Positions 1 to 64,000 of a stretch of DNA of 64,000 bases are shown piece after piece. The stretch is taken from contig NZ_BMIC01000002.1 in NCBI RefSeq assembly GCF_014641635.1, forward strand, positions 372,001 through 436,000. The letters run 5' to 3'. This DNA is from Aquaticitalea lipolytica (GTDB lineage Bacteria; Bacteroidota; Bacteroidia; Flavobacteriales; Flavobacteriaceae). The position numbers and the translations under genes were made by a program. How positions within the stretch are numbered: the stretch's first letter is position 1; each line of letters opens with the position of its first letter. The notes beneath the pieces were generated by a model that worked only from the letters and a program-made list of their open reading frames with translations, ran no database searches and was not told the DNA's origin.

Positions 1-1
1 T

Positions 2-2356
2 ATATATGTAGAAAATACATATATAGGCACTACTAGTAATGAAGAAGGTAATTATGAGTTAAACATTAGAAAAGCAGACACTTACACTATAGTTTTTCAG
101 TTTTTAGGATATAAAACAGTAAAGAAAACTGTTAAAATTGAAACATTTCCATATACTTTAGATGCAATTTTAGCTGAAGAAGAAATTTCACTTAATGAAG
201 TAGTAGTTAACTCTAACGAGAATCCAGCTAATAAAATAATTAGAAAAGCTATAGAGTTTAGAAAATCTAATCTTGAAAAAATAAATTCGTATAAAGCCGA
301 TTTTTACTCTCGAGGATTAATAAGAATTAAAAATGCACCTGAAAAAATATTTGGTCAAGATATTGGTGATCTTGGAGGAGGGTTAGACTCAACGAGAAGT
401 GGTGTTATTTACTTATCTGAAACGATTTCAAAAATTGAATTTTTAAGACCCGACAAACTTAAAGAAAAGATAACAGGCTCTAAAGTAAGTGGTGATGATA
501 GTGGTTTTAGTTTTAATACTGCTATAGATGTAGATTATAATTTTTACGACAATACTATAGAGCTTGGCAATCAGATCATATCTCCAATTGCAAACAATGC
601 TTTTAGTTACTACAATTATAAATTAGATGGTATTTTTTATGATGATAAAGGTAACCTCATCAATAAAGTTACAGTAATTCCTAAAAGAGAAAACGACCCT
701 ATTTTTGCAGGAACCATATACATTGTAGAAAACCAATGGACTATTTATGCTCTAGAACTTGATATAACAGGCACACAAGCTCGAATACCTGCAGCAGACG
801 TTATAACTATAAAACAAGACTTCTCATATTCAGAAACAGATAAAGTTTGGGCTAAAATATCTCAAAAAATAGATTTTAAATATGCTATTTTTGGTATTAA
901 AGGTGATGGTCGTTTTACAGCAGTTTATAGCAACTATATTTTTAATCCAGAAATAACAAAAAAAGAGTTTGGTAGAGAAATAGTGGCTTTTGAAGACAAT
1001 GCCAATAAAAAAGATTCAACATTTTGGCAAGCTATTCGTCCTGTACCATTAACAGATGAAGAGATCACAGACTACATAAAAAAAGATAGTATTCAGGTGG
1101 TACGCGACTCTAAAACCTATAAAGATTCTATTGATAGAGTAAATAATAAGTTTAAAATTGGCAAGCTCTTTTCTGGTTACAATTACAGTAATACTTATAA
1201 AAACTGGAATGCAGGAATAACATCTCCAATTTCAACTTTCACATTCAATACAGTACAAGGTTGGAATGCTAATATTAGTGCTTACTATCGTAAAAACTAT
1301 GACGAATACAAACGCTATTTTTCTCTTAGTGGAACAGTAAACTATGGCTTTAGTGATGATAGGTTAAGAGGAACCCTTGCCGCTACTTATAAATTTAATA
1401 ATATTAGTAGACCTTTTTTAACTATTTCTGGAGGTATAACTACACAACAATTTAATGCAAGCGAGCCAATATCAAGATCTCTAAATAGTGGTTTTTCTTT
1501 ATTCTCAGAACAAAACTATATGAAAATATATGAAAATAGTTTTGCTCAAATTGCCTATTCTAATGAATTATTTAATGGCTTCCGATTAAACTCTAGTATT
1601 AGTTATCAAAACAGAAAAGCGTTATTTAATACTACAGATCAAGCTTGGTATCCAAAGGACAACAGAGAATATACAAGCAATAACCCATTAGATGATACAG
1701 CATATGGTATTGCTCCATTTAATAATCACACTATTTTTAAATTAGATATTAGTGGTCGAATTAATTTTGATCAGGATTATATGAGCTATCCTGATAGCAA
1801 GTTTAATATTCCAAACGGCAAGTATCCAACTCTAATTTTAGGTTATGAAAAAGGATTCTCATCATCTATTTCAGATTATAATTTCGATCAGATTAAGGGT
1901 AGGTTAACACAAAGCTTTAATATTAGAGACAAAGGTCGTTTTCAATACAACTTAAAAGCTGGACAGTTTTTTAATGCCGATAATATTGCTTTTATGGATT
2001 ACCATCATTTTAATGGTAACCAAACACACTTTGGTGAAGGTTCATATTTAGATGTTTTTAACAATCTCCCATATTACTCTATGAGTACAAATAAATCGTA
2101 TGTAGAGCTTCATGCAGAGCATGATTTTAATGGGTTTTTGTTAGGAAAAATTCCACTTATCAATAAGCTTAATTTTAACCTTATTGCTGGAGCTCATTTT
2201 CTATCAACGCCAGATAACAAGCCTTATCAAGAATACACAATTGGGATTGACAATATTGGTTGGGGGAAATTTAGATTTTTACGTATAGATTATTTACGCT
2301 CATACCAAAGCGGATTTCAAAGCGATGCTATTATTTTTGGTTTAAAATTCTTTTAG
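2..2356 (+). CDS. DUF5686 / carboxypeptidase-regulatory-like domain outer membrane protein (5' end outside window)
   Basis: The reading frame is open from the first full codon, so the gene starts upstream; 784 residues are visible. The N-terminal part looks like the end of a CarboxypepD_reg-like beta-sandwich (YIGTTSNEEGNYEL, FLGYKTVKK, then ISLNEVVV). A DUF5686 region follows, starting near IRKAIEFRKSNLEKINSYKA. The C-terminal half is rich in alternating aromatic and polar stretches, as in an outer-membrane beta-barrel, and ends in LKFF. The family is common in Bacteroidota and is thought to sit in the outer membrane; the substrate is unknown. The first in-frame ATG of a long ORF (983) is internal and should not be used as the start. 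No terminator is evident before the convergent pcm gene. Confidence 0.85.
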   Translation: MYVENTYIGTTSNEEGNYELNIRKADTYTIVFQFLGYKTVKKTVKIETFPYTLDAILAEEEISLNEVVVNSNENPANKIIRKAIEFRKSNLEKINSYKADFYSRGLIRIKNAPEKIFGQDIGDLGGGLDSTRSGVIYLSETISKIEFLRPDKLKEKITGSKVSGDDSGFSFNTAIDVDYNFYDNTIELGNQIISPIANNAFSYYNYKLDGIFYDDKGNLINKVTVIPKRENDPIFAGTIYIVENQWTIYALELDITGTQARIPAADVITIKQDFSYSETDKVWAKISQKIDFKYAIFGIKGDGRFTAVYSNYIFNPEITKKEFGREIVAFEDNANKKDSTFWQAIRPVPLTDEEITDYIKKDSIQVVRDSKTYKDSIDRVNNKFKIGKLFSGYNYSNTYKNWNAGITSPISTFTFNTVQGWNANISAYYRKNYDEYKRYFSLSGTVNYGFSDDRLRGTLAATYKFNNISRPFLTISGGITTQQFNASEPISRSLNSGFSLFSEQNYMKIYENSFAQIAYSNELFNGFRLNSSISYQNRKALFNTTDQAWYPKDNREYTSNNPLDDTAYGIAPFNNHTIFKLDISGRINFDQDYMSYPDSKFNIPNGKYPTLILGYEKGFSSSISDYNFDQIKGRLTQSFNIRDKGRFQYNLKAGQFFNADNIAFMDYHHFNGNQTHFGEGSYLDVFNNLPYYSMSTNKSYVELHAEHDFNGFLLGKIPLINKLNFNLIAGAHFLSTPDNKPYQEYTIGIDNIGWGKFRFLRIDYLRSYQSGFQSDAIIFGLKFF

Positions 2357-2388
2357 ATGAAGTATGATAAAATCAATTCTGAGGTAAA

Positions 2389-3030
2389 CTAATTTTTATC
2401 TTCTAGTAAAGGCACAAATCGAAATTCACCAAACTCGTGTTTTTCAAATTCTTTAGGTCCTTTTCTTATAAAAAGAGTCATTATTTGAATATCATCACCA
2501 ACTGGAATAACTAATCTACCTCCAATTGCTAATTGGCTTAATAATGGTTTTGGCACAAAAGGAGCTCCTGCGGTTACTATAATACTATCAAAAGGCGCTT
2601 CTTCTTTTAGTCCCTTGTATCCATCACCAAAAATGAGTTTTTTAGCTCTATACCCTAATTTTGGCAGAAATTTACTCGTAATTTTAAATAGTTCTAATTG
2701 CCTTTCAATACTATAGACTTTTGCACCAAGTTCACATAGTACAGCAGTTTGATAACCACTACCTGTTCCTATTTCTAAAACTTTATCACCATTTTTTATG
2801 TTCAACAACTCCGATTGAAAAGCTACAGTATAAGGTTGAGAAATTGTTTGATTTGCAGCTATTGGAAACGCTTTATCTTGATAGGCATGATCTAAAAAAC
2901 CTGAATCCATAAATAAATGGCGAGGAATTTTACCTATTGCTTTTAAAACCTGTTCGTCTTTTATCCCTTTATCTTTAACAACAGCTACAAGTTGCTGTCT
3001 TAATCCTTTATGTTTAAACGTGTCTTTCAA
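2389..3030 (-). CDS. pcm: Protein-L-isoaspartate O-methyltransferase
   Basis: Repairs age-damaged proteins by methylating L-isoaspartyl residues with S-adenosylmethionine in the cytoplasm. The 213-residue length is normal. The family signature QTISQPYTVA is near residue 61, and SAM-binding motif I (VLEIGTGSGYQTAVL) is near residue 85, followed by a typical class I methyltransferase core. It stands alone on the reverse strand, convergent with the DUF5686 gene (32 bp between stops) and divergent from the oxidoreductase at 3155. Start chosen at the ATG giving MKDTFKHKGLRQQL, which matches the usual N-terminus of bacteroidete homologues. Confidence 0.93.
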   Translation of the reverse strand: MKDTFKHKGLRQQLVAVVKDKGIKDEQVLKAIGKIPRHLFMDSGFLDHAYQDKAFPIAANQTISQPYTVAFQSELLNIKNGDKVLEIGTGSGYQTAVLCELGAKVYSIERQLELFKITSKFLPKLGYRAKKLIFGDGYKGLKEEAPFDSIIVTAGAPFVPKPLLSQLAIGGRLVIPVGDDIQIMTLFIRKGPKEFEKHEFGEFRFVPLLEDKN

Positions 3031-3130
3031 TGGTTAGTTAGATTTGTTGCTAAATTAATTCAAACATTATTAAGTACAAATTTTAATGCTCAAAGTTTGG
3101 AGTATTTTCAATTTTATAAAACTAAAATCT

Positions 3131-3138
3131 TATTTTTG
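3131..3138 (+). promoter_or_regulatory. Bacteroidota -7 box (TATTTTTG) before the Gfo/Idh/MocA gene
   Basis: TATTTTTG fits the Bacteroidota consensus TAnnTTTG and lies 16 nt before the ATG at 3155, giving a leader of roughly 10 nt. No good -33 TTTG was found at the usual 17-23 nt spacing, so the call rests on the -7 box and position only. Confidence 0.45.
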
Positions 3139-3154
3139 TTGAAAACGATATATA

Positions 3155-4114
3155 ATGCTAAAAGCTGGTGTACTTGGTGCTGGTCATCTAGGAAAAATTC
3201 ATTTAAGACTTCTTAATCAATCTAATAAATATAACCTCATCGGGTTTTATGATGCTGATGAAGTTAATGCAAAAAAAGTTGAAGCTGAGTTTGGTTACAA
3301 ATATTTTAATACCATTGAAGCTTTAATTGATGCTGTAGATGTTGTAGATATTGTAACACCTACACTTTCTCACTATGATTGTGCAAAGCAAGCCATTTTA
3401 AAAGGTAAACATATATTTATTGAAAAACCTATTACAAATACCGTTGAAGAAGCTGAAGCTATTAGAACTTTAGTTGCAGAACATAATGTAAAAGGACAAG
3501 TAGGACATGTTGAACGATTTAATCCTGCGTTTAAAGCAGTAAGAGATCAAATTACAAATCCGATGTTTATAGAAACACATCGTTTGGCAGAGTTTAATCC
3601 TCGTGGCACTGATGTTCCTGTGGTTTTAGATTTAATGATACACGATATAGATATTATCTTAAGCGTCGTAAAATCGAAAGTTAAACATATATCAGCAAGT
3701 GGAGTTTCGGTAATAAGTGACACTCCAGATATTGCCAATGCACGTATTGAGTTTGTAAACGGTTGTGTAGCTAACTTAACAGCAAGTCGTATTTCTTTAA
3801 AAAACATGCGTAAAACAAGATTTTTTCAAAAAGACGCATACATTTCTGTTGACTTCCTAGAAAAAAAATGTGAAGTAGTTAAAATGAAAGATGCTCCTGA
3901 AAATCCTGGTGATTTTGATATGGTTTTACAAAATGCGGAAGGTGTGAAAAAGCAGATTTATTTTGATAATCCAGAAGTAGCAAATAACAATGCTATTTTA
4001 GACGAGCTAGAAACTTTTGCAGATGCTATTAACACAAACACAAAGCCAATTGTTACACTGCATGATGGTACAGAAGCATTACGTGTAGCAACAATGATAA
4101 TTGATCAATTTTAA
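3155..4114 (+). CDS. Gfo/Idh/MocA family NAD(P)-dependent oxidoreductase
   Basis: A cytoplasmic dehydrogenase of the Gfo/Idh/MocA superfamily; the substrate (often a sugar or cyclitol) cannot be told from sequence. The N-terminal Rossmann fold starts with GVLGAGHLGKIHLRLL (residues 5-20), and the family EKP motif is in FIEKPITNT near residue 90. The C-terminal alpha/beta domain contains MIHDIDIILSVV. At 319 residues it is the usual size. It is the first gene of a forward run, with 57 bp before the 3-hydroxyacyl-CoA dehydrogenase gene. Start fixed by the Rossmann strand beginning at residue 3 and by a -7 box just upstream. Confidence 0.88.
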   Translation: MLKAGVLGAGHLGKIHLRLLNQSNKYNLIGFYDADEVNAKKVEAEFGYKYFNTIEALIDAVDVVDIVTPTLSHYDCAKQAILKGKHIFIEKPITNTVEEAEAIRTLVAEHNVKGQVGHVERFNPAFKAVRDQITNPMFIETHRLAEFNPRGTDVPVVLDLMIHDIDIILSVVKSKVKHISASGVSVISDTPDIANARIEFVNGCVANLTASRISLKNMRKTRFFQKDAYISVDFLEKKCEVVKMKDAPENPGDFDMVLQNAEGVKKQIYFDNPEVANNNAILDELETFADAINTNTKPIVTLHDGTEALRVATMIIDQF

Positions 4115-4171
4115 ATACATTATAATATTAACAGATTTCCATCTACAAGGAAATAAAAAAACAAAATTTCA

Positions 4172-5062
4172 ATGAAAAACGTCGCAGTTATAGGAGCAGG
4201 AACTATGGGAAATGGTATTGCGCATACCTTTGCACAAAGCGGATTTAAAGTACAACTTATTGATATAAGTGAAGCATCTCTAAAGAAAGGAATGGATACC
4301 ATTTCTAAAAATTTAGACAGAATGGTCGCTAAAGAAGCTATTACAGAAGCTCAAAAGCAAGAAACATTAAACAATATAACCACTTTTACAGATGTTACTG
4401 AAGGTGTAGAATATGCTAGTCTAGTTGTTGAAGCAGCTACCGAAAACATCGATTTAAAACTAAAAATATTTAAGCAATTAGATAAAGATTGCCCAGATGA
4501 TACCATTTTAGCAACTAATACGTCTTCAATTTCAATAACACAAATTGCAGCTGCTACTTCAAGACCAAGTATGGTTATTGGAATGCATTTTATGAATCCA
4601 GTACCAATTATGAAACTGGTAGAAATTATTCGTGGTTATAATACAAGTGATGAAGTAACCAAAACCATAATGGATATGTCAAAATCTTTAGGAAAAATTC
4701 CTGTTGAGGTTAATGATTATCCTGGGTTTGTAGCTAATCGTATTTTAATGCCAATGCTTAACGAATCCATTGAAACACTTTATAATGGTGTTGCAGGTGT
4801 TGAAGAGATAGATACTGTTATGAAGTTAGGAATGGCTCATCCAATGGGACCATTACAGCTAGCCGATTTTATTGGCTTAGACATTTGCCTTTCTATATTA
4901 AATGTAATGTATGAAGGATTTAAAAACCCAAAATATGCACCTTGTCCATTACTAGTTAATATGGTTCGTGCAGGTAAATTAGGTGTTAAATCTGGCGAAG
5001 GTTTTTATGACTATTCTCAAAGCAAAAAAGCTGAAAAAGTAGCGAAACAATTTTTAAAGTAA
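4172..5062 (+). CDS. hbd: 3-hydroxybutyryl-CoA dehydrogenase
   Basis: Oxidises or reduces (S)-3-hydroxybutyryl-CoA/acetoacetyl-CoA with NAD(P)H in short-chain acyl-CoA metabolism. The N-terminal Rossmann motif is VAVIGAGTMGNGIAHTF. NTSSISI and the family signature GMHFMNPVPIMKLVEII follow mid-protein, and the C-terminal helical domain contains YPGFVANRILMPMLNE. The 296-residue length matches single-domain FadB2/Hbd-type enzymes, with no hydratase fusion. The ATG start leaves only three residues before the first beta strand, as expected. Downstream lies a short repeat-rich spacer and then the DUF1015 gene. Confidence 0.92.
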   Translation: MKNVAVIGAGTMGNGIAHTFAQSGFKVQLIDISEASLKKGMDTISKNLDRMVAKEAITEAQKQETLNNITTFTDVTEGVEYASLVVEAATENIDLKLKIFKQLDKDCPDDTILATNTSSISITQIAAATSRPSMVIGMHFMNPVPIMKLVEIIRGYNTSDEVTKTIMDMSKSLGKIPVEVNDYPGFVANRILMPMLNESIETLYNGVAGVEEIDTVMKLGMAHPMGPLQLADFIGLDICLSILNVMYEGFKNPKYAPCPLLVNMVRAGKLGVKSGEGFYDYSQSKKAEKVAKQFLK

Positions 5063-5063
5063 A

Positions 5064-5112
5064 CAGTCGCAGTCGCAATTTTCAGTTCTGAGACTTTAAA
5101 CTGAGACTGAAT
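5064..5112. repeat. Short direct-repeat tract between hbd and the DUF1015 gene
   Basis: The spacer holds CAGTCG twice in tandem (5064-5075), CTGAGACT twice (5088-5095 and 5101-5108) and a trailing GACTGAATACT. From memory, this kind of CTGAGACTG/AATACT simple-sequence tract is frequent between flavobacterial genes. No regulatory role is visible. Confidence 0.5.
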
Positions 5113-5121
5113 ACTAAAATT

Positions 5122-6360
5122 ATGGCAAAAATAATCCCATTTAAAGCAGTTCGTCCTACAAGAGACAAAGTAAGTCTTGTGGCAGCTCGTTCGTATCAAA
5201 GTTATACTAAAGAGCAGTTAGAATCTAGATTAAGGGATAATCCATTTTCTTTTTTACAAATAGTAAATCCAGGTTATAGATATGATAAAGAGATTTCTGG
5301 TGAAGCTCGTTATAATTTAGTCCGAAATAGATATTTAGAGTTTAAAGAAGATGATATTTTTGTGCAAGATAATACTGCTTGTTTTTACGTTTATAAAATT
5401 GTAGATAGAGATAAACAAGAATTTAACGGTATTGTAGCTGCGGCAAGTGCTGAAGATTATGAAAAGGATATTATTAAAAAACATGAAGATACAATTGAGT
5501 ATCGTGAAATCATTTTTAAAGAGTATTTAAAAACAGTAGGCTTTAATGCTGAACCTGTACTTCTCACCTATCCTGATAATAATATTATTGCAAAAATAAT
5601 TGAGAATACTCAAAAACATAGAGCCGAATTTGAGTTTACTACTACTTATAGAGACACTCATTATCTATGGAAAGTTGAAGATAAAAAAACTATAGCAACC
5701 ATATCAGCTGAGTTTGAAAAAATGAAAACTATCTATATAGCTGATGGTCATCATCGTTCTGCTTCTTCATACCTACTTTATAAAGATTTAAAAGACGCAA
5801 ATCCAGATCATCATGGAGATGAAAACTATAATTTTTTTATGAGCTATCTTCTTCCTGAATCTGATTTAAGAATTCATGAGTTTAATAGAATTGTTAAAGA
5901 TTTAAATGGATTAAGTAAAGAAGAGTTTTTAATTCAATTAGATACCATTTACAGAATTGAGAATAGAGGATTACATCCATACAAACCATCTAAAAAACAT
6001 CATTTTAGTATGTATTTAGATGGAGAATTTTATTCACTTTATCTTCGTAAAACAAGCTATGATATTGAAACATCGTTAGATGCTTTAGACTCTCAAATAC
6101 TCTACAAAACCATTTTAAAACCCATTTTAGGAATTGAAGATTTGCGTAACGATCACCGAATATCGTACATAAATGGAAAGAAAGATATTGTTAATATTAA
6201 AAGTAGTGTTGATTCTGGTGAATATGTAGTAGGTTTTGGTATGGTTCCTGTTGATATAGAAGAAATGAAGCAAATCGCAGACGATGGCTTAAAAATGCCT
6301 CCTAAGAGCACTTTTATTGAACCTAAATTGCGAAGTGGAGTAACTATTTATGAATTTTAA
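5122..6360 (+). CDS. DUF1015 domain-containing protein
   Basis: A 412-residue protein that fills the DUF1015 family length. It begins MAKIIPFKAVRPTRDKVSLV, the usual N-terminus, and carries the conserved IYIADGHHRSASSYLLY near residue 205. The function is not established. The DGHHR motif resembles the nucleotide-binding loop of ParB/sulfiredoxin-fold proteins, a group that includes a free-serine kinase, so a small-molecule kinase-like role is possible but is my inference. In other Bacteroidota I recall this gene next to serine-biosynthesis genes; here it follows hbd. It overlaps the ORF of the PLP-binding protein downstream. Confidence 0.85.
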   Translation: MAKIIPFKAVRPTRDKVSLVAARSYQSYTKEQLESRLRDNPFSFLQIVNPGYRYDKEISGEARYNLVRNRYLEFKEDDIFVQDNTACFYVYKIVDRDKQEFNGIVAAASAEDYEKDIIKKHEDTIEYREIIFKEYLKTVGFNAEPVLLTYPDNNIIAKIIENTQKHRAEFEFTTTYRDTHYLWKVEDKKTIATISAEFEKMKTIYIADGHHRSASSYLLYKDLKDANPDHHGDENYNFFMSYLLPESDLRIHEFNRIVKDLNGLSKEEFLIQLDTIYRIENRGLHPYKPSKKHHFSMYLDGEFYSLYLRKTSYDIETSLDALDSQILYKTILKPILGIEDLRNDHRISYINGKKDIVNIKSSVDSGEYVVGFGMVPVDIEEMKQIADDGLKMPPKSTFIEPKLRSGVTIYEF

Positions 6361-6361
6361 A

Positions 6362-7027
6362 ATGTCTATTCAACAAAACCTTAACCAAATAAAATCTACC
6401 TTACCAGAGCATGTTACATTAGTTGCTGTGTCTAAAACCAAACCTGTAAGCCAGATTATGGAAGCTTATTCAGCTGGTCATCGCATTTTTGGAGAGAACA
6501 AAATCCAAGAAATGACTGAGAAGTTTGAAGTTATGCCTAAAGATATTGAGTGGCACATGATTGGTCATGTACAAACCAACAAAATAAAGTATATGGCCAA
6601 CTTTGTAAGTTTAATACATGGCGTAGATAGCTTTAAATTACTTAAGGAAATAAACAAACAGGCACTTAAAAACAATAGAATAATAAATTGCTTGCTTCAA
6701 ATAAAAATAGCTGATGAAGACAGTAAATTTGGAATGTCTGCTACTGATGCTTCAAAAATTATTCAATCTAAAGAATTTTCAGAATTAAAAAACGTTTGTG
6801 TAGTTGGTGTTATGGGAATGGCTACATTTACAGAAGATCAAAAGCAAATTGAAAGAGAATTTAAGTTACTTAAATCTACTTTTGATGAATTAAAGGCAAT
6901 ACAAACAGAAAACTGCAAATTACAAACTATTAGTATGGGAATGAGTGGAGACTATCCTTTAGCTATAGAATGTGGAAGCACAATGGTACGTGTTGGAAGC
7001 AGTATTTTTGGTGAACGAAATTATTAA
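6362..7027 (+). CDS. YggS/PLPBP family pyridoxal-phosphate homeostasis protein
   Basis: A single-domain TIM-barrel protein that binds pyridoxal 5'-phosphate and keeps vitamin B6 pools in balance. The PLP-binding lysine sits in VAVSKTKP. HRIFGENKIQEM, WHMIGHVQTNK and the C-terminal SMGMSGDYPLAIECGSTMVR are family landmarks. I chose the ATG at 6362 (MSIQQNLNQIKSTL), which matches usual N-termini, over an ATG at 6350 that adds four residues inside the preceding gene. The length is 221 residues. Residues encoded around 6901-6927 (QTENCKLQT) come from an A/C-rich quasi-repeat in a normally variable loop. Confidence 0.9.
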   Translation: MSIQQNLNQIKSTLPEHVTLVAVSKTKPVSQIMEAYSAGHRIFGENKIQEMTEKFEVMPKDIEWHMIGHVQTNKIKYMANFVSLIHGVDSFKLLKEINKQALKNNRIINCLLQIKIADEDSKFGMSATDASKIIQSKEFSELKNVCVVGVMGMATFTEDQKQIEREFKLLKSTFDELKAIQTENCKLQTISMGMSGDYPLAIECGSTMVRVGSSIFGERNY

Positions 7028-7046
7028 ATTATAAAATTACACTTTT

Positions 7047-8414
7047 ATTTACGCAATACTCGACATAGAAACCACTGGCGGAAAGTACAATGAAGAAGGA
7101 ATTACTGAAATTGCAGTCTATAAATTTGATGGACACAAAGTTGTTGATCAATTTATAAGCCTTGTTAATCCAGAACGCGAAATTCAACCTTTTGTAGTTA
7201 ATCTTACTGGTATAAATAGTAATATGCTTCGTAATGCACCTAAGTTTTTTGAGGTTGCTAAACGTATAGTTGAAATTACTGAAGATTGTATTGTTGTTGC
7301 ACATAATTCACAATTTGACTACAGAATATTACGTACAGAATTTAGACGTTTAGGTTTTGAATTTAAACGCAAAACCTTATGTACTGTCGATTTAGCTAAA
7401 GAACTTATTCCTGGTCAAGATTCATATAGTTTAGGTAAACTAACACGTGCTTTAGGCATTCCTGTGAGTGATAGACACAGAGCAGCAGGAGATGCAATGG
7501 CAACAGTTAAGTTATTTAAAATGCTGCTTGATAAAGATTTGAATAAAACTATTGTACAAGACTCAATTAAATCTGAGCCAAAATATAAAATGGCTCCAAA
7601 TTTAAAAACCATAGTAGAGGAGCTTCCAGCTTTAACAGGCATTTATTATATGCATGATAGCTATGGCAATATAATTTATATTGGTAAAAGCAAAAACATT
7701 AGAAGTAGAGTCAATCAACACTTCACAAATACAAATAACAAATCAAAAAAAATTCAACTACAGGTAGCAGCTGTAACCTATGAAACAACAGGTAGTGAAT
7801 TAGTTGCATTATTAAAGGAAAGTGAAGAAATAAAGCGTAACAAACCTATACATAATAGAGCATTACGAAGAACATTATTTACTCATGCACTATATAGTTT
7901 TGTTGATGAAAATGGATATATTAATTTAAAGATTGATAAAGCCGATGGTAGAAAAAAAGCTATTACAACCTTTGCAAATAGGCAGAGCAGTAAGAGTTTT
8001 ATGTTTAAAGCGGTAGATGATTATCAATTATGCCAAAAACTAACTGGACTATATAATACAAAAACGAGCTGTTTTAAGTATGACATCAAAGAATGTTTTG
8101 GAGCCTGTGTTAATGAAGAAGATCCAGAGTTATATAACGAACGTGTATATAAATTAATTGAAAAAAATAGTTATGAAAATCAGCACATGGCTATTATTGA
8201 CAGAGGTCGAGAAGTTGATGAACGCAGTGTGTTACTTATTGAGAATGGTGTTTTTAAAGGTTTAGGTTTTTTCAATTTGAATTATCAAATTACAAATATT
8301 GAAGTCTTAGAAAATTTAATAACTCCAATGGAAAACAACAGAGATACTCAACACATCATTCAAAATTATATTAGAAAGAATAAAAATCTTAAAATCTTAC
8401 AGCTAAAAAAATGA
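7047..8414 (+). CDS. DEDD exonuclease (DnaQ-like) fused to a GIY-YIG nuclease domain; predicted ATT start
   Basis: A two-domain DNA-processing protein: an N-terminal 3'-5' exonuclease of the DnaQ/epsilon type and a C-terminal UvrC/Cho-like GIY-YIG endonuclease. The exonuclease I motif AILDIETTGG (acidic residues 6 and 8) lies upstream of the first in-frame ATG (7224). Motif II (HNSQFDYRIL) and motif III (HRAAGDAMAT) follow. GIY is near residue 198 and YIGKSKNIRSRV just after. The frame has a stop at 7032-7034; between it and the motif there is no ATG, GTG or TTG, only ATT at 7047, exactly where homologues begin. This gives 455 residues. The 3' end overlaps the DUF3857 gene by ATGA. Confidence 0.82.
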   Translation: MYAILDIETTGGKYNEEGITEIAVYKFDGHKVVDQFISLVNPEREIQPFVVNLTGINSNMLRNAPKFFEVAKRIVEITEDCIVVAHNSQFDYRILRTEFRRLGFEFKRKTLCTVDLAKELIPGQDSYSLGKLTRALGIPVSDRHRAAGDAMATVKLFKMLLDKDLNKTIVQDSIKSEPKYKMAPNLKTIVEELPALTGIYYMHDSYGNIIYIGKSKNIRSRVNQHFTNTNNKSKKIQLQVAAVTYETTGSELVALLKESEEIKRNKPIHNRALRRTLFTHALYSFVDENGYINLKIDKADGRKKAITTFANRQSSKSFMFKAVDDYQLCQKLTGLYNTKTSCFKYDIKECFGACVNEEDPELYNERVYKLIEKNSYENQHMAIIDRGREVDERSVLLIENGVFKGLGFFNLNYQITNIEVLENLITPMENNRDTQHIIQNYIRKNKNLKILQLKK

Positions 8415-10363
8415 AGCAACTATACCTCTTAGCTATTCTACTAAGTTCATCAGTTTATTCTCAATTTAACTCAAAAGGGCTAGATGTTACCAAGTTTGAC
8501 ATAGAAACAAATATATATACTAAAGACTCTACAGCTAACGCACTAATAATTTACGAAACTGGTAATAGCTATATTGATAAAAACACTTTTAAACTTGTAA
8601 CTGAGGTTAAAAGAAAACTCAAAATTTTAAATAGAAATGGATTTGATAAAACAACTATAACTATACCTCTTTATAAAAATGATAAAAACAGTGAAAAAAT
8701 TTCTGAAATAAGAGCTACTACTTATAATTTAGAAAATAATGACATCACTAAAACCCAACTTGAAAGAAAAGATATTTTTGAAGAAAATTATAACGATAGG
8801 TATACATTATCAAAATTTACTTTCCCAAACATAAAGGAAGGCTCTGTAATAACATATAGCTACACAATAGAATCTCCTTTTATATATAAATATAAAGGAT
8901 GGGAGTTTCAAGATAACATTCCAAAACTTTATAGTGAGTATAATACTAGCATACCAGGTAATTATGAATATAGCATTAAATTAGTTGGTCTTCAAAAATT
9001 AGACACGCACGATCAAAAACTTGTAAAAAATTGTTTAAGTGCTTTTAATGGTGGTACTGCAGACTGTACAAAAACTGTTTACGCAATGAGTAATATTCCT
9101 GCATTTATTGACGAGGAATATATGACAACTAAAGATAATTATTTATCAAGAATTGAATATGAACTTAAAGTGTTTAGAGGTTTTGATGGTACTGTAGACA
9201 ATATTACAAAAACTTGGAAGGATACCGACAAAGAATTAAAATCAGACGAAAATATTGGGCGACAATTAGGAAAAAAAACAAACTTAGATGGCTTACTTGC
9301 AAACGTATTTACTGACAAATCTAATACATTAATAAAAGCTAAAGAGATTTACCAATTTGTTCAAGATAACTATACTTGGAATGAGGAATATAAAATTTTT
9401 AATGATGTCTCTGTAAAAGATTTAATAAAGGAAAAATCTGGCAATGTTTCAGAAATAAACATTTTACTTTATAATATACTCGAAGAAAATGAAATTAATG
9501 TTAAACCAATATTGTTATCAACTAGAAACAATGGTTTACCAACAAAATTATATCCCGTAATTTCAGAATTTAATTATATAATAGTTCAGGCTACTATAGA
9601 TGGTAAAACTTATTTATTAGATGCAACAGATAACTATTTAAGTTTTGGAGAGCTTCCATATAGATGCTTAAACCAATATGGTCGTTTGTTAGACTTTAAA
9701 AATGGAAGTGAATGGATTGATATTGAAGCAGATAAAACTTCAACGACACAGTATTTAGTAGATTTACAAATATCAGATGATAATAAAATTAATGGAACAA
9801 TTAAAACAAAGTATGTTGGATATCCTGCATTATTAAAAAAGAAAAAGTACTTTGAAAACCCAACAGAGTATATAGATAACTATGCCGATATACAGACTTC
9901 AATAACTGTTTTAGACCACGAAGTTTATGTGATTAATAAAAATGATGATGAATTTTCTGAATCATTTAAAGCTGAGTTTGATGACAGTAGTATTAATAGC
10001 GATAATGTTTATTTAAACCCTTTTATTTTTAAATTTTTTAAAGAGAACCCATTTAAGCTTCAAGAACGAACTTACCCAATCGATTTTGGTTATAAAAACT
10101 CATTTTTATATAGTATGCAACTAGATTTAGGTGACAAATACGAAGTAATTGACATGCCAAAAGAAATAAATGGAGTACTTCCAAATAATACTGGAGAAAT
10201 TATTTTTCAAACCAAAGTTGATGATGATAAACTCTTACTCTTTTTTAAAGTGACACTAAAAGAAAGTTTATATGATGCAGCCTATTATGACGCATTAAAA
10301 ATGTATTTTGGAAAAATACTTGATGTGCAAACAAATTCATTAATTGTGTTAAAGAAAAAATAG
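8411..10363 (+). CDS. DUF3857 / transglutaminase-like domain secreted protein
   Basis: A 650-residue exported protein. It starts with a signal peptide (MKQLYLLAILLSSSVYSQ) and carries an N-terminal DUF3857 region, then a transglutaminase-like segment (AKEIYQFVQDNYTWNEEYK). In that segment the usual catalytic cysteine is not obvious: the stretch where it would fall reads KEKSGNVSEINILLYNIL, with serine in its place. The His/Asp region (LLDATDNYLSFGELPYRC) is present. So it may be a non-catalytic binding version. The function is unknown; it is probably periplasmic or surface-associated. It is translationally coupled to the upstream exonuclease through an ATGA overlap. Confidence 0.82.
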   Translation: MKQLYLLAILLSSSVYSQFNSKGLDVTKFDIETNIYTKDSTANALIIYETGNSYIDKNTFKLVTEVKRKLKILNRNGFDKTTITIPLYKNDKNSEKISEIRATTYNLENNDITKTQLERKDIFEENYNDRYTLSKFTFPNIKEGSVITYSYTIESPFIYKYKGWEFQDNIPKLYSEYNTSIPGNYEYSIKLVGLQKLDTHDQKLVKNCLSAFNGGTADCTKTVYAMSNIPAFIDEEYMTTKDNYLSRIEYELKVFRGFDGTVDNITKTWKDTDKELKSDENIGRQLGKKTNLDGLLANVFTDKSNTLIKAKEIYQFVQDNYTWNEEYKIFNDVSVKDLIKEKSGNVSEINILLYNILEENEINVKPILLSTRNNGLPTKLYPVISEFNYIIVQATIDGKTYLLDATDNYLSFGELPYRCLNQYGRLLDFKNGSEWIDIEADKTSTTQYLVDLQISDDNKINGTIKTKYVGYPALLKKKKYFENPTEYIDNYADIQTSITVLDHEVYVINKNDDEFSESFKAEFDDSSINSDNVYLNPFIFKFFKENPFKLQERTYPIDFGYKNSFLYSMQLDLGDKYEVIDMPKEINGVLPNNTGEIIFQTKVDDDKLLLFFKVTLKESLYDAAYYDALKMYFGKILDVQTNSLIVLKKK

Positions 10364-10375
10364 CTAATCTTTTAG

Positions 10376-10383
10376 TACATTTG
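10376..10383 (+). promoter_or_regulatory. -7 box (TACATTTG) immediately before the K+ channel start
   Basis: TACATTTG matches TAnnTTTG and ends 5 nt before the ATG at 10389. Transcription from it would start at or within a base or two of the start codon, predicting a leaderless mRNA. No -33 TTTG at normal spacing. Confidence 0.45.
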
Positions 10384-10388
10384 AGTAT

Positions 10389-11315
10389 ATGGGCGAAAAC
10401 AAATCAAATATTACTACTTCAAAAAAAATCAAATGGTTTTTTTTAAAAGTGAAAATTAATTTTCTAAAATTAATTGATCTTCTGTTTTTAAAAAAACGTG
10501 AGTTAAAGCCTTGGCAAAAAAAACTACACGAAATAATTTTTGGTGCAGATACTCGATTAGGAAAGTTATTTGATATAGTTCTATTTTATGTAATTATAGC
10601 TAGCATTGTATTAGTAATGTTAGAAAGTGTTCAAGAACTAGATGCAAAATACAATCTATTGTTTAAAATATTAGAATGGACAATTACAGTTTTATTTACA
10701 GTAGAATATATAGCTCGAATCATTACTATAAAGAATCCAAGAAGGTACGTTTTTAGTTTTTACGGAATTATAGATTTATTATCAACCATTCCAATGTATT
10801 TATCATTTTTTATAGCAGGCACTCATTCATTGGTAGCTTTACGAGCTTTAAGATTGTTACGTGTTTTTAGAATTTTAAAATTAACACGTTACATTGGAGA
10901 ATCGACCAATTTTGTAATTGCATTAAAAGAGAGTCGTGCAAAAATTGCCGTATTTATATCCTTTGTGGTCATTGTCTGTATTATTTTAGGTACCATCATG
11001 TATCTAGTAGAATCCCCAGAAAGTGGATTTACAAGTATTCCTGTTAGTGTGTATTGGTCTATAGTTACATTAACAACAGTTGGATATGGTGATATTTCAC
11101 CTGCTACACCATTAGGTCAACTAATAGCATCAGCAATAATGATATTAGGTTATGGAATTATTGCAATACCAACAGGAATAGTTTCTGCTCAAATGGCAAA
11201 AAATGACCATCAGCAACATACAAATGATATAGACTCTTGTCCAAATTGCTTGTTTGACAATCACAGCTCAGGTGCAAAATTTTGTAGTAAATGTGGACAT
11301 AACTTAGATGAGTAA
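10389..11315 (+). CDS. Voltage-gated potassium channel family ion transporter with C-terminal zinc ribbon
   Basis: An inner-membrane six-helix channel subunit. Residues about 62-200 hold S1-S5. The S4 voltage-sensor-like helix is arginine-rich (LRALRLLRVFRILKLTRY, about 151-168). The pore loop has the K+ selectivity filter TVGYGD at 230-235, followed by S6. The unusual part is the C-terminus: CPNC (284-287) and CSKC (299-302) form a treble-clef/zinc-ribbon-like pair, presumably cytoplasmic. The length is 308 residues. It overlaps miaA by 8 bp, so the two are probably co-transcribed. Whether the ribbon senses metal, redox state or a partner is unknown. Confidence 0.9.
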   Translation: MGENKSNITTSKKIKWFFLKVKINFLKLIDLLFLKKRELKPWQKKLHEIIFGADTRLGKLFDIVLFYVIIASIVLVMLESVQELDAKYNLLFKILEWTITVLFTVEYIARIITIKNPRRYVFSFYGIIDLLSTIPMYLSFFIAGTHSLVALRALRLLRVFRILKLTRYIGESTNFVIALKESRAKIAVFISFVVIVCIILGTIMYLVESPESGFTSIPVSVYWSIVTLTTVGYGDISPATPLGQLIASAIMILGYGIIAIPTGIVSAQMAKNDHQQHTNDIDSCPNCLFDNHSSGAKFCSKCGHNLDE

Positions 11316-12216
11316 TAAGTATTTAATAAGTATTGTAGGTCCAACTGCTATTGGAAAAACAGCGTTGAGTATTAAATTAGCTAATCACTTCAATACCGAA
11401 ATAATCTCTGCAGATTCTAGACAGTTTTTTAAAGAGATGAGTATTGGCACAGCTGCTCCTACTCCTACTGAACTTGCTTCAGCAAAGCATCATTTTATTC
11501 ATCATAAATCAATTGAAGATGATTATAATGTAGGTGCTTTTGAAAAAGATGCCATTTTTTTACTAAACGATTTGTTTAAAACCACAAACATAGTTATAAT
11601 GGTTGGTGGTTCTGGTTTATATACAGATGCTGTTACAAAAGGCTTAGATGATTTTCCTGAAATCGATTCAAGTATTAGACAAACACTAAACAAACAACTA
11701 CAAAGCGAAGGGCTAGAGCATCTTCAAAATGAGCTTAAAAAACTAGACCCAAAAACTTACAACTCAATAGCAATTGATAATCCACATAGAGTTATTAGAG
11801 CTTTAGAGGTTTGTATAGGAACAAATAAACCATACTCTTCATTTCTTAATAATAAGAAAACCGAACGCAATTTTACAACAATATCTATTGGTTTAACTGC
11901 TGATAGAGAGATTATATATAATCGCATAAATAAGCGAGTTGATTTAATGCTAAATGATGGGCTTTTAGAAGAAGTAAAGCAATTATTACCAAAACAGCAA
12001 TTAAACGCTTTAAATACTGTGGGTTACAAAGAGTTATTTAAATACTTAAATAATGAATGGACATTAGATTTTGCAATATCTGAAATTAAAAAAAATACAC
12101 GTCGATTTGCAAAGCGTCAACTAACTTGGTTTAAAAAAAATAAAAACACTATTTGGTTTGACTACACAACAAATACTAATGATATTGTGAAAGTTATAGA
12201 AAATTACAGTAGGTAA
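11308..12216 (+). CDS. miaA: tRNA dimethylallyltransferase
   Basis: Adds the dimethylallyl group to A37 of tRNAs reading UNN codons. The P-loop GPTAIGKTALSI is at residues 11-22, DSRQFFKEMSIGTA follows as the conserved substrate region, and NPHRVIRALEV and TVGYKELFKYL are family motifs. The 302-residue length is typical. The start ATG lies 8 bp inside the channel gene. The C-terminal part (RRFAKRQLTWFKK) is the usual end of the domain. Confidence 0.95.
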   Translation: MSNKYLISIVGPTAIGKTALSIKLANHFNTEIISADSRQFFKEMSIGTAAPTPTELASAKHHFIHHKSIEDDYNVGAFEKDAIFLLNDLFKTTNIVIMVGGSGLYTDAVTKGLDDFPEIDSSIRQTLNKQLQSEGLEHLQNELKKLDPKTYNSIAIDNPHRVIRALEVCIGTNKPYSSFLNNKKTERNFTTISIGLTADREIIYNRINKRVDLMLNDGLLEEVKQLLPKQQLNALNTVGYKELFKYLNNEWTLDFAISEIKKNTRRFAKRQLTWFKKNKNTIWFDYTTNTNDIVKVIENYSR

Positions 12217-12285
12217 AATCGTATAACAAATTGGTAGTAAATTCAAAAATAATTAAAAAAAGCCTGTATTTGAATTAATTAACAC

Positions 12286-12293
12286 TACATTTG
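12286..12293 (+). promoter_or_regulatory. -7 box (TACATTTG) of the cold-shock gene
   Basis: TACATTTG matches TAnnTTTG exactly and lies 27 nt before the ATG at 12321. It gives a short A/T-rich leader. No good -33 box at usual spacing. Confidence 0.5.
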
Positions 12294-12320
12294 TCGCTAA
12301 TTAATTTTTTAATATTTATT

Positions 12321-12512
12321 ATGAATAAAGGTACAGTAAAATTCTTCAATGATGCTAAAGGTTTTGGTTTCATTACAGAAGAAGGAAACAACAAAGAGCA
12401 TTTTGTGCACATTTCTGGTTTAATTGATGAGATTCGTGAAGGTGATGAAGTAGAATTCGAATTAACAGAAGGAAAAAAAGGATTGAACGCAGTAAACGTT
12501 AAAGTTATTTAA
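12321..12512 (+). CDS. Cold-shock domain protein
   Basis: A 63-residue single cold-shock domain protein that binds single-stranded nucleic acid and acts as an RNA chaperone. RNP1 (KGFGFITEE) and RNP2 (HFVHISGL) are intact. The start at 12321 (MNKGTVKFFNDAKG) matches the family; the in-frame ATG at 12291 adds ten hydrophobic residues, lies on the promoter box and is rejected. The gene is monocistronic with its own promoter and a strong terminator. Confidence 0.95.
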   Translation: MNKGTVKFFNDAKGFGFITEEGNNKEHFVHISGLIDEIREGDEVEFELTEGKKGLNAVNVKVI

Positions 12513-12540
12513 TATTTCGCTTAAACTTTTTAAAAAGTAA

Positions 12541-12572
12541 AAAGCCTATCAAAATTTGATAGGCTTTTTTTT
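12541..12572. terminator. Bidirectional Rho-independent terminator between cold-shock gene and response regulator
   Basis: AAAGCCTATC pairs with GATAGGCTTT (10 bp, extendable into the A/T loop), followed by a T-tract to 12572. On the reverse strand the hairpin is followed by TTTTTACTTTTTA, so it can serve both converging genes. Confidence 0.85.
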
Positions 12573-12576
12573 ATTT

Positions 12577-13290
12577 CTACTTTGTTTGGTCGTTTACTAC
12601 TAACCTGAATCCTTCTCCATGTATATTTAAAATCTCAACATTTTCATCTAATTTTAAATATTTTCTCAATTTAGCAATATATACATCCATACTTCTAGAC
12701 GTGAAGTAATTATCGTCTCTCCATATTTTTGTTAATGCCAATTCTCTAGGCATTAAATCGTTTTCATGTAATGCTAATAAACGTAATAACTCATTTTCTT
12801 TAGGCGATAATTTTACTGCATCACCTCCTTTATATTTTAAAAATCTAAGTTTTGAGTTTAAATCGAAACCTCCAATTTTAAATTCAAATTGCTTACTGTC
12901 TGCAACAGTATCAGTAGCTTTTCGATTAATTATAGCTTTAATTTTCATTAATAACACTTCACTATCAAAAGGTTTATTAAGATAATCGTCTGCTCCTACT
13001 TTATATCCTTTTAAAACGTCTTCTTTCATCGCTTTTGCAGTAAGAAATATAATTGGCACCTCAGCATTTTTCTCTCTAATTTCTTTAGCTAATGTAAATC
13101 CATCTTTATAAGGCATCATAACATCTAAAATGCATAAATCATAATCATCCTTTTTAAATTTTTCGAAACCTTCCATACCATTTTTTGCATGTACAACATC
13201 ATAGTCATTCATGTTTAAATAGTCTTTTAAAACTGTTCCAAAATTTGGATCGTCCTCTACTAATAAAATTTTCTTATTTTGCTCTTCCAT
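12577..13290 (-). CDS. OmpR-family DNA-binding response regulator
   Basis: The output partner of the kinase encoded 5 bp upstream. The receiver domain (residues about 7-120) has the acidic pocket LLVEDD and the phospho-acceptor D56 in LCILDVMMP, with the conserved lysine in NKPFDSE. The C-terminal winged-helix effector domain (about 140-235) reads LSPKENELLRLLALH and SRSMDVYIAKLRKYL. At 237 residues it matches bacteroidete RprY-type regulators. Targets cannot be read from this window. Confidence 0.93.
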   Translation of the reverse strand: MEEQNKKILLVEDDPNFGTVLKDYLNMNDYDVVHAKNGMEGFEKFKKDDYDLCILDVMMPYKDGFTLAKEIREKNAEVPIIFLTAKAMKEDVLKGYKVGADDYLNKPFDSEVLLMKIKAIINRKATDTVADSKQFEFKIGGFDLNSKLRFLKYKGGDAVKLSPKENELLRLLALHENDLMPRELALTKIWRDDNYFTSRSMDVYIAKLRKYLKLDENVEILNIHGEGFRLVVNDQTK

Positions 13291-13295
13291 AATTA

Positions 13296-14873
13296 TTATG
13301 TTATTAATGGTAGCTTTATAATAAAAGTACTACCCTTTCCTTTTTCACTTTCTACTGATATATGACCTTGATGGTCTTCTACTATTCGTTTTACATAGGC
13401 CAAACCTAAACCATGACCTTTTACGTTATGCACATTTCCTGTGTGCTCTCTATAAAATTTTTCAAATATCTTTTTTTGTACTTGCTTAGACATTCCATTT
13501 CCTTGATCAGAAATCTTCACTAAAATATGATTTCCAACATTTTCTGTATGTACATCTATTTTTGGTGCATCATCAGAATATTTAATGGCATTATCTAAAA
13601 CATTTACTAAAACATTAGTAAAGTGAGTCTCATTTGCTAAAACTGAAGATTTATCAGCTTCTAAATGTGTTTTCACGTAACCTTGCCTATCTTCAACCAT
13701 AAGCTCAACATGAGTTATGGCATCTTCGATTAAGTCGTGTAATTTTACTCTTTCCTTACTTATATTAAGTTCGTTTTTTTCTAGTTTAGATATTCTAAGT
13801 ACGTTTTCTACTTGTGCATGCATGCGTTTGTTTTCATCTTTAATCATTTTTAAGTATCGTAATACTTTTTCTTGATCTCCAATAATCTTTGGATTCTTAA
13901 TAGAATCTAAAGCTAAATTAATAGTAGCTATTGGTGTTTTAAACTCATGCGTCATGTTATTAATAAAATCAGTCTTAATCTGTGATATCTGACGTTGTTT
14001 TATTAATTGATGTATTGCGCTAGCAAAAGTAATTATGATGATTGACGTAAAAATTATCGACAATATTGTCATTCCTAATATTGAAGAAAATAAATACTTA
14101 TTTCTATCAGGAAAATTAAGATATAGCTTATAATTACTTTCATTATGGTTGTCTAAAAAAATAGGCACACCATATGTTGATGATTTTACTAGCTCAAAAT
14201 TATTAGACTGCACTTTTGTAGCCAAATCTTTATCATAAATGGCAAACTCAAAGTCAGTTTCAATACCATCAATTTTTAATTGTTTTGCTAACAGTTCTTG
14301 CACATCATCTGCTGAAACTCGTTTATATATAGGATAATTTTTAAAAACATCTCTATAATTTAATTCATACAGTTTCTTTTCAACTTCTGGCAAGCTACTA
14401 AACTCTCGTATTGTTTTTTGAGGACTAATTCTTAAGTTTCCATCTAAAGAATTATTGTCATAAACTCTAGTTTCTCTCTGATTAAAAAATCGACTTACAT
14501 TAATACTGTCTAAACCAATGTCAAAGAACATTGATGGTACTTTAAAGCTTTCTTCAAGTATTGCGTTTCTATAAATAATAGTCTGGTTTGCTACTTCATC
14601 TTGAGTTAATACTGTTAACTCTTTTAAACTAATTGAATCTGCAACTTCACCTCTAGCAATTAACTCATGCATTTTTGTTGCATAGTTATTAAACTCTCTA
14701 TCTTCAATAGCATTAGAAACAAAACTTAATGAGCGCTTTACATTTAGTGTAAACTGCTTTTTTTCATTTTGTAAACTATTGTTTATAAAAAACACTTGAA
14801 CAAAAATGATTCCTATGAGCGATAAACTCATTAAAATCACTAACATGACGAATAGCCCTTTTTTGCCCATCAT
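13296..14873 (-). CDS. Membrane sensor histidine kinase (RprX-like)
   Basis: A 525-residue sensor kinase. TM1 is at about residues 7-30 and TM2 at about 262-288, and the periplasmic region between them has no recognised fold. HisKA follows with H309 in NNMTHEFKTPIA. The HATPase domain has the N box NVLVNVLDNAIKYS, G1 DQGNGMS and G2 GHGLGLAYVKRI. It is followed after 5 bp by its regulator and preceded by coaE with 60 bp between. The start is ATG at 14873 or the next codon at 14870 (MM); this cannot be settled. Confidence 0.93.
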   Translation of the reverse strand: MMGKKGLFVMLVILMSLSLIGIIFVQVFFINNSLQNEKKQFTLNVKRSLSFVSNAIEDREFNNYATKMHELIARGEVADSISLKELTVLTQDEVANQTIIYRNAILEESFKVPSMFFDIGLDSINVSRFFNQRETRVYDNNSLDGNLRISPQKTIREFSSLPEVEKKLYELNYRDVFKNYPIYKRVSADDVQELLAKQLKIDGIETDFEFAIYDKDLATKVQSNNFELVKSSTYGVPIFLDNHNESNYKLYLNFPDRNKYLFSSILGMTILSIIFTSIIIITFASAIHQLIKQRQISQIKTDFINNMTHEFKTPIATINLALDSIKNPKIIGDQEKVLRYLKMIKDENKRMHAQVENVLRISKLEKNELNISKERVKLHDLIEDAITHVELMVEDRQGYVKTHLEADKSSVLANETHFTNVLVNVLDNAIKYSDDAPKIDVHTENVGNHILVKISDQGNGMSKQVQKKIFEKFYREHTGNVHNVKGHGLGLAYVKRIVEDHQGHISVESEKGKGSTFIIKLPLIT

Positions 14874-14933
14874 TCAAATTTAATATTTTAACATTTACTA
14901 CTTGTACCCTTTAACCTTACATTAACAAAAATG

Positions 14934-15533
14934 TTAAAATTTACGTTTTTCTATTGTTTTAAGTATTCTTCTATGGATTTCTAGAACTTGAGCTTTTGTA
15001 TGCTCTAAAGTATCATTAACAATAACAAAATCCGACTTTGAGATTTTTTCTTCATCAGACATTTGATTATTCATAATTGCTTCTATTTTATCTCTTGAAG
15101 TATCATCTCTATTAATAACCCTTGATATTTTATCTTGTTTTTTAGCTGTGACAGTAATTATAGAGTCATATTGAGATTGCATATTATGCTCAAAAATTAT
15201 TGCAGCTTCTTTAATTACGTATGGAGATGTTTGTTTCTTTAACCATCTTTTAAAATGCATGGCAACTTTTGGGTGTACAATTGCATTCATTTGTTCTAAA
15301 TATGCTTTATCATGAAATATTTTTGAAGCTATAAAAGTTTTATTCAGTCCATTTGCATTATAGGCATCACTACCAAATAAAGCTATTAACTTACGCTTTA
15401 TAACTTTTGAAGTATCCATTAAGCGTTTAGCTTCAGTATCTGCAATATATATAGCTATACCTAACTCACTAAACATTTTTGCTACTGTAGTTTTACCACT
15501 CCCTATTCCACCTGTAAGCCCAACTATAATCAT
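14934..15533 (-). CDS. coaE: Dephospho-CoA kinase
   Basis: Catalyses the last step of coenzyme A synthesis, phosphorylating the ribose 3'-OH of dephospho-CoA. The P-loop GLTGGIGSGKTTVAKMF is at residues 5-21, ADTEAKRLM follows as substrate-binding region, and HPKVAMHFKRW is conserved. The 199-residue length is normal. The start overlaps the stop of the YbbR gene by 4 bp (ATGA). The other CoA genes in the window (coaBC) are 12 kb away in a separate operon. Confidence 0.94.
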   Translation of the reverse strand: MIIVGLTGGIGSGKTTVAKMFSELGIAIYIADTEAKRLMDTSKVIKRKLIALFGSDAYNANGLNKTFIASKIFHDKAYLEQMNAIVHPKVAMHFKRWLKKQTSPYVIKEAAIIFEHNMQSQYDSIITVTAKKQDKISRVINRDDTSRDKIEAIMNNQMSDEEKISKSDFVIVNDTLEHTKAQVLEIHRRILKTIEKRKF

Positions 15534-16495
15534 TGTATAAGTATATATTCTACTTTGTTTTGCTTTATTCTAGCGTTTTTTACTACCTCTGGCATTTTTA
15601 TTAGCTTTGGGAATAAAAAAGGACTGTTTGTGTTACCAATTTCTGAATAATCACATTCAACTTTAAAATCTAAAGCTTTTACACTGTTATAGTCATTAAG
15701 ATTCACATAATAAGTAACTGTAACAGTTTTTGGAAAAAAATTAATATTTGTGTTTACAGGTAAGTTTATAACAGATATTGGAATTTCTAGAGTTCCTTCA
15801 GTAAATTTGCCAACCTTAGCAATCATATTTACAGTAGTATTGGTAATATGAACATTTTTAGTTTTGGCTTTGAAGTCTAGTTCTATTTCTTTATCAATGT
15901 CATTATTAACCTCATTAAGCTTAATGTTTTTTGTTTTAACAAACTCAATATTTGAAATTAGCTGACTTGGCCCAATAATTCTTACAGAATCTGGCTCGTA
16001 CTTAATTGAGCCAACAACATCATATCCAACTGCAAATGACAAATTAATATTAGGTTTAATAGGCACCTTTTTTACAGCCATAGATTGAAATGGAAAAGTT
16101 AAAGCGCTTGGCTTAACAGATACAATCTCCAAAGAATTTTTGAACTCTTTTTCTAAACTTCCTTTATTCACTTTTGCATCCCATAAATAAAAATCACTTT
16201 GTAAGCTTACATCTCTTTTAAAGTCAATTTTTAATGAATGGTCAAACAAATAATATCTCAATAAATTAAAACCATAGGCCTTTACTACAACATTAATTGT
16301 ATCATTATTGGAAATTAAAGAGTGTTCTTCAGGTAAGTTAACATATTCAATATTTAATGCTAATGTTTCTGTATAAACTTTAGATAGTTTTGTTATAATT
16401 AAAAACAAAAAGGCCAATAGAAAGAATAAGCCAAACACATTTAGCTTTCTACTTCTAATAGATTTTACAATCTTACCTTTTAATTTATTCAACAT
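15530..16495 (-). CDS. YbbR-like (CdaR-type) membrane-anchored protein
   Basis: A 321-residue protein with one N-terminal transmembrane helix (VFGLFFLLAFLFLIITKL, about 20-38) and a long extracytoplasmic part made of YbbR-like beta repeats. Motifs include SLISNNDTINVVVKAYG and PDSVRIIGPSQLISNIEFVK. In Firmicutes the related CdaR regulates the diadenylate cyclase CdaA; no cyclase gene is in this window, so that role is only family-level background. It overlaps the glycosyltransferase upstream by 11 bp and coaE downstream by 4 bp. Confidence 0.85.
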   Translation of the reverse strand: MLNKLKGKIVKSIRSRKLNVFGLFFLLAFLFLIITKLSKVYTETLALNIEYVNLPEEHSLISNNDTINVVVKAYGFNLLRYYLFDHSLKIDFKRDVSLQSDFYLWDAKVNKGSLEKEFKNSLEIVSVKPSALTFPFQSMAVKKVPIKPNINLSFAVGYDVVGSIKYEPDSVRIIGPSQLISNIEFVKTKNIKLNEVNNDIDKEIELDFKAKTKNVHITNTTVNMIAKVGKFTEGTLEIPISVINLPVNTNINFFPKTVTVTYYVNLNDYNSVKALDFKVECDYSEIGNTNSPFLFPKLIKMPEVVKNARIKQNKVEYILIQ

Positions 16496-17498
16496 GCTTA
16501 AAAAATAATTTAGGAAACTGTTTTTCAGGCTCTTTATTAAATACTTTTATCGCAACAGTAGACTTTAAAAATCCATAACCATAACCAAAAAATTGAACGC
16601 AGATAGCTAATATAGATTGTATGGATACTATAAAACTTTTAGTGGTAAAAAAAGCTAATAAAAAAGCGGTTAAAAAATATAATCCAAACAATAATATAAA
16701 TAGTTTATATCCTAAGATAGCAAAAATTATAGATGCAATAAACAACAAACAAAATAATGTAGGCAGCCAAAATACTAACCTGTTAGTGCTAGGATGCCAA
16801 TGGTTTAAAATAGGTCTTACTAATCCAAATTTATGTACTTGTGTATAAAATTTAGACCATGAAATCCTTCTTTTATGATATACAAATGCATCATTATATA
16901 ATTTAGTGGTAAATCCAAGCTTGTTTAATCTAATAGATAAATCTGGATCTTCTCCTGGATGAATAACTCCAAACCCTTTTGAAGCTTCAAATGCCTCTTT
17001 AGAAATTCCCATATTAAAGCTTCGAGGTTGAAACTTTTTATCAGAAGCTTTACCTCCTCTAATACCTCCAGTAGTAATAAAAGATGTCATTGCAAAATTT
17101 ATAGCTTTCTGAAGCGATGTAAACGATTCGTGGGCTGCATCTGGACCACCAAAACAATCAGCGTAATTTGTGTTTAAGTTATTGAATACAGTTTTTAAAT
17201 ATTGATTAGGGAGCAAACAATCAGAATCTAATATGATGAAATAATTTCCTTTTGCTTTTTTCATTCCAAAATTTCTAGAATCTCCAGGCCCAGAATTTGT
17301 TTTAAAGTAATATGAAATATTCAATACTTCACTATAACTATCTACAACCTTTTTAGAGGTTATATTGGATCCGTCTTCAATAATTATTATTTCATAATCA
17401 AATTCACCATCAAGATTAACAAAACTCTCTAAAAGCTCGTTAACCTCATCTGGTCTATTATAAACTGGTATTATAAATGAAAGTGATAGTGTATTCAT
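16485..17498 (-). CDS. Family 2 glycosyltransferase with C-terminal membrane helices
   Basis: An inverting GT-A glycosyltransferase. The N-terminal catalytic domain starts SLSFIIPVYNRPDEVNELLE; IIIIEDGSN and the metal-binding ILDSDCLLP are visible, with a GEDPDLSIRL (ED) catalytic motif later. Two to three hydrophobic helices (about 243-310) follow, so it is probably anchored at the inner membrane. Donor and acceptor are unknown. It is the first gene of the GT2-YbbR-coaE group; a -7 box lies just before its ATG, predicting a very short or absent leader. Confidence 0.9.
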   Translation of the reverse strand: MNTLSLSFIIPVYNRPDEVNELLESFVNLDGEFDYEIIIIEDGSNITSKKVVDSYSEVLNISYYFKTNSGPGDSRNFGMKKAKGNYFIILDSDCLLPNQYLKTVFNNLNTNYADCFGGPDAAHESFTSLQKAINFAMTSFITTGGIRGGKASDKKFQPRSFNMGISKEAFEASKGFGVIHPGEDPDLSIRLNKLGFTTKLYNDAFVYHKRRISWSKFYTQVHKFGLVRPILNHWHPSTNRLVFWLPTLFCLLFIASIIFAILGYKLFILLFGLYFLTAFLLAFFTTKSFIVSIQSILAICVQFFGYGYGFLKSTVAIKVFNKEPEKQFPKLFFKHVE

Positions 17499-17506
17499 AT
17501 ATCACA

Positions 17507-17514
17507 AAGGTAAA
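17507..17514 (-). promoter_or_regulatory. -7 box (TACCTTTG, reverse strand) for the GT2-YbbR-coaE group
   Basis: CAAAGGTA on the + strand reads TACCTTTG on the minus strand, matching TAnnTTTG. A TTTG (17536-17539 on the complement) sits 21 nt upstream, within the 17-23 nt spacing for a -33 element. The box ends 8 nt before the ATG, so the transcript would be leaderless or nearly so. Confidence 0.55.
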
Positions 17515-17526
17515 TAAACAAAACAC

Positions 17527-17551
17527 AAAAGCCACCAAATTGGTGGCTTTT
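17527..17551 (-). terminator. Rho-independent terminator after the T9SS gene 17573-19141
   Basis: AAAAGCCACC/GGTGGCTTTT, with one more A-T pair, forms an 11-bp hairpin. On the minus strand it is followed by GTGTTTTGTTTATT. It overlaps the predicted -33 element of the glycosyltransferase promoter. Confidence 0.8.
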
Positions 17552-17572
17552 GAAAACTCTATTTTTCTGTTA

Positions 17573-19141
17573 TTATTGTTTAATAATACGTATTGTTTTA
17601 GTATTATCATTTATCGTTACTCTTACTATATATGCTCCAGCTTGTAATGAAGACATATCTACTTCATTATTTACTGAATTAGGAGAAGTTCTTACAACTT
17701 CCTGACCTAACATATTATAAATAGACACATTTTGAATATTATTATGTGCTTTTAAATTTAACGTGTTTTTTACAGGATTAGGGAAATACGTAAATCCGTT
17801 TTGATCTTCTATATCATCAATACTTAAAGTAGAAGATGTCCAAACTTTAATATTAAAATTACCATTTGTTGGCACTGCTGTACCATAACTATAAATTCTA
17901 GTGTAATAAGTTTGTCCTATAGATAATCCTGAATAAGTAATTGTCTCAACAATTGGTGCTGTTGTTACAGTATTATCAGCACAAGATATATAAGTTAATG
18001 CACCACAAGAACCAGAATACAATGTCGCAACACCATCAAAATTTAATTCATAAGTAATATTTACATCTGCGGTAGTTGCAACGAAACTATACCAAACATC
18101 ATCATTAGCATTCCCTGTAAAACCATTACAAACTTCAGCTGCTCTATTAGTATCAAATGCATTAATTATTGTGCCAGCTGTAGGTGTTGCAGAAGCTGCA
18201 TCAACAATACTAGTTTGATGTAATACTGAAATTGCATTAGCGCATAAATCGTTAGATACCGAAGGAGGTCTTGTAGTAAAAGATAATGAAGTACAGCCTG
18301 AAGCTGAACCTGCACCATTATAAGGTACTATCGTTGCATAATAAGTTGTAGAATTTGCTAACCCTAATGAGCTTAAATTGTAAGATGTAACATTACCAAC
18401 GTCAGTAACTGGTAAAACATCAGAAGCACCAGGTGTTGTTCCTATAGATAAGTTATATCCAGTTGGTCCACCAGAAGCAGCATTCCATGCTAAATTTCCG
18501 TTTGGATTTATTGACGTGCTTTGTGTAAGTGTTGAACATCCAGGTGTTGCGTTAGCACTTAATCCATTTAATATAACATTAGGAATATATCCTATTCTTG
18601 TTCCTGTTGGTGGTGCAGCTGGATCTGGATTTGTACTGTCACTTCTATAGTAAATACTTCTATTAGCAGTACTAACTGAATTATAAAAATCTTCTGTAAT
18701 ACCTAATAATGCAGAATCATTTTCATCTACTGCAATTATTAAATTACTAGTACCATCATAAGCAAACGGCGTATCAAAAGTAATAGTAACATAGCCTTGA
18801 CCAGTAACTACCAAACCACCAGTGTAAACAGGAGTTAATGTACCAACAGCAACCCAATCTGTTGTACTAGCAAATGAGGATTTTGAAGTATTAGCTATAT
18901 AAATAGTTAAACTAGTTGTTAGAGTTCCAACAGTTGGCCCACTGTAATACCATTGCAAACCAGTAATATTACCAGCAGATGCATTAATTTCAGCTGCTGT
19001 ATAGATACTTTGAGAATAGGTATAACCCCAATAAGGATCAAACGGTGTTGATTGAGTCTCATTATTTCCAGTGCCAATGGTTACTTGAGCAAAAGAATAA
19101 GAGGTAAATAAAATAATGAATAAAAGCGTAATTTTTTTCAT
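17573..19141 (-). CDS. T9SS type A sorting domain secreted protein (Fn3-containing)
   Basis: A 522-residue secreted protein. Signal peptide MKKITLLFIILFTSYSFAQ; this ATG at 19141 is preferred over one 45 bp upstream that adds residues before the signal. A beta-rich N-terminal part (about 20-185) is followed by an Fn3-like module (about 195-285, ending GCTSLSFTT), a jelly-roll/pre-peptidase-like domain (NDDVWYSFVATTADVNITY) and a C-terminal T9SS type A domain (FTYFPNPVKNTLNLKAHN to KTIRIIKQ). The C-terminal domain targets the protein through the type IX system to the cell surface or medium. No catalytic motif was seen. The neighbouring gene has a nearly identical C-terminal domain. Confidence 0.9.
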   Translation of the reverse strand: MKKITLLFIILFTSYSFAQVTIGTGNNETQSTPFDPYWGYTYSQSIYTAAEINASAGNITGLQWYYSGPTVGTLTTSLTIYIANTSKSSFASTTDWVAVGTLTPVYTGGLVVTGQGYVTITFDTPFAYDGTSNLIIAVDENDSALLGITEDFYNSVSTANRSIYYRSDSTNPDPAAPPTGTRIGYIPNVILNGLSANATPGCSTLTQSTSINPNGNLAWNAASGGPTGYNLSIGTTPGASDVLPVTDVGNVTSYNLSSLGLANSTTYYATIVPYNGAGSASGCTSLSFTTRPPSVSNDLCANAISVLHQTSIVDAASATPTAGTIINAFDTNRAAEVCNGFTGNANDDVWYSFVATTADVNITYELNFDGVATLYSGSCGALTYISCADNTVTTAPIVETITYSGLSIGQTYYTRIYSYGTAVPTNGNFNIKVWTSSTLSIDDIEDQNGFTYFPNPVKNTLNLKAHNNIQNVSIYNMLGQEVVRTSPNSVNNEVDMSSLQAGAYIVRVTINDNTKTIRIIKQ

Positions 19142-19303
19142 ATGATTTGGTGTTATTTTGTTTATAGTTAAACATAAAAATATCAATATTATATTGATTT
19201 GATATTCAATAACTTATTAATTCGACTAAAAGGCACAAAAACACGATAAGTGAAAATGGTGTTTACCCTTAATCGCAATAAATACCAAATCATATAAAAT
19301 AAA

Positions 19304-19333
19304 AAAGCCTTGCTAAAAAATTAGCAAGGCTTT
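19304..19333 (-). terminator. Rho-independent terminator after the large T9SS gene
   Basis: AAAGCCTTGCTAA and TTAGCAAGGCTTT form a perfect 13-bp stem with a 4-nt loop. On the minus strand the stem runs into a T-tract (complement of 19298-19306). Confidence 0.85.
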
Positions 19334-19353
19334 AAAATAGTGTTTAATATTAT

Positions 19354-22314
19354 TTATTGTTTAATAATTCTGATAGTTTCAGTATTATCATTAACAGTTA
19401 CTTTTACAAAATATGCACCAGCTTGTAACGAAGACATATCTACTTCGTTAGACATTTCATTAGGAGAAGTTCTAATTACTTCTTGTCCTAACATATTAAA
19501 TACAGATACATTTTGAATCTCATTTTGAGCTCTTAATGATAAGGTGTTTTTAACTGGATTAGGGAAGTAAGTAAATTGATTATTCTCAAATTCTCCAACA
19601 GATAATGCAGGATCAGTTAAAGTAACGTCAAAAGTTCCTTCTTCTGTACCATTATTCCAAAGTTGTAAATAATAAGTATTACCCGCAGTCAATGCAGTTA
19701 AAGTTAAAGTAGCTAAAGGTTCAGCACTACTACATCCAACACTAGTAAGTGTGCCACAAGAACCACTATAAGCTGCCATATGAACAGCTGTTGCAGTGCC
19801 TAAAGTAGCTGTAACATTTACTTGTCCACTTGCAGGAGCAATAAATGTATACCATACATCTGCTATTGCATTAAATGAATCGCAAGTTGGTTGTGTTGCA
19901 TTAACTGTAGCACAACTATTATCAACAGTAGTTGCATTACCATCAACAGATAAACCTGTTGCACTAGCACAATCTTGATTTGTTTGAGCAGGTGAGCAAG
20001 CTGGCGCACAAGTTAATGTTAAGTCAAAAAGACCAACACTAGTTGAATTCCAACCTTCAACTGTAATGTAATAAGTTGTTGTTCCATCTGAAGTAAAACT
20101 TCCATAAGAACGAGTACCTGCACCTGGACAGTTAGTAGTACCACCATCATCATTACCTCCTACTAAAGTTAAGTTTCCTGATGTTCCTGTGTATACTAAA
20201 AACGAAGTATCATAACTAGATGGACACATATCAATAGTAATAACTTCAGCTGTACCTGAGCCAGTGTAAGAATACCAAACGTTAGGTGCATCTAAATCAG
20301 CTCCAAATCCGTCTGGTGCATTATCTTCATCTAAAGTTGCTAAAGAAGTGTCTCCAGTAACATTATCATTACAATTTAAAGCTATAGCTCCAGAAAGGTT
20401 ATCGTTAGCTAAAGGTGTAGCTGTAGTTGTAAAAGAAACAGTTGTCCAAGCACTGTAAGTTGGACCTGCACAAACTGTTCTAACATGGAAATAATAAGTT
20501 GTTAATTCAGATAAGCCGCCAGCATTATAAGACGCACTAGTAATTGCAGCACCAGATCCAGCAGGATCCGTGTTAACTTGGTCTAATACATACTCATAAT
20601 TTCCAGTAGAAGCTGTCCAAGTAATATCAGCAGATACATCTGTAATATTGTTTACAGCTAAACCAGCAATATCAGGACATGCAGGAGTCATTCTTATTTC
20701 AAAATCATCGACTGAAAAATCTATATCTGCTGAGCCATTAGTAGCTCCTTCAACACCTCTGAATGCAAAACGCACATTTTGTCCCGAATAGGCATCTAAA
20801 TCAATAATATTAACTGACCCTGAATTTGAAGGGACATTGGTGTTGTTATATGTATACAAAACTGTCCAATTTGTAGTTCCAGTTGAAACAAGAACTTCAA
20901 CAAAATCATCAGCTTCCCAAGGATTAGTAGGTGCTGCCTGACTACCAAATTGTGTTGCAGCAGCATTAAATTTTAATTCATAACCTGTAGCAGGAATTGC
21001 ATATAATGGAGATAAAATCCAATCGTTATCACCTGTAGCATCAATGTTAACTTTCATTGCACCAGTTGTGCCATTGTTTGCAAAACCATCAGCTGCCCAT
21101 GAACTTGTTCCAAATGTAGCAGGTCCAGCAACTAAATCTCCATTATCAGCTTCTTGCCAGCATGAAGGAACATAAGTTGTAAAATCTTCTAATGAAGGTA
21201 CAGTTAGTACAGGACATGGATTTAAAACCACACCAGATGTAGCTGCAGATAAAGTTGAGTTTGTACATGTTACTCTTAATCTGTAATAAATAGTTGTTCC
21301 AGCAAATGCAGGAGGTGTATATGAAGGTGTTGTAGCACCTGTACCACCAACTGCGTTAACATAAGTTACATCGTCAGCAGATTCTTCCCATTGAAAAGCT
21401 AAACCGCTAACTCCTGTTGAATAACCACTTCCTACTAATGGTGCAGGTGTTTGTCCTGCTAATAAAGTTTGAGATGTTGGGCTAACCGTTCCAGCTGTTG
21501 GAGTACCAGAACAAGCTGCTGGTGGAGTCCAAGTAAAAGTTAAACCAGATGCTGGCACAATAGAGCTCGAAATTGACAAAGTATTACCTGCAGATGTAGA
21601 TGCTGTAGTTGCATTCCAGTCTGTTGTTGTTGTTCTACTATTGAAGTTAGAAGCAGGAGTATTAGGATTAGCTCTCAACCCAGCCATAACTGTACCAGTT
21701 GTAGCATTATTAGTCATCGTACCATAAACTACTTCAACCGTATTACCGTTTTCATTTAATCTAATTTGGAAATTAAATGAATCATTAATAGGAGGAACTG
21801 AAGAAGTATATTTTCTAGCATTAGTCCATTGAACAACTAACGTTTGGTTAGGTGATGAACCTAATAACTCATAACGCATTTCACCGCCTGCTTGCATTTG
21901 TAAGTCTCTAGCAAAACCTGCAACTCTAGCTACTAAATCATTAGTAACTGTTGTAGATGTTGAAGATAAAGGTGTATAAGAACTTGATGTATTAACATTA
22001 ACTGAAGGTGTTTGAGAAGATGTCCCTAAAGAAATCCAACCATTAGTGTTTACAGCAAACCTGTCGTAAACAAATCCATTAAAAGTAAAGTTAAACCCAA
22101 TTGGAAACCCAACACCAGTCAAAGTTGTACCTCCTAATGGTACAGCTGGATCAACAAACCTTTGGTCATCACTAGCAGTATCGCCTAACACTGTTCCACC
22201 TGTAATAGCCGTATAGGTACCATTACTTTGTGAAAAAGAATAAGCACTAACTTGCGCATAAGTTGATGCGGAAATTGCAAATAAAAATGCAATTAGTAAA
22301 GTAATTTTTTTCAT
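19354..22314 (-). CDS. Large multidomain T9SS type A sorting domain secreted protein
   Basis: A 986-residue surface or secreted protein. The signal peptide is MKKITLLIAFLFAISASTYAQ. Domains in order: a beta-rich N-terminal module (about 25-270); an Ig-like module (GTVSPTSQTLLAGQTPAPL onwards); a choice-of-anchor J/MAM-like module (PSLEDFTTYVPSCWQE to DFSVDDFEIRMTP); an Fn3 module (ITDVSADITWTAS); two pre-peptidase C-terminal-like modules (NVWYSYTGSG and DVWYTFIAPA); and the T9SS domain (FTYFPNPVKNTLSLRAQNE to ETIRIIKQ). No enzyme motif was seen, so it looks adhesive or structural. It is monocistronic with its own terminator. Confidence 0.9.
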   Translation of the reverse strand: MKKITLLIAFLFAISASTYAQVSAYSFSQSNGTYTAITGGTVLGDTASDDQRFVDPAVPLGGTTLTGVGFPIGFNFTFNGFVYDRFAVNTNGWISLGTSSQTPSVNVNTSSSYTPLSSTSTTVTNDLVARVAGFARDLQMQAGGEMRYELLGSSPNQTLVVQWTNARKYTSSVPPINDSFNFQIRLNENGNTVEVVYGTMTNNATTGTVMAGLRANPNTPASNFNSRTTTTDWNATTASTSAGNTLSISSSIVPASGLTFTWTPPAACSGTPTAGTVSPTSQTLLAGQTPAPLVGSGYSTGVSGLAFQWEESADDVTYVNAVGGTGATTPSYTPPAFAGTTIYYRLRVTCTNSTLSAATSGVVLNPCPVLTVPSLEDFTTYVPSCWQEADNGDLVAGPATFGTSSWAADGFANNGTTGAMKVNIDATGDNDWILSPLYAIPATGYELKFNAAATQFGSQAAPTNPWEADDFVEVLVSTGTTNWTVLYTYNNTNVPSNSGSVNIIDLDAYSGQNVRFAFRGVEGATNGSADIDFSVDDFEIRMTPACPDIAGLAVNNITDVSADITWTASTGNYEYVLDQVNTDPAGSGAAITSASYNAGGLSELTTYYFHVRTVCAGPTYSAWTTVSFTTTATPLANDNLSGAIALNCNDNVTGDTSLATLDEDNAPDGFGADLDAPNVWYSYTGSGTAEVITIDMCPSSYDTSFLVYTGTSGNLTLVGGNDDGGTTNCPGAGTRSYGSFTSDGTTTYYITVEGWNSTSVGLFDLTLTCAPACSPAQTNQDCASATGLSVDGNATTVDNSCATVNATQPTCDSFNAIADVWYTFIAPASGQVNVTATLGTATAVHMAAYSGSCGTLTSVGCSSAEPLATLTLTALTAGNTYYLQLWNNGTEEGTFDVTLTDPALSVGEFENNQFTYFPNPVKNTLSLRAQNEIQNVSVFNMLGQEVIRTSPNEMSNEVDMSSLQAGAYFVKVTVNDNTETIRIIKQ

Positions 22315-22497
22315 GTGTAAATTGATTTAAATTAGTTAATAATATAGTTATAGAGTTCAATTTATTAATAATCTTTTAACAAATAAGTTAATATATTTTC
22401 AAATCGATGAAATACAATTAATGTCGTTAAAACACATGTTTTTAGACGTTTAAACATTTTGAAAAAAAAATCAAAAAAAACAACTTAAATCAATAAG

Positions 22498-24219
22498 CTA
22501 TTCTTTAATTATTTTTAAATTTTTTACTTGAGATTGAGTCTCAACTTTGATAAGATATAGTCCTTTAGTGAAGTCAGATAAATCTATACTATTTGCAGCA
22601 TCACTTAAATTAATTGTTTTTAAATAATGTCCTAAAATGGTGAAAATTGTAATTTTTGTAATAGGTTCTGAAGATTTGAAATTAAGTTTGTTTTTTACTG
22701 GGTTTGGATAATATTCAAACAGGTCTTGTTGGTTAGAACTTAATGACAAAGGATGATTACCTTCTGTAATTTCTATTAACTGATTAGAATTTACGTTGTA
22801 GATAATATCTTCAATACCACTTAACCATTTGACTTTTACATAATCTACTTGTGTATTATTTCCAAGTCCAAAAACCTCTGTAGATGAATTTTGACTTAAA
22901 TATCCTTCTCCACATAACGTATATCTGTATTGCTTAGCACCATTAATTGCAATTTCAATAACAGACCCTACTCCATCTTTGTTGCTATTAATTCCGTTTA
23001 GCTTAACTTTTAACCACTTATTATTTGATACTGTTTGATTATGCCAAAAAGATGAATTTTGATTATTAGAATTATTAACCACAATTTCTAAAAAACCATC
23101 ATTATTAAAATCGCCAATAGCGTTAGAATAGCTTTCTCTGTTGTCATTTGCAAAACCAGCATTATTAGGAATTACAAATGTACCATTACCTTGATTTTTA
23201 TAAAAAGCTGCAGACAATAAACTAGGTATTGAGCCATTTAACGATCCGCTTACATACAAATCCAAATCTGTATCATTTTCGGCATCTAAAAAAACCGCTC
23301 CCCAACCTAAACTATTAAATTTGGTTCCTGAAGATGCTGCAATATCAGTAAAGGTTTCGTTTCCGTTGTTTTTCAAAAAAACATTACCTGCAGGCCCATT
23401 GGTAACATAAATATCTAAATAACCATCACTATTAAAATCATCAATTGTTACTGTCATTGCATCTATTCCTATGTCAGTACCTGATGATTGACTAACGTCA
23501 GAAAATGTTCCATCACCTTTGTTTTTGTATAATACATTTAAATTGTTAGGCTTATCATTAGACACATATATGTCTTGCCATCCATCATTATTAAAGTCAA
23601 AAAAAGCAGCACAAAAAGACAACTTACTTGTATTATGAATTTCTGCAACAGCACTTACATCCGTGAACGTACCATCTCCATTATTTTTAAATAGATAATT
23701 TGGCTCAATAAAATTTTCATCTCTATTGCAAATGAAAACATCTAGAAACCCGTCGTTATTATAATCTCCCCAAGAAGCACCATAACTTTTTAAATTAGTC
23801 ATTGGCAAACCTGCTGATGCTGTTACATCTTGAAAATTAAAGCTTCCGTCATTGTTGTAAAGTATATTTCTGTTTGTATTACTAGTTACAAACATATCTT
23901 TATCTCCATCATTATCATAATCTACCCAATTAACTTGTTTTGTTTGATATAATGGATCTGTGAAGTTAAAAGGCTGATTTACAAATGTGCCATTTACATT
24001 TTTTAAAAATAAAACAGGCAAACCTGCTCCTGTTGCAAAAGTTAAATCGTCCCATCCATCATTATCTGCATCGCAAAACGATACACCATTCCCTAAATAA
24101 GTGCTTCCAGTTGAAAAATTTAAACCTATTGTGCTAGAGGTATCTTGAAAATATATTTGTGCATTAATACCACTAAAGCAAACAGAAAAAGCAAAAAACA
24201 AAAAGTAGTATTTATTCAT
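22498..24219 (-). CDS. FG-GAP/VCBS repeat, ASPIC/UnbV (CRTAC1-like) secreted protein with T9SS domain
   Basis: A 573-residue protein with signal peptide (MNKYYFLFFAFSVCFSGINAQ). At least six FG-GAP/VCBS-type repeats follow, with calcium-loop-like DxDxDG motifs (DADNDGWDDL, DYDNDGDKDM, DYNNDGFLDV, DFNNDGWQDI, DFNSDGYLDI, DFNNDGFLEI). An ASPIC/UnbV module comes next (GVGSVIEIAINGAKQYR, YLSQNSSTEVFGLG), then a C-terminal T9SS domain (FEYYPNPVKNKLNFKSS). Such proteins are predicted calcium-stabilised beta-propellers on the cell surface; the ligand is unknown. No clear terminator was seen in 22315-22497. Confidence 0.9.
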   Translation of the reverse strand: MNKYYFLFFAFSVCFSGINAQIYFQDTSSTIGLNFSTGSTYLGNGVSFCDADNDGWDDLTFATGAGLPVLFLKNVNGTFVNQPFNFTDPLYQTKQVNWVDYDNDGDKDMFVTSNTNRNILYNNDGSFNFQDVTASAGLPMTNLKSYGASWGDYNNDGFLDVFICNRDENFIEPNYLFKNNGDGTFTDVSAVAEIHNTSKLSFCAAFFDFNNDGWQDIYVSNDKPNNLNVLYKNKGDGTFSDVSQSSGTDIGIDAMTVTIDDFNSDGYLDIYVTNGPAGNVFLKNNGNETFTDIAASSGTKFNSLGWGAVFLDAENDTDLDLYVSGSLNGSIPSLLSAAFYKNQGNGTFVIPNNAGFANDNRESYSNAIGDFNNDGFLEIVVNNSNNQNSSFWHNQTVSNNKWLKVKLNGINSNKDGVGSVIEIAINGAKQYRYTLCGEGYLSQNSSTEVFGLGNNTQVDYVKVKWLSGIEDIIYNVNSNQLIEITEGNHPLSLSSNQQDLFEYYPNPVKNKLNFKSSEPITKITIFTILGHYLKTINLSDAANSIDLSDFTKGLYLIKVETQSQVKNLKIIKE

Positions 24220-24305
24220 ATGTAAATTAATTAACGCCTTAATTTAAATAAAATAAAAGTATTAATCATATAATTTTGGTAGACTACTTTAAAAGTCGAT
24301 AAAAC

Positions 24306-24336
24306 AAAAAAACCTTGCCAAATATTGACAAGGTCT
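24306..24336 (-). terminator. Rho-independent terminator after fabI
   Basis: ACCTTG/CAAGGT plus CAA/TTG separated by one mismatch form a hairpin. On the minus strand it leads into a run of T (complement of 24302-24311). Confidence 0.75.
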
Positions 24337-24360
24337 TCATTTATAATTATTTATATAATA

Positions 24361-25176
24361 TTATTCTTTTACAAATTCTGCCATTACAGAATCACTAACT
24401 CCCATGTTACTAAATCCTCCATCATTAAATAAATTTTGAAGTGTAACTCGTTTAGTTAAATCACTAAACAGTGTTACAGTATAATTTGCACAGTCTAAAG
24501 CAGTTGCGTTACCTAATGGAGACATTCTATCAGCATATGCTATAAAGCCATCAAACCCTTTAACACCTTGTCCAGCAGTTGTAGGAGTTGGTGATTGAGA
24601 AATAGTATTAACTCTTACTTTTTTGTCCTTTCCAAAGAAATAACCAAAACTACGAGCTATACTTTCTAAATATGCTTTATTATCTGCCATATCATTATAA
24701 TCTGGGAATACTCGTTGTGCAGCCATGTAAGTTAATGCTACAATACTTCCCCATTCGTTCATTGCATCTGCTTTGTATAATGTTTGCATTACTTTATGAA
24801 AAGACATTGCCGAAACATCTGTTCCTTTTTGTGTCCATTCGTAATTTTGGTCTGTATAATGCTTTCCTTTTCTAACATTAATAGACATTCCTATTGAATG
24901 CAATACAAAATCTAATTTACCACCTAAAATTTCCATTGATTGAGCAACTAAATTTTCTAAATCTTCAATAGATGTTGCGTCTGCAGGAATAATTTGTGAT
25001 CCTGTTTTTTCAGCTAGCTCATTTATTTGTCCCATACGCATAGCAATTGGAGCATTTGTAAGTACAAAAGTTCCCCCTTCTTCATGAACACGTTCTGCTG
25101 TTTTCCATGCAATTGAATTAGGATCTAATGCTCCAAAAATAATTCCTCGTTTTCCTTTTAGTAAGTTATATGACAT
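24361..25176 (-). CDS. fabI: Enoyl-[acyl-carrier-protein] reductase [NADH]
   Basis: Reduces trans-2-enoyl-ACP in the last step of each fatty-acid elongation cycle. It is an atypical short-chain dehydrogenase: the cofactor region IIFGALDPNSIAWKTAERVH, DFVLHSIGM, and the catalytic Tyr-x6-Lys in PDYNDMADNKAYLES, followed by RVNTISQSPTPTTAGQGVKGF. The 271-residue length is typical for the bacteroidete form. It has its own -7 box and terminator, so it is probably monocistronic although recN lies 57 bp upstream on the same strand. Confidence 0.95.
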   Translation of the reverse strand: MSYNLLKGKRGIIFGALDPNSIAWKTAERVHEEGGTFVLTNAPIAMRMGQINELAEKTGSQIIPADATSIEDLENLVAQSMEILGGKLDFVLHSIGMSINVRKGKHYTDQNYEWTQKGTDVSAMSFHKVMQTLYKADAMNEWGSIVALTYMAAQRVFPDYNDMADNKAYLESIARSFGYFFGKDKKVRVNTISQSPTPTTAGQGVKGFDGFIAYADRMSPLGNATALDCANYTVTLFSDLTKRVTLQNLFNDGGFSNMGVSDSVMAEFVKE

Positions 25177-25221
25177 AGTCTTCTTGTTTAGTTGTATATA
25201 TAGATTTATTAATCGTTAATT

Positions 25222-25229
25222 CAAAGATA
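25222..25229 (-). promoter_or_regulatory. -7 box (TATCTTTG, reverse strand) for fabI
   Basis: CAAAGATA on the + strand is TATCTTTG on the minus strand, an exact TAnnTTTG match, about 45 bp before the fabI ATG, in the short spacer after recN. Confidence 0.5.
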
Positions 25230-25232
25230 GCA

Positions 25233-26885
25233 TTAATTAAGTAATTGTTTAGCATGAGCAATTGCAGAACTTGAAATTTCTGATCCTCCTAGCATTTGTG
25301 CTATTTCAACAATACGTTCATCTGGGTTTAATTTTTTTAATTGAGTTTGGGTAACCTCATTTATATCTTCTTTAAATACTTTATAATGTGTATCGCCTTT
25401 TGCTGCAATTTGAGGTAAATGTGTTATGGTAAATACTTGCATGCTTTTACTCATTTGTTGCATTATAGTAGCCATTTTGTTAGAGATTTCTCCAGAAACA
25501 CCAGTGTCAATTTCATCAAACATAATGGTTGGCAATTGTATATATTTAGATAAAATAGATTTTATTGCCAACATAATTCTAGATAACTCTCCTCCTGATG
25601 CGGCTTTTTTAAGCTCATTAAAATTGCCTCCTTTATTAGCCGAAAACAAAAAGGCTAAATCATCTTTTCCGTTACTATAAAACGAATCACTCGCAGATAA
25701 CTCTATATTAAATTTAGCATTAACCATTCCTAACGTCGCTAGTAAATTTTCTAACTGACTTATAAGTTTTGGGATTATTTTAACTCTGTTATCATGAATT
25801 GTTTTAGCGTCGTTATTAAGTTGTAGTTCTATTGATTTTATTTGATTTTCTATTTGCAGAATTCGCTCTTCTAAATGTTCTGATTCGGAAACTTTGGTCG
25901 CTAACGATTCTCTAATAGCAATTAATTCAGTTTCGCTTGAAGCTGAATGTTTAAGCATTAAATTATGAAGTACCTGTAGTTTATTATTTACTACTTCTAA
26001 CCTATTAGGATCGGCTTCTAACTGGTCTTGTAAGCTTTCTACTTCCCTAAAAACATCATTCAACTCTATTAAACTACTATTTAGTCTTTCAAATATATCT
26101 TTATAAGCCTGTTTATAATTAGATAATTTAGAAAGTTGGTTTTTTATTTCTGTTAAGTTTGTTAAAACTCCAGCGTCTTCATTACTTAATAATTCATGAG
26201 AAAAAGATAATTTCTCTTTTATATCTTCAATATTATTAAGTGTTTCGTATTCTTCTTCTAAAGTTTCAAACTCACCAACTATTAGTTTAGCTTCTATAAG
26301 TTCATTCAATAAAAATGAGTTATAATCTTGTTCTTTTATCGCTTCTGCTTTTTTAGTCTGAAGTACTTTCAATTCAGCTTGAAGTGATTTAAACTCGCTT
26401 AAATTACTAGAATACCCTTGTAGTAAATTCCCGTTTTCAGCCAATGCATCAATAACCTGAAACTGAAAATCGTCATTAGTTAATTGCAACGTTTGATGTT
26501 GAGAATGAATATCTAAAAGATGTTCGCCAAGAATTTGCAAACTATCTAAGTTTACAGGAGTATCATTAATAAAAGCTCTAGATTTACCTGAAGGCAAAAT
26601 CTCTCTACGTATTATTGTTAAAGGTTCATAATCTAAATCTTCTGTTTTAAAAAGAGGTTTTAAATTATAACTAGCAATATCAAAAGTTGCTTCAATAACA
26701 CACTTTTCTGATTGATTTTTAACGCTACTCAAATCGGCACGTTTACCTAGAATTAATGACAAACCTCCTAAAAGTATAGATTTACCTGCACCTGTTTCAC
26801 CAGTAATTATTGTTAAACCATTAGTAAAATTGACCTGTAATTGGTCGATAAGCGCATAGTTTTTTATTGAGAGGGTTGTGAGCAT
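25233..26885 (-). CDS. recN: DNA repair protein RecN
   Basis: An SMC-like ATPase acting in double-strand-break repair. Walker A is GETGAGKSILLGGL near residue 30. Long coiled-coil arms span about 160-370. The ABC signature is ASGGELSRIMLAIKS and Walker B IMFDEIDTGVSGE, followed by VFTITHLPQIAAKGD. The length of 550 residues is normal. It is the last gene of the bamD-rpoZ-coaBC-DUF4835-recN group, with 73 bp between it and the DUF4835 gene. No SOS box was identified. Confidence 0.95.
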   Translation of the reverse strand: MLTTLSIKNYALIDQLQVNFTNGLTIITGETGAGKSILLGGLSLILGKRADLSSVKNQSEKCVIEATFDIASYNLKPLFKTEDLDYEPLTIIRREILPSGKSRAFINDTPVNLDSLQILGEHLLDIHSQHQTLQLTNDDFQFQVIDALAENGNLLQGYSSNLSEFKSLQAELKVLQTKKAEAIKEQDYNSFLLNELIEAKLIVGEFETLEEEYETLNNIEDIKEKLSFSHELLSNEDAGVLTNLTEIKNQLSKLSNYKQAYKDIFERLNSSLIELNDVFREVESLQDQLEADPNRLEVVNNKLQVLHNLMLKHSASSETELIAIRESLATKVSESEHLEERILQIENQIKSIELQLNNDAKTIHDNRVKIIPKLISQLENLLATLGMVNAKFNIELSASDSFYSNGKDDLAFLFSANKGGNFNELKKAASGGELSRIMLAIKSILSKYIQLPTIMFDEIDTGVSGEISNKMATIMQQMSKSMQVFTITHLPQIAAKGDTHYKVFKEDINEVTQTQLKKLNPDERIVEIAQMLGGSEISSSAIAHAKQLLN

Positions 26886-26958
26886 TTATTAGATTAAAAG
26901 TACTAGGTAAAAGTACAAAGTTTATACAATAATTTCAACTCACAATTAGGATTGCTTA

Positions 26959-27846
26959 CTAAAAATTAATGTTTCTCCATTTTGCAGCATAAGTTGGAGC
27001 AACTTTGTTAAGCGTTTCTATAACATTAGTAATATTTACACTTGGTCCAGAACTAAAAATCTGCTCTATTTCGTCTGCTTTGGTATCAAAAAATACACGT
27101 AACAAAAAAGAGTTTGGACGTCTTAAATTCATTGTATTTAAATCAGAAACTGTATTGGCGATTTTCTCCTTACCTCCTTTAGCATTATCTGACATAATAT
27201 CTAATCCTTTTATATGGTAATCGTACATTACACTTCTATATTCTTTAAATGTAGGAGACAAAATATTATCAATTAGAATAAATCGTGTTTGTTGTCCATC
27301 TACTAAATTCCATCCTTTAAAATTACTTTGTTGAGAATAGTTTACAATATTTTGCGCTTGTTTAAAGTATTCATCTCCTCCATTTAACTCAAAAGTATCA
27401 GCATCTATACCAAGAATCATAAATACATGAAACGTTATAACTGAAACTAAATTAGAATCATACTGACTTGGATTGTATACAAGGTTTTGAAATTCTAAAT
27501 ATTGAAAATCAAAATTTTTATCATTAAAATTATAAACTGGTGTTAAATAAGACGAATTAAATACTGGTCGTGATGACTGTATTTGGATACTAGCTTTAAA
27601 CGAATCACTATTATAGTCTTGTATATTAATTACCATACTACAATCTATTCGCTCTTGTGGTTTAAAGGTTTTATTTGTCCATTGCGTATTGTTAACAAAC
27701 TCTTTTAATTGCCTTTCTAATGTTTTAAAAACTTGAACATTCTCATTTCCTGTTTGTTGTGCATTAACTACAACATTACAATTAAGTTCTTGTGTATATG
27801 CCTGAGAAACAAAAAATAGTGCAATATAAAGTATTGTGTTACGCAT
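26959..27846 (-). CDS. DUF4835 family exported protein
   Basis: A 295-residue protein of a family restricted largely to Bacteroidota; function unknown. It has a signal peptide (MRNTILYIALFFVSQAYTQ) followed by a single globular region beginning ELNCNVVVNAQQTGNENVQVF. Family landmarks include FVNNTQWTNKTFKPQERIDC and DTFELNGGDEYFKQAQNIVN. It overlaps coaBC upstream by 8 bp and precedes recN, an arrangement I recall as conserved in the family. It is probably periplasmic or outer-membrane associated. Confidence 0.85.
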   Translation of the reverse strand: MRNTILYIALFFVSQAYTQELNCNVVVNAQQTGNENVQVFKTLERQLKEFVNNTQWTNKTFKPQERIDCSMVINIQDYNSDSFKASIQIQSSRPVFNSSYLTPVYNFNDKNFDFQYLEFQNLVYNPSQYDSNLVSVITFHVFMILGIDADTFELNGGDEYFKQAQNIVNYSQQSNFKGWNLVDGQQTRFILIDNILSPTFKEYRSVMYDYHIKGLDIMSDNAKGGKEKIANTVSDLNTMNLRRPNSFLLRVFFDTKADEIEQIFSSGPSVNITNVIETLNKVAPTYAAKWRNINF

Positions 27847-29050
27847 GTATTTGTTTTAAAATTTGATTTAATAAATCGTTAGCAACGTCTTCTTTTGACT
27901 TTAATGAATGTTCAATAACATCACCTTTATCAGTTATAAATGTAACCTTATTTGTCGAACCTCCAAAACCAGCACCTTTATCATTTAATGAATTTAAGAC
28001 AATTAAATTTAAATTTTTAGCATTTAACTTTCCCTTTGCATGCTCAAGTTCGTTATTTGTTTCTAAAGCAAAACCTACTAAAAACTGTGATTTTTTAACC
28101 TTTCCTAATGATGCTAAAATATCTTTTGTCTTTTCTAACTCTATAGTTAACGTGCTATCTTTCTTTTTTATTTTTGTATCTGATACATTTTTTGGTTTAT
28201 AATCTGCAACAGCTGCAGAAAGTATTGCTATGTCTACTGATTTGTATTGTTTATGTACCTCATCATACATTTGAAGAGCACTAGTAACATGGATAATATC
28301 GATTAGACTATGTGATACACTCTCTTTTGTTGGACCAGTGATTAAAATAACCTGAGCGCCTAAATTTGCAGCAGCTTTAGCTATTTCAAACCCCATTTTA
28401 CCACTAGAATGATTTCCAATAAAACGAACAGGATCTATAGCTTCATAAGTTGGTCCTGCTGTGATTAGAACCTTTTTATCTTTAAGAGGCAGCTTATTTA
28501 AAATATCTTTTTCAATAAAACTAACTATGTCTTCAGGTTCAGCCATACGACCTTCACCAACTAATCCGCTTGCTAACTCTCCACTTGTAGCAGGAATCAT
28601 AACATTACCAAAGCTTTTAAGCAAATCAAAAGAGCGCTTTGTACTTTTATGCTTATACATATCTAAATCCATAGCTGGAGCAAAATATACAGGGCATTTA
28701 GCAGACAAGTATGTAGCCATTAATAGATTATCACAAACACCATTAGCCATTTTAGATAATGAATTTGCTGTAGCAGGCGCAATAATAAAGTAGTCAGCCC
28801 AAAGTCCGAGCTCTACATGATTGTTCCAAACAGCGTTATCATCTTCTTCATTAGTAAATGAAGAATGAACTGGGTTTTTAGATAAGGTTGAAAGTGTTAA
28901 AGGTGTAATAAAATCTTTAGAAGCAGGCGTCATAACCACCTTTACGTTAGCGCCTGCTTTTATAAATAACCTAACTAGGTTTGCTGATTTATAAGCAGCA
29001 ATACCAGCAGTAATGCCTAGTAGTATGTTTTTGCCGCTTAAAATTGACAT
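27839..29050 (-). CDS. coaBC: Bifunctional phosphopantothenoylcysteine decarboxylase / phosphopantothenate-cysteine ligase
   Basis: Catalyses two successive CoA-synthesis steps. The N-terminal flavoprotein CoaC domain has LLGITAGIAAYKSANLVR, the catalytic histidine H78 in NNHVELGLWAD and PAMDLDMYKH. The C-terminal CoaB domain starts at about residue 190 with LITAGPTYEAIDPVRFI and NHSSGKMGFEIA. The 403-residue length is standard. It lies 8 bp after rpoZ and overlaps DUF4835 by 8 bp, so it is clearly part of an operon. CoaBC next to omega is a widely conserved gene order. Confidence 0.95.
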   Translation of the reverse strand: MSILSGKNILLGITAGIAAYKSANLVRLFIKAGANVKVVMTPASKDFITPLTLSTLSKNPVHSSFTNEEDDNAVWNNHVELGLWADYFIIAPATANSLSKMANGVCDNLLMATYLSAKCPVYFAPAMDLDMYKHKSTKRSFDLLKSFGNVMIPATSGELASGLVGEGRMAEPEDIVSFIEKDILNKLPLKDKKVLITAGPTYEAIDPVRFIGNHSSGKMGFEIAKAAANLGAQVILITGPTKESVSHSLIDIIHVTSALQMYDEVHKQYKSVDIAILSAAVADYKPKNVSDTKIKKKDSTLTIELEKTKDILASLGKVKKSQFLVGFALETNNELEHAKGKLNAKNLNLIVLNSLNDKGAGFGGSTNKVTFITDKGDVIEHSLKSKEDVANDLLNQILKQIHA

Positions 29051-29058
29051 CTTATTTT

Positions 29059-29388
29059 TTATTCTTGAACGTCGTCGTCAGTGTTTCTGTAGTAAATCTT
29101 GTCATTCAACCATTCTTGAATAGCTAGTGCATGAGGTTTTGGTAATTTTTCATAAAATTTAGATACCTCAATTTGCTCTTTGTTTTCAAAGATTTCTTCA
29201 AGACTGTCATTGTACGTAGCAAATTCTTCTAGTTTGTCAACTAACTCTCTACGTATGTCAGTGTTAATTTGCTCTGCTCTTCTAGAGATAACAGAAATAG
29301 CTTCATAGATATTACCTGTAGTAGCATCGATCTCATTTCTGTCATAAGTTACAGAACTTAGTGGAGCATTGGTCTTTTTTAAATCCAT
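29059..29388 (-). CDS. rpoZ: RNA polymerase omega subunit, Bacteroidota type
   Basis: A 109-residue small subunit that promotes RNA polymerase assembly. It begins MDLKKTNAPLSSVTYDRNEI and has the omega-type helix NIYEAISVISRRAEQIN with the conserved arginine pair. It ends with KPHALAIQEWLNDKIYYR, the lineage-specific tail. It sits between bamD (25 bp upstream) and coaBC (8 bp downstream). Confidence 0.9.
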   Translation of the reverse strand: MDLKKTNAPLSSVTYDRNEIDATTGNIYEAISVISRRAEQINTDIRRELVDKLEEFATYNDSLEEIFENKEQIEVSKFYEKLPKPHALAIQEWLNDKIYYRNTDDDVQE

Positions 29389-29413
29389 CGTTATATAAAA
29401 TTAACTTTTATTT

Positions 29414-30223
29414 TTAAATACTTAATTGTGATAATTGTGCTGTTAGTTCAGCATTCATAGCGTCTGCAGTTTCCTTATGTTTTGAATTTGGATATGCTTT
29501 TGCAAATGACTTGTAATATGTAATAGCCGAATTTAATCGTCCTTCTTTTTTAGATTTTATACTATTAACTGCTAAATTATAAGCTGAATCTAATCTGTAA
29601 TACATTGCTTCTTCTCTAAAAGTTGTTCCAGGATATTCTAATAAGAATAAATCGAAAGACTTTATAGAAGCTTCATAATCTGCAGATTCAAAATTTGCAA
29701 TTTTATTATATTGTTTAGCTATTTCAAAAGCTTTTTTCTCTAATTTATAATCTAACTCCTTTATCATTGAATTAGCTTCAGCTAAATATTGTGATTCAGG
29801 ATATTTATTAATAAACAATTGTAGCTTCTCAATTGCCTCTTTAGTTTCTTTTTGTTCTTTACTATAAACTGGCGATAAATTATAATAACTCTTTGTAGAT
29901 AAAAATAATGCTTCTTCAGCCTTCTCACTATTAGAGTAAGCGTCTTCAAAACGTTCAAACTGATAAGCCGCCAAATAGTAGTCTTTCATCATATAAAATG
30001 AATTAGAATACATAAACATTAATTTTTCAGCTTGAGGTTTTCCTCTATAACCAGGAACAATTTGAGCAAATAAACGATTGGCTTTTCCATATTTACCTGC
30101 ATCATACAATTCGGTTCCTAATTTGAACTTTACTGCAATATCTTCAGACTTTAAAGCCTTTTGATATTCACTACAAGATGAAAATGTTATAACTATTAAT
30201 AGTAAGTAAAAAAATTTCTTCAT
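29414..30223 (-). CDS. bamD: Outer membrane protein assembly factor BamD
   Basis: A lipoprotein of the BAM complex that inserts beta-barrel proteins into the outer membrane. The lipobox ends in cysteine 17 (ITFSSC). TPR-like repeats follow: KLGTELYDAGKYGKANRLFA, FMYSNSFYMMKDYYLAAYQF, AIEKLQLFINKYPESQYLAE and SFDLFLLEYPGTTFREEAMY. The length is 269 residues. It is the first gene of the bamD-rpoZ-coaBC-DUF4835-recN group, with its own promoter box. Confidence 0.92.
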   Translation of the reverse strand: MKKFFYLLLIVITFSSCSEYQKALKSEDIAVKFKLGTELYDAGKYGKANRLFAQIVPGYRGKPQAEKLMFMYSNSFYMMKDYYLAAYQFERFEDAYSNSEKAEEALFLSTKSYYNLSPVYSKEQKETKEAIEKLQLFINKYPESQYLAEANSMIKELDYKLEKKAFEIAKQYNKIANFESADYEASIKSFDLFLLEYPGTTFREEAMYYRLDSAYNLAVNSIKSKKEGRLNSAITYYKSFAKAYPNSKHKETADAMNAELTAQLSQLSI

Positions 30224-30240
30224 ATTTAAAAAACAGATTG

Positions 30241-30248
30241 CAAAAGTA
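30241..30248 (-). promoter_or_regulatory. -7 box (TACTTTTG, reverse strand) for the bamD operon
   Basis: CAAAAGTA on the + strand reads TACTTTTG, an exact TAnnTTTG match. A TTTG (complement of 30272-30275) lies 23 nt upstream, a plausible -33 element. The leader to the bamD ATG at 30223 would be about 11 nt. Confidence 0.55.
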
Positions 30249-30345
30249 AGTATTTATAACGTATTATGAAACAAAAATATTACGCTAAAATACCTATTGC
30301 TATTAGGCTTTGTTTAGGTTTAAGTATTTTTTAACTTTTATAAAG

Positions 30346-31224
30346 CTAATTTAACTGCTTAACTAAAGTTTTTATTTTAGCTTTTAATGGCTCTGAAGCC
30401 TCTACTAATGGCAACCTTACTGCTGATTTACATTTTTTTAATTCAGCTAATACTCCTTTAATTCCTGCTGGATTATTTTCTTCAAAAATAGCACTTGTAA
30501 CGTCCATTAACTTGTAATGTATATCATAGGCTTCTTTTGCTTTTCCTTCTAAACCTAATTTTATCATTTTAGAAAATTGCTTCGGAAACGCCTGACCAAT
30601 TACTGAAATTACTCCTGCTCCTCCTGCCAACACTACACCTAAAGCTAAATCGTCATCACCAGAAATGATTAAAAAATCTTTTGGTTTATTTTTTATCAAT
30701 TGTAAATATTGTGCAACATTATTTGAAGCTTCTTTAACTGCAATAATGTTTTTAAAATCATTTGCCAATCTTAATGTTGTTGCTGGCAACATATTAGATG
30801 ATGTACGTCCAGGTACATTATAAAGTATAATTGGAACTGGAGATATTTCTGCAATAGCCTTAAAGTGCTGATATACACCTTCTTGAGTTGGTTTACTGTA
30901 ATAAGGCGATACAGATAAAATGGCATCTATATAACTTAAATCTGTAGTATTAATCTCTTCAATTACTTCTGCTGTATTATTGCCTCCAATACCTAAAACC
31001 ATTGGCACTCTACTACCATTTGCTTTATGAATTGTATTAATAATATCCTTTTTTTCCTTTTTAGTAATGGTAACACTTTCTCCTGTTGTACCACTAATAA
31101 CAAGGTAATCTGTTCCGTTTTCTATATTAAAGTTTACAATGTCTGCAAGTGCTTTATGATCTACAGTTAAATCTGATTTAAAAGGTGTAATCAATGCGAC
31201 TCCTGTTCCAAAAAAATTTATCAT
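30346..31224 (-). CDS. dapA: 4-hydroxy-tetrahydrodipicolinate synthase
   Basis: Condenses pyruvate with aspartate semialdehyde at the start of the lysine/diaminopimelate branch. It is a TIM barrel of 292 residues with GTTGESVTI, the tyrosine in [13 protein letters not shown], and the Schiff-base lysine in [10 protein letters not shown]. The stop codon of the upstream DUF6913-type gene shares one base with the start (TAATG), so translation is probably coupled. The dapF gene of the same pathway is elsewhere in the window (55332-56108). Confidence 0.95.
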
Positions 31225-31745
31225 TATATTTTATTTAGTACTGTTAAATATTTTTTTAATTCTGTTTTAAATACATCAAAATTTTTAGGGTTAACATCTA
31301 TTATAAAGTCGTATAAACGATTATCTTTATTAGATATTCCTATTTTAAAATTTGCATTAGATGTTGCTGTAATTAAATCTAATTCTATTGTGTTTTGTTT
31401 ATAAAAACAAATAAGTGCATCAAAATCTTTCTCAACAAATGATTGTAAATCTACATTCTTAATTTTTCCATTCCATCCAAAGTCTTTAGGCGTAAAATAA
31501 GTATCCCAAAGTGTGTCTGTATTTTTCTTCTCGTCATCAACAAAAGCAATAATTTTTGTCTTTGGTGGTAATATGTTTAGTTCATTTAAAAAAGCTCTAA
31601 ATACATCAAAATCACCAAATTCGTCTAAGCTAAAAATCACTCCTACAGATTCAATTTTTTTGCTATTTACAGCAACATGTCTCTGATTTAATATATTGTT
31701 AATATATTTTTGGTTTGATTTTTTCTTAAATGCCTTTAAAATCAT
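31224..31745 (-). CDS. DUF6913-type conserved flavobacterial protein
   Basis: A 173-residue protein of unknown function that I recognise as a regular upstream neighbour of dapA in Flavobacteriaceae; the DUF6913 label is from memory. It starts [20 protein letters not shown] and is alpha/beta in pattern ([49 protein letters not shown]). There is no signal peptide or membrane segment. It is translationally coupled to dapA. Confidence 0.75.
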
Positions 31746-31760
31746 TTATTTTTGTTTTTG

Positions 31761-31768
31761 CAAAGGTA
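31761..31768 (-). promoter_or_regulatory. -7 box (TACCTTTG, reverse strand) for the DUF6913-type/dapA pair
   Basis: CAAAGGTA reads TACCTTTG on the minus strand, 15 bp before the ATG at 31745, giving a leader of about 8-10 nt. No clear -33 element. Confidence 0.45.
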
Positions 31769-31813
31769 GTAAAATAGGCTACATTTATTATTAACATTTT
31801 CACAAGTTATAAC

Positions 31814-32572
31814 ATGAATTTAAAAACATTATTACTTCTTATTTGCATAGTAGCTTTTGCTTCCTGTAAAACAAAAACTCATTTATATAAAATTGAAGGC
31901 AAACAAATTGCAATTAGCGATTCGTTATCTTCTGATATAGCAATTGAGAACTATATAAAGCCATATAGAGATCATGTAAATGGAAATTTAGATAGTGTTT
32001 TAGCTTATTCTGTTGATACCTATTCAAAAAATGATGGCGAATTAAATACTGCTATTGGCAATTTAATGGCTGATATTGTTTACAAGCAAGCTAACCCAGT
32101 TTTTAAAAGTCGTACAGGTAGAGATATTGATATGGTTTTATTAAATCATGGTGGAATTCGTTCAATAATTTCTAAAGGAAATATAACTTCTCGTACAGCA
32201 TATGAGATTATGCCTTTTGAAAATGCTATAGTAGTTGCTAAGCTTCCAGGAGCTCAAATTAAAGAGTTGCTTGAATATTTGGCTGCTGCTAAAAGAGCTC
32301 ATCCTATTTCGCAATTAAAACTTACTCTTGATAAAGATTATAATATAGAAAGTGCTACATTAAAAAATAAGCCTATAGACTTTACTAAAACTTATTATGT
32401 AGCTACTAATGACTACTTATATAATGGTGGAGACCATATGGACTTTTTCAAAAAAAGTGACACCCTGTATGTTTTAGATTATAAAATAAGAAATGCGTTG
32501 ATTGATTATTTTACCGAAACAGATACAATTAACCCAGTTATCGACGATCGTTTTATTAAAAAAAATAACTAA
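31814..32572 (+). CDS. 5'-nucleotidase C-terminal domain lipoprotein
   Basis: A 252-residue protein consisting of just the substrate-binding C-terminal domain of periplasmic 5'-nucleotidases (UshA type). It has a lipobox (IVAFASC, Cys18), then NLMADIVYKQAN, MVLLNHGGIRSIISKGNITS and YEIMPFENAIVVAKLPGAQI, ending with YYVATNDYLYNGGDHMDFF. The metallophosphatase half is encoded separately 29 bp downstream. The two products presumably act together, one as a lipoprotein and one exported with a twin-arginine-like signal. Confidence 0.9.
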   Translation: MNLKTLLLLICIVAFASCKTKTHLYKIEGKQIAISDSLSSDIAIENYIKPYRDHVNGNLDSVLAYSVDTYSKNDGELNTAIGNLMADIVYKQANPVFKSRTGRDIDMVLLNHGGIRSIISKGNITSRTAYEIMPFENAIVVAKLPGAQIKELLEYLAAAKRAHPISQLKLTLDKDYNIESATLKNKPIDFTKTYYVATNDYLYNGGDHMDFFKKSDTLYVLDYKIRNALIDYFTETDTINPVIDDRFIKKNN

Positions 32573-32601
32573 GCTCCTCCATAAAATAAAAAATTGAAGT
32601 C

Positions 32602-33513
32602 ATGAAAAGAAGAGAATTTATACAACAAACAGCTGCAGCTTCTGCATTTATTGGAATTGGTGGTTTTGGTTTACAATCATTTTCAACAACTCAAAAAAAA
32701 ATAACTATTCTTCATACTAACGATGTACATAGCCATATTGATCCTTTTGGTCCAGAAGATGGAAGAAATGCAAATCAAGGCGGAGTTGCTAGACGTGCAA
32801 GTTTAATTGAATCTATTAGAAAGGAAAACCCAAACACACTTTTATTAGATGCTGGAGATATTTTTCAAGGCACGCCATACTTTAACTATTATGGTGGTGA
32901 GTTAGAGTTTAAACTTATGAGTATGCTTAACTATGACGCAGCTACGATTGGTAATCATGATTTTGATAATGGAATAGATGGTTTATATGCTCAACTCCCT
33001 CATGCTAAATTTCAATTTATATCTTCAAATTATGATTTTAAAAACACCATAATGGACACTCATGCAAAACCATATAAAGTGTTTGTAAAAGATGGAATTA
33101 GAATTGGTATTTTTGGTTTAGGTATTGAGTTAGATGGCTTAGTTGATAAAAAAATGTATAAGGAAACTGTTTATCTCGATCCTATTGAAACATCACAAGA
33201 AATGACCAGAATACTTAAAGAGAATGAAAAATGCGATTTAATTATTTGCTTATCTCATTTAGGATATAATTATAAGGAAAATGCTGAAAAAATTAGTGAT
33301 TTAAACTTAGCAAAAGCCACAAAAGATATCGACTTAATTATTGGAGGTCATACACATACTTTTTTAAGAAAGCCTACTGTTGTAAAAAATATTGCTAACG
33401 AGAATATGCTTGTAAACCAAGTAGGTTGCTATGGAATAAATTTAGGCCGAATAGATTTTTATTTCGATTCTGATAAAAATAAAGTAGCAAACGGAACTTC
33501 AATTATAGTTTAA
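32602..33513 (+). CDS. 5'-nucleotidase N-terminal metallophosphatase domain protein
   Basis: A 303-residue calcineurin-like phosphoesterase with an N-terminal twin-arginine-like signal (MKRREFIQQTAAASAF). Metal-binding motifs are complete: LHTNDVHSHIDPFG, LDAGDIFQGTPYF, TIGNHDFDNGID, IICLSHLGY and IIGGHTHTFL. The substrate-binding domain is missing and is supplied by the gene immediately upstream. It ends exactly where the convergent membrane protein gene ends (33513/33514), with no terminator between. Confidence 0.9.
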   Translation: MKRREFIQQTAAASAFIGIGGFGLQSFSTTQKKITILHTNDVHSHIDPFGPEDGRNANQGGVARRASLIESIRKENPNTLLLDAGDIFQGTPYFNYYGGELEFKLMSMLNYDAATIGNHDFDNGIDGLYAQLPHAKFQFISSNYDFKNTIMDTHAKPYKVFVKDGIRIGIFGLGIELDGLVDKKMYKETVYLDPIETSQEMTRILKENEKCDLIICLSHLGYNYKENAEKISDLNLAKATKDIDLIIGGHTHTFLRKPTVVKNIANENMLVNQVGCYGINLGRIDFYFDSDKNKVANGTSIIV

Positions 33514-34317
33514 TTACAAGTTCACTCTTATCTCTTTTAATTTAGCTGTAGTTGGAATAAAATACTCGGTTAAAGTAACTTTTTGTTCTTTATGTTCAGA
33601 TGCTGTATGATGCTCAAAAACATATCTGTATAACAAGTATAATGCAATTAAATGCAACATTCTTTCAAATAATTCAAACAACCAATAATACACGTATAAA
33701 TCACAGATATACTTTAATACGTCTGAAAACACAAAACAAAACACCATTAATAAATACGTAATAGACTGAGAAGTTTCTTTATTAAGATAAACAGCAAAGG
33801 CAAAAAAGCACATAACAATTAATGCTACGCCATTAAAAATATAGAGTCCTAAATTTAAATCATCTACAAAATTTTCTTTTACCACACCATATAATACATA
33901 CAAAAAGTATGAGTTAAGTAACAATACAAGTATTAAATAAATTGAAACAATCCCATCAAATTTAATGCGCTTAAGCTGACCAAATAAAACAAAAATAATA
34001 AGTAAATAAGCACATAAATAAGCAGCTTCTGCAAGCTTAAGTGAAATATCAACTAAATTAAAAACAGCTAAAGCATCTCCAATAAAAAAGAGTAAGAATA
34101 TTGTAAAAAAGACTGTAGCCATTCTATTCTTTTGAGCAAAATAGAACGTCAATAGTATTGTTGTAGTTATTAGTGTTGTTATCTTAGAAATTAAAACATC
34201 AACATCTTTAAACACAAATATATCAGACTGGTAAGATGCTAAACAGTTAAGCGCAAACAAAACTAGTAATACATATGCCAAAATTGTATTAGGCTTTATT
34301 TTATGCCTTAATTTCAT
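33514..34317 (-). CDS. Multi-pass membrane protein of unknown function (paralogue of 34429-35136)
   Basis: A 267-residue protein with about eight predicted transmembrane helices. Two helices contain acidic residues in a pattern FFIGDALAVF and VFSDVLKYI, reminiscent of the GD and SD positions in the YhhN/TMEM86 (lysoplasmalogenase) family, but the match is weak. The C-terminus is a charged tail (HHTASEHKEQKVTLTEYF). The next gene on the same strand has the same length class, layout and promoter box. The function is not known. Confidence 0.7.
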   Translation of the reverse strand: MKLRHKIKPNTILAYVLLVLFALNCLASYQSDIFVFKDVDVLISKITTLITTTILLTFYFAQKNRMATVFFTIFLLFFIGDALAVFNLVDISLKLAEAAYLCAYLLIIFVLFGQLKRIKFDGIVSIYLILVLLLNSYFLYVLYGVVKENFVDDLNLGLYIFNGVALIVMCFFAFAVYLNKETSQSITYLLMVFCFVFSDVLKYICDLYVYYWLFELFERMLHLIALYLLYRYVFEHHTASEHKEQKVTLTEYFIPTTAKLKEIRVNL

Positions 34318-34342
34318 AGTAGATTTTTATAAGTAGGTTGAA

Positions 34343-34350
34343 CAAATATA
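34343..34350 (-). promoter_or_regulatory. -7 box (TATATTTG, reverse strand) for the membrane protein 33514-34317
   Basis: CAAATATA on the + strand reads TATATTTG, an exact TAnnTTTG match, about 25 bp before the ATG at 34317. The same 8-mer precedes the paralogous gene at 35136. Confidence 0.45.
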
Positions 34351-34428
34351 ATAAAAAATAACATTCAACGGTATAATTATACACTTAATCGATTATTTGT
34401 TTATAAATTAAATGTTTAGAATCGAGAT

Positions 34429-35136
34429 TTAATTTAGTCTTTCTTTAAGTACAGGTAGATTAGCTTGCAAATAGAAGAACAAGAACGCCAAGATTAAAAA
34501 TATAGAACATAGTACATTTAAAATATTTATCTCAGCTACATAAAAATACGCCATTTGAACAACCTCTGAAAACACAATGAAAATAGAACCAACTAAAAGA
34601 TTCATAGCTTTTTTATTTTCTCTATACATAAAGTTAATTAGAGCTACTGTTACTAACAACATAATGATTGCATTATAAAAATACTCTAAGGAATACTCAT
34701 GCCTTGTTAGTTTATTTTGAGTTGTGTCTGTAACTATGGAAACAAAAAACACATCTAAAATTAGAAGTAAAAGTATATGCAGCGGAAATTTTTTAATCAC
34801 TTCTACTAAATTCATATCTCTTAGAACTCTTATAATTAAGAATATATACGACAAAATATAAAGTCCATTTCCTATATAATAGTAATAGTCAAAAAGTGAT
34901 TCACTATTTATATCAACATACCAAGAAATAAAATTTAGTATTTCTGCAACTGTAAAGGTTATTAGAAACAAGAAGAAAAATGGTCTCTTTTCACTAACCT
35001 TTAAACAATATAACGAGGTTAATAACACCATTAATAGAGCTCTAACTCCAGCAGCTTGAGCTTCATACTGAATTAGTTGCAACCCTAAAAAGACAACACT
35101 TAAAATTATTAATATGAGTATTAAAACTTTCTTCAC
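34429..35136 (-). CDS. Multi-pass membrane protein of unknown function (paralogue of 33514-34317)
   Basis: A 235-residue hydrophobic protein with about seven to eight transmembrane helices, starting MKKVLILILIILSVVFLGLQ. Acidic residues occur inside helices at FTVAEILNFISW and IVFSEVVQMAYF, at the positions where the neighbouring paralogue has GD and SD. This suggests a distant YhhN-like fold, with glutamate in place of aspartate; that is inference. It has its own -7 box, and no enzyme motif can be named. Confidence 0.68.
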   Translation of the reverse strand: MKKVLILILIILSVVFLGLQLIQYEAQAAGVRALLMVLLTSLYCLKVSEKRPFFFLFLITFTVAEILNFISWYVDINSESLFDYYYYIGNGLYILSYIFLIIRVLRDMNLVEVIKKFPLHILLLLILDVFFVSIVTDTTQNKLTRHEYSLEYFYNAIIMLLVTVALINFMYRENKKAMNLLVGSIFIVFSEVVQMAYFYVAEINILNVLCSIFLILAFLFFYLQANLPVLKERLN

Positions 35137-35165
35137 TTCAATTTTTATTTATTCTTATAACGAAA

Positions 35166-35173
35166 CAAATATA
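35166..35173 (-). promoter_or_regulatory. -7 box (TATATTTG, reverse strand) for the membrane protein 34429-35136
   Basis: CAAATATA reads TATATTTG on the minus strand, 29 bp before the ATG at 35136. It is identical to the box of the paralogue downstream. Confidence 0.45.
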
Positions 35174-35239
35174 AAAAAGAAATACATATTAACGAACAAA
35201 AATGCATTTAATCGATGAAATTAAAGTTTTTGTAAGATT

Positions 35240-39586
<4,347 letters not shown>

Positions 39587-39594
39587 AAAAACAG

Positions 39595-39685
39595 CGTCAG
39601 TTCGAGTGAAATTGCAAAGCAATTTAGTATCGAGAACAATAACATCTCGATACATTTTTTATAATCAAAATCACTCTATGCGACG
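39595..39685. repeat. Nested inverted-repeat element (REP-like) between GH20 and cutC
   Basis: The outer arms are CGTC...GAGTGA (39595-39609) and TCACTC...GACG (39671-39685), perfect at both ends around a 5-nt mismatch. Inside are a perfect 9-bp stem GTATCGAGA/TCTCGATAC (39627-39635 with 39645-39653) and a small ATTGC-AAA-GCAAT hairpin (39611-39623). From memory, CAGTTCGAGTG...TATCGAGAAC sequences recur between genes in many Flavobacteriaceae. It may act as a mobile REP-type repeat, an mRNA 3'-end structure or an imperfect terminator. Confidence 0.65.
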
Positions 39686-39696
39686 ACAATATAACT

Positions 39697-40428
39697 ATGA
39701 TACTAGAAATCTGTGCAAGTAATTACCAATCTGCTATAAATGCTCAACAAGCTGGAGCACATCGCATTGAGCTATGTTCTGAACTGGCTGTTGGTGGTAT
39801 TACACCTAGTTACGGATTATTAAAACAAGTACTTAAATCAGTTACAATTCCTGTGTTTGTTTTAATTAGACCTCGAAGTGGCAATTTCACCTATTCTGAT
39901 CATGAGTTTGAGATTATGAAACAAGATATTCAACTTTGTAAAGATTTAGGTTGCGTAGGAATTGTTTCAGGTGTTTTAAACAATAACAATACTATAAATA
40001 TTGAAAGAACAAAAGAACTTGTTGAACTATCAAAGCCGCTTGAGTTTGCATTTCATCGCGCTTTCGACCTTGTTATTAATCCAAAGGAAGCTTTAGAACA
40101 ATTAATCAATTTAGGTATTAATAGGGTTTTAACATCTGGTCAACACTCAAAAGCTATTGATGGATTAGATGTATTAAAAGCATTAAAAGAACAAGCTAAA
40201 AACAGAATTACAATTTTGCCAGGAAGTGGTATTAATTCAGAAAACGCAAAAATATTTAAAGATTCTGGATTTAAAGAAATACACGCTTCAGCAACGCAAA
40301 TAATTCAAACAAACACCACTCCAAAAATTTCAATGAATAGCAGTAAATTTCTTGATGAAACTGTAGAATTTTATTCAGATATTAACACCATTAAAAACAT
40401 ACTAAAAACAGTAACTAATGAGGCATAA
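39697..40428 (+). CDS. cutC: CutC family TIM-barrel protein
   Basis: A 243-residue TIM barrel beginning MILEICASNYQSAINAQQAG, with the family motifs RIELCSELAVGGITPSYG, VLIRPRSGNFTYSDHE and FAFHRAFDLV. The name comes from copper homeostasis in E. coli, but the copper phenotype there has since been linked to a small RNA encoded in the gene's 3' end, so the protein's reaction is unsettled. Here it lies between two glycosidase genes and overlaps the GH2 gene by 11 bp, which argues for a role in sugar breakdown. That is inference from context. Confidence 0.9.
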   Translation: MILEICASNYQSAINAQQAGAHRIELCSELAVGGITPSYGLLKQVLKSVTIPVFVLIRPRSGNFTYSDHEFEIMKQDIQLCKDLGCVGIVSGVLNNNNTINIERTKELVELSKPLEFAFHRAFDLVINPKEALEQLINLGINRVLTSGQHSKAIDGLDVLKALKEQAKNRITILPGSGINSENAKIFKDSGFKEIHASATQIIQTNTTPKISMNSSKFLDETVEFYSDINTIKNILKTVTNEA

Positions 40429-42919
40429 TTTAATCTATCTTTTACTGTTTAGTGTATTGTTTAACTGTCAAACAAAAATCAATAAAATGCCTAAAAAAAT
40501 AACCTTACATGAAAATTGGGAGTTTAAAAAATCAACCGATTCTGTATGGTCAAAAGCTACTGTTCCAGGAAATGTACATTCCGATTTGTTAGAAAACAAC
40601 CTTATAGAACATCCTTTTATAAAAAACAATGAAGATAGCTTACAATGGATTTCTGAAACCAATTGGATTTACAAAACCGAATTTAGTTTACAAGAATCTA
40701 CCTTAAACCATAATTACCTTGAATTTAATTTTGAAGGATTAGATACTTATGCTAAAGTGATTTTAAACGACAGCTTAATTTTAGAAAGCAATAATGCATT
40801 CAGGCAATGGCAAGTTAATGTTAAGTCGTTACTTAAAACAGATAACGAGTTACGAATTGAATTTACCAAACCATCAGAATTTGAAAATATTGAAAAAAGT
40901 AAACTTTCATACGAGTTACCTGAAGGCAATAGAGTATTTACCAGAAAAGGACAATTTCAATATGGTTGGGATTGGGGAATTAAACTCAACACTTTTGGCA
41001 TTTGGAAGCCAATAACACTAACCTATTGGGATGAAACTAGAGTAAATGATATTTTTATTAAGCAAGATTCCTTAACTGATTCAAACGCTAATTTAACTGC
41101 AAATTTAGAGTTCAAAAATCCGCTTAAAGCAGATTTCATGATTGATGTCTATGTAAATGATACTTTAAACCGTTCATTCGAAATGCATCATAATCCAGAG
41201 ATAATTCATTATAACATCCCAATTGAAATAAAAAATCCTAAACGTTGGTGGCCACACAATTTAGGAGATCCTTATTTGTACGATATAAAATTTGTAATAC
41301 GTCAAAATGAAGCAACTCTCGATAACTACACTGTAAAAACAGGATTGAGAACCGTAAAACTAATTACCGAGAAAGATGCCATTGGAGAAACATTTTATTT
41401 TGAAGTTAATGGTGTTCCTGTTTATATGAAAGGTGCTAACTACATTCCACAACACAGCATGCAAAACTATGTAACTTATGATACTTATAATCGTATTTTA
41501 AATGATGTTGCTGATGCCAATATGAATATGATTCGTGTTTGGGGAGGCGGAATTTACGAAACCGATACATTCTACAATTTATGTGATGAAAAAGGTATAA
41601 TGGTTTGGCAAGACTTTATGTTTGCTTGTGCAATGTATCCTGGTGATAAAGCCTTTTTAGATAACATAACACAAGAAGCAATTGATAATGTAAAACGCTT
41701 ACGAAATCATCCATCAATAGCCTTGTGGTGTGGTAATAATGAAAATGCCGAAGGTTGGGATCGATGGGGTTGGCAACAAGGAAAAACGCAATGGCAAAAA
41801 GAAGAAATTTGGGCTAACTACTTAAAAGTATTTGATGAGATTTTACCTAAAGTTGTGACTGAATTTGCTGATAATATATCCTATTGGGAAAGCTCTCCTC
41901 GTTATGGTCGTGGTAATCCACTACACAAAACAGAAGGTGATGCTCACGACTGGTTTATTTGGCATGATGCATATCCTTTTGAGCATTTAGAAGAAAACGT
42001 GCCTCGTTTTATGAGTGAATTTGGCTTTCAATCGTTCCCAAGTTATGAAGCTATAAAATTCAGTACTCAAAATGACAGTCTTGGAATTTTTTCAGATGAT
42101 TTTAAAACACATCAAAAACATGCTCGTGGTTTCGATTTGATAAAAACGTATATGGAACGTGATTTTCCAATTCCGAATGCAGATGAAGATTATGTGTATA
42201 TGAGTCAAATATTGCAAGCTCATGGAATAACCAAAGGATTAGAAGCACAACGTAGAGCAAAACCTTATAATATGGGAACTCTATATTGGCAACTTAACGA
42301 TTGCTGGCCAGTAATTTCTTGGTCTAGTATCGATTTTTTTGGCAATTGGAAAGCATTGCATTATAAGGCCAAACGTAGTTTTGTAAACGTGTTGTTGTCC
42401 TCAAAAATTGATAACGACACCTTAAAAACATATATAGTAAATGACGAATGGATGCAGAAAAAAGGAATGCTATCTATTCATTTAAAAGATTTTAAAGGCA
42501 ATACACTTTGGTCAACCACTAAAGATATATTAGTTGATAAAAACAGCAGTGCTATTTACCATAAATTAGATTTGAATAGCCTTAAAATAAACAGAAAGGA
42601 TATTGTTGTTATAACACAATTTGATGGTGAAACAAGCTATTTTTATCTGGTTAAACCTAAAGAATTGTCTCTAGAAAATAGCGCAATTACAACAAACATT
42701 ATAGATACAAAAGATGGTTTTACAATTGAGTTAAAAAGTACAACACTACAAAAAGATGTATTTTTATTTACTGATGCAAAAGGCCATTTTAGTGATAATT
42801 TTTTCGATTTGATGCCTAATCAATCATTAAAAATTGAATTTAAAACTAATGCAAGCACTATTGACGATTTAAAAATTAAGACTCTAAATATGTTTGTTAA
42901 TGGTCGTTTTAGCTCATAA
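40418..42919 (+). CDS. Beta-mannosidase-like lipoprotein, GH2
   Basis: An 833-residue glycoside hydrolase 2 protein, most like beta-mannosidases (trimming Man-beta-1,4-GlcNAc or mannooligosaccharides). Lipobox VLFNC (Cys17). The N-terminal sugar-binding domain contains GLDTYAKVILNDSLI; then QYGWDWGIKLNTFGIWKP, the Ig-like domain, and the barrel with acid/base E442 in WCGNNENAEGW and nucleophile E534 in SEFGFQSFPS. The start lies 11 bp inside cutC. The stop overlaps the convergent prmC gene by 11 bp. Confidence 0.92.
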   Translation: MRHNLIYLLLFSVLFNCQTKINKMPKKITLHENWEFKKSTDSVWSKATVPGNVHSDLLENNLIEHPFIKNNEDSLQWISETNWIYKTEFSLQESTLNHNYLEFNFEGLDTYAKVILNDSLILESNNAFRQWQVNVKSLLKTDNELRIEFTKPSEFENIEKSKLSYELPEGNRVFTRKGQFQYGWDWGIKLNTFGIWKPITLTYWDETRVNDIFIKQDSLTDSNANLTANLEFKNPLKADFMIDVYVNDTLNRSFEMHHNPEIIHYNIPIEIKNPKRWWPHNLGDPYLYDIKFVIRQNEATLDNYTVKTGLRTVKLITEKDAIGETFYFEVNGVPVYMKGANYIPQHSMQNYVTYDTYNRILNDVADANMNMIRVWGGGIYETDTFYNLCDEKGIMVWQDFMFACAMYPGDKAFLDNITQEAIDNVKRLRNHPSIALWCGNNENAEGWDRWGWQQGKTQWQKEEIWANYLKVFDEILPKVVTEFADNISYWESSPRYGRGNPLHKTEGDAHDWFIWHDAYPFEHLEENVPRFMSEFGFQSFPSYEAIKFSTQNDSLGIFSDDFKTHQKHARGFDLIKTYMERDFPIPNADEDYVYMSQILQAHGITKGLEAQRRAKPYNMGTLYWQLNDCWPVISWSSIDFFGNWKALHYKAKRSFVNVLLSSKIDNDTLKTYIVNDEWMQKKGMLSIHLKDFKGNTLWSTTKDILVDKNSSAIYHKLDLNSLKINRKDIVVITQFDGETSYFYLVKPKELSLENSAITTNIIDTKDGFTIELKSTTLQKDVFLFTDAKGHFSDNFFDLMPNQSLKIEFKTNASTIDDLKIKTLNMFVNGRFSS

Positions 42920-43775
42920 TAGCTTTTATCATTCTATTATTACCAAACATATCTTTTTTTAACTCTATGTCTTTAAAATTGAAATCTTCTAGTAGTTGAA
43001 TCATTTCAGAACCTAGATATTGGTTAATTTCAAAATATAGCTTTCCTCCTGCTTTTAGGTTATGTGTAGCGAATTCGGTTATGGCTTTATAAAAAATTAA
43101 TGGATTTGTATTATCAACAAATAAAGCGAGTTCAGGTTCATGTTTTAGTACGTTACCTTTCATTTCAGCTTTTTCTAACTCTCTAACGTAAGGTGGATTT
43201 GATACGATAACATCAAATTTTTGAGATGCAGAATCAAGTTCAGTATGATAAGTATCTAAAATGTTTTGCTCAATAAAATCGACTTCTACAGCGTTTAACT
43301 TGGCATTTTGCTTTGCAACCTCTAATGCTTTAGTAGATATATCGAGAGCTTTTACCTTGGCTTTTGGTAAGTTTTTAGCTAATGAAATAGGAATACATCC
43401 CGTTCCTGTACCAATATCAAGAATTTTTATTTGCTCTAAATTATCTTTATAATCTTCAATAATCCATTGCACCAATTCTTCAGTTTCAGGTCTTGGTATT
43501 AAAGTATTCTGATTGACTTTAAATACTAATCCAAAAAACTCAGTCTCTCCTATTATATATTGTATTGGCTCTTCAAGTTTTAATCTGCTCAAAGCTTCAA
43601 ACAAAGGTTGTTCTTCCTCTTTTGAAATAGTGTACTCTGGCTGCATAACCAAAGTAATTCGTTTAAGATTAAGGTAGTAATCTATTAAAATATTAAAAAA
43701 ACTATCTACTTCATTATTACCATAAATAGTATCTAATTCTTTATGAAAAACATTTAATATTTCTTTTAATACCAT
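42909..43775 (-). CDS. prmC: Peptide chain release factor N5-glutamine methyltransferase
   Basis: Methylates the GGQ glutamine of release factors. The N-terminal helical domain ends near residue 95 (LIPRPETEELVQW). SAM motif I is ILDIGTGTGCIPISL and the catalytic NPPY motif is at 193-196. Residues 176-185 (YHTELDSASQ), between the acidic loop and the NPPY strand, are encoded by a 27-bp block that looks like a common intergenic repeat (see the repeat at 43223-43249). All catalytic motifs are otherwise intact, so the gene is probably functional. The length is 288 residues. It is followed on the other strand by the overlapping GH2 3' end. Confidence 0.93.
   Translation of the reverse strand: MVLKEILNVFHKELDTIYGNNEVDSFFNILIDYYLNLKRITLVMQPEYTISKEEEQPLFEALSRLKLEEPIQYIIGETEFFGLVFKVNQNTLIPRPETEELVQWIIEDYKDNLEQIKILDIGTGTGCIPISLAKNLPKAKVKALDISTKALEVAKQNAKLNAVEVDFIEQNILDTYHTELDSASQKFDVIVSNPPYVRELEKAEMKGNVLKHEPELALFVDNTNPLIFYKAITEFATHNLKAGGKLYFEINQYLGSEMIQLLEDFNFKDIELKKDMFGNNRMIKAIMS
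43223..43249. repeat. Intergenic-type repeat embedded in frame in prmC
   Basis: The 27 bases starting GAGATGCAGAATCAAGTTCA differ at four positions from a GAGATGCTGAAACAAGTTCA(GCATGAC) repeat that I remember as abundant between genes in Bacteroidota. Here it encodes TELDSASQ and flanking residues of PrmC without breaking the frame. Confidence 0.5.
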
Positions 43776-43788
43776 ATTTAATTAATGA

Positions 43789-44280
43789 CTAAAGAGTTTT
43801 AATCATCCATACATTACAAGAATAATGTCCTGTATCACCAAGTGGTCCATCTAAAGGTTCAAATCCAACTTTAGCATATAGTTTTCTTGCATCTCCCATA
43901 TAAGGCATGGTTTCTAAATAACATTTTTCAAAGCCAAAAGATTTTGCCTTTTCTAAACATTTAGTCATCATTGCACTACCTAAACCTATACCTCTAGCCT
44001 CAGGCATAAAATACATTTTTTGTAGCTCACATACATTGCCTTCGTAATTATCTAATTGAGCAACACCAGCACCTCCAATTATTTTTCCGCCTTTATCTAT
44101 AACATAATAAGCGGCTTTGTCCTTATTATATGTACTTGCCATAATATCTAACGATTTATCTGCATAAGCAGTTCCAACTTTAGGAACTCCAAATTCCACC
44201 AAAACCGAACGAATAACTTTAGCAATCTGCTCGTTATCTTCAGGCTTTATTTCTCTAATAATGATATTATCTATACTCAC
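43789..44280 (-). CDS. GNAT family N-acetyltransferase
   Basis: A 163-residue acetyl-CoA-dependent acyltransferase of unknown substrate. The acetyl-CoA-binding loop is MPEARGIGLGSAMMTKCLEKA, and the C-terminal YLETMPYMGDARKLYAKVGF is the usual GNAT end. It starts with GTG (MSIDNIIIREIKPEDNEQIA); no alternative start fits. The start is only 17-23 bp from the divergent ribD start, and 13 bp separate its stop from the prmC start. Confidence 0.88.
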   Translation of the reverse strand: MSIDNIIIREIKPEDNEQIAKVIRSVLVEFGVPKVGTAYADKSLDIMASTYNKDKAAYYVIDKGGKIIGGAGVAQLDNYEGNVCELQKMYFMPEARGIGLGSAMMTKCLEKAKSFGFEKCYLETMPYMGDARKLYAKVGFEPLDGPLGDTGHYSCNVWMIKTL

Positions 44281-44290
44281 TTTAAAATCT

Positions 44291-44298
44291 TATTTTTG
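44291..44298 (+). promoter_or_regulatory. -7 box (TATTTTTG) overlapping the annotated ribD start
   Basis: TATTTTTG matches TAnnTTTG. The last base is the first base of one candidate GTG start (44298). A second in-frame GTG at 44304 is where transcription would begin, giving a leaderless mRNA. This favours 44304 as the real start. Confidence 0.5.
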
Positions 44299-44303
44299 TG
44301 GCA

Positions 44304-45308
44304 GTGAAGATACATGAAAATTACATAAAACGCTGTATTGAAATTGCCAAAAATGGACTTGGTACAACTGCACCTAACCCAATGGTTGGTTGTGTTATTG
44401 TATATAATTCTAAGATAATTGGAGAAGGCTACACAAGCGCCTATGGAGGCAATCATGCCGAGGTAAATGCAATAAACTCAGTAAAAGATAAATCATTACT
44501 TAAAAAATCTACACTTTACGTCACATTAGAACCTTGTTCGCATTTTGGAAAAACACCTCCTTGTAGCGATTTAATAATAAAACATCAAATTGCCAATGTT
44601 GTAATAGGCACTATAGACACACATAGCAAAGTTGCTGGCAAAGGCATCGAAAACCTTACAAATACAGGTTGTAACGTTACTGTTGGAGTTTTAGATGATG
44701 AATGTAAAGTACACCATAAGCGATTTTTTACATTTCATAATAAACAACGTCCTTATATTATATTGAAATGGGCAGAAACCAAAGATGGTTTTATTGCTCC
44801 AAAACAAAAAAACGAACAACAACCAGTTTGGATTACTAATGAGTTGTCAAGACAGTTAGTGCATAAATGGCGCGCAGAAGAACAAGCCATTTTAGTAGGT
44901 ACACAAACTGTTATTGCAGACAATCCTAGTCTAACGGTTAGAGATTGGACAGGTAAAAACCCTATTAGGATTGTTATTGATAGAGATTTGAAGCTTCCAA
45001 AAGATTATAATGTTTATAATTCTGAGGCAGAAACAATAGTTATATCTAAAGACAATATAGATTTTAACAAGCCTATTGCACAACAAATTTGTAATGTGCT
45101 TTTTCAGAATAATATTAATTCAGTAATTATTGAAGGTGGAGCAAAAACACTTCAGACCTTTATTGATGAAAATATTTGGGATGAAGCTAGAGTTTTTATT
45201 GGCTCTCCTGAATTTAAAGAAGGCATTAATGCACCTAAGCTCAATGGTAAACTAATACAAGAACAACTTATCGCTGAAGACCAATTAAAAATTTACATGA
45301 ATGATTAA
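44304..45308 (+). CDS. ribD: Bifunctional riboflavin deaminase/reductase RibD
   Basis: Performs deamination and then reduction of the pyrimidine intermediate in riboflavin synthesis. The N-terminal zinc deaminase has HAEVNAIN and the PC...C site TLEPCSHFGKTPPCSDLI; the C-terminal reductase starts RPYIILKWAETKDGFIA and contains SVIIEGGAKTLQTF. I prefer the GTG at 44304 (MKIHENYIKRCIEIAK), which matches usual N-termini and the promoter position; GTG at 44298 adds two residues. The length is 334 residues. The 3' end overlaps a HAD phosphatase gene by 8 bp. Confidence 0.92.
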   Translation: MKIHENYIKRCIEIAKNGLGTTAPNPMVGCVIVYNSKIIGEGYTSAYGGNHAEVNAINSVKDKSLLKKSTLYVTLEPCSHFGKTPPCSDLIIKHQIANVVIGTIDTHSKVAGKGIENLTNTGCNVTVGVLDDECKVHHKRFFTFHNKQRPYIILKWAETKDGFIAPKQKNEQQPVWITNELSRQLVHKWRAEEQAILVGTQTVIADNPSLTVRDWTGKNPIRIVIDRDLKLPKDYNVYNSEAETIVISKDNIDFNKPIAQQICNVLFQNNINSVIIEGGAKTLQTFIDENIWDEARVFIGSPEFKEGINAPKLNGKLIQEQLIAEDQLKIYMND

Positions 45309-45912
45309 GACTATAATTTTCGACTTTGGTGATGTATTTATCAATTTAGATAAAGAAGGCGCGATGAAAAATGCGCTAAATCTTTTTGAATTACATGAAT
45401 TTCCTGAAGACCTTTCTGCAGTAAATAGTATTTACGAACAAGGCTTAATGACTACTGATGAATTTTTAGAATTCTATTTAGACAATTTTCCTAACCTTGA
45501 TAAGGACGACATATTAGATGCCTGGAATTTTATTTTAAAAGATTTCCCTAAACATCGCCTTGAATTTATTCAGAAATTAGCAGAAGACAAAACATACAAA
45601 CTCATACTATTAAGCAATACAAACGAACTACATATAGATTGGATTAAGCACAATGTTAGATTTTATGAGGATTTTAAATCTTGTTTTGATGCTTTTTATC
45701 TATCGCATGAAATTAATTTAAGAAAGCCAAATGCTACAATTTTCGATTTTGTACTAGAAGAAAACAAACTCATAGCCAATGAGTGTTTATTTATTGATGA
45801 TACTCTAGAAAATATAGAAGCTGCATCAAAACTAGAAATAAACACTTGGCACATTAACGAAAAAACAGAAGATATAACATCATTATTTACAATTAAAAGC
45901 GACCTATTTTGA
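45301..45912 (+). CDS. HAD-IA family phosphatase, candidate riboflavin-pathway phosphatase
   Basis: A 203-residue haloacid dehalogenase-type phosphatase. Motif I is IIFDFGDVF (nucleophile D8, acid D11), motif II LILLSNTNE, motif III lysine in INLRKPNATIF, motif IV CLFIDDTLENIEAA. The substrate is not fixed by sequence. It overlaps ribD by 8 bp. The riboflavin pathway needs a phosphatase directly after the RibD reaction, and known examples are HAD proteins, so this is a sensible candidate. The stop overlaps the next gene's TTG start. Confidence 0.88.
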   Translation: MIKTIIFDFGDVFINLDKEGAMKNALNLFELHEFPEDLSAVNSIYEQGLMTTDEFLEFYLDNFPNLDKDDILDAWNFILKDFPKHRLEFIQKLAEDKTYKLILLSNTNELHIDWIKHNVRFYEDFKSCFDAFYLSHEINLRKPNATIFDFVLEENKLIANECLFIDDTLENIEAASKLEINTWHINEKTEDITSLFTIKSDLF

Positions 45913-46772
45913 TATATCTTTTACTAAGTATTTTAGCATCTACCTTAATCTTTATTTGCTTTAAACTATTTGATAAATTTAAGGTAAACACACTTCAGGC
46001 TATAGTTGTAAATTATATAGTAGCTTGTACTTGTGGTCTTTTAAGCTATCAAAACCCAGTACGTATTAGTGAAATTGTTTCTACAAAGTGGTTTTATGGT
46101 GCAATTGCTTTAGGTTTTCTGTTTATTAGCATCTTTAATGTTATGGCACTAACAGCTCAAAAAAATGGACTTTCTGTTGCATCTGTAGCATCAAAGATGA
46201 GTGTTATTATTCCTATTGTTTTCGGTTTTTTTGTGTATAACGAAAGTGCAGGATTTCAAAAAATATTGGGAATAGCATTAGCATTGATAGCAGTCTATCT
46301 GTCATCAGTAAAATCAAAATCAACTGTTAATTTTAAGAAAAACTTATTATTACCAGTCATATTATTTTTTGGATCTGGAATTATTGACACTTCCATTAAA
46401 TACCTTGAAACCACCTACGTTTCTGAAAACGGAATCCCTATTTTTTCTGCTACTATTTTCTGCTTTGCAGCAATTATAGGAATAGCTACTTTAATCTACA
46501 AAGCTTACAATAATCAATTTAAATTTGATTCTAAAAGTCTTTTAGGCGGATTGATTTTGGGAGTAATAAATTATAGCTCAATTTATTACTTATTAAAAGC
46601 TTTGCATTTTGAAGGTTCAGAAAGTTCAACCATATTTACTGTGAATAATGTCGCAATAGTAATGTCATCAACACTTATTGGTTTATTTTTCTTTAAAGAA
46701 TACATCTCAAAAAAGAACTGGATTGGGATTGCATTAGCAATTATATCAATATTATTAGTCACACTAGCTTAA
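45909..46772 (+). CDS. EamA/DMT family transporter
   Basis: A 287-residue inner-membrane protein with about ten helices in two EamA repeats (about 1-135 and 145-287). The second repeat ends GLFFFKEYISKKNWIGIALA, typical of the family. It starts with TTG at 45909, overlapping the HAD stop (TTGA), and ends TAATG into the YigZ gene. The substrate is unknown. Its place in a ribD operon raises the possibility of vitamin or metabolite transport, but the family is too broad to say. Confidence 0.85.
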   Translation: MIYLLLSILASTLIFICFKLFDKFKVNTLQAIVVNYIVACTCGLLSYQNPVRISEIVSTKWFYGAIALGFLFISIFNVMALTAQKNGLSVASVASKMSVIIPIVFGFFVYNESAGFQKILGIALALIAVYLSSVKSKSTVNFKKNLLLPVILFFGSGIIDTSIKYLETTYVSENGIPIFSATIFCFAAIIGIATLIYKAYNNQFKFDSKSLLGGLILGVINYSSIYYLLKALHFEGSESSTIFTVNNVAIVMSSTLIGLFFFKEYISKKNWIGIALAIISILLVTLA

Positions 46773-47392
46773 TGATTGAAAAGGATACATATAAAACCAT
46801 AACAAAGCCTTCTGAAGAAGTTTTGTTCAAAGACAAAAACAGTAAGTTTTATGGTTATGCTTATCCTGTAAAGAATGAAGACGATATAAAAACCCATATT
46901 GAAACATTAAAAAAACAACATCACTCTGCACGCCATTGGTGTTATGCATACCAATTAGGAATGAAAGAAAGCGAATATGCTTTTAGAGCAAATGACGATG
47001 GTGAACCTAACAATAGTGCAGGAATGCCAATTTATGGGCAGATTCAATCTTTTGACGTTACTAATGTTTTAATAGTTGTTGTTAGATATTTTGGTGGTGT
47101 AAAATTGGGTGTTGGCGGATTAATAAACGCCTATAAAACTGCTTCGCAATTAGCTTTAGAAAACTCAAAAATTGTTACTCGAACAATAAATCAAAAATTT
47201 TTAATCACTTTCGATTATAAAAACATGAATAAAGTGATGCGAATTATTAAAGAAAAGAATCTAAAAATTATTAATCAAACATTAGAGTTGGATTGTCAGA
47301 TAACTATTTCTGTTAGATTAAAAGATTCTGATTCCGTTTTTGAAATTTTTGAAAATTTATTTGAAATAAATATCAAGGATTTAAACGATTAA
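46772..47392 (+). CDS. YigZ/IMPACT family protein
   Basis: A 206-residue protein of the UPF0029/IMPACT family, probably nucleic-acid or ribosome associated, function unsettled. It has FKDKNSKFYGYAYPV, then HHSARHWCYAYQLG, the DDGEPNNSAGMPIYGQ signature, VVVRYFGGVKLGVGGLI, and a C-terminal EF-G-like domain (KFLITFDYKNMNKVMRIIKE). The start shares one base with the transporter stop (TAATG). The 3' end overlaps the convergent thioesterase by 4 bp. Confidence 0.9.
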   Translation: MIEKDTYKTITKPSEEVLFKDKNSKFYGYAYPVKNEDDIKTHIETLKKQHHSARHWCYAYQLGMKESEYAFRANDDGEPNNSAGMPIYGQIQSFDVTNVLIVVVRYFGGVKLGVGGLINAYKTASQLALENSKIVTRTINQKFLITFDYKNMNKVMRIIKEKNLKIINQTLELDCQITISVRLKDSDSVFEIFENLFEINIKDLND

Positions 47393-47799
47393 TTTTGCAG
47401 TTTATCTAAAATATATTGCGGACATCGTGTAGGCCTATTCCTGTTAATATCTATAAACACTAAAGACGTATTTCCAGTTGCCAAAATTTCATTTTTATCA
47501 TTTAATATTTCATAATCAAATTCAATTGTTGCCGACGGAATTTTAACTAATTGTGTTTTTACTTTAATTACATCATCATAACGTGCTGATTTTTTGAATT
47601 TTACACTCAGTGAAATAACAGGCAGCATTATGCCACTCTCTTCCATCTCTTTGTATGAAACGCCAAATTTTCTCAACCACTCTACTCTACCAATCTCAAA
47701 ATATTGCGCGTAGTTACCATGATAAACAACTCCCATTTGATCTGTTTCTCCATATCTAACTCTTATTTCTATTTCATCGTGTTTTAGAGATTCAGTCAT
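47389..47799 (-). CDS. YbgC-type acyl-CoA thioesterase (hotdog fold)
   Basis: A 136-residue single hotdog-domain protein that hydrolyses acyl-CoA or acyl-ACP thioesters. The active-site region RYGETDQMGVVYHGNYAQYF has the conserved Asp20 and His27; FEIGRVEWLRKFG is the hotdog helix. It lies divergent from dnaA, with 191 bp between starts. The -7-like sequence in front (TACTTTG) has one base too few between the conserved parts, so no promoter is called. Confidence 0.88.
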   Translation of the reverse strand: MTESLKHDEIEIRVRYGETDQMGVVYHGNYAQYFEIGRVEWLRKFGVSYKEMEESGIMLPVISLSVKFKKSARYDDVIKVKTQLVKIPSATIEFDYEILNDKNEILATGNTSLVFIDINRNRPTRCPQYILDKLQN

Positions 47800-47927
47800 A
47801 GTTTCTAATTTTTTTTTTTGTACTTTGCTAGAGATTTAAACATGAGGAAAAAATTCTTAAAATTCAATAGAATTTGATTTTTTTTTTAAGAAATTTGTTC
47901 ACATATTTGTCACTGTAAAATTATTCA

Positions 47928-47954
47928 AGAGAAACATAAATTTCTCTTTTTTTT
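47928..47954 (+). other. Terminator-like hairpin in the dnaA leader
   Basis: AGAGAAA (47928-47934) and TTTCTCT (47941-47947) form a 7-bp stem with a CATAAA loop, followed by an 8-base T-tract, 36 bp before the dnaA ATG. The stem has only two G-C pairs, so it may be too weak to stop transcription. It could be an attenuator or just A/T-rich sequence. Confidence 0.35.
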
Positions 47955-47990
47955 GCTAATCTAACTAACAACAAAAAATTAAATTTAATA

Positions 47991-49418
47991 ATGGAGGTAA
48001 CTGCGCAATCGGTTTGGAATAATTGTCTGTCTTTTATAAAGGACAATATTCAGCCCCAAGCCTACAAAACTTGGTTTGAACCAATTGTAGCTGTGAAGTT
48101 TACCGACAATGCTTTAAGTATTCAGGTACCTAGCAAATTTTTTTATGAGTGGTTAGAAGAGCACTATGTAAAAATCCTAAAAGTTGCTTTAACTAAAGAA
48201 CTTGGTGAAAACGCCAAACTTGTTTACGTTATTAAAATGGAAAACACTTACGGTAATAAGCAACCATTTACAGAAAAAATTCCGAGTTCTAATAGAGGTG
48301 CAATGAAATCACAAGATGTTGATGTACCTTTAAACAATAAAAACCCTGAACTAAAGAATCCTTTTATTATACCTGGAATTAGAAATGTTAAGATTGAATC
48401 TCAATTAAATCCTAATTATAATTTCGAAAACTTTTTAGAAGGAGATTCTAATCGTTTGGCTAGAAATGCAGGTTTAGCTGTAGCAAACAAGCCAGGTGGC
48501 ACTTCATTTAATCCATTATTAATTTTTGGAGGTGTTGGTCTAGGAAAAACACATTTAGCTCACGCTATTGGTATTGACATAAAAGACAAATATCCTGAGA
48601 AAACGGTTTTATATATTTCAGCTGAAAAATTCACGCAACAATATATAGACTCAGTTAAAAAGAATAACAGAAACGATTTTATACACTTCTACCAGATAAT
48701 TGATGTGTTAATTATTGATGATGTTCAGTTTTTATCTGGAAAATCTGGCACGCAAGATGTTTTCTTCCATATTTTCAACCATTTACATCAAAATGGAAAA
48801 CAAGTTATATTAACTAGTGATAAAGCACCTGTTGATATGCAAGATATTGAACAACGTTTGTTGTCTCGTTTTAAATGGGGACTTTCTGCTGAATTGCAAA
48901 GCCCTGATTTTGAAACCAGAGTTTCAATCCTAAAAAACAAACTATATCGCGATGGTGTTGAAATGCCAGATGATATTATTGAATATGTTGCGAAAAACAT
49001 TAAAACTAATGTTAGAGAACTTGAAGGTGCCATTATTTCATTAATTGCACAATCTTCTTTCAATAAAAAGGAAATTACATTAGGTCTTGCAAAAGAAATT
49101 GTTGAGAAGTTTGTAAAAAATACCAAACGAGAAGTTTCTATAGATTATATACAAAAAGTAGTTTCAGACTATTTTCAAATGGATGTTAACACTTTACAAT
49201 CTAAAACAAGAAAACGTCATATAGTACAAGCAAGGCAACTAGCTATGTTCTTTGCTAAAAAGTACACAAAGGCATCGTTAGCTAGTATAGGTTCACAAAT
49301 AGGAAAACGTGATCATGCTACTGTACTACACGCTTGCAAAACTGTTGATAATCTTTCTTCAACAGACAAGCAATTTAGAAAATACGTTGAAGACCTTTCT
49401 AAAAAATTATCGCTTTAA
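47991..49418 (+). CDS. dnaA: Chromosomal replication initiator DnaA
   Basis: Opens the replication origin by ATP-dependent assembly on DnaA boxes. Domain I (about 1-85, SVWNNCLSFIKDNIQPQAYK), a variable linker, the AAA+ domain with Walker A GGVGLGKTHLAHAI and Walker B VLIIDDVQFLSGK, the sensor arginine region LLSRFKWG, and domain IV with the DNA-binding signature GKRDHATVLHACKTV. The length is 475 residues. The 191-bp upstream gap lacks a convincing cluster of DnaA boxes, so the origin is probably elsewhere. The phosphatase gene follows after 10 bp. Confidence 0.97.
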   Translation: MEVTAQSVWNNCLSFIKDNIQPQAYKTWFEPIVAVKFTDNALSIQVPSKFFYEWLEEHYVKILKVALTKELGENAKLVYVIKMENTYGNKQPFTEKIPSSNRGAMKSQDVDVPLNNKNPELKNPFIIPGIRNVKIESQLNPNYNFENFLEGDSNRLARNAGLAVANKPGGTSFNPLLIFGGVGLGKTHLAHAIGIDIKDKYPEKTVLYISAEKFTQQYIDSVKKNNRNDFIHFYQIIDVLIIDDVQFLSGKSGTQDVFFHIFNHLHQNGKQVILTSDKAPVDMQDIEQRLLSRFKWGLSAELQSPDFETRVSILKNKLYRDGVEMPDDIIEYVAKNIKTNVRELEGAIISLIAQSSFNKKEITLGLAKEIVEKFVKNTKREVSIDYIQKVVSDYFQMDVNTLQSKTRKRHIVQARQLAMFFAKKYTKASLASIGSQIGKRDHATVLHACKTVDNLSSTDKQFRKYVEDLSKKLSL

Positions 49419-49428
49419 TTAAAAAGTA

Positions 49429-49881
49429 ATGGCTAAAATACTAATGGTTTGTTTAGGTAATATTTGCCGATCTCCATTAGCACATGGCATACTTCAATCT
49501 AAATTACCAAATTCATTTATCGTAGATTCTGCAGGAACATGCAATTATCATATTGGCTCTCCTCCTGACAGTCGATCAATTAGTGTTGCCAAAAAACATG
49601 GTATTGATATAAGCACTCAAAAATGCAGACAGTTTAAAGTTTCAGACTTTGATAGGTTTGACATTATTTACGTTATGGATTCATCAAACTACAATAATGT
49701 AGTTAATCTTGCTAGAGACTCAAAAGATATTTCAAAAGTAAAACTCATTCTAGAAGAGATTAAAACTGATATTTCTTCAGAAGTTCCTGATCCATATTAT
49801 GGTGATATTTCAGATTTTGAGTGCGTATTTAATGTATTAAACGAAGCTTGCGAGCAGATTGCTATAAACCTTAAAGATTAA
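49429..49881 (+). CDS. Low-molecular-weight protein-tyrosine phosphatase
   Basis: A 150-residue cytoplasmic phosphatase with the P-loop CLGNICRS (C8 nucleophile, R14) and the acid loop VPDPYYGD. Related enzymes act on phosphotyrosine in envelope or capsule control or on small phospho-metabolites. It lies 10 bp after dnaA and is probably co-transcribed, an arrangement I recall from other Flavobacteriaceae. No tyrosine kinase gene is in the window. Confidence 0.92.
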   Translation: MAKILMVCLGNICRSPLAHGILQSKLPNSFIVDSAGTCNYHIGSPPDSRSISVAKKHGIDISTQKCRQFKVSDFDRFDIIYVMDSSNYNNVVNLARDSKDISKVKLILEEIKTDISSEVPDPYYGDISDFECVFNVLNEACEQIAINLKD

Positions 49882-49949
49882 GGTAAAAAAAACTAGTTAC
49901 TTCTTTTTTTTGTAAATTAGAACAAATTAACTCCCTAAATATATTAATA

Positions 49950-51356
49950 ATGAAGACTTTAACCTCTTTCCTATTGGGATTTTTTAGTTCTATTATTTTT
50001 GCTCAAGATATAGAACTAGAAGCTTTTGCTTCTGGATTTTCTAGCCCTGTAAACATAAAACATGCAGGAGATAATAGGCTTTTTGTTGTAGAACAAAGTG
50101 GCTATATAAAAATTGTTAACTCAGACGGATCAGTTAATGCAACTTCTTTTTTAGATATAAATACTATTGTTGTAGATGGAGGTGGTGAAAGCGGATTACT
50201 TGGATTAGCTTTTCATCCTAATTACATTGCAAACGGTTACTTTTATGTTAATTATATAAATAACTCTGGCAACACGGTAATTTCTCGTTTTACAAGAAAC
50301 GTATCTAACCCTGAACTCGCAGATACTACTTCTGAATTAATTCTTCTAACTATAGATCAACCTTTTGGAAACCATAATGGAGGTGATATGGCTTTCGGAC
50401 CAGATGGTTATTTATACATAGCAACTGGAGATGGAGGCTCTGGTGGTGATCCTGGAGATAGAGCACAAAACATAAATCTTTTATTAGGTAAATTATTAAG
50501 AATTGATGTTGACAATACAAGTAATGGAAACAATTATGCCATACCAGCAGGTAATCCATTTGTTGGTAACACTAATGCAATGGAAGAAATTTGGGCTGTT
50601 GGTTTAAGAAACCCTTGGAAATTTTCTTTCGATAAGCAAACCAACGAATTATGGATAGCAGACGTAGGTCAAGAAAATTTTGAGGAAATAAATATGGTTG
50701 GACCAAACGAAAGCGGAATAAATTATGGTTGGAGATGCTATGAAGGTAATACAGCATACAACCTAACAGGTAATTGTCCTGATCAGAGCTTATTAACGTT
50801 TCCAGTAGCCGTTTATTCTCATACAGGAAATGGTGCTTTTAAATGCTCTATTACAGGAGGATACAGATATAGAGGCATCACAGAACCCAACTTAACTGGG
50901 CTTTACTTTTTTGCTGATTATTGTAGTAATGAAATTGGTATTTTATCTCAATCTGGTAGCTCGTGGACGATGACTTTTACAGCACCTTTTAATGGAAATA
51001 ACTGGTCTGCTTTTGGTGAAGATGTTAATGGAGAACTATATATTTGTGGTTTAAATTCTGGAACGGTTTACAGAATAAAAGAAAGTAATTTAGGTGTTGA
51101 AGACAATGATCTATTTGGAGTAAAAATTTATCCTAACCCAACAAACAATGAGTTTGTAATTGATACTAGAGATTCATTAATCCTATTAAAAGAAATAAAT
51201 ATTTTTAATATTCATGGTCAATTAATAACAAGTATTTCTACTTTTGAAAATCAATTAACCACCATATCTACAAAAACACTTACAAAAGGTATTTATCTAA
51301 TAGAGGTTATAAATACTGAAGGCAATAAAAAGACAAAAAAACTCATAAAAAGTTAA
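49950..51356 (+). CDS. PQQ-dependent sugar dehydrogenase-like beta-propeller with T9SS domain
   Basis: A 468-residue secreted protein. The signal peptide is MKTLTSFLLGFFSSIIFAQ, followed by a six-bladed propeller of the glucose/sorbosone dehydrogenase type: LFVVEQSGYIKIVN, GLLGLAFHPNY, NHNGGDMAFGPDGYLYIATG, GDPGDRAQN, WAVGLRNPWKFSFD and GINYGWRCYEG. The C-terminal T9SS domain begins FGVKIYPNPTNNEF. PQQ or metal dependence is typical of the family, but the sugar is unknown. Its stop overlaps the next ATG by one base (TAATG). Confidence 0.9.
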   Translation: MKTLTSFLLGFFSSIIFAQDIELEAFASGFSSPVNIKHAGDNRLFVVEQSGYIKIVNSDGSVNATSFLDINTIVVDGGGESGLLGLAFHPNYIANGYFYVNYINNSGNTVISRFTRNVSNPELADTTSELILLTIDQPFGNHNGGDMAFGPDGYLYIATGDGGSGGDPGDRAQNINLLLGKLLRIDVDNTSNGNNYAIPAGNPFVGNTNAMEEIWAVGLRNPWKFSFDKQTNELWIADVGQENFEEINMVGPNESGINYGWRCYEGNTAYNLTGNCPDQSLLTFPVAVYSHTGNGAFKCSITGGYRYRGITEPNLTGLYFFADYCSNEIGILSQSGSSWTMTFTAPFNGNNWSAFGEDVNGELYICGLNSGTVYRIKESNLGVEDNDLFGVKIYPNPTNNEFVIDTRDSLILLKEINIFNIHGQLITSISTFENQLTTISTKTLTKGIYLIEVINTEGNKKTKKLIKS

Positions 51357-52072
51357 TGGAGCAAAAAACAGGAAAACTATACCTAATCCCAACACGATTA
51401 GGTGACAATCCACCACTAGAGGTTTTACCTTTATCAATACATAAAGTAATAAGCGAAATAGATAATTATATTGTTGAAAATGAAAAAACAGCGCGTCGCT
51501 TTATAAAAAGTGTTTGTCCAGAAAAACCTCAACCATCTTTAATTTTAAATCTTTTAAATAAATATACCCAAGAGGATGAGTTATTTAGCTTTTTGGATGC
51601 TTGTAAAAAAGGAAAGAATATAGGACTTTTATCTGAAGCTGGTTGCCCAGGAATAGCAGATCCAGGTGCTGAAATTGCTAAAATTGCACATCGTAATAAC
51701 ATACAAGTTGTGCCACTAGTAGGCCCTTCGTCAATTATTTTGGCTTTAATGGCTTCAGGAATGAATGGTCAGAGTTTTGCGTTTAATGGCTATTTACCTA
51801 TAGATAAAGGCGAGCGCAAATCTGAACTAAAACGTTTAGAAAAACTGTCTCAAGATCAAAATCAAACACAGCTTTTTATTGAAACTCCATACAGAAACAA
51901 CAAAATGTTGGAAGATTTATGTGCTGTGCTTCATCCTGCAACACGAGTTTGTGTGGCTTGCGATATTACTTTAAGTACAGAATATATAAAAACAATGCCT
52001 GCTAATGAATGGAAAAATGCGAAAGTAGACCTTCACAAACGTCCAGCAATATTCATTATACATAAAGATTAA
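51356..52072 (+). CDS. RsmI-like SAM-dependent methyltransferase (tetrapyrrole methylase fold)
   Basis: A 238-residue protein of the tetrapyrrole-methylase fold, related to the 16S rRNA 2'-O-methyltransferase RsmI. KLYLIPTRLGDNP replaces the usual glycine-rich LYVVATPIGN start, and GLLSEAGCPGIADPG, VVPLVGPSSIILALMASG and QLFIETPYRNNKML are motifs shared with RsmI. It is shorter than full RsmI (about 280), lacking the C-terminal extension. A short second RsmI-like protein is, from memory, common in Bacteroidota; its target is not known. It begins one base into the upstream stop. Confidence 0.85.
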   Translation: MEQKTGKLYLIPTRLGDNPPLEVLPLSIHKVISEIDNYIVENEKTARRFIKSVCPEKPQPSLILNLLNKYTQEDELFSFLDACKKGKNIGLLSEAGCPGIADPGAEIAKIAHRNNIQVVPLVGPSSIILALMASGMNGQSFAFNGYLPIDKGERKSELKRLEKLSQDQNQTQLFIETPYRNNKMLEDLCAVLHPATRVCVACDITLSTEYIKTMPANEWKNAKVDLHKRPAIFIIHKD

Positions 52073-52079
52073 TAAAAAA

Positions 52080-52745
52080 TCACAAAGTAACTTTAGCCTT
52101 CTTATTTGCTACTATGTAAGAGGTGTCATAGCCAGAAAACTTCTTCATATAGTGTGTGATAGATGAGCCAAATGCGTCAGAAAAATTAACTCCACCATAG
52201 CTTCTTAAAAACTTTTTTACACTTCCTGGTCCTGCTAAATGTGCAGCAGCCAATATACCAGATTCGGTAATTTGAATTCCACTTATTTTTTTACCTACAA
52301 AACGACTAATGTCTTTTCTTAAAATCCATTTATTTCTTTCAGCATTAGCTAAAAATGCTTTTTCTTGAAGCTCTGGGTTATACAAAAATTGCTCAGCGTT
52401 ATAAATTCCTATCACTTTAAGAGTTTCAACACCAAATTGATATTTGCCTAAATACCCAAAATCGTTAACTGTAAAATAATTACCTCTAGACTCTTTAAAA
52501 GCTAATGCCTCTTTAAAGCCCATATAATTCTTACCTAAATAAGGAAAAAAGTTATCGAATGCGTTAGTTTGAGTAGGTTCTTTTTCGTCTAACATCGCAA
52601 CATCTTTAGAAACTGTGTAGTTAAGTTCTAAACCTTTAGTTGAGAAGTTTGTCATATCTACAGTTGTGTTAGTATTTAACGCAACTACCAATATGGCACA
52701 AATTGACATTGGGACAACGAAATAATTAGTGATTTTTTTAATCAT
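52080..52745 (-). CDS. Lysozyme-like/transglycosylase-like membrane-anchored protein
   Basis: A 221-residue protein with an N-terminal hydrophobic segment (YFVVPMSICAILVVALNT) and a lysozyme-like domain from about residue 75. Key motif FKEALAFKESRGNYFTVND has a candidate catalytic glutamate, followed by GYLGKYQFGVETLKVIG and GILAAAHLAGPGSVKKFL. It resembles proteins often labelled peptidoglycan-binding LysM in this family, although no LysM repeat is present. It presumably cuts or binds peptidoglycan in the periplasm. It stands as a single gene with its own -7 box and is convergent with the methyltransferase (7 bp apart). Confidence 0.75.
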   Translation of the reverse strand: MIKKITNYFVVPMSICAILVVALNTNTTVDMTNFSTKGLELNYTVSKDVAMLDEKEPTQTNAFDNFFPYLGKNYMGFKEALAFKESRGNYFTVNDFGYLGKYQFGVETLKVIGIYNAEQFLYNPELQEKAFLANAERNKWILRKDISRFVGKKISGIQITESGILAAAHLAGPGSVKKFLRSYGGVNFSDAFGSSITHYMKKFSGYDTSYIVANKKAKVTL

Positions 52746-52801
52746 AATGCTAATTTTTTAAGCCTTTATTTTCTAAAAAATACCTTTTAATTTTCAGCGT
52801 G

Positions 52802-52809
52802 CAAATATA
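52802..52809 (-). promoter_or_regulatory. -7 box (TATATTTG, reverse strand) for the lysozyme-like gene
   Basis: CAAATATA reads TATATTTG on the minus strand, 56 bp before the ATG at 52745, giving a leader of about 50 nt. It lies in the spacer after the DUF2279 gene. Confidence 0.45.
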
Positions 52810-52851
52810 CGACTTTTATTTAGATGCTGAAAATTAGACTGTTAACAATTG

Positions 52852-53760
52852 TTAAAAGTAGACAGGATGCACTTTTAACACACCTCTATCATCCAATTCC
52901 ACTGTTGGAAATGGCACCTTAATTACGTTAAAAACCTCAAATATGGATTTCAATACATGAGATTTTGTTTCAATTCTTGACAAATCTACATCTAAACTCA
53001 AATAGAATTGACGTTTACGTTGATGACTTATAATCAAGTTATTAACAGTTTCCGATTTCCCTGTGAGCATACCATCTGCTCCATAGCCAATAGCTACATT
53101 TAGCCATTTCGGAATTTGGCTTTCTTTAAAAAAAGAATGCACATTAGCACTTAACCAATATGTTTGTCCGTTATAATCTTTTAGCATTTCTTCAATAAAC
53201 CCTTCGCCTAGTTTGTCTGGTCTTTGTGGCGCATATTTTGTTTGATGAAATGAATATTTTAAGGTAATTCGTTGCTCTTCCCATAGCAATTCTTGACCAA
53301 CATAAAGCCCTGTTCCAGCTGCATTTGCAGCCATATCACTCCAAGAAAATCCCCACTCTTCACTAAAACCATCAAAAACTTCAACAGCTGTTAAAAAAGT
53401 AAAACCTAATGTTGAACCATATACTAACTGGTTTTTTTTACTCACTCCACTCCAATTCAAAATATTTGCTCCTGCTCTGCCAATTTGGTATGACGAAAAC
53501 ACATGGCCAACTTTATCCATTTGCAACCACTCATCAGCATCATTTAGGGTGTGGAATTTAGAACGAGGATAATCTGCATACCACAACTGATTTAATCCTA
53601 ATAAAGACAAACCCATTGTAGATGATTCAGATATAATTACGGCATTACGCCTAGGTAAGTTTAAGGTATCACTTGGCGTTAAAAAACTTTCAAATTTTGA
53701 TTGTGCAACTGTAGATATAGTAACAAAAAAAACAATACAAATATGCTTTATGTTACACAT
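52852..53760 (-). CDS. DUF2279 family exported protein
   Basis: A 302-residue protein with a signal peptide (MCNIKHICIVFFVTISTVAQ). It has the DUF2279 core: LNQLWYADYPRSKFHTLNDA, WLQMDKVGHVFSSYQIGRAG, FLTAVEVFDGFSEEWGFSWS and DMAANAAGTGLYVGQELLW. The C-terminal part looks beta-rich. It is probably periplasmic or outer-membrane associated; the function is unknown. It lies 5 bp after mltG and is likely the last gene of the dapF-GNAT-mltG operon. Confidence 0.85.
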   Translation of the reverse strand: MCNIKHICIVFFVTISTVAQSKFESFLTPSDTLNLPRRNAVIISESSTMGLSLLGLNQLWYADYPRSKFHTLNDADEWLQMDKVGHVFSSYQIGRAGANILNWSGVSKKNQLVYGSTLGFTFLTAVEVFDGFSEEWGFSWSDMAANAAGTGLYVGQELLWEEQRITLKYSFHQTKYAPQRPDKLGEGFIEEMLKDYNGQTYWLSANVHSFFKESQIPKWLNVAIGYGADGMLTGKSETVNNLIISHQRKRQFYLSLDVDLSRIETKSHVLKSIFEVFNVIKVPFPTVELDDRGVLKVHPVYF

Positions 53761-53765
53761 TACAG

Positions 53766-54809
53766 TTACCTATTTACACCTTGTTTATTAATCCAATTTA
53801 CATACTCTTGTCTGTTTACATTATGTTGCGACAAGCTTTTAGCAAATTTATGGTATCCAAAATTTTTAACGTCTGCAACAAAATAGTAATAATCATGGTT
53901 TTCATAATTTAAAACAGCATCTATTGATGAAATATCTGGCATTGCAATTAAACCTGGAGGCAAGCCAACATATTTATATGTATTGTAAGGCGAATCTAAT
54001 TCTAAATCTTTATAAAGTACTCGTTTAATTACTTGGTCAAAATCGCCAGTACTCTTTTTAATCGCATAAATAACAGTAGGATCTGCTTGTAGCAACATAC
54101 CAATTTTATAACGATTCATATACACACCAGCTACACGGGCACGCTCATCTGCTTTTGCTGTTTCTTTTTGAACAATTGACGCCATAATTAAAACCTGTTC
54201 AGGAGTTAGGTTAATTGCTTTGGCTTTATTTAAACGAGTTTCATTCCAGAATCTGCCGTATTCTTTTAACATTCTGTCTCTAAACTGTTCAGCAGATGTG
54301 TTCCAGAAAAACTCATAACTGTTCGGTATATACATTCCTAATGCGGTTGCATTGCTAAAATTGTGCTTCTTTAAAAAAGAAGAATCTTCCATCACTTTTA
54401 AAAGCGTTATACTATCTGCTTCAATTTGGGTAGATACGCGTCCTGCAAGTCGCTCAATAGTTTCTTGATTGTTAAATGATAATCTAACAGGAATATTATT
54501 ACTTCTAATAGAGTTAATAATATCGTTATTACTCATTCCTCTTTTAATAGTATATTTACCAGCTTTTACATTTGCAACATACTTTTTCTGTTTTGCAAGT
54601 GCATCAAAATCACTTATATCTGTTAAATAAGGCTCAAGCTTTGCTCTAACATCATTGTAAGTTGAATTTGTTTCAATATAAATAATGATTTCTTCGTCTT
54701 CGAATGTGGTGTTTGGATTAAACATTATATCATATATATTATATGACACAAAAGCTATAATTGCTAATCCGATAAGTGCTATTGCAAGAAGAATTTTTTT
54801 GAAATACAT
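53766..54809 (-). CDS. mltG: Endolytic murein transglycosylase
   Basis: Cleaves nascent peptidoglycan strands at the inner membrane, setting glycan chain length. One N-terminal TM helix (ILLAIALIGLAIIAFVSYNI), a LysM-like region (about 45-110, KAGKYTIKRGMSNNDIINSI) and the YceG domain with the catalytic glutamate in IVQKETAKADERARVAGVY and LLQADPTVIYAI, ending GLPPGLIAMPDISSIDAVLN. The length of 347 residues is normal. It sits 1 bp after a GNAT gene and 5 bp before DUF2279. Confidence 0.94.
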   Translation of the reverse strand: MYFKKILLAIALIGLAIIAFVSYNIYDIMFNPNTTFEDEEIIIYIETNSTYNDVRAKLEPYLTDISDFDALAKQKKYVANVKAGKYTIKRGMSNNDIINSIRSNNIPVRLSFNNQETIERLAGRVSTQIEADSITLLKVMEDSSFLKKHNFSNATALGMYIPNSYEFFWNTSAEQFRDRMLKEYGRFWNETRLNKAKAINLTPEQVLIMASIVQKETAKADERARVAGVYMNRYKIGMLLQADPTVIYAIKKSTGDFDQVIKRVLYKDLELDSPYNTYKYVGLPPGLIAMPDISSIDAVLNYENHDYYYFVADVKNFGYHKFAKSLSQHNVNRQEYVNWINKQGVNR

Positions 54810-54810
54810 A

Positions 54811-55335
54811 TTATTTTTTAATCAGTTGAAATAAATACTCGTTTTTAAAATTGCCATTAGTGAAAATCCAGTCTTTTTTTAGTCCTATTTCATTAAAACC
54901 TTGACTCGTAAATAATTTAATACTTGCTTGATTGTCTTCAGAAATATTACAATATAATTGATGCAAGTTTAGGTGCTTAAAACTATAATTGATTAATAAT
55001 TGTAGGGCTTCTTTACCAAAACCTTTTTTTCTGTTTATTGAATCTTTCACCAAAACTCCAATACCAGCTCTACTATTCTTAAAATCAAAATCAAACAAAT
55101 CTATCATACCTAGTGCTTCATTAGTATAACTTGAAATAACCAAACGTAATTGTTTAACTTCAAAAATATCTTTATGTGCATTCTCAAGATATTGCTTTAT
55201 AAGGTATTTAGAATAAGGTGTTTGAGTATTACTTATTTCCCAGATATCTTCGTTGTTTTCTATTTCATAAATAAACTCTAAATCTTCAGGCTCTAAGGCA
55301 CGCAAATAAATATGTTCTCCTTTTAATGTTATCAT
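54811..55335 (-). CDS. GNAT family N-acetyltransferase (RimJ/RimL-like)
   Basis: A 174-residue acetyltransferase starting MITLKGEHIYLRALEPEDLE. The acetyl-CoA loop is INRKKGFGKEALQLLINYSF, and NISEDNQASIKLFTSQGFNE is the classic RimJ/RimL end. The substrate is unknown. It overlaps dapF upstream by 4 bp (ATGA) and is 1 bp from mltG, so it is expressed with envelope genes, which may hint at a cell-wall-related substrate. Confidence 0.88.
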   Translation of the reverse strand: MITLKGEHIYLRALEPEDLEFIYEIENNEDIWEISNTQTPYSKYLIKQYLENAHKDIFEVKQLRLVISSYTNEALGMIDLFDFDFKNSRAGIGVLVKDSINRKKGFGKEALQLLINYSFKHLNLHQLYCNISEDNQASIKLFTSQGFNEIGLKKDWIFTNGNFKNEYLFQLIKK

Positions 55336-56108
55336 TTAATGATTCCTTTAAACACTTGAATTGCTGGTCCTATTAACCATATGTTTTTAAATCCTTCTCC
55401 ATTTTTTTCAAAAGACACATTTAAAACGCCACCTTCGGTATTAAGTGTTACCATATTTTTTTCGGTTTCGCCAATGTAACTCATAGCTAATGCTACTGCA
55501 GTTACTCCTGTTCCACACGATAATGTTTCATCTTCTACTCCTCTTTCATAAGTACGAACCGCAAAAGTGTTGTTAGAAACTTTTTTAACAAAATTAACGT
55601 TACTTCCAGAATGATTATATGGTGGTGCATACCTTATTTTAGAACCATTTGTTTTTACATCAAGTGACTCTAAATTTTCTTCTATTTGCACATGGTGTGG
55701 TGAACCTGTATTTAAAAAAATATGATTAGTATGCTTTTCAACTAAAGCAACATCTTGCATCTGGAGTTTTACTATGTCGTTATCAATATTCGCATGATGC
55801 AATCCATCGACAGCTTCAAATATTGCTGTATTACCAATAATATTCAAATATTTTGCAAAAGCTGTAATGCATCGTCCACCATTACCACACATAGTACTTT
55901 GATTACCATCTGCGTTATAATAAACCATTTTAAAGTCTGCTTTTGGATGATTTTCTAATAGTATTAATCCATCAGCACCAATACCAAATCGTCTATCACA
56001 TAAGTTTGCAATAAGCGCTGTATTGTCTCTATCAAATAATTCTTGACGATTATCTATCATCACAAAATCATTTCCTGTTCCTTGATATTTAAAAAATTCT
56101 ATTCTCAT
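55332..56108 (-). CDS. dapF: Diaminopimelate epimerase
   Basis: Converts LL- to meso-diaminopimelate for lysine and peptidoglycan. The catalytic cysteines are C74 in STMCGNGGRC and C198 in ETLSCGTGV. I chose the ATG at 56108 (MRIEFFKYQGTGNDFVMIDN), giving 258 residues. The in-frame ATG at 56174 would add 22 residues unlike the family and lies upstream of the -7 box at 56119-56126, so it would not be transcribed from that promoter. It is the first gene of dapF-GNAT-mltG-DUF2279. Confidence 0.94.
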   Translation of the reverse strand: MRIEFFKYQGTGNDFVMIDNRQELFDRDNTALIANLCDRRFGIGADGLILLENHPKADFKMVYYNADGNQSTMCGNGGRCITAFAKYLNIIGNTAIFEAVDGLHHANIDNDIVKLQMQDVALVEKHTNHIFLNTGSPHHVQIEENLESLDVKTNGSKIRYAPPYNHSGSNVNFVKKVSNNTFAVRTYERGVEDETLSCGTGVTAVALAMSYIGETEKNMVTLNTEGGVLNVSFEKNGEGFKNIWLIGPAIQVFKGIIK

Positions 56109-56118
56109 AACTTGATGA

Positions 56119-56126
56119 CAAATATA
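56119..56126 (-). promoter_or_regulatory. -7 box (TATATTTG, reverse strand) for the dapF operon
   Basis: CAAATATA reads TATATTTG on the minus strand and ends 10 bp before the dapF ATG at 56108, so the leader would be only a few bases. It also decides the start codon choice. No -33 element was seen. Confidence 0.5.
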
Positions 56127-56264
56127 GGAATAATAGGTGGTATTTTGCTTTGTTAAATCATCGTTAAAGTGCACGTTAAAAATCGTTAAAGCTGGAAAGT
56201 GAATTCAATAAATTTTTAATTTTAGTCGTTAGATATATAACATAAACTTTATTAATACATACAT

Positions 56265-57665
56265 ATGAAAAAGATTTTAACCTTATTATTTGTTTCAGTA
56301 TTAGGTGGAATCATGACCTTATCTGCCTACAAATTATTTTTTGAAAATGACAGCAAATTTTTTGTATCTCAAAACACTACAAAACCAGCAGTAATACAAA
56401 CAAGTAACGCTGCCACATCTGGTTTATATAATGCAGCTACAGTAGATTTTACGAGCGCAGCAGAAAATACAGTGCATGCAGTTGTACACGTTATGAATAC
56501 CTCTACAATGAGCGCTCCAATGACAATACAAGATTTGTTTATGGGACGAAGTTCACAAAGGCCTCAAATTGGAACTGGAAGTGGTGTTATTATTTCTCCC
56601 GATGGATATATAATTACCAATAACCATGTTATAAATGGCGCTCAAAACATTTCTATTACTCTAAATGACAATAAGACTTATACAGCCGAATTAATTGGTA
56701 CAGACGAAAAAACAGATATTGCATTATTAAAAATTGATGCTGACGAAGATTTGCCTTATGTAACCTTTGGTGATTCTGACCAAGCAAAAGTTGGCGAATG
56801 GGTTTTGGCAGTTGGTAATCCTTTTAATTTAAATTCTACAGTAACAGCAGGTATTATTAGCGCTAAAGCTAGAGATTTATCTGGTGTTAGTGCGCAATCT
56901 TTTATTCAAACAGATGCAGCAGTAAATCCTGGAAACTCAGGAGGAGCTTTAGTTAATACTAATGGAGATTTAATAGGAATAAACACTGCTATTAGCTCAC
57001 AAACAGGATCATATATTGGTTATTCTTTTGCAGTACCTAGTAACATTGCCAGAAAAGTGGTTGAAGACATTATGGAATTTGGGAATGTTCAAAATGGTAT
57101 TCTTGGTGTTACTGGAGGCGCTTTAAATAGCAAAGCTGCAGAAGAATTTAAAGTAAATGATACAGAAGGTTTTTATGTAAGCGATATTGAAGAAAACTCT
57201 GGTGCTGCCAATGCTGGAATAAAAAGTGGTGACATTATTAAGAAAATTGATAATATTAAAATATCTAAGTTTTCAGATTTAAGTGGTTATTTAAATACAA
57301 AACGACCAAATGATGTTGTAAATGTAACACTTATTAGAAATGGCTCTGAAAAAGTAATTCCTGTTAAATTATCAAAAAGTGAAATAATGACAGTTGAATA
57401 TTTAGATATGCAACTACGAAATATTCCTAAAAAAATCAAAAAAGAAAACAATATAGAAAACGGAGTTATTGTTGTAAAAAATGAAAATTATGCTCTTTAT
57501 AAAAATTTAGGAATTCAACCTAATTATATCATTACAGAAATTAACGGACAAAAAATTAATAGCGTTGATGATATCAATAATATAAAGCAGAAATATGGAA
57601 ATGAGGTGAGTAAAATTGGAATTATTAATAATAAAGGTCAAAAAGAGAACTTCATTTTTAGATAA
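56265..57665 (+). CDS. Do/HtrA-family trypsin-like serine protease
   Basis: A periplasmic quality-control protease of 466 residues. An N-terminal membrane anchor or uncleaved signal (MKKILTLLFVSVLGGIMTLS) is followed by the protease domain with the triad H121 (TNNHVINGA), D151 (KTDIALLKID) and S225 (NPGNSGGALV). A first PDZ domain follows (about 275-370, GFYVSDIEENSGAANAGIKS), then a shorter second PDZ-like region (about 385-466). It is monocistronic and followed by a strong terminator. No sigma-E-type promoter was identified. Confidence 0.93.
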   Translation: MKKILTLLFVSVLGGIMTLSAYKLFFENDSKFFVSQNTTKPAVIQTSNAATSGLYNAATVDFTSAAENTVHAVVHVMNTSTMSAPMTIQDLFMGRSSQRPQIGTGSGVIISPDGYIITNNHVINGAQNISITLNDNKTYTAELIGTDEKTDIALLKIDADEDLPYVTFGDSDQAKVGEWVLAVGNPFNLNSTVTAGIISAKARDLSGVSAQSFIQTDAAVNPGNSGGALVNTNGDLIGINTAISSQTGSYIGYSFAVPSNIARKVVEDIMEFGNVQNGILGVTGGALNSKAAEEFKVNDTEGFYVSDIEENSGAANAGIKSGDIIKKIDNIKISKFSDLSGYLNTKRPNDVVNVTLIRNGSEKVIPVKLSKSEIMTVEYLDMQLRNIPKKIKKENNIENGVIVVKNENYALYKNLGIQPNYIITEINGQKINSVDDINNIKQKYGNEVSKIGIINNKGQKENFIFR

Positions 57666-57688
57666 TTCGCCATATAATTAACGATATA

Positions 57689-57727
57689 AAACCCTTTAAA
57701 AAATGATAATTTTTAAAGGGTTTTTTA
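57689..57727 (+). terminator. Rho-independent terminator after the HtrA gene
   Basis: ACCCTTTAAAAA (57691-57702) pairs perfectly with TTTTTAAAGGGT (57710-57721), followed by a T-tract. Confidence 0.85.
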
Positions 57728-57763
57728 ATTTAAAAAAAAGCTACGAAAACGTTTGAAATATAT

Positions 57764-57771
57764 TATTTTTG
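57764..57771 (+). promoter_or_regulatory. -7 box (TATTTTTG) before the GAPDH gene
   Basis: TATTTTTG matches TAnnTTTG and lies 44 bp before the ATG at 57816. The in-frame ATG at 57753 is upstream of this box and so is not the start of this transcript. Confidence 0.5.
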
Positions 57772-57815
57772 CACAAAATTTAAAACATAACACAACAACA
57801 CTAAATCTTGACACT

Positions 57816-59264
57816 ATGAGTTTTAACGGAACTTATGAAAAAGAATTAGCTTTTCAAGCTGATCGTAGAAGAGCAACAGTAGAATTTATTAAAATTGTTA
57901 GCGACCTTTGGTATGACAAATCTATCGAACTTGTTCTTTTTAGAAACCCTTTAATTGATCAAAATGTAAGCGAAATTTTAAACTTGCACGAATATGCAGG
58001 CGAATTTGTTGGAAAGCCAATTTCAATTTTTGATTCAGTTGAAATAGCCCAAGCAATCAAAACATTAGACATTCCGCCAGCAAAATTAGATATTGGAAAA
58101 TTAACTTACGAGTTTCATTTAGAAGACCAAAAGTATAGCAACGCTACTGCTTTTGTTGCTAATAAATTAAAAGATGCTAGCAAATTTGAAGCTATCCAAC
58201 CAAAAGATGTTATTCTTTATGGTTTTGGTAGAATTGGTCGTTTAGTTGCAAGAGAGTTAATGACAAAAGCTGGAAAAGGTAATCAGCTACGTTTAAGAGC
58301 TATTGTAACTCGTGGAAAAATTGACCAAACTGTGTTAGAAAAAAGAGCTTCATTATTACGCAATGACTCAGTACATGGAGATTTTTCTGGAACTGTAGTT
58401 GCTGATGTTAAAAACAGTGCATTAATAATTAATGGTACAACTGTAAATATTATTTCAGCTAACAACCCAGAAGATATTGACTATACGGCTTACGGAATCG
58501 ATAACGCATTAGTAATAGACAATACAGGAGCTTTTAGAGATAAAGATGCCTTAAGTAGACACTTAACATCTAAAGGTGTTAATAAAGTATTACTTACTGC
58601 TCCAGGAAAAGGCGTTCCAAATATTGTACATGGTGTTAATCATTTAGAACACAATCCTGATACTGTAAATATTTTTTCTGCAGCATCTTGTACTACAAAT
58701 GCAATCACTCCTGTTTTAAAAGCTATGGAAGATACTTTAGGTGTTAAATTTGGACATTTAGAAACAATTCACGCTTACACAAATGATCAAAATTTAGTAG
58801 ATAATTATCATGATAAATATCGTCGTGGTAGAGCTGCTGGATTAAACATGGTTATTACCGAAACTGGTGCTGGTAGTGCAGTTACAAAAGCTTTACCATC
58901 ATTTGAAGGCAAATTAACATCTAATGCTATTAGAGTTCCTGTTCCAAATGGTTCTTTAGCTATTTTAAACTTAGAATTAAACAAAAAAACCTCAATAGAA
59001 GATATCAATTCAATAATGAAAAAATATGCTCTAGAAGGTAATTTAGTTGAGCAAATTAAATACGAATTGAGTGATGAGTTAGTATCTAGCGATATTGTAG
59101 GTTGCTCTGCTCCTTCTATTTATGATAGTAAAGCTACTATCGTTAGAGCTGATGGTAAAAACGTAATACTGTATATATGGTATGATAATGAATATGGCTA
59201 TAGCCATCAAGTTATTCGTTTAGCTAAATATATTTCAAAAGTGAGACGATTTACATACTACTAG
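57816..59264 (+). CDS. Glyceraldehyde-3-phosphate dehydrogenase, N-terminally extended form
   Basis: A glycolytic/gluconeogenic enzyme of 482 residues, about 140 longer than classical GAPDH. Residues 1-130 are an extra, mostly helical domain (SFNGTYEKELAFQADRRRA). The NAD-binding fold starts near residue 131 with GFGRIGRLVARELM (136 on); the catalytic cysteine is C292 in SCTTNAITPVLK, with HAYTNDQNLVDNYHDKYRR and IYDSKATIVRADGKNVILYI later. The length and N-terminus match a second GAPDH type known in Bacteroidota; cofactor preference and direction are not known. The start ATG at 57816 is preferred over 57753 on homology and promoter position. Confidence 0.92.
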   Translation: MSFNGTYEKELAFQADRRRATVEFIKIVSDLWYDKSIELVLFRNPLIDQNVSEILNLHEYAGEFVGKPISIFDSVEIAQAIKTLDIPPAKLDIGKLTYEFHLEDQKYSNATAFVANKLKDASKFEAIQPKDVILYGFGRIGRLVARELMTKAGKGNQLRLRAIVTRGKIDQTVLEKRASLLRNDSVHGDFSGTVVADVKNSALIINGTTVNIISANNPEDIDYTAYGIDNALVIDNTGAFRDKDALSRHLTSKGVNKVLLTAPGKGVPNIVHGVNHLEHNPDTVNIFSAASCTTNAITPVLKAMEDTLGVKFGHLETIHAYTNDQNLVDNYHDKYRRGRAAGLNMVITETGAGSAVTKALPSFEGKLTSNAIRVPVPNGSLAILNLELNKKTSIEDINSIMKKYALEGNLVEQIKYELSDELVSSDIVGCSAPSIYDSKATIVRADGKNVILYIWYDNEYGYSHQVIRLAKYISKVRRFTYY

Positions 59265-59287
59265 TAGTAATTAAATTATAATTTGAA

Positions 59288-59320
59288 AATCTTGTTCTTA
59301 GTTGAGCAAGATTTTTTTTA
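59288..59320 (+). terminator. Rho-independent terminator after the GAPDH gene
   Basis: AATCTTGTTC and GAGCAAGATT form a 10-bp stem with one G-T wobble, followed by a run of T. Confidence 0.85.
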
Positions 59321-59361
59321 TTAAAAAAACATCTAAAAAACACTTTGCATACGTAAATATT

Positions 59362-59385
59362 ATAGCCTTACAATAGTGAGGCTAT
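59362..59385 (+). other. Second hairpin in the gap after GAPDH
   Basis: ATAGCCT (59362-59368) pairs with AGGCTAT (59379-59385), extendable by AC/GT across single mismatches. TTATTTTATAATT follows. It may be a back-up terminator or part of the next gene's upstream region. Confidence 0.4.
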
Positions 59386-59463
59386 TTATTTTATAATTAG
59401 TAAACGTCTTGATATTTTTTTATCTTGTTCAAAATTAACCACATCTGAAAAAACCAAACCTAA

Positions 59464-60087
59464 ATGAATTCTAACAAAAATCTACTATTTACGCTTCTAT
59501 GTTTAGTAGCTTTCAACTATACTAATGCACAAGAAACTGACACTGATGAAAACAAACTTTCATTAACTGAAGGCACCATAGATAATCAATTTGAGTATGT
59601 TATTCAACGCTCAAATAGTTATGAAGACTTTAAAGTTGTAAAAAAGACATGGCTTTATTCATTAAAAGCACACACTATAGATACGTTAAAAGTTATCCAA
59701 CAAAATCTTAGTGACACAAAATTAGTTGTTAAAAATCAAGCTGAAGAAATTAAAATTTTAAAAGATAATTTAGCCAATACAAACGCAACTTTATCAACTG
59801 TTAAAGAAGAAAAAAACAATATGTCGCTGTTTGGTATGCAAATGAGTAAAGCAGGATATAGCGCATTAATGTGGAGTTTTATAGCTATTCTGCTTGCTTT
59901 ATTACTTTTGTTTATATATAAATTTAGAAACAGTAATATAATAACCAAACAAGCAAAAAAATCGCTTGAAGATACAGAAAGAGAATTTAATGAGCATCGA
60001 AGTATTGCTTTAGAAAGAGAACAGAAAGTTCGTCGACAGCTACAAGATGAAATCAATAAACAAAAGACAAATAAAAAAGACAAGTAA
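59464..60087 (+). CDS. Exported coiled-coil protein with one transmembrane helix, unknown function
   Basis: A 207-residue protein with a cleavable signal (MNSNKNLLFTLLCLVAFNYT), then a coiled-coil-prone stretch (about 75-120, IQQNLSDTKLVVKNQAEEIK), one transmembrane helix (about 137-152, WSFIAILLALLLLFIY) and a strongly charged, helical C-terminal tail rich in Lys, Arg and Glu. It lies upstream of trmD, and I recall similar proteins being mislabelled as tRNA methyltransferase because of that position; nothing here supports that label. A membrane-tethering or scaffolding role is a guess. Confidence 0.75.
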   Translation: MNSNKNLLFTLLCLVAFNYTNAQETDTDENKLSLTEGTIDNQFEYVIQRSNSYEDFKVVKKTWLYSLKAHTIDTLKVIQQNLSDTKLVVKNQAEEIKILKDNLANTNATLSTVKEEKNNMSLFGMQMSKAGYSALMWSFIAILLALLLLFIYKFRNSNIITKQAKKSLEDTEREFNEHRSIALEREQKVRRQLQDEINKQKTNKKDK

Positions 60088-60149
60088 TTTTTTTAAAATA
60101 TCTTTTATAAAAATCTGTAACTTACTTACAGATTTTTTTATTCAATAAA

Positions 60150-60593
60150 ATGAAAATAACAAAAGCTAGTATTGAACATATTAATGAATTAGTAACATTA
60201 TTTGATGCATATCGAATTTTTTACGAGCAAACTTCCGATTTAGAAAAAGCAAAACGTTTTTTAAAAGACAGACTAGAACAAAACGAAAGTGTAATATATA
60301 TTGCTTTTATTGACAATAAAGCAGTAGGTTTTACACAATTATACTATCTGTTTTCATCTGTGTCAATGGAGCGAATGTACCTGTTAAACGATCTATATGT
60401 TGATGCAAATCATAGAAACAAAGGTGTTGGCGAAGCTCTAATAGATGCTGCAAAAAACAATTGTAAAGACAATAATTTTAAAGGATTAGCAATACAAACT
60501 GCTTTTAACAATCCTGCACAAAACTTATATAAACGTTTAGGTTTTAAAAAAGATACTGACCTTCATTTTTTTTGGTCAAACACAAATAACTAA
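60150..60593 (+). CDS. GNAT family N-acetyltransferase
   Basis: A 147-residue single-domain acetyltransferase. It has ASIEHINELVTLFDAYRIFY at the start, a DLYVDANHRNKGVGEALIDA acetyl-CoA-binding segment, and NPAQNLYKRLGFKKDTD at the end. The substrate is unknown. It lies 62 bp after the coiled-coil membrane protein gene and 39 bp before trmD. Confidence 0.9.
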   Translation: MKITKASIEHINELVTLFDAYRIFYEQTSDLEKAKRFLKDRLEQNESVIYIAFIDNKAVGFTQLYYLFSSVSMERMYLLNDLYVDANHRNKGVGEALIDAAKNNCKDNNFKGLAIQTAFNNPAQNLYKRLGFKKDTDLHFFWSNTNN

Positions 60594-60632
60594 AGTTTTA
60601 TTATTCTTGTTATTCTTTGCATCTTTGCAAAT

Positions 60633-61310
60633 ATGAGAATAGATATTATTACCGTTTTACCTGAGTTACTTAAAAGCCCATTTGAAGCCTCTATATTAAA
60701 AAGGGCAATAGAAGCAAATTTGGTAGAAGTACATTTCCATAATTTACGTGATTACACAACAGATAATTATAAATCTGTTGATGATACACAATTTGGTGGT
60801 GGAGCAGGAATGGTTATGACGATAGAACCTATCGATAAGTGTATCACACAATTACAATCTCAAAGACATTATGATGAGATTATATATATGACTCCAGATG
60901 GTGAAACTTTAAAGCAAGGTATTGCTAATCAAATTTCATTAAAAGAAAATATTATTATTCTCTGCGGACATTATAAAGGTGTAGATCAACGTGTAAGAGA
61001 CATGTTCATTACTCGTGAAATATCAATAGGTGATTATGTTTTATCTGGTGGCGAACTTGGTGCTGCAGTGCTTTGTGATGCAGTAATTAGATTAATTCCT
61101 GGAGTATTAGGTAATGAAACTTCTGCACTAACTGATTCATTTCAAGATAATTTATTAGCTCCTCCTATTTATACAAAACCGAGAGAATACAAAGGCATGA
61201 AAGTTCCAGAAATTCTATTTAGTGGTAATTTTCCTGAGATAGAAAAATGGAGAGAAGAACAAGCCTACTTAAGAACCAAAGAAAGACGACCAGATTTATT
61301 GGATGAATAA
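60633..61310 (+). CDS. trmD: tRNA (guanine-37-N1)-methyltransferase
   Basis: Methylates G37 of tRNAs to prevent frameshifting. The SPOUT trefoil-knot motifs are intact: [32 protein letters not shown], and [18 protein letters not shown], with the C-terminal [16 protein letters not shown] region. The length of 225 residues is normal. A CATCTTTG sequence, one base from TAnnTTTG, ends 5 bp before the ATG, so a short or leaderless transcript is possible. rplS follows, but with its own promoter 85 bp downstream. Confidence 0.96.
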
Positions 61311-61394
61311 TTATAGCTTTTTAGTTGTTATTAGTTATATGTTTTCTGAATGAAAATTTTATTAATTATTAATTGTTAATTACTAATTATTGAT

Positions 61395-61402
61395 TACTTT
61401 TG
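61395..61402 (+). promoter_or_regulatory. -7 box (TACTTTTG) with -33 ATTG for rplS
   Basis: TACTTTTG matches TAnnTTTG. ATTG at 61373-61376 lies 18 nt upstream, inside the consensus spacing. The region before it is an A/T-rich TTAATTATTAATT tract. The leader of about 65 nt contains CGGATT...AAATCC, which could close a stem, possibly for L19 feedback; that is weak. Confidence 0.6.
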
Positions 61403-61475
61403 CATCCAATTTCGGATTAACCTCTGGCGATATACGTGAATGTTGGTTTGAAAAAATCCTAAAAAAATAAAAGAG

Positions 61476-61826
61476 ATGAATTCTTTAGTAAAATTTGTAC
61501 AAGACGAATTTGTAGAAAAAAAAGACATTCCAGAATTTGGAGCTGGTGATACAATTACAGTGTATTACGAAATTAGAGAAGGTGACAAAAAACGTACACA
61601 GTTTTTTAAAGGTGTAGTTTTACAACGTAAAGGTTCAGGTGCATCTGAAACATTTACTATCAGAAAAATGTCTGGTACTGTAGGTGTTGAGCGTATCTTC
61701 CCAATTAACTTACCAGCACTTCAAAAAATTGAAGTAAACAAAAAAGGTAAAGTTAGACGTGCAAGAATCTACTACTTTAGAGGTCTTACTGGTAAAAAAG
61801 CAAGAATCAAAGAAAGAAGAGACTAA
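61476..61826 (+). CDS. rplS: 50S ribosomal protein L19
   Basis: A 116-residue ribosomal protein at the 30S-50S interface. It starts MNSLVKFVQDEFVEKKDIPE and carries GDTITVYYEIREGDKKRTQF, RKGSGASETFTIRKMSGTVG, VERIFPINLPALQKIEV and RARIYYFRGLTGKKARIKE. The gene order trmD-rplS is widely conserved. It has a recognisable promoter and a strong terminator. Confidence 0.97.
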   Translation: MNSLVKFVQDEFVEKKDIPEFGAGDTITVYYEIREGDKKRTQFFKGVVLQRKGSGASETFTIRKMSGTVGVERIFPINLPALQKIEVNKKGKVRRARIYYFRGLTGKKARIKERRD

Positions 61827-61848
61827 TCACAATAGTTTTATATCATAT

Positions 61849-61879
61849 AAAAGCCTTGAAAAATTCAAGGCTTTTTTTA
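61849..61879 (+). terminator. Rho-independent terminator after rplS
   Basis: AAAAGCCTTGAA (61849-61860) and TTCAAGGCTTTT (61864-61875) form a 12-bp stem with a 3-base loop, followed by T. Confidence 0.88.
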
Positions 61880-62067
61880 TTAACAAAAGTTAATAACTTT
61901 AGTTTATAAACGGTTGAAAACTAAATGATTGAAAAAGCAAATAATACCACAAAAGTTTTGTATTTTAGTAAAACGATTTAGCAACAACCTTTGTGTTGGT
62001 TTCAATGTCGGAATTTGAATTTAAGCTAAAATCGTATAAAGTAACGTTCTTTATAATATTGTTTTTT

Positions 62068-62488
62068 GAGGTTTTTTAAGTGTCACGTGTATGCGTGCAA
62101 ACTGAAAAATCATGATACTTTAAAAAGTACCGCATGTATAACAGGCCGTAACTAGTAAAGTTGAAAGTTTCTAAAGGTAGCTGTAACGAAAGTAACAGCT
62201 AAATCAGGAAACAATGTTTTAATGAGTATAAATTGCGAAAGCGACGTGTATTTTTAAAACATCAAGAAAAACAATTAAACTGAAGCATTGCAAGAACAAG
62301 TCAATACATTTTGAAAGTTTTGTAATGTTTTATTGAAATAGACAATACAAAAAACCGAAAAAGATGTGGGAATGAAAATTCAGCCATCTGAATTTAGTAG
62401 CAATGCTAAATAGGTTCGAGTAAAAACTATTTCAAAGAAAGCCATGTCAGAATAGTTCTACTATCGTGATATGGCTTTTGTTTTTTTA
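62068..62488 (+). ncRNA. Candidate large structured non-coding RNA between rplS and icd
   Basis: No convincing protein gene lies in 61827-62650. Paired elements: TAGCTGT/ACAGCTA (62178-62184 with 62195-62201) capped by C-GAAA-G; ATGTTTTA/TAAAACAT (62214-62221 with 62255-62262) enclosing TTGC-GAAA-GCGA; TCAATA/TATTGA (62301-62306 with 62331-62336); AAATTCAG/CTGAATTT (62376-62383 with 62388-62395); AAATAG/CTATTT (62408-62413 with 62427-62432). Long-range: GGTTTTTT/AAAAAACC (62070-62077 with 62349-62356) extended by TGTC/GACA, and AGCATTGC/GCAATGCT (62284-62291 with 62400-62407), which cross as in a pseudoknot. It ends in a strong terminator. The 5' end is uncertain: TAATATTG near 62055 is one base from the -7 consensus, but the transcript could begin nearer 61970. 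It lacks the conserved cores of RNase P RNA and a tmRNA tag. Confidence 0.55.
62438..62488 (+). terminator. Rho-independent terminator of the candidate ncRNA
   Basis: AAAGCCATGTCA (62438-62449) pairs with TGATATGGCTTT (62467-62478), one G-T wobble, with an inner ATAGT/ACTAT stem, then a T-rich tail TTTTGTTTTTTT. It points rightward and ends about 160 bp before icd, so it ends a transcript separate from icd. Confidence 0.8.
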
Positions 62489-62593
62489 TAGGTATATGTT
62501 TAAGGTTTTAATAAGAATACTATAAAATTTTTATAATCTTAATAAAACTTTTACCCTTGAAGCCATAACTCAAATAAAACCTCTTGAATTTTG

Positions 62594-62601
62594 TATATTT
62601 G
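62594..62601 (+). promoter_or_regulatory. -7 box (TATATTTG) for icd
   Basis: TATATTTG is an exact TAnnTTTG match, 49 bp before the ATG at 62651 and downstream of the ncRNA terminator. So icd has its own promoter. Confidence 0.5.
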
Positions 62602-62650
62602 CAAAGCTTAATTTTTTAAGCAGTTCCTATAAACTAAATTCAAACTATAA

Positions 62651-64000
<1,350 letters not shown>

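Follow-up and report, generated by a model that had tools for sequence, protein, structure and literature searches.

The stretch of DNA analyzed here (the window) comprises 64,000 nt of contig NZ_BMIC01000002.1 of Aquaticitalea lipolytica and contains a gap of 824 nt between rplS (positions 61476 to 61826) and icd (from position 62651). The following features were found in this gap.

61851 to 61877, + strand: terminator of rplS, an inverted repeat followed by a T run, read from the sequence, which sets rplS apart from the RNA gene
61889 to 61917, + strand: array of three GTTNATA-type repeats (GTTAATAAC-N4-GTTNATA-N4-GTTGA) upstream of the RNA gene
61961 to 61968, + strand: promoter -7 box, TATTTTAG (consensus TAnnTT(A/T)G)
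61973 to 62486, + strand: structured RNA gene with a predicted transcript of about 515 nt, conserved across genera, with a covarying and stable fold and without a conserved open reading frame (ORF)
62594 to 62601: second -7 box, TATATTTG, belonging to icd itself, read from the sequence

An initial annotation had proposed a structured RNA between rplS and icd, and this proposal is borne out by conservation, by the stability of the fold, and by covariation of the fold as a whole. The strong rightward terminator that it described is also present, at 62437 to 62479 plus a T run. Its start at 61965 had to be moved, as that position falls within the -7 promoter box; such boxes sit at -12 to -5 in the available text of PMC9723704, which places the predicted +1 at 61973. 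We regard it as nearly certain that 61973 to 62486 is a real, stand-alone structured RNA gene.

For comparisons among relatives we used 85 nonredundant sequences, which remained from 100 full-length matches after removal of 14 near-identical ones and of 1 by a length/N filter. At these 85 loci the -7 box is strongly conserved (T 99%, A 98%, T 99%, T 99%, then A 87% and G 88%), and a TTtG-like box ends 19 nt upstream of it in most of them; the window's own copy lacks a good -33 box. No conserved ORF was found in the RNA among the 85 sequences.

We rejected a small protein as the product of this region. Across the 85 sequences, the longest closed frames have a median of 34 aa and reach at most 69 aa, and among frames of at least 20 aa, no start column is common to more than 18 of the sequences. 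In the window itself, where frames of at least 25 aa were listed, all ORFs in the rplS-icd gap are 33 aa or shorter, bar a 44-aa frame overlapping the rplS end; no ORF within the RNA region exceeds 29 aa, and a 33-aa ORF on the other strand extends into it.

The upstream repeat array, searched with up to 2 mismatches, occurs only at this place in the A. lipolytica genome (G000). It was found at the RNA locus in six of seven other genomes and was not found in the seventh (G064), and one genome (G198) has one further site elsewhere with 2 mismatches. At least one loose copy, GTTN[AT]TA, lies upstream in 83 of the 85 RNA-bearing loci, and at least two lie there in 76; among 16 rplS-icd gaps that lack the RNA, 13 have none, 2 have a single copy, and 1 has two. 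The array is probably a factor-binding site of the RNA gene, and the tendency of RNA and array to be kept or lost together would point to a dedicated regulator.

These repeats also resemble DnaA boxes, and a dnaA gene (Bac_DnaA domain) lies on the same strand at about 48405 to 48890 of the window, some 13.5 kb upstream of the RNA. The region could accordingly be read as an element of the replication origin whose transcript is secondary, a reading to which we give practically no credence. It is favored by the presence of dnaA 9 to 15 kb before the RNA in G000, G149, G177, G015, G191, and G064; of seven single-contig genomes, five have dnaA about 9 to 15 kb ahead of the RNA, and four of these five have records that start at dnaA. 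Against it, dnaA is far from the RNA in G198 and G182, and the repeats lack the C of TTATNCACA, the DnaA-box consensus. Third-position GC skew, which is coarse and noisy, does not put the origin at the RNA in G198 or G149. We rejected the origin since neither the coarse skew nor the dnaA positions support it.

Occurrence of the RNA gene in Flavobacteriaceae

Plain BLAST with 61945 to 62495 gave a match in 19 of 60 genomes, including the genome itself and that of one congener, and in 11 of these 19, which belong to other genera, the match covers more than 350 nt at 68 to 75% identity. A profile built up from the closest sequences matched 64 of 97 stretches downstream of rplS at an E value of 1e-3, and 36 stretches entered a full-length seed. 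We also analyzed 80 named rplS loci, the best 80 of 583, taken from genome contigs. The rplS-icd gap is short (83 to 280 nt) in 16 of them and long (at least 540 nt) in 51; in the rest, icd lies outside the stretch (11 loci) or the contig ends (2 loci). The letter pattern of the terminator was found in 48 of the 51 long-gap loci, compared with 0 of the 16 short-gap loci. All four Flavobacterium loci with both rplS and icd among the best 80 of 583 have short gaps without the RNA. Seven loci with long gaps gave no profile match (L042, L059, L069, L072, L079, L085, and L089) and are possible remote members; the six inspected (all but L059) contain GUUC-like words, and most of them end in what resembles a terminator.

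For a family-wide search we used R1, a covariance model built on the 3' third of the RNA. Among 199 Flavobacteriaceae genomes representing 198 genera, it matched at an E value of 1e-3 or better in 114, with 71 of these reaching 80 bits or more. We inspected the flanks of the matches in all 71 strong genomes and in 25 of the 43 weaker ones, leaving out 18, and all 96 matches inspected lie between rplS and icd or adjoin one of them. Within the stretch, 68 strong loci contain both genes in 61 cases, rplS only in 5, and icd only in 2, and the remaining three (L001, L012, and L014) contain both; 22 weak loci contain both genes in 17 cases and icd only in 5, and the further weak loci L015, L016, and L018 contain both. 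The sequence profile alone detected nothing in 9 of the 22 weak loci. Because a search of whole genomes puts all inspected weak matches in one gene interval, there is strong support for their being true. One locus, L143 (852 to 2249), is an exception to the tight linkage, with about 1.4 kb of extra DNA between rplS and the RNA.

Where R1 matched a genome twice, the second match fell on the opposite strand at the same site, and the RNA is encoded by one gene per genome where found and is widespread in Flavobacteriaceae. Of 196 genomes sampled across the order, 10 matched, all in this same family. A 34-nt piece in a genome of another family (G054; E value, 7e-4) was taken as a chance match. We rejected a mobile element as an explanation, since the RNA occupies one place per genome among the scored candidates, is syntenic, and matches nothing at the DNA level in the phage and plasmid records that we searched.

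The RNA is absent from some lineages in which rplS stays adjacent to icd. On a tree of icd proteins from 65 named loci (15 of the 80 had no usable icd), with presence judged by the terminator pattern, the distribution of presence (47 loci) and absence (16 loci; 2 were unsure) needs at least 8 changes, or 5 if only the starred branches are trusted; an icd tree is not a species tree. Since presence is more frequent than absence, the gene seems to have been lost several times, as in Flavobacterium, Mesonia, and some Aquimarina, and at least 8 changes on the icd tree imply that the RNA is dispensable for the family as a whole.

The RNA could also be a cis-regulatory leader or riboswitch of icd, which lies downstream on the same strand in most of the loci fetched. 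We consider this highly improbable: the RNA is closed by a strong terminator, a separate TATATTTG box precedes icd, several loci have another gene inserted ahead of icd, and icd still follows rplS in loci without the RNA. The terminator, the separate icd box, and the intervening genes in relatives thus agree with the initial annotation, which had taken the RNA to be a stand-alone transcript. The same three features set it apart from the icd and icd-II riboswitch candidates, as it is not placed to control icd; according to the available text of PMC8632094, the icd motif occurs in Proteobacteria, and icd-II occurs mostly in Polynucleobacter and environmental sequences. In 11 of the 16 long-gap loci inspected, an intervening gene looks like one for a pentapeptide-repeat protein, as judged by eye from its repeats. 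Frames of this type of about 190 aa or longer were seen in L004, L006, L008, L022, L023, L025, L032, L034, L037, L051, and L060.

Predicted fold and its covariation

As RNA, 61973 to 62486 has a folding energy of -136.7 kcal/mol, compared with -96.6 ± 6.2 kcal/mol for 100 dinucleotide shuffles (z = -6.5); for the opposite strand, z is -3.2. RNAalifold predicted a branched fold on 35 sequences. The model of this fold has the following parts.

61973 to 62035, + strand: Domain I, helix P1 (61973 to 61982 with 62025 to 62035) closing hairpins P2 and P3
62037 to 62053, + strand: hairpin P4, with the conserved loop UAACGUU, of which AACGUU is self-complementary
62057 to 62276, + strand: Domain II, long-range helix P5 (62057 to 62067 with 62266 to 62276) closing a four-arm junction with arms P6/P7, P8/P9, P10/P11, and P12/P13
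62282 to 62331, + strand: Domain III, P14 and P15, ending in UCAA-UACAUU-UUGA
62333 to 62435, + strand: Domain IV, P16 closing hairpins P17 and P18, with GNRA-type loops
62437 to 62486, + strand: rightward intrinsic terminator, 13 pairs, 100% of cells paired

The 35 sequences came from the 36-sequence seed, from which L055 was taken out; L020 was dropped as a duplicate. Alignment A2 contains the 27 better-aligning of 35 sequences and excludes 8 more divergent ones. On A2, RNAalifold predicted 122 pairs, 66 of them with two-sided changes. In a merged model of 138 pairs, which was partly derived from the alignments on which the pairs were counted, 92.6% of cells over the 27 sequences are paired, compared with 83.6% for shuffled partners and 39 to 44% for slid ones. 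In this model, 82 pairs have two-sided changes, compared with 49.3 in the shuffles, and covariation is 0.379, compared with 0.205 when shuffled and 0.066 to 0.094 when slid; 0 of 500 shuffles reached any of the observed values. Three of the 138 pairs are nonstandard in the window's own sequence, among them 62057-62276 and 62131-62147.

We also applied a home-made, R-scape-like SIGNIFICANCE test, which uses a G-test with average product correction and tree-based nulls, to the 85 nonredundant sequences. With a null that spreads substitutions over all columns (global), 7 of 135,981 column pairs were significant at an E value of <0.05, of which 6 are RNAalifold pairs and the seventh (62230-62247) is a P13 pair of the 138-pair model. 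Five of these lie in Domain II (62131-62147, 62133-62145, 62120-62158, 62217-62259, and 62230-62247) and are significant with the global null only; 62297-62317 in Domain III and 62341-62427 in Domain IV also covary under this null. With a null that keeps the number of changes of each column, no single pair was significant among the 85 sequences, and in a test of 35 sequences only one pair passed. When the test was limited to the 135 predicted pairs, 29 passed with either null, and the predicted fold, itself obtained from the same alignment of 85 sequences, accounts for 19 of the 20 and 37 of the 50 top-scoring column pairs. Thus, the covariation support is modest for single pairs and strong for the whole set. 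The initial annotation had suggested testing its helices for compensatory changes in relatives; the fold as a whole passes such a test, and no individual pair does so under the per-column null.

For a check across species, we compared the duplex energy of each species' own helix arms with that of arms mixed between species. The own arms were better in 89% of comparisons for P8, 88% for P1, 82% for P9, 81% for P13, 80% for P11, and 78% for P3; in 76% for P12, P18, and the terminator; in 74% for P16, 73% for P15, and 70% for P2; and in 64 to 68% for P6, P7, P10, P14, and P17. Near-invariant helices cannot be judged by this duplex test (own arms better for P4 in 41%, with 42% ties; P5, 51%; P15b, 17%, with 69% ties). 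The arms of P1 give -6.25 kcal/mol with their own partners and -2.35 kcal/mol with those of other species, and 8 of the 10 P1 pairs have two-sided changes; only 70.9% of P1 cells pair on the MAFFT alignment.

The loops are also conserved. The P4 loop contains AACGTT in at least 70 of the 85 sequences (TAACGTT in 58, AAACGTT in 9, and CAACGTT in 3), and the P15 loop is UACAUU in 71 of 85. The two GAAA-capped hairpins reported in the initial annotation are present, with loops at 62188 to 62191 and 62237 to 62240. Four hairpins end in GNRA loops, in 76, 67, 62, and 51 of the 85 sequences, the counts in Domain IV being 62 at 62374 to 62377 and 51 at 62400 to 62403, and the loops interchange among GAAA, GCAA, GTAA, GTGA, and GAGA. 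Of the helices in Domain II, P5 is U-rich on one side and A-rich on the other and is paired in 97.6% of cells, and the arms are paired in 82 to 100%. The Domain IV pair 62343-62426 is poorly supported, with 22 of 26 cells unpaired.

Covariation extends to a distant, Maribacter-like group of 15 loci, with two-sided changes in 49 of 87 predicted pairs and 129 of 1305 cells noncanonical. This group retains P4, a P16-like helix, and the terminator, and its consensus still contains ACGTTC. For 5 Polaribacter/Tenacibaculum-type loci, 93 of 440 cells are noncanonical, and the alignment of 7 Aequorivita/Galbibacter/Sinomicrobium-type loci folds poorly, with 28 pairs.

The initial annotation had also described two long-range helices that cross each other. 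The words quoted for them are present (GGTTTTTT at 62070, AAAAAACC at 62349, AGCATTGC at 62284, and GCAATGCT at 62400) and each helix is perfectly complementary in the sequence of this genome, but the relatives do not support them. In 27 sequences, 65.8% of cells pair, compared with 65.2% for shuffled partners and 26 to 47% for slid ones, and covariation is 0.138, compared with 0.133 when shuffled; in the duplex test with up to 85 sequences, the own arms were better in 41 to 45%. We rejected the two helices on the 27-sequence counts and the cross-species duplex energies. A pseudoknot or alternative fold is likewise not upheld, since the strands belong to local helices that covary and the long-range pairs do not: GGUUU pairs locally with 62106 to 62111, GCAAUGCU is one side of a GNRA-capped hairpin, and two-sided changes are seen in P6, the helix that competes with the first of them. 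The first five pairs of the first long-range helix are mostly pairable in the 27 sequences, and at 62071-62355 the 85 sequences have A-U 11 times and A-C 8 times, as expected from independence. A transient alternative pairing may occur via the short core of this helix.

Comparison with known RNA families

The initial annotation had proposed a search against Rfam, and this search gave no family at gathering score in the gap. With the 4227 models of Rfam 15, only RF03130 reached its gathering score in the whole window, and 61800 to 62700 gave 20 scattered matches at E values up to 10, the best of 0.25 and all below gathering. Twenty loci of relatives gave the RF03130 leader alone. Thus, the RNA of about 515 nt lies outside every family that Rfam 15 recognizes at gathering score. 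OLE RNA possesses an Rfam model, and this model gave no match in the scan of the window. Among the papers listed in literature searches, none by its listing describes this RNA.

The RF03130 match, the L19-Flavobacteria leader, lies upstream of rplS at 61418 to 61445 (42.4 bits). It shares the locus with the new RNA and is a separate feature, a ribosomal leader of 29 positions.

The RNA is not RNase P RNA, tmRNA, or 6S-Flavo, all three of which are located elsewhere in the same genome; the initial annotation had likewise seen no RNase P core or tmRNA tag. The only RNase P RNA match (model RNaseP_bact_a) is at G000:C13:10151-10482 (198.8 bits), the only 6S-Flavo match (RF01685) is at G000:C1:32754-32861 (108.5 bits), and the one tmRNA match over the cutoff is at G000:C1:649535-649931; ARAGORN called no tmRNA in the window. 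Multi-arm junctions and GNRA-type hairpins occur in catalytic RNAs, and with its size, junction, and hairpins the RNA could be a ribozyme. We find this very unlikely, as no Rfam family matches at gathering score and the matches at E values up to 10 for 61800 to 62700 include neither introns nor RNase P nor any named family of self-cleaving ribozymes. A RAGATH-12 match (E value, 7.4) lies outside the RNA, on the other strand at 62566 to 62636.

Other bacterial RNAs share some of its properties. In the available text of PMC12286853, ROOL and GOLLD are also large, ornate bacterial RNAs, which assemble through loop contacts; ROOL is found there in prophages and phages, whereas the new RNA is chromosomal and syntenic. 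The smtA motif ("Soda Lake RNA," HRC-65-1), as described in part of PMC11109978, likewise exceeds 350 nt, is lineage restricted, and covaries; it lies upstream of smtA in Thioalkalivibrio, whereas the new RNA belongs to Flavobacteriaceae and has a terminator before the next gene. By its description in the available text of PMC9723704, Rfp18 of Flavobacterium psychrophilum can be set beside the new RNA as a structured noncoding RNA of the same bacterial family; the four Flavobacterium short-gap loci lack the new RNA.

Possible roles of the RNA

With many covarying helices, no sign of coding, and a position that is not that of a leader, the RNA is, as judged from its sequence, a large ornate stand-alone RNA, a likeness in kind and not in family. 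The nearest RNAs in kind are OLE RNA and the smtA motif. OLE RNA is 577 nt long in the case studied, has an ornate fold, and forms a dimer using a symmetric kissing loop among other contacts (PMC12286853, available text). The two are of similar length, with ornate conserved folds and a self-complementary loop, which in OLE contacts that of the second copy (same source). The new RNA differs in having no Rfam match. OLE also has partner proteins, such as OapA.

We asked which role these features favor. The RNA might regulate in trans, with exposed conserved loops (such as UAACGUU or UACAUU) that act mainly by pairing with mRNAs. In favor of this, both loops are strongly conserved, and Rfp18 is an sRNA needed for proper protease mRNA levels in F. 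psychrophilum, a member of the same family (PMC9723704, available text). This role seems unlikely to us, as the length and the dense covarying architecture go beyond the needs of seed-pairing sRNAs and the structure is kept while the sequence drifts. A protein decoy in the manner of 6S or CsrB-type RNAs, titrating an abundant protein, would fit a stand-alone RNA with a conserved upstream array and several GNRA-type hairpins. We rate such a decoy as distinctly unlikely, considering that 6S-Flavo is a separate gene of this genome and that no repeated protein-binding motif stood out by eye.

By analogy with OLE, the RNA may instead work as a scaffold or RNP, a role to which we give slightly less than an even chance. 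In this account, which we find the simplest, a separate RNA would be transcribed under the control of the upstream array and would fold into a stable particle; much like OLE RNA, the particle would probably bind protein and serve in trans as a scaffold or RNP. The self-complementary P4 loop may join two copies of the RNA. The statement as a whole, that this is a large structured noncoding RNA without a described Rfam relative, acting in trans as a scaffold or RNP, we hold to be somewhat more probable than its opposite.

When a large structured RNA persists across many genera, its task tends to be a basic one, and the known classes of this sort are few; this RNA gave matches in 114 of 199 Flavobacteriaceae genomes (198 genera) and yet has no Rfam family. 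With the fold, the predicted ends, the promoter, and lineages with and without the gene in hand, deletion, probing, and pull-down experiments can be designed at once. That it represents a new class of large Bacteroidota RNA machine, with a multi-arm junction, a dimer joined through the palindromic AACGUU loop, its own operator, and a function outside the known classes, is a doubtful proposition. The P4 loop is near invariant and shows no covariation, and kissing through it is a candidate interaction only.
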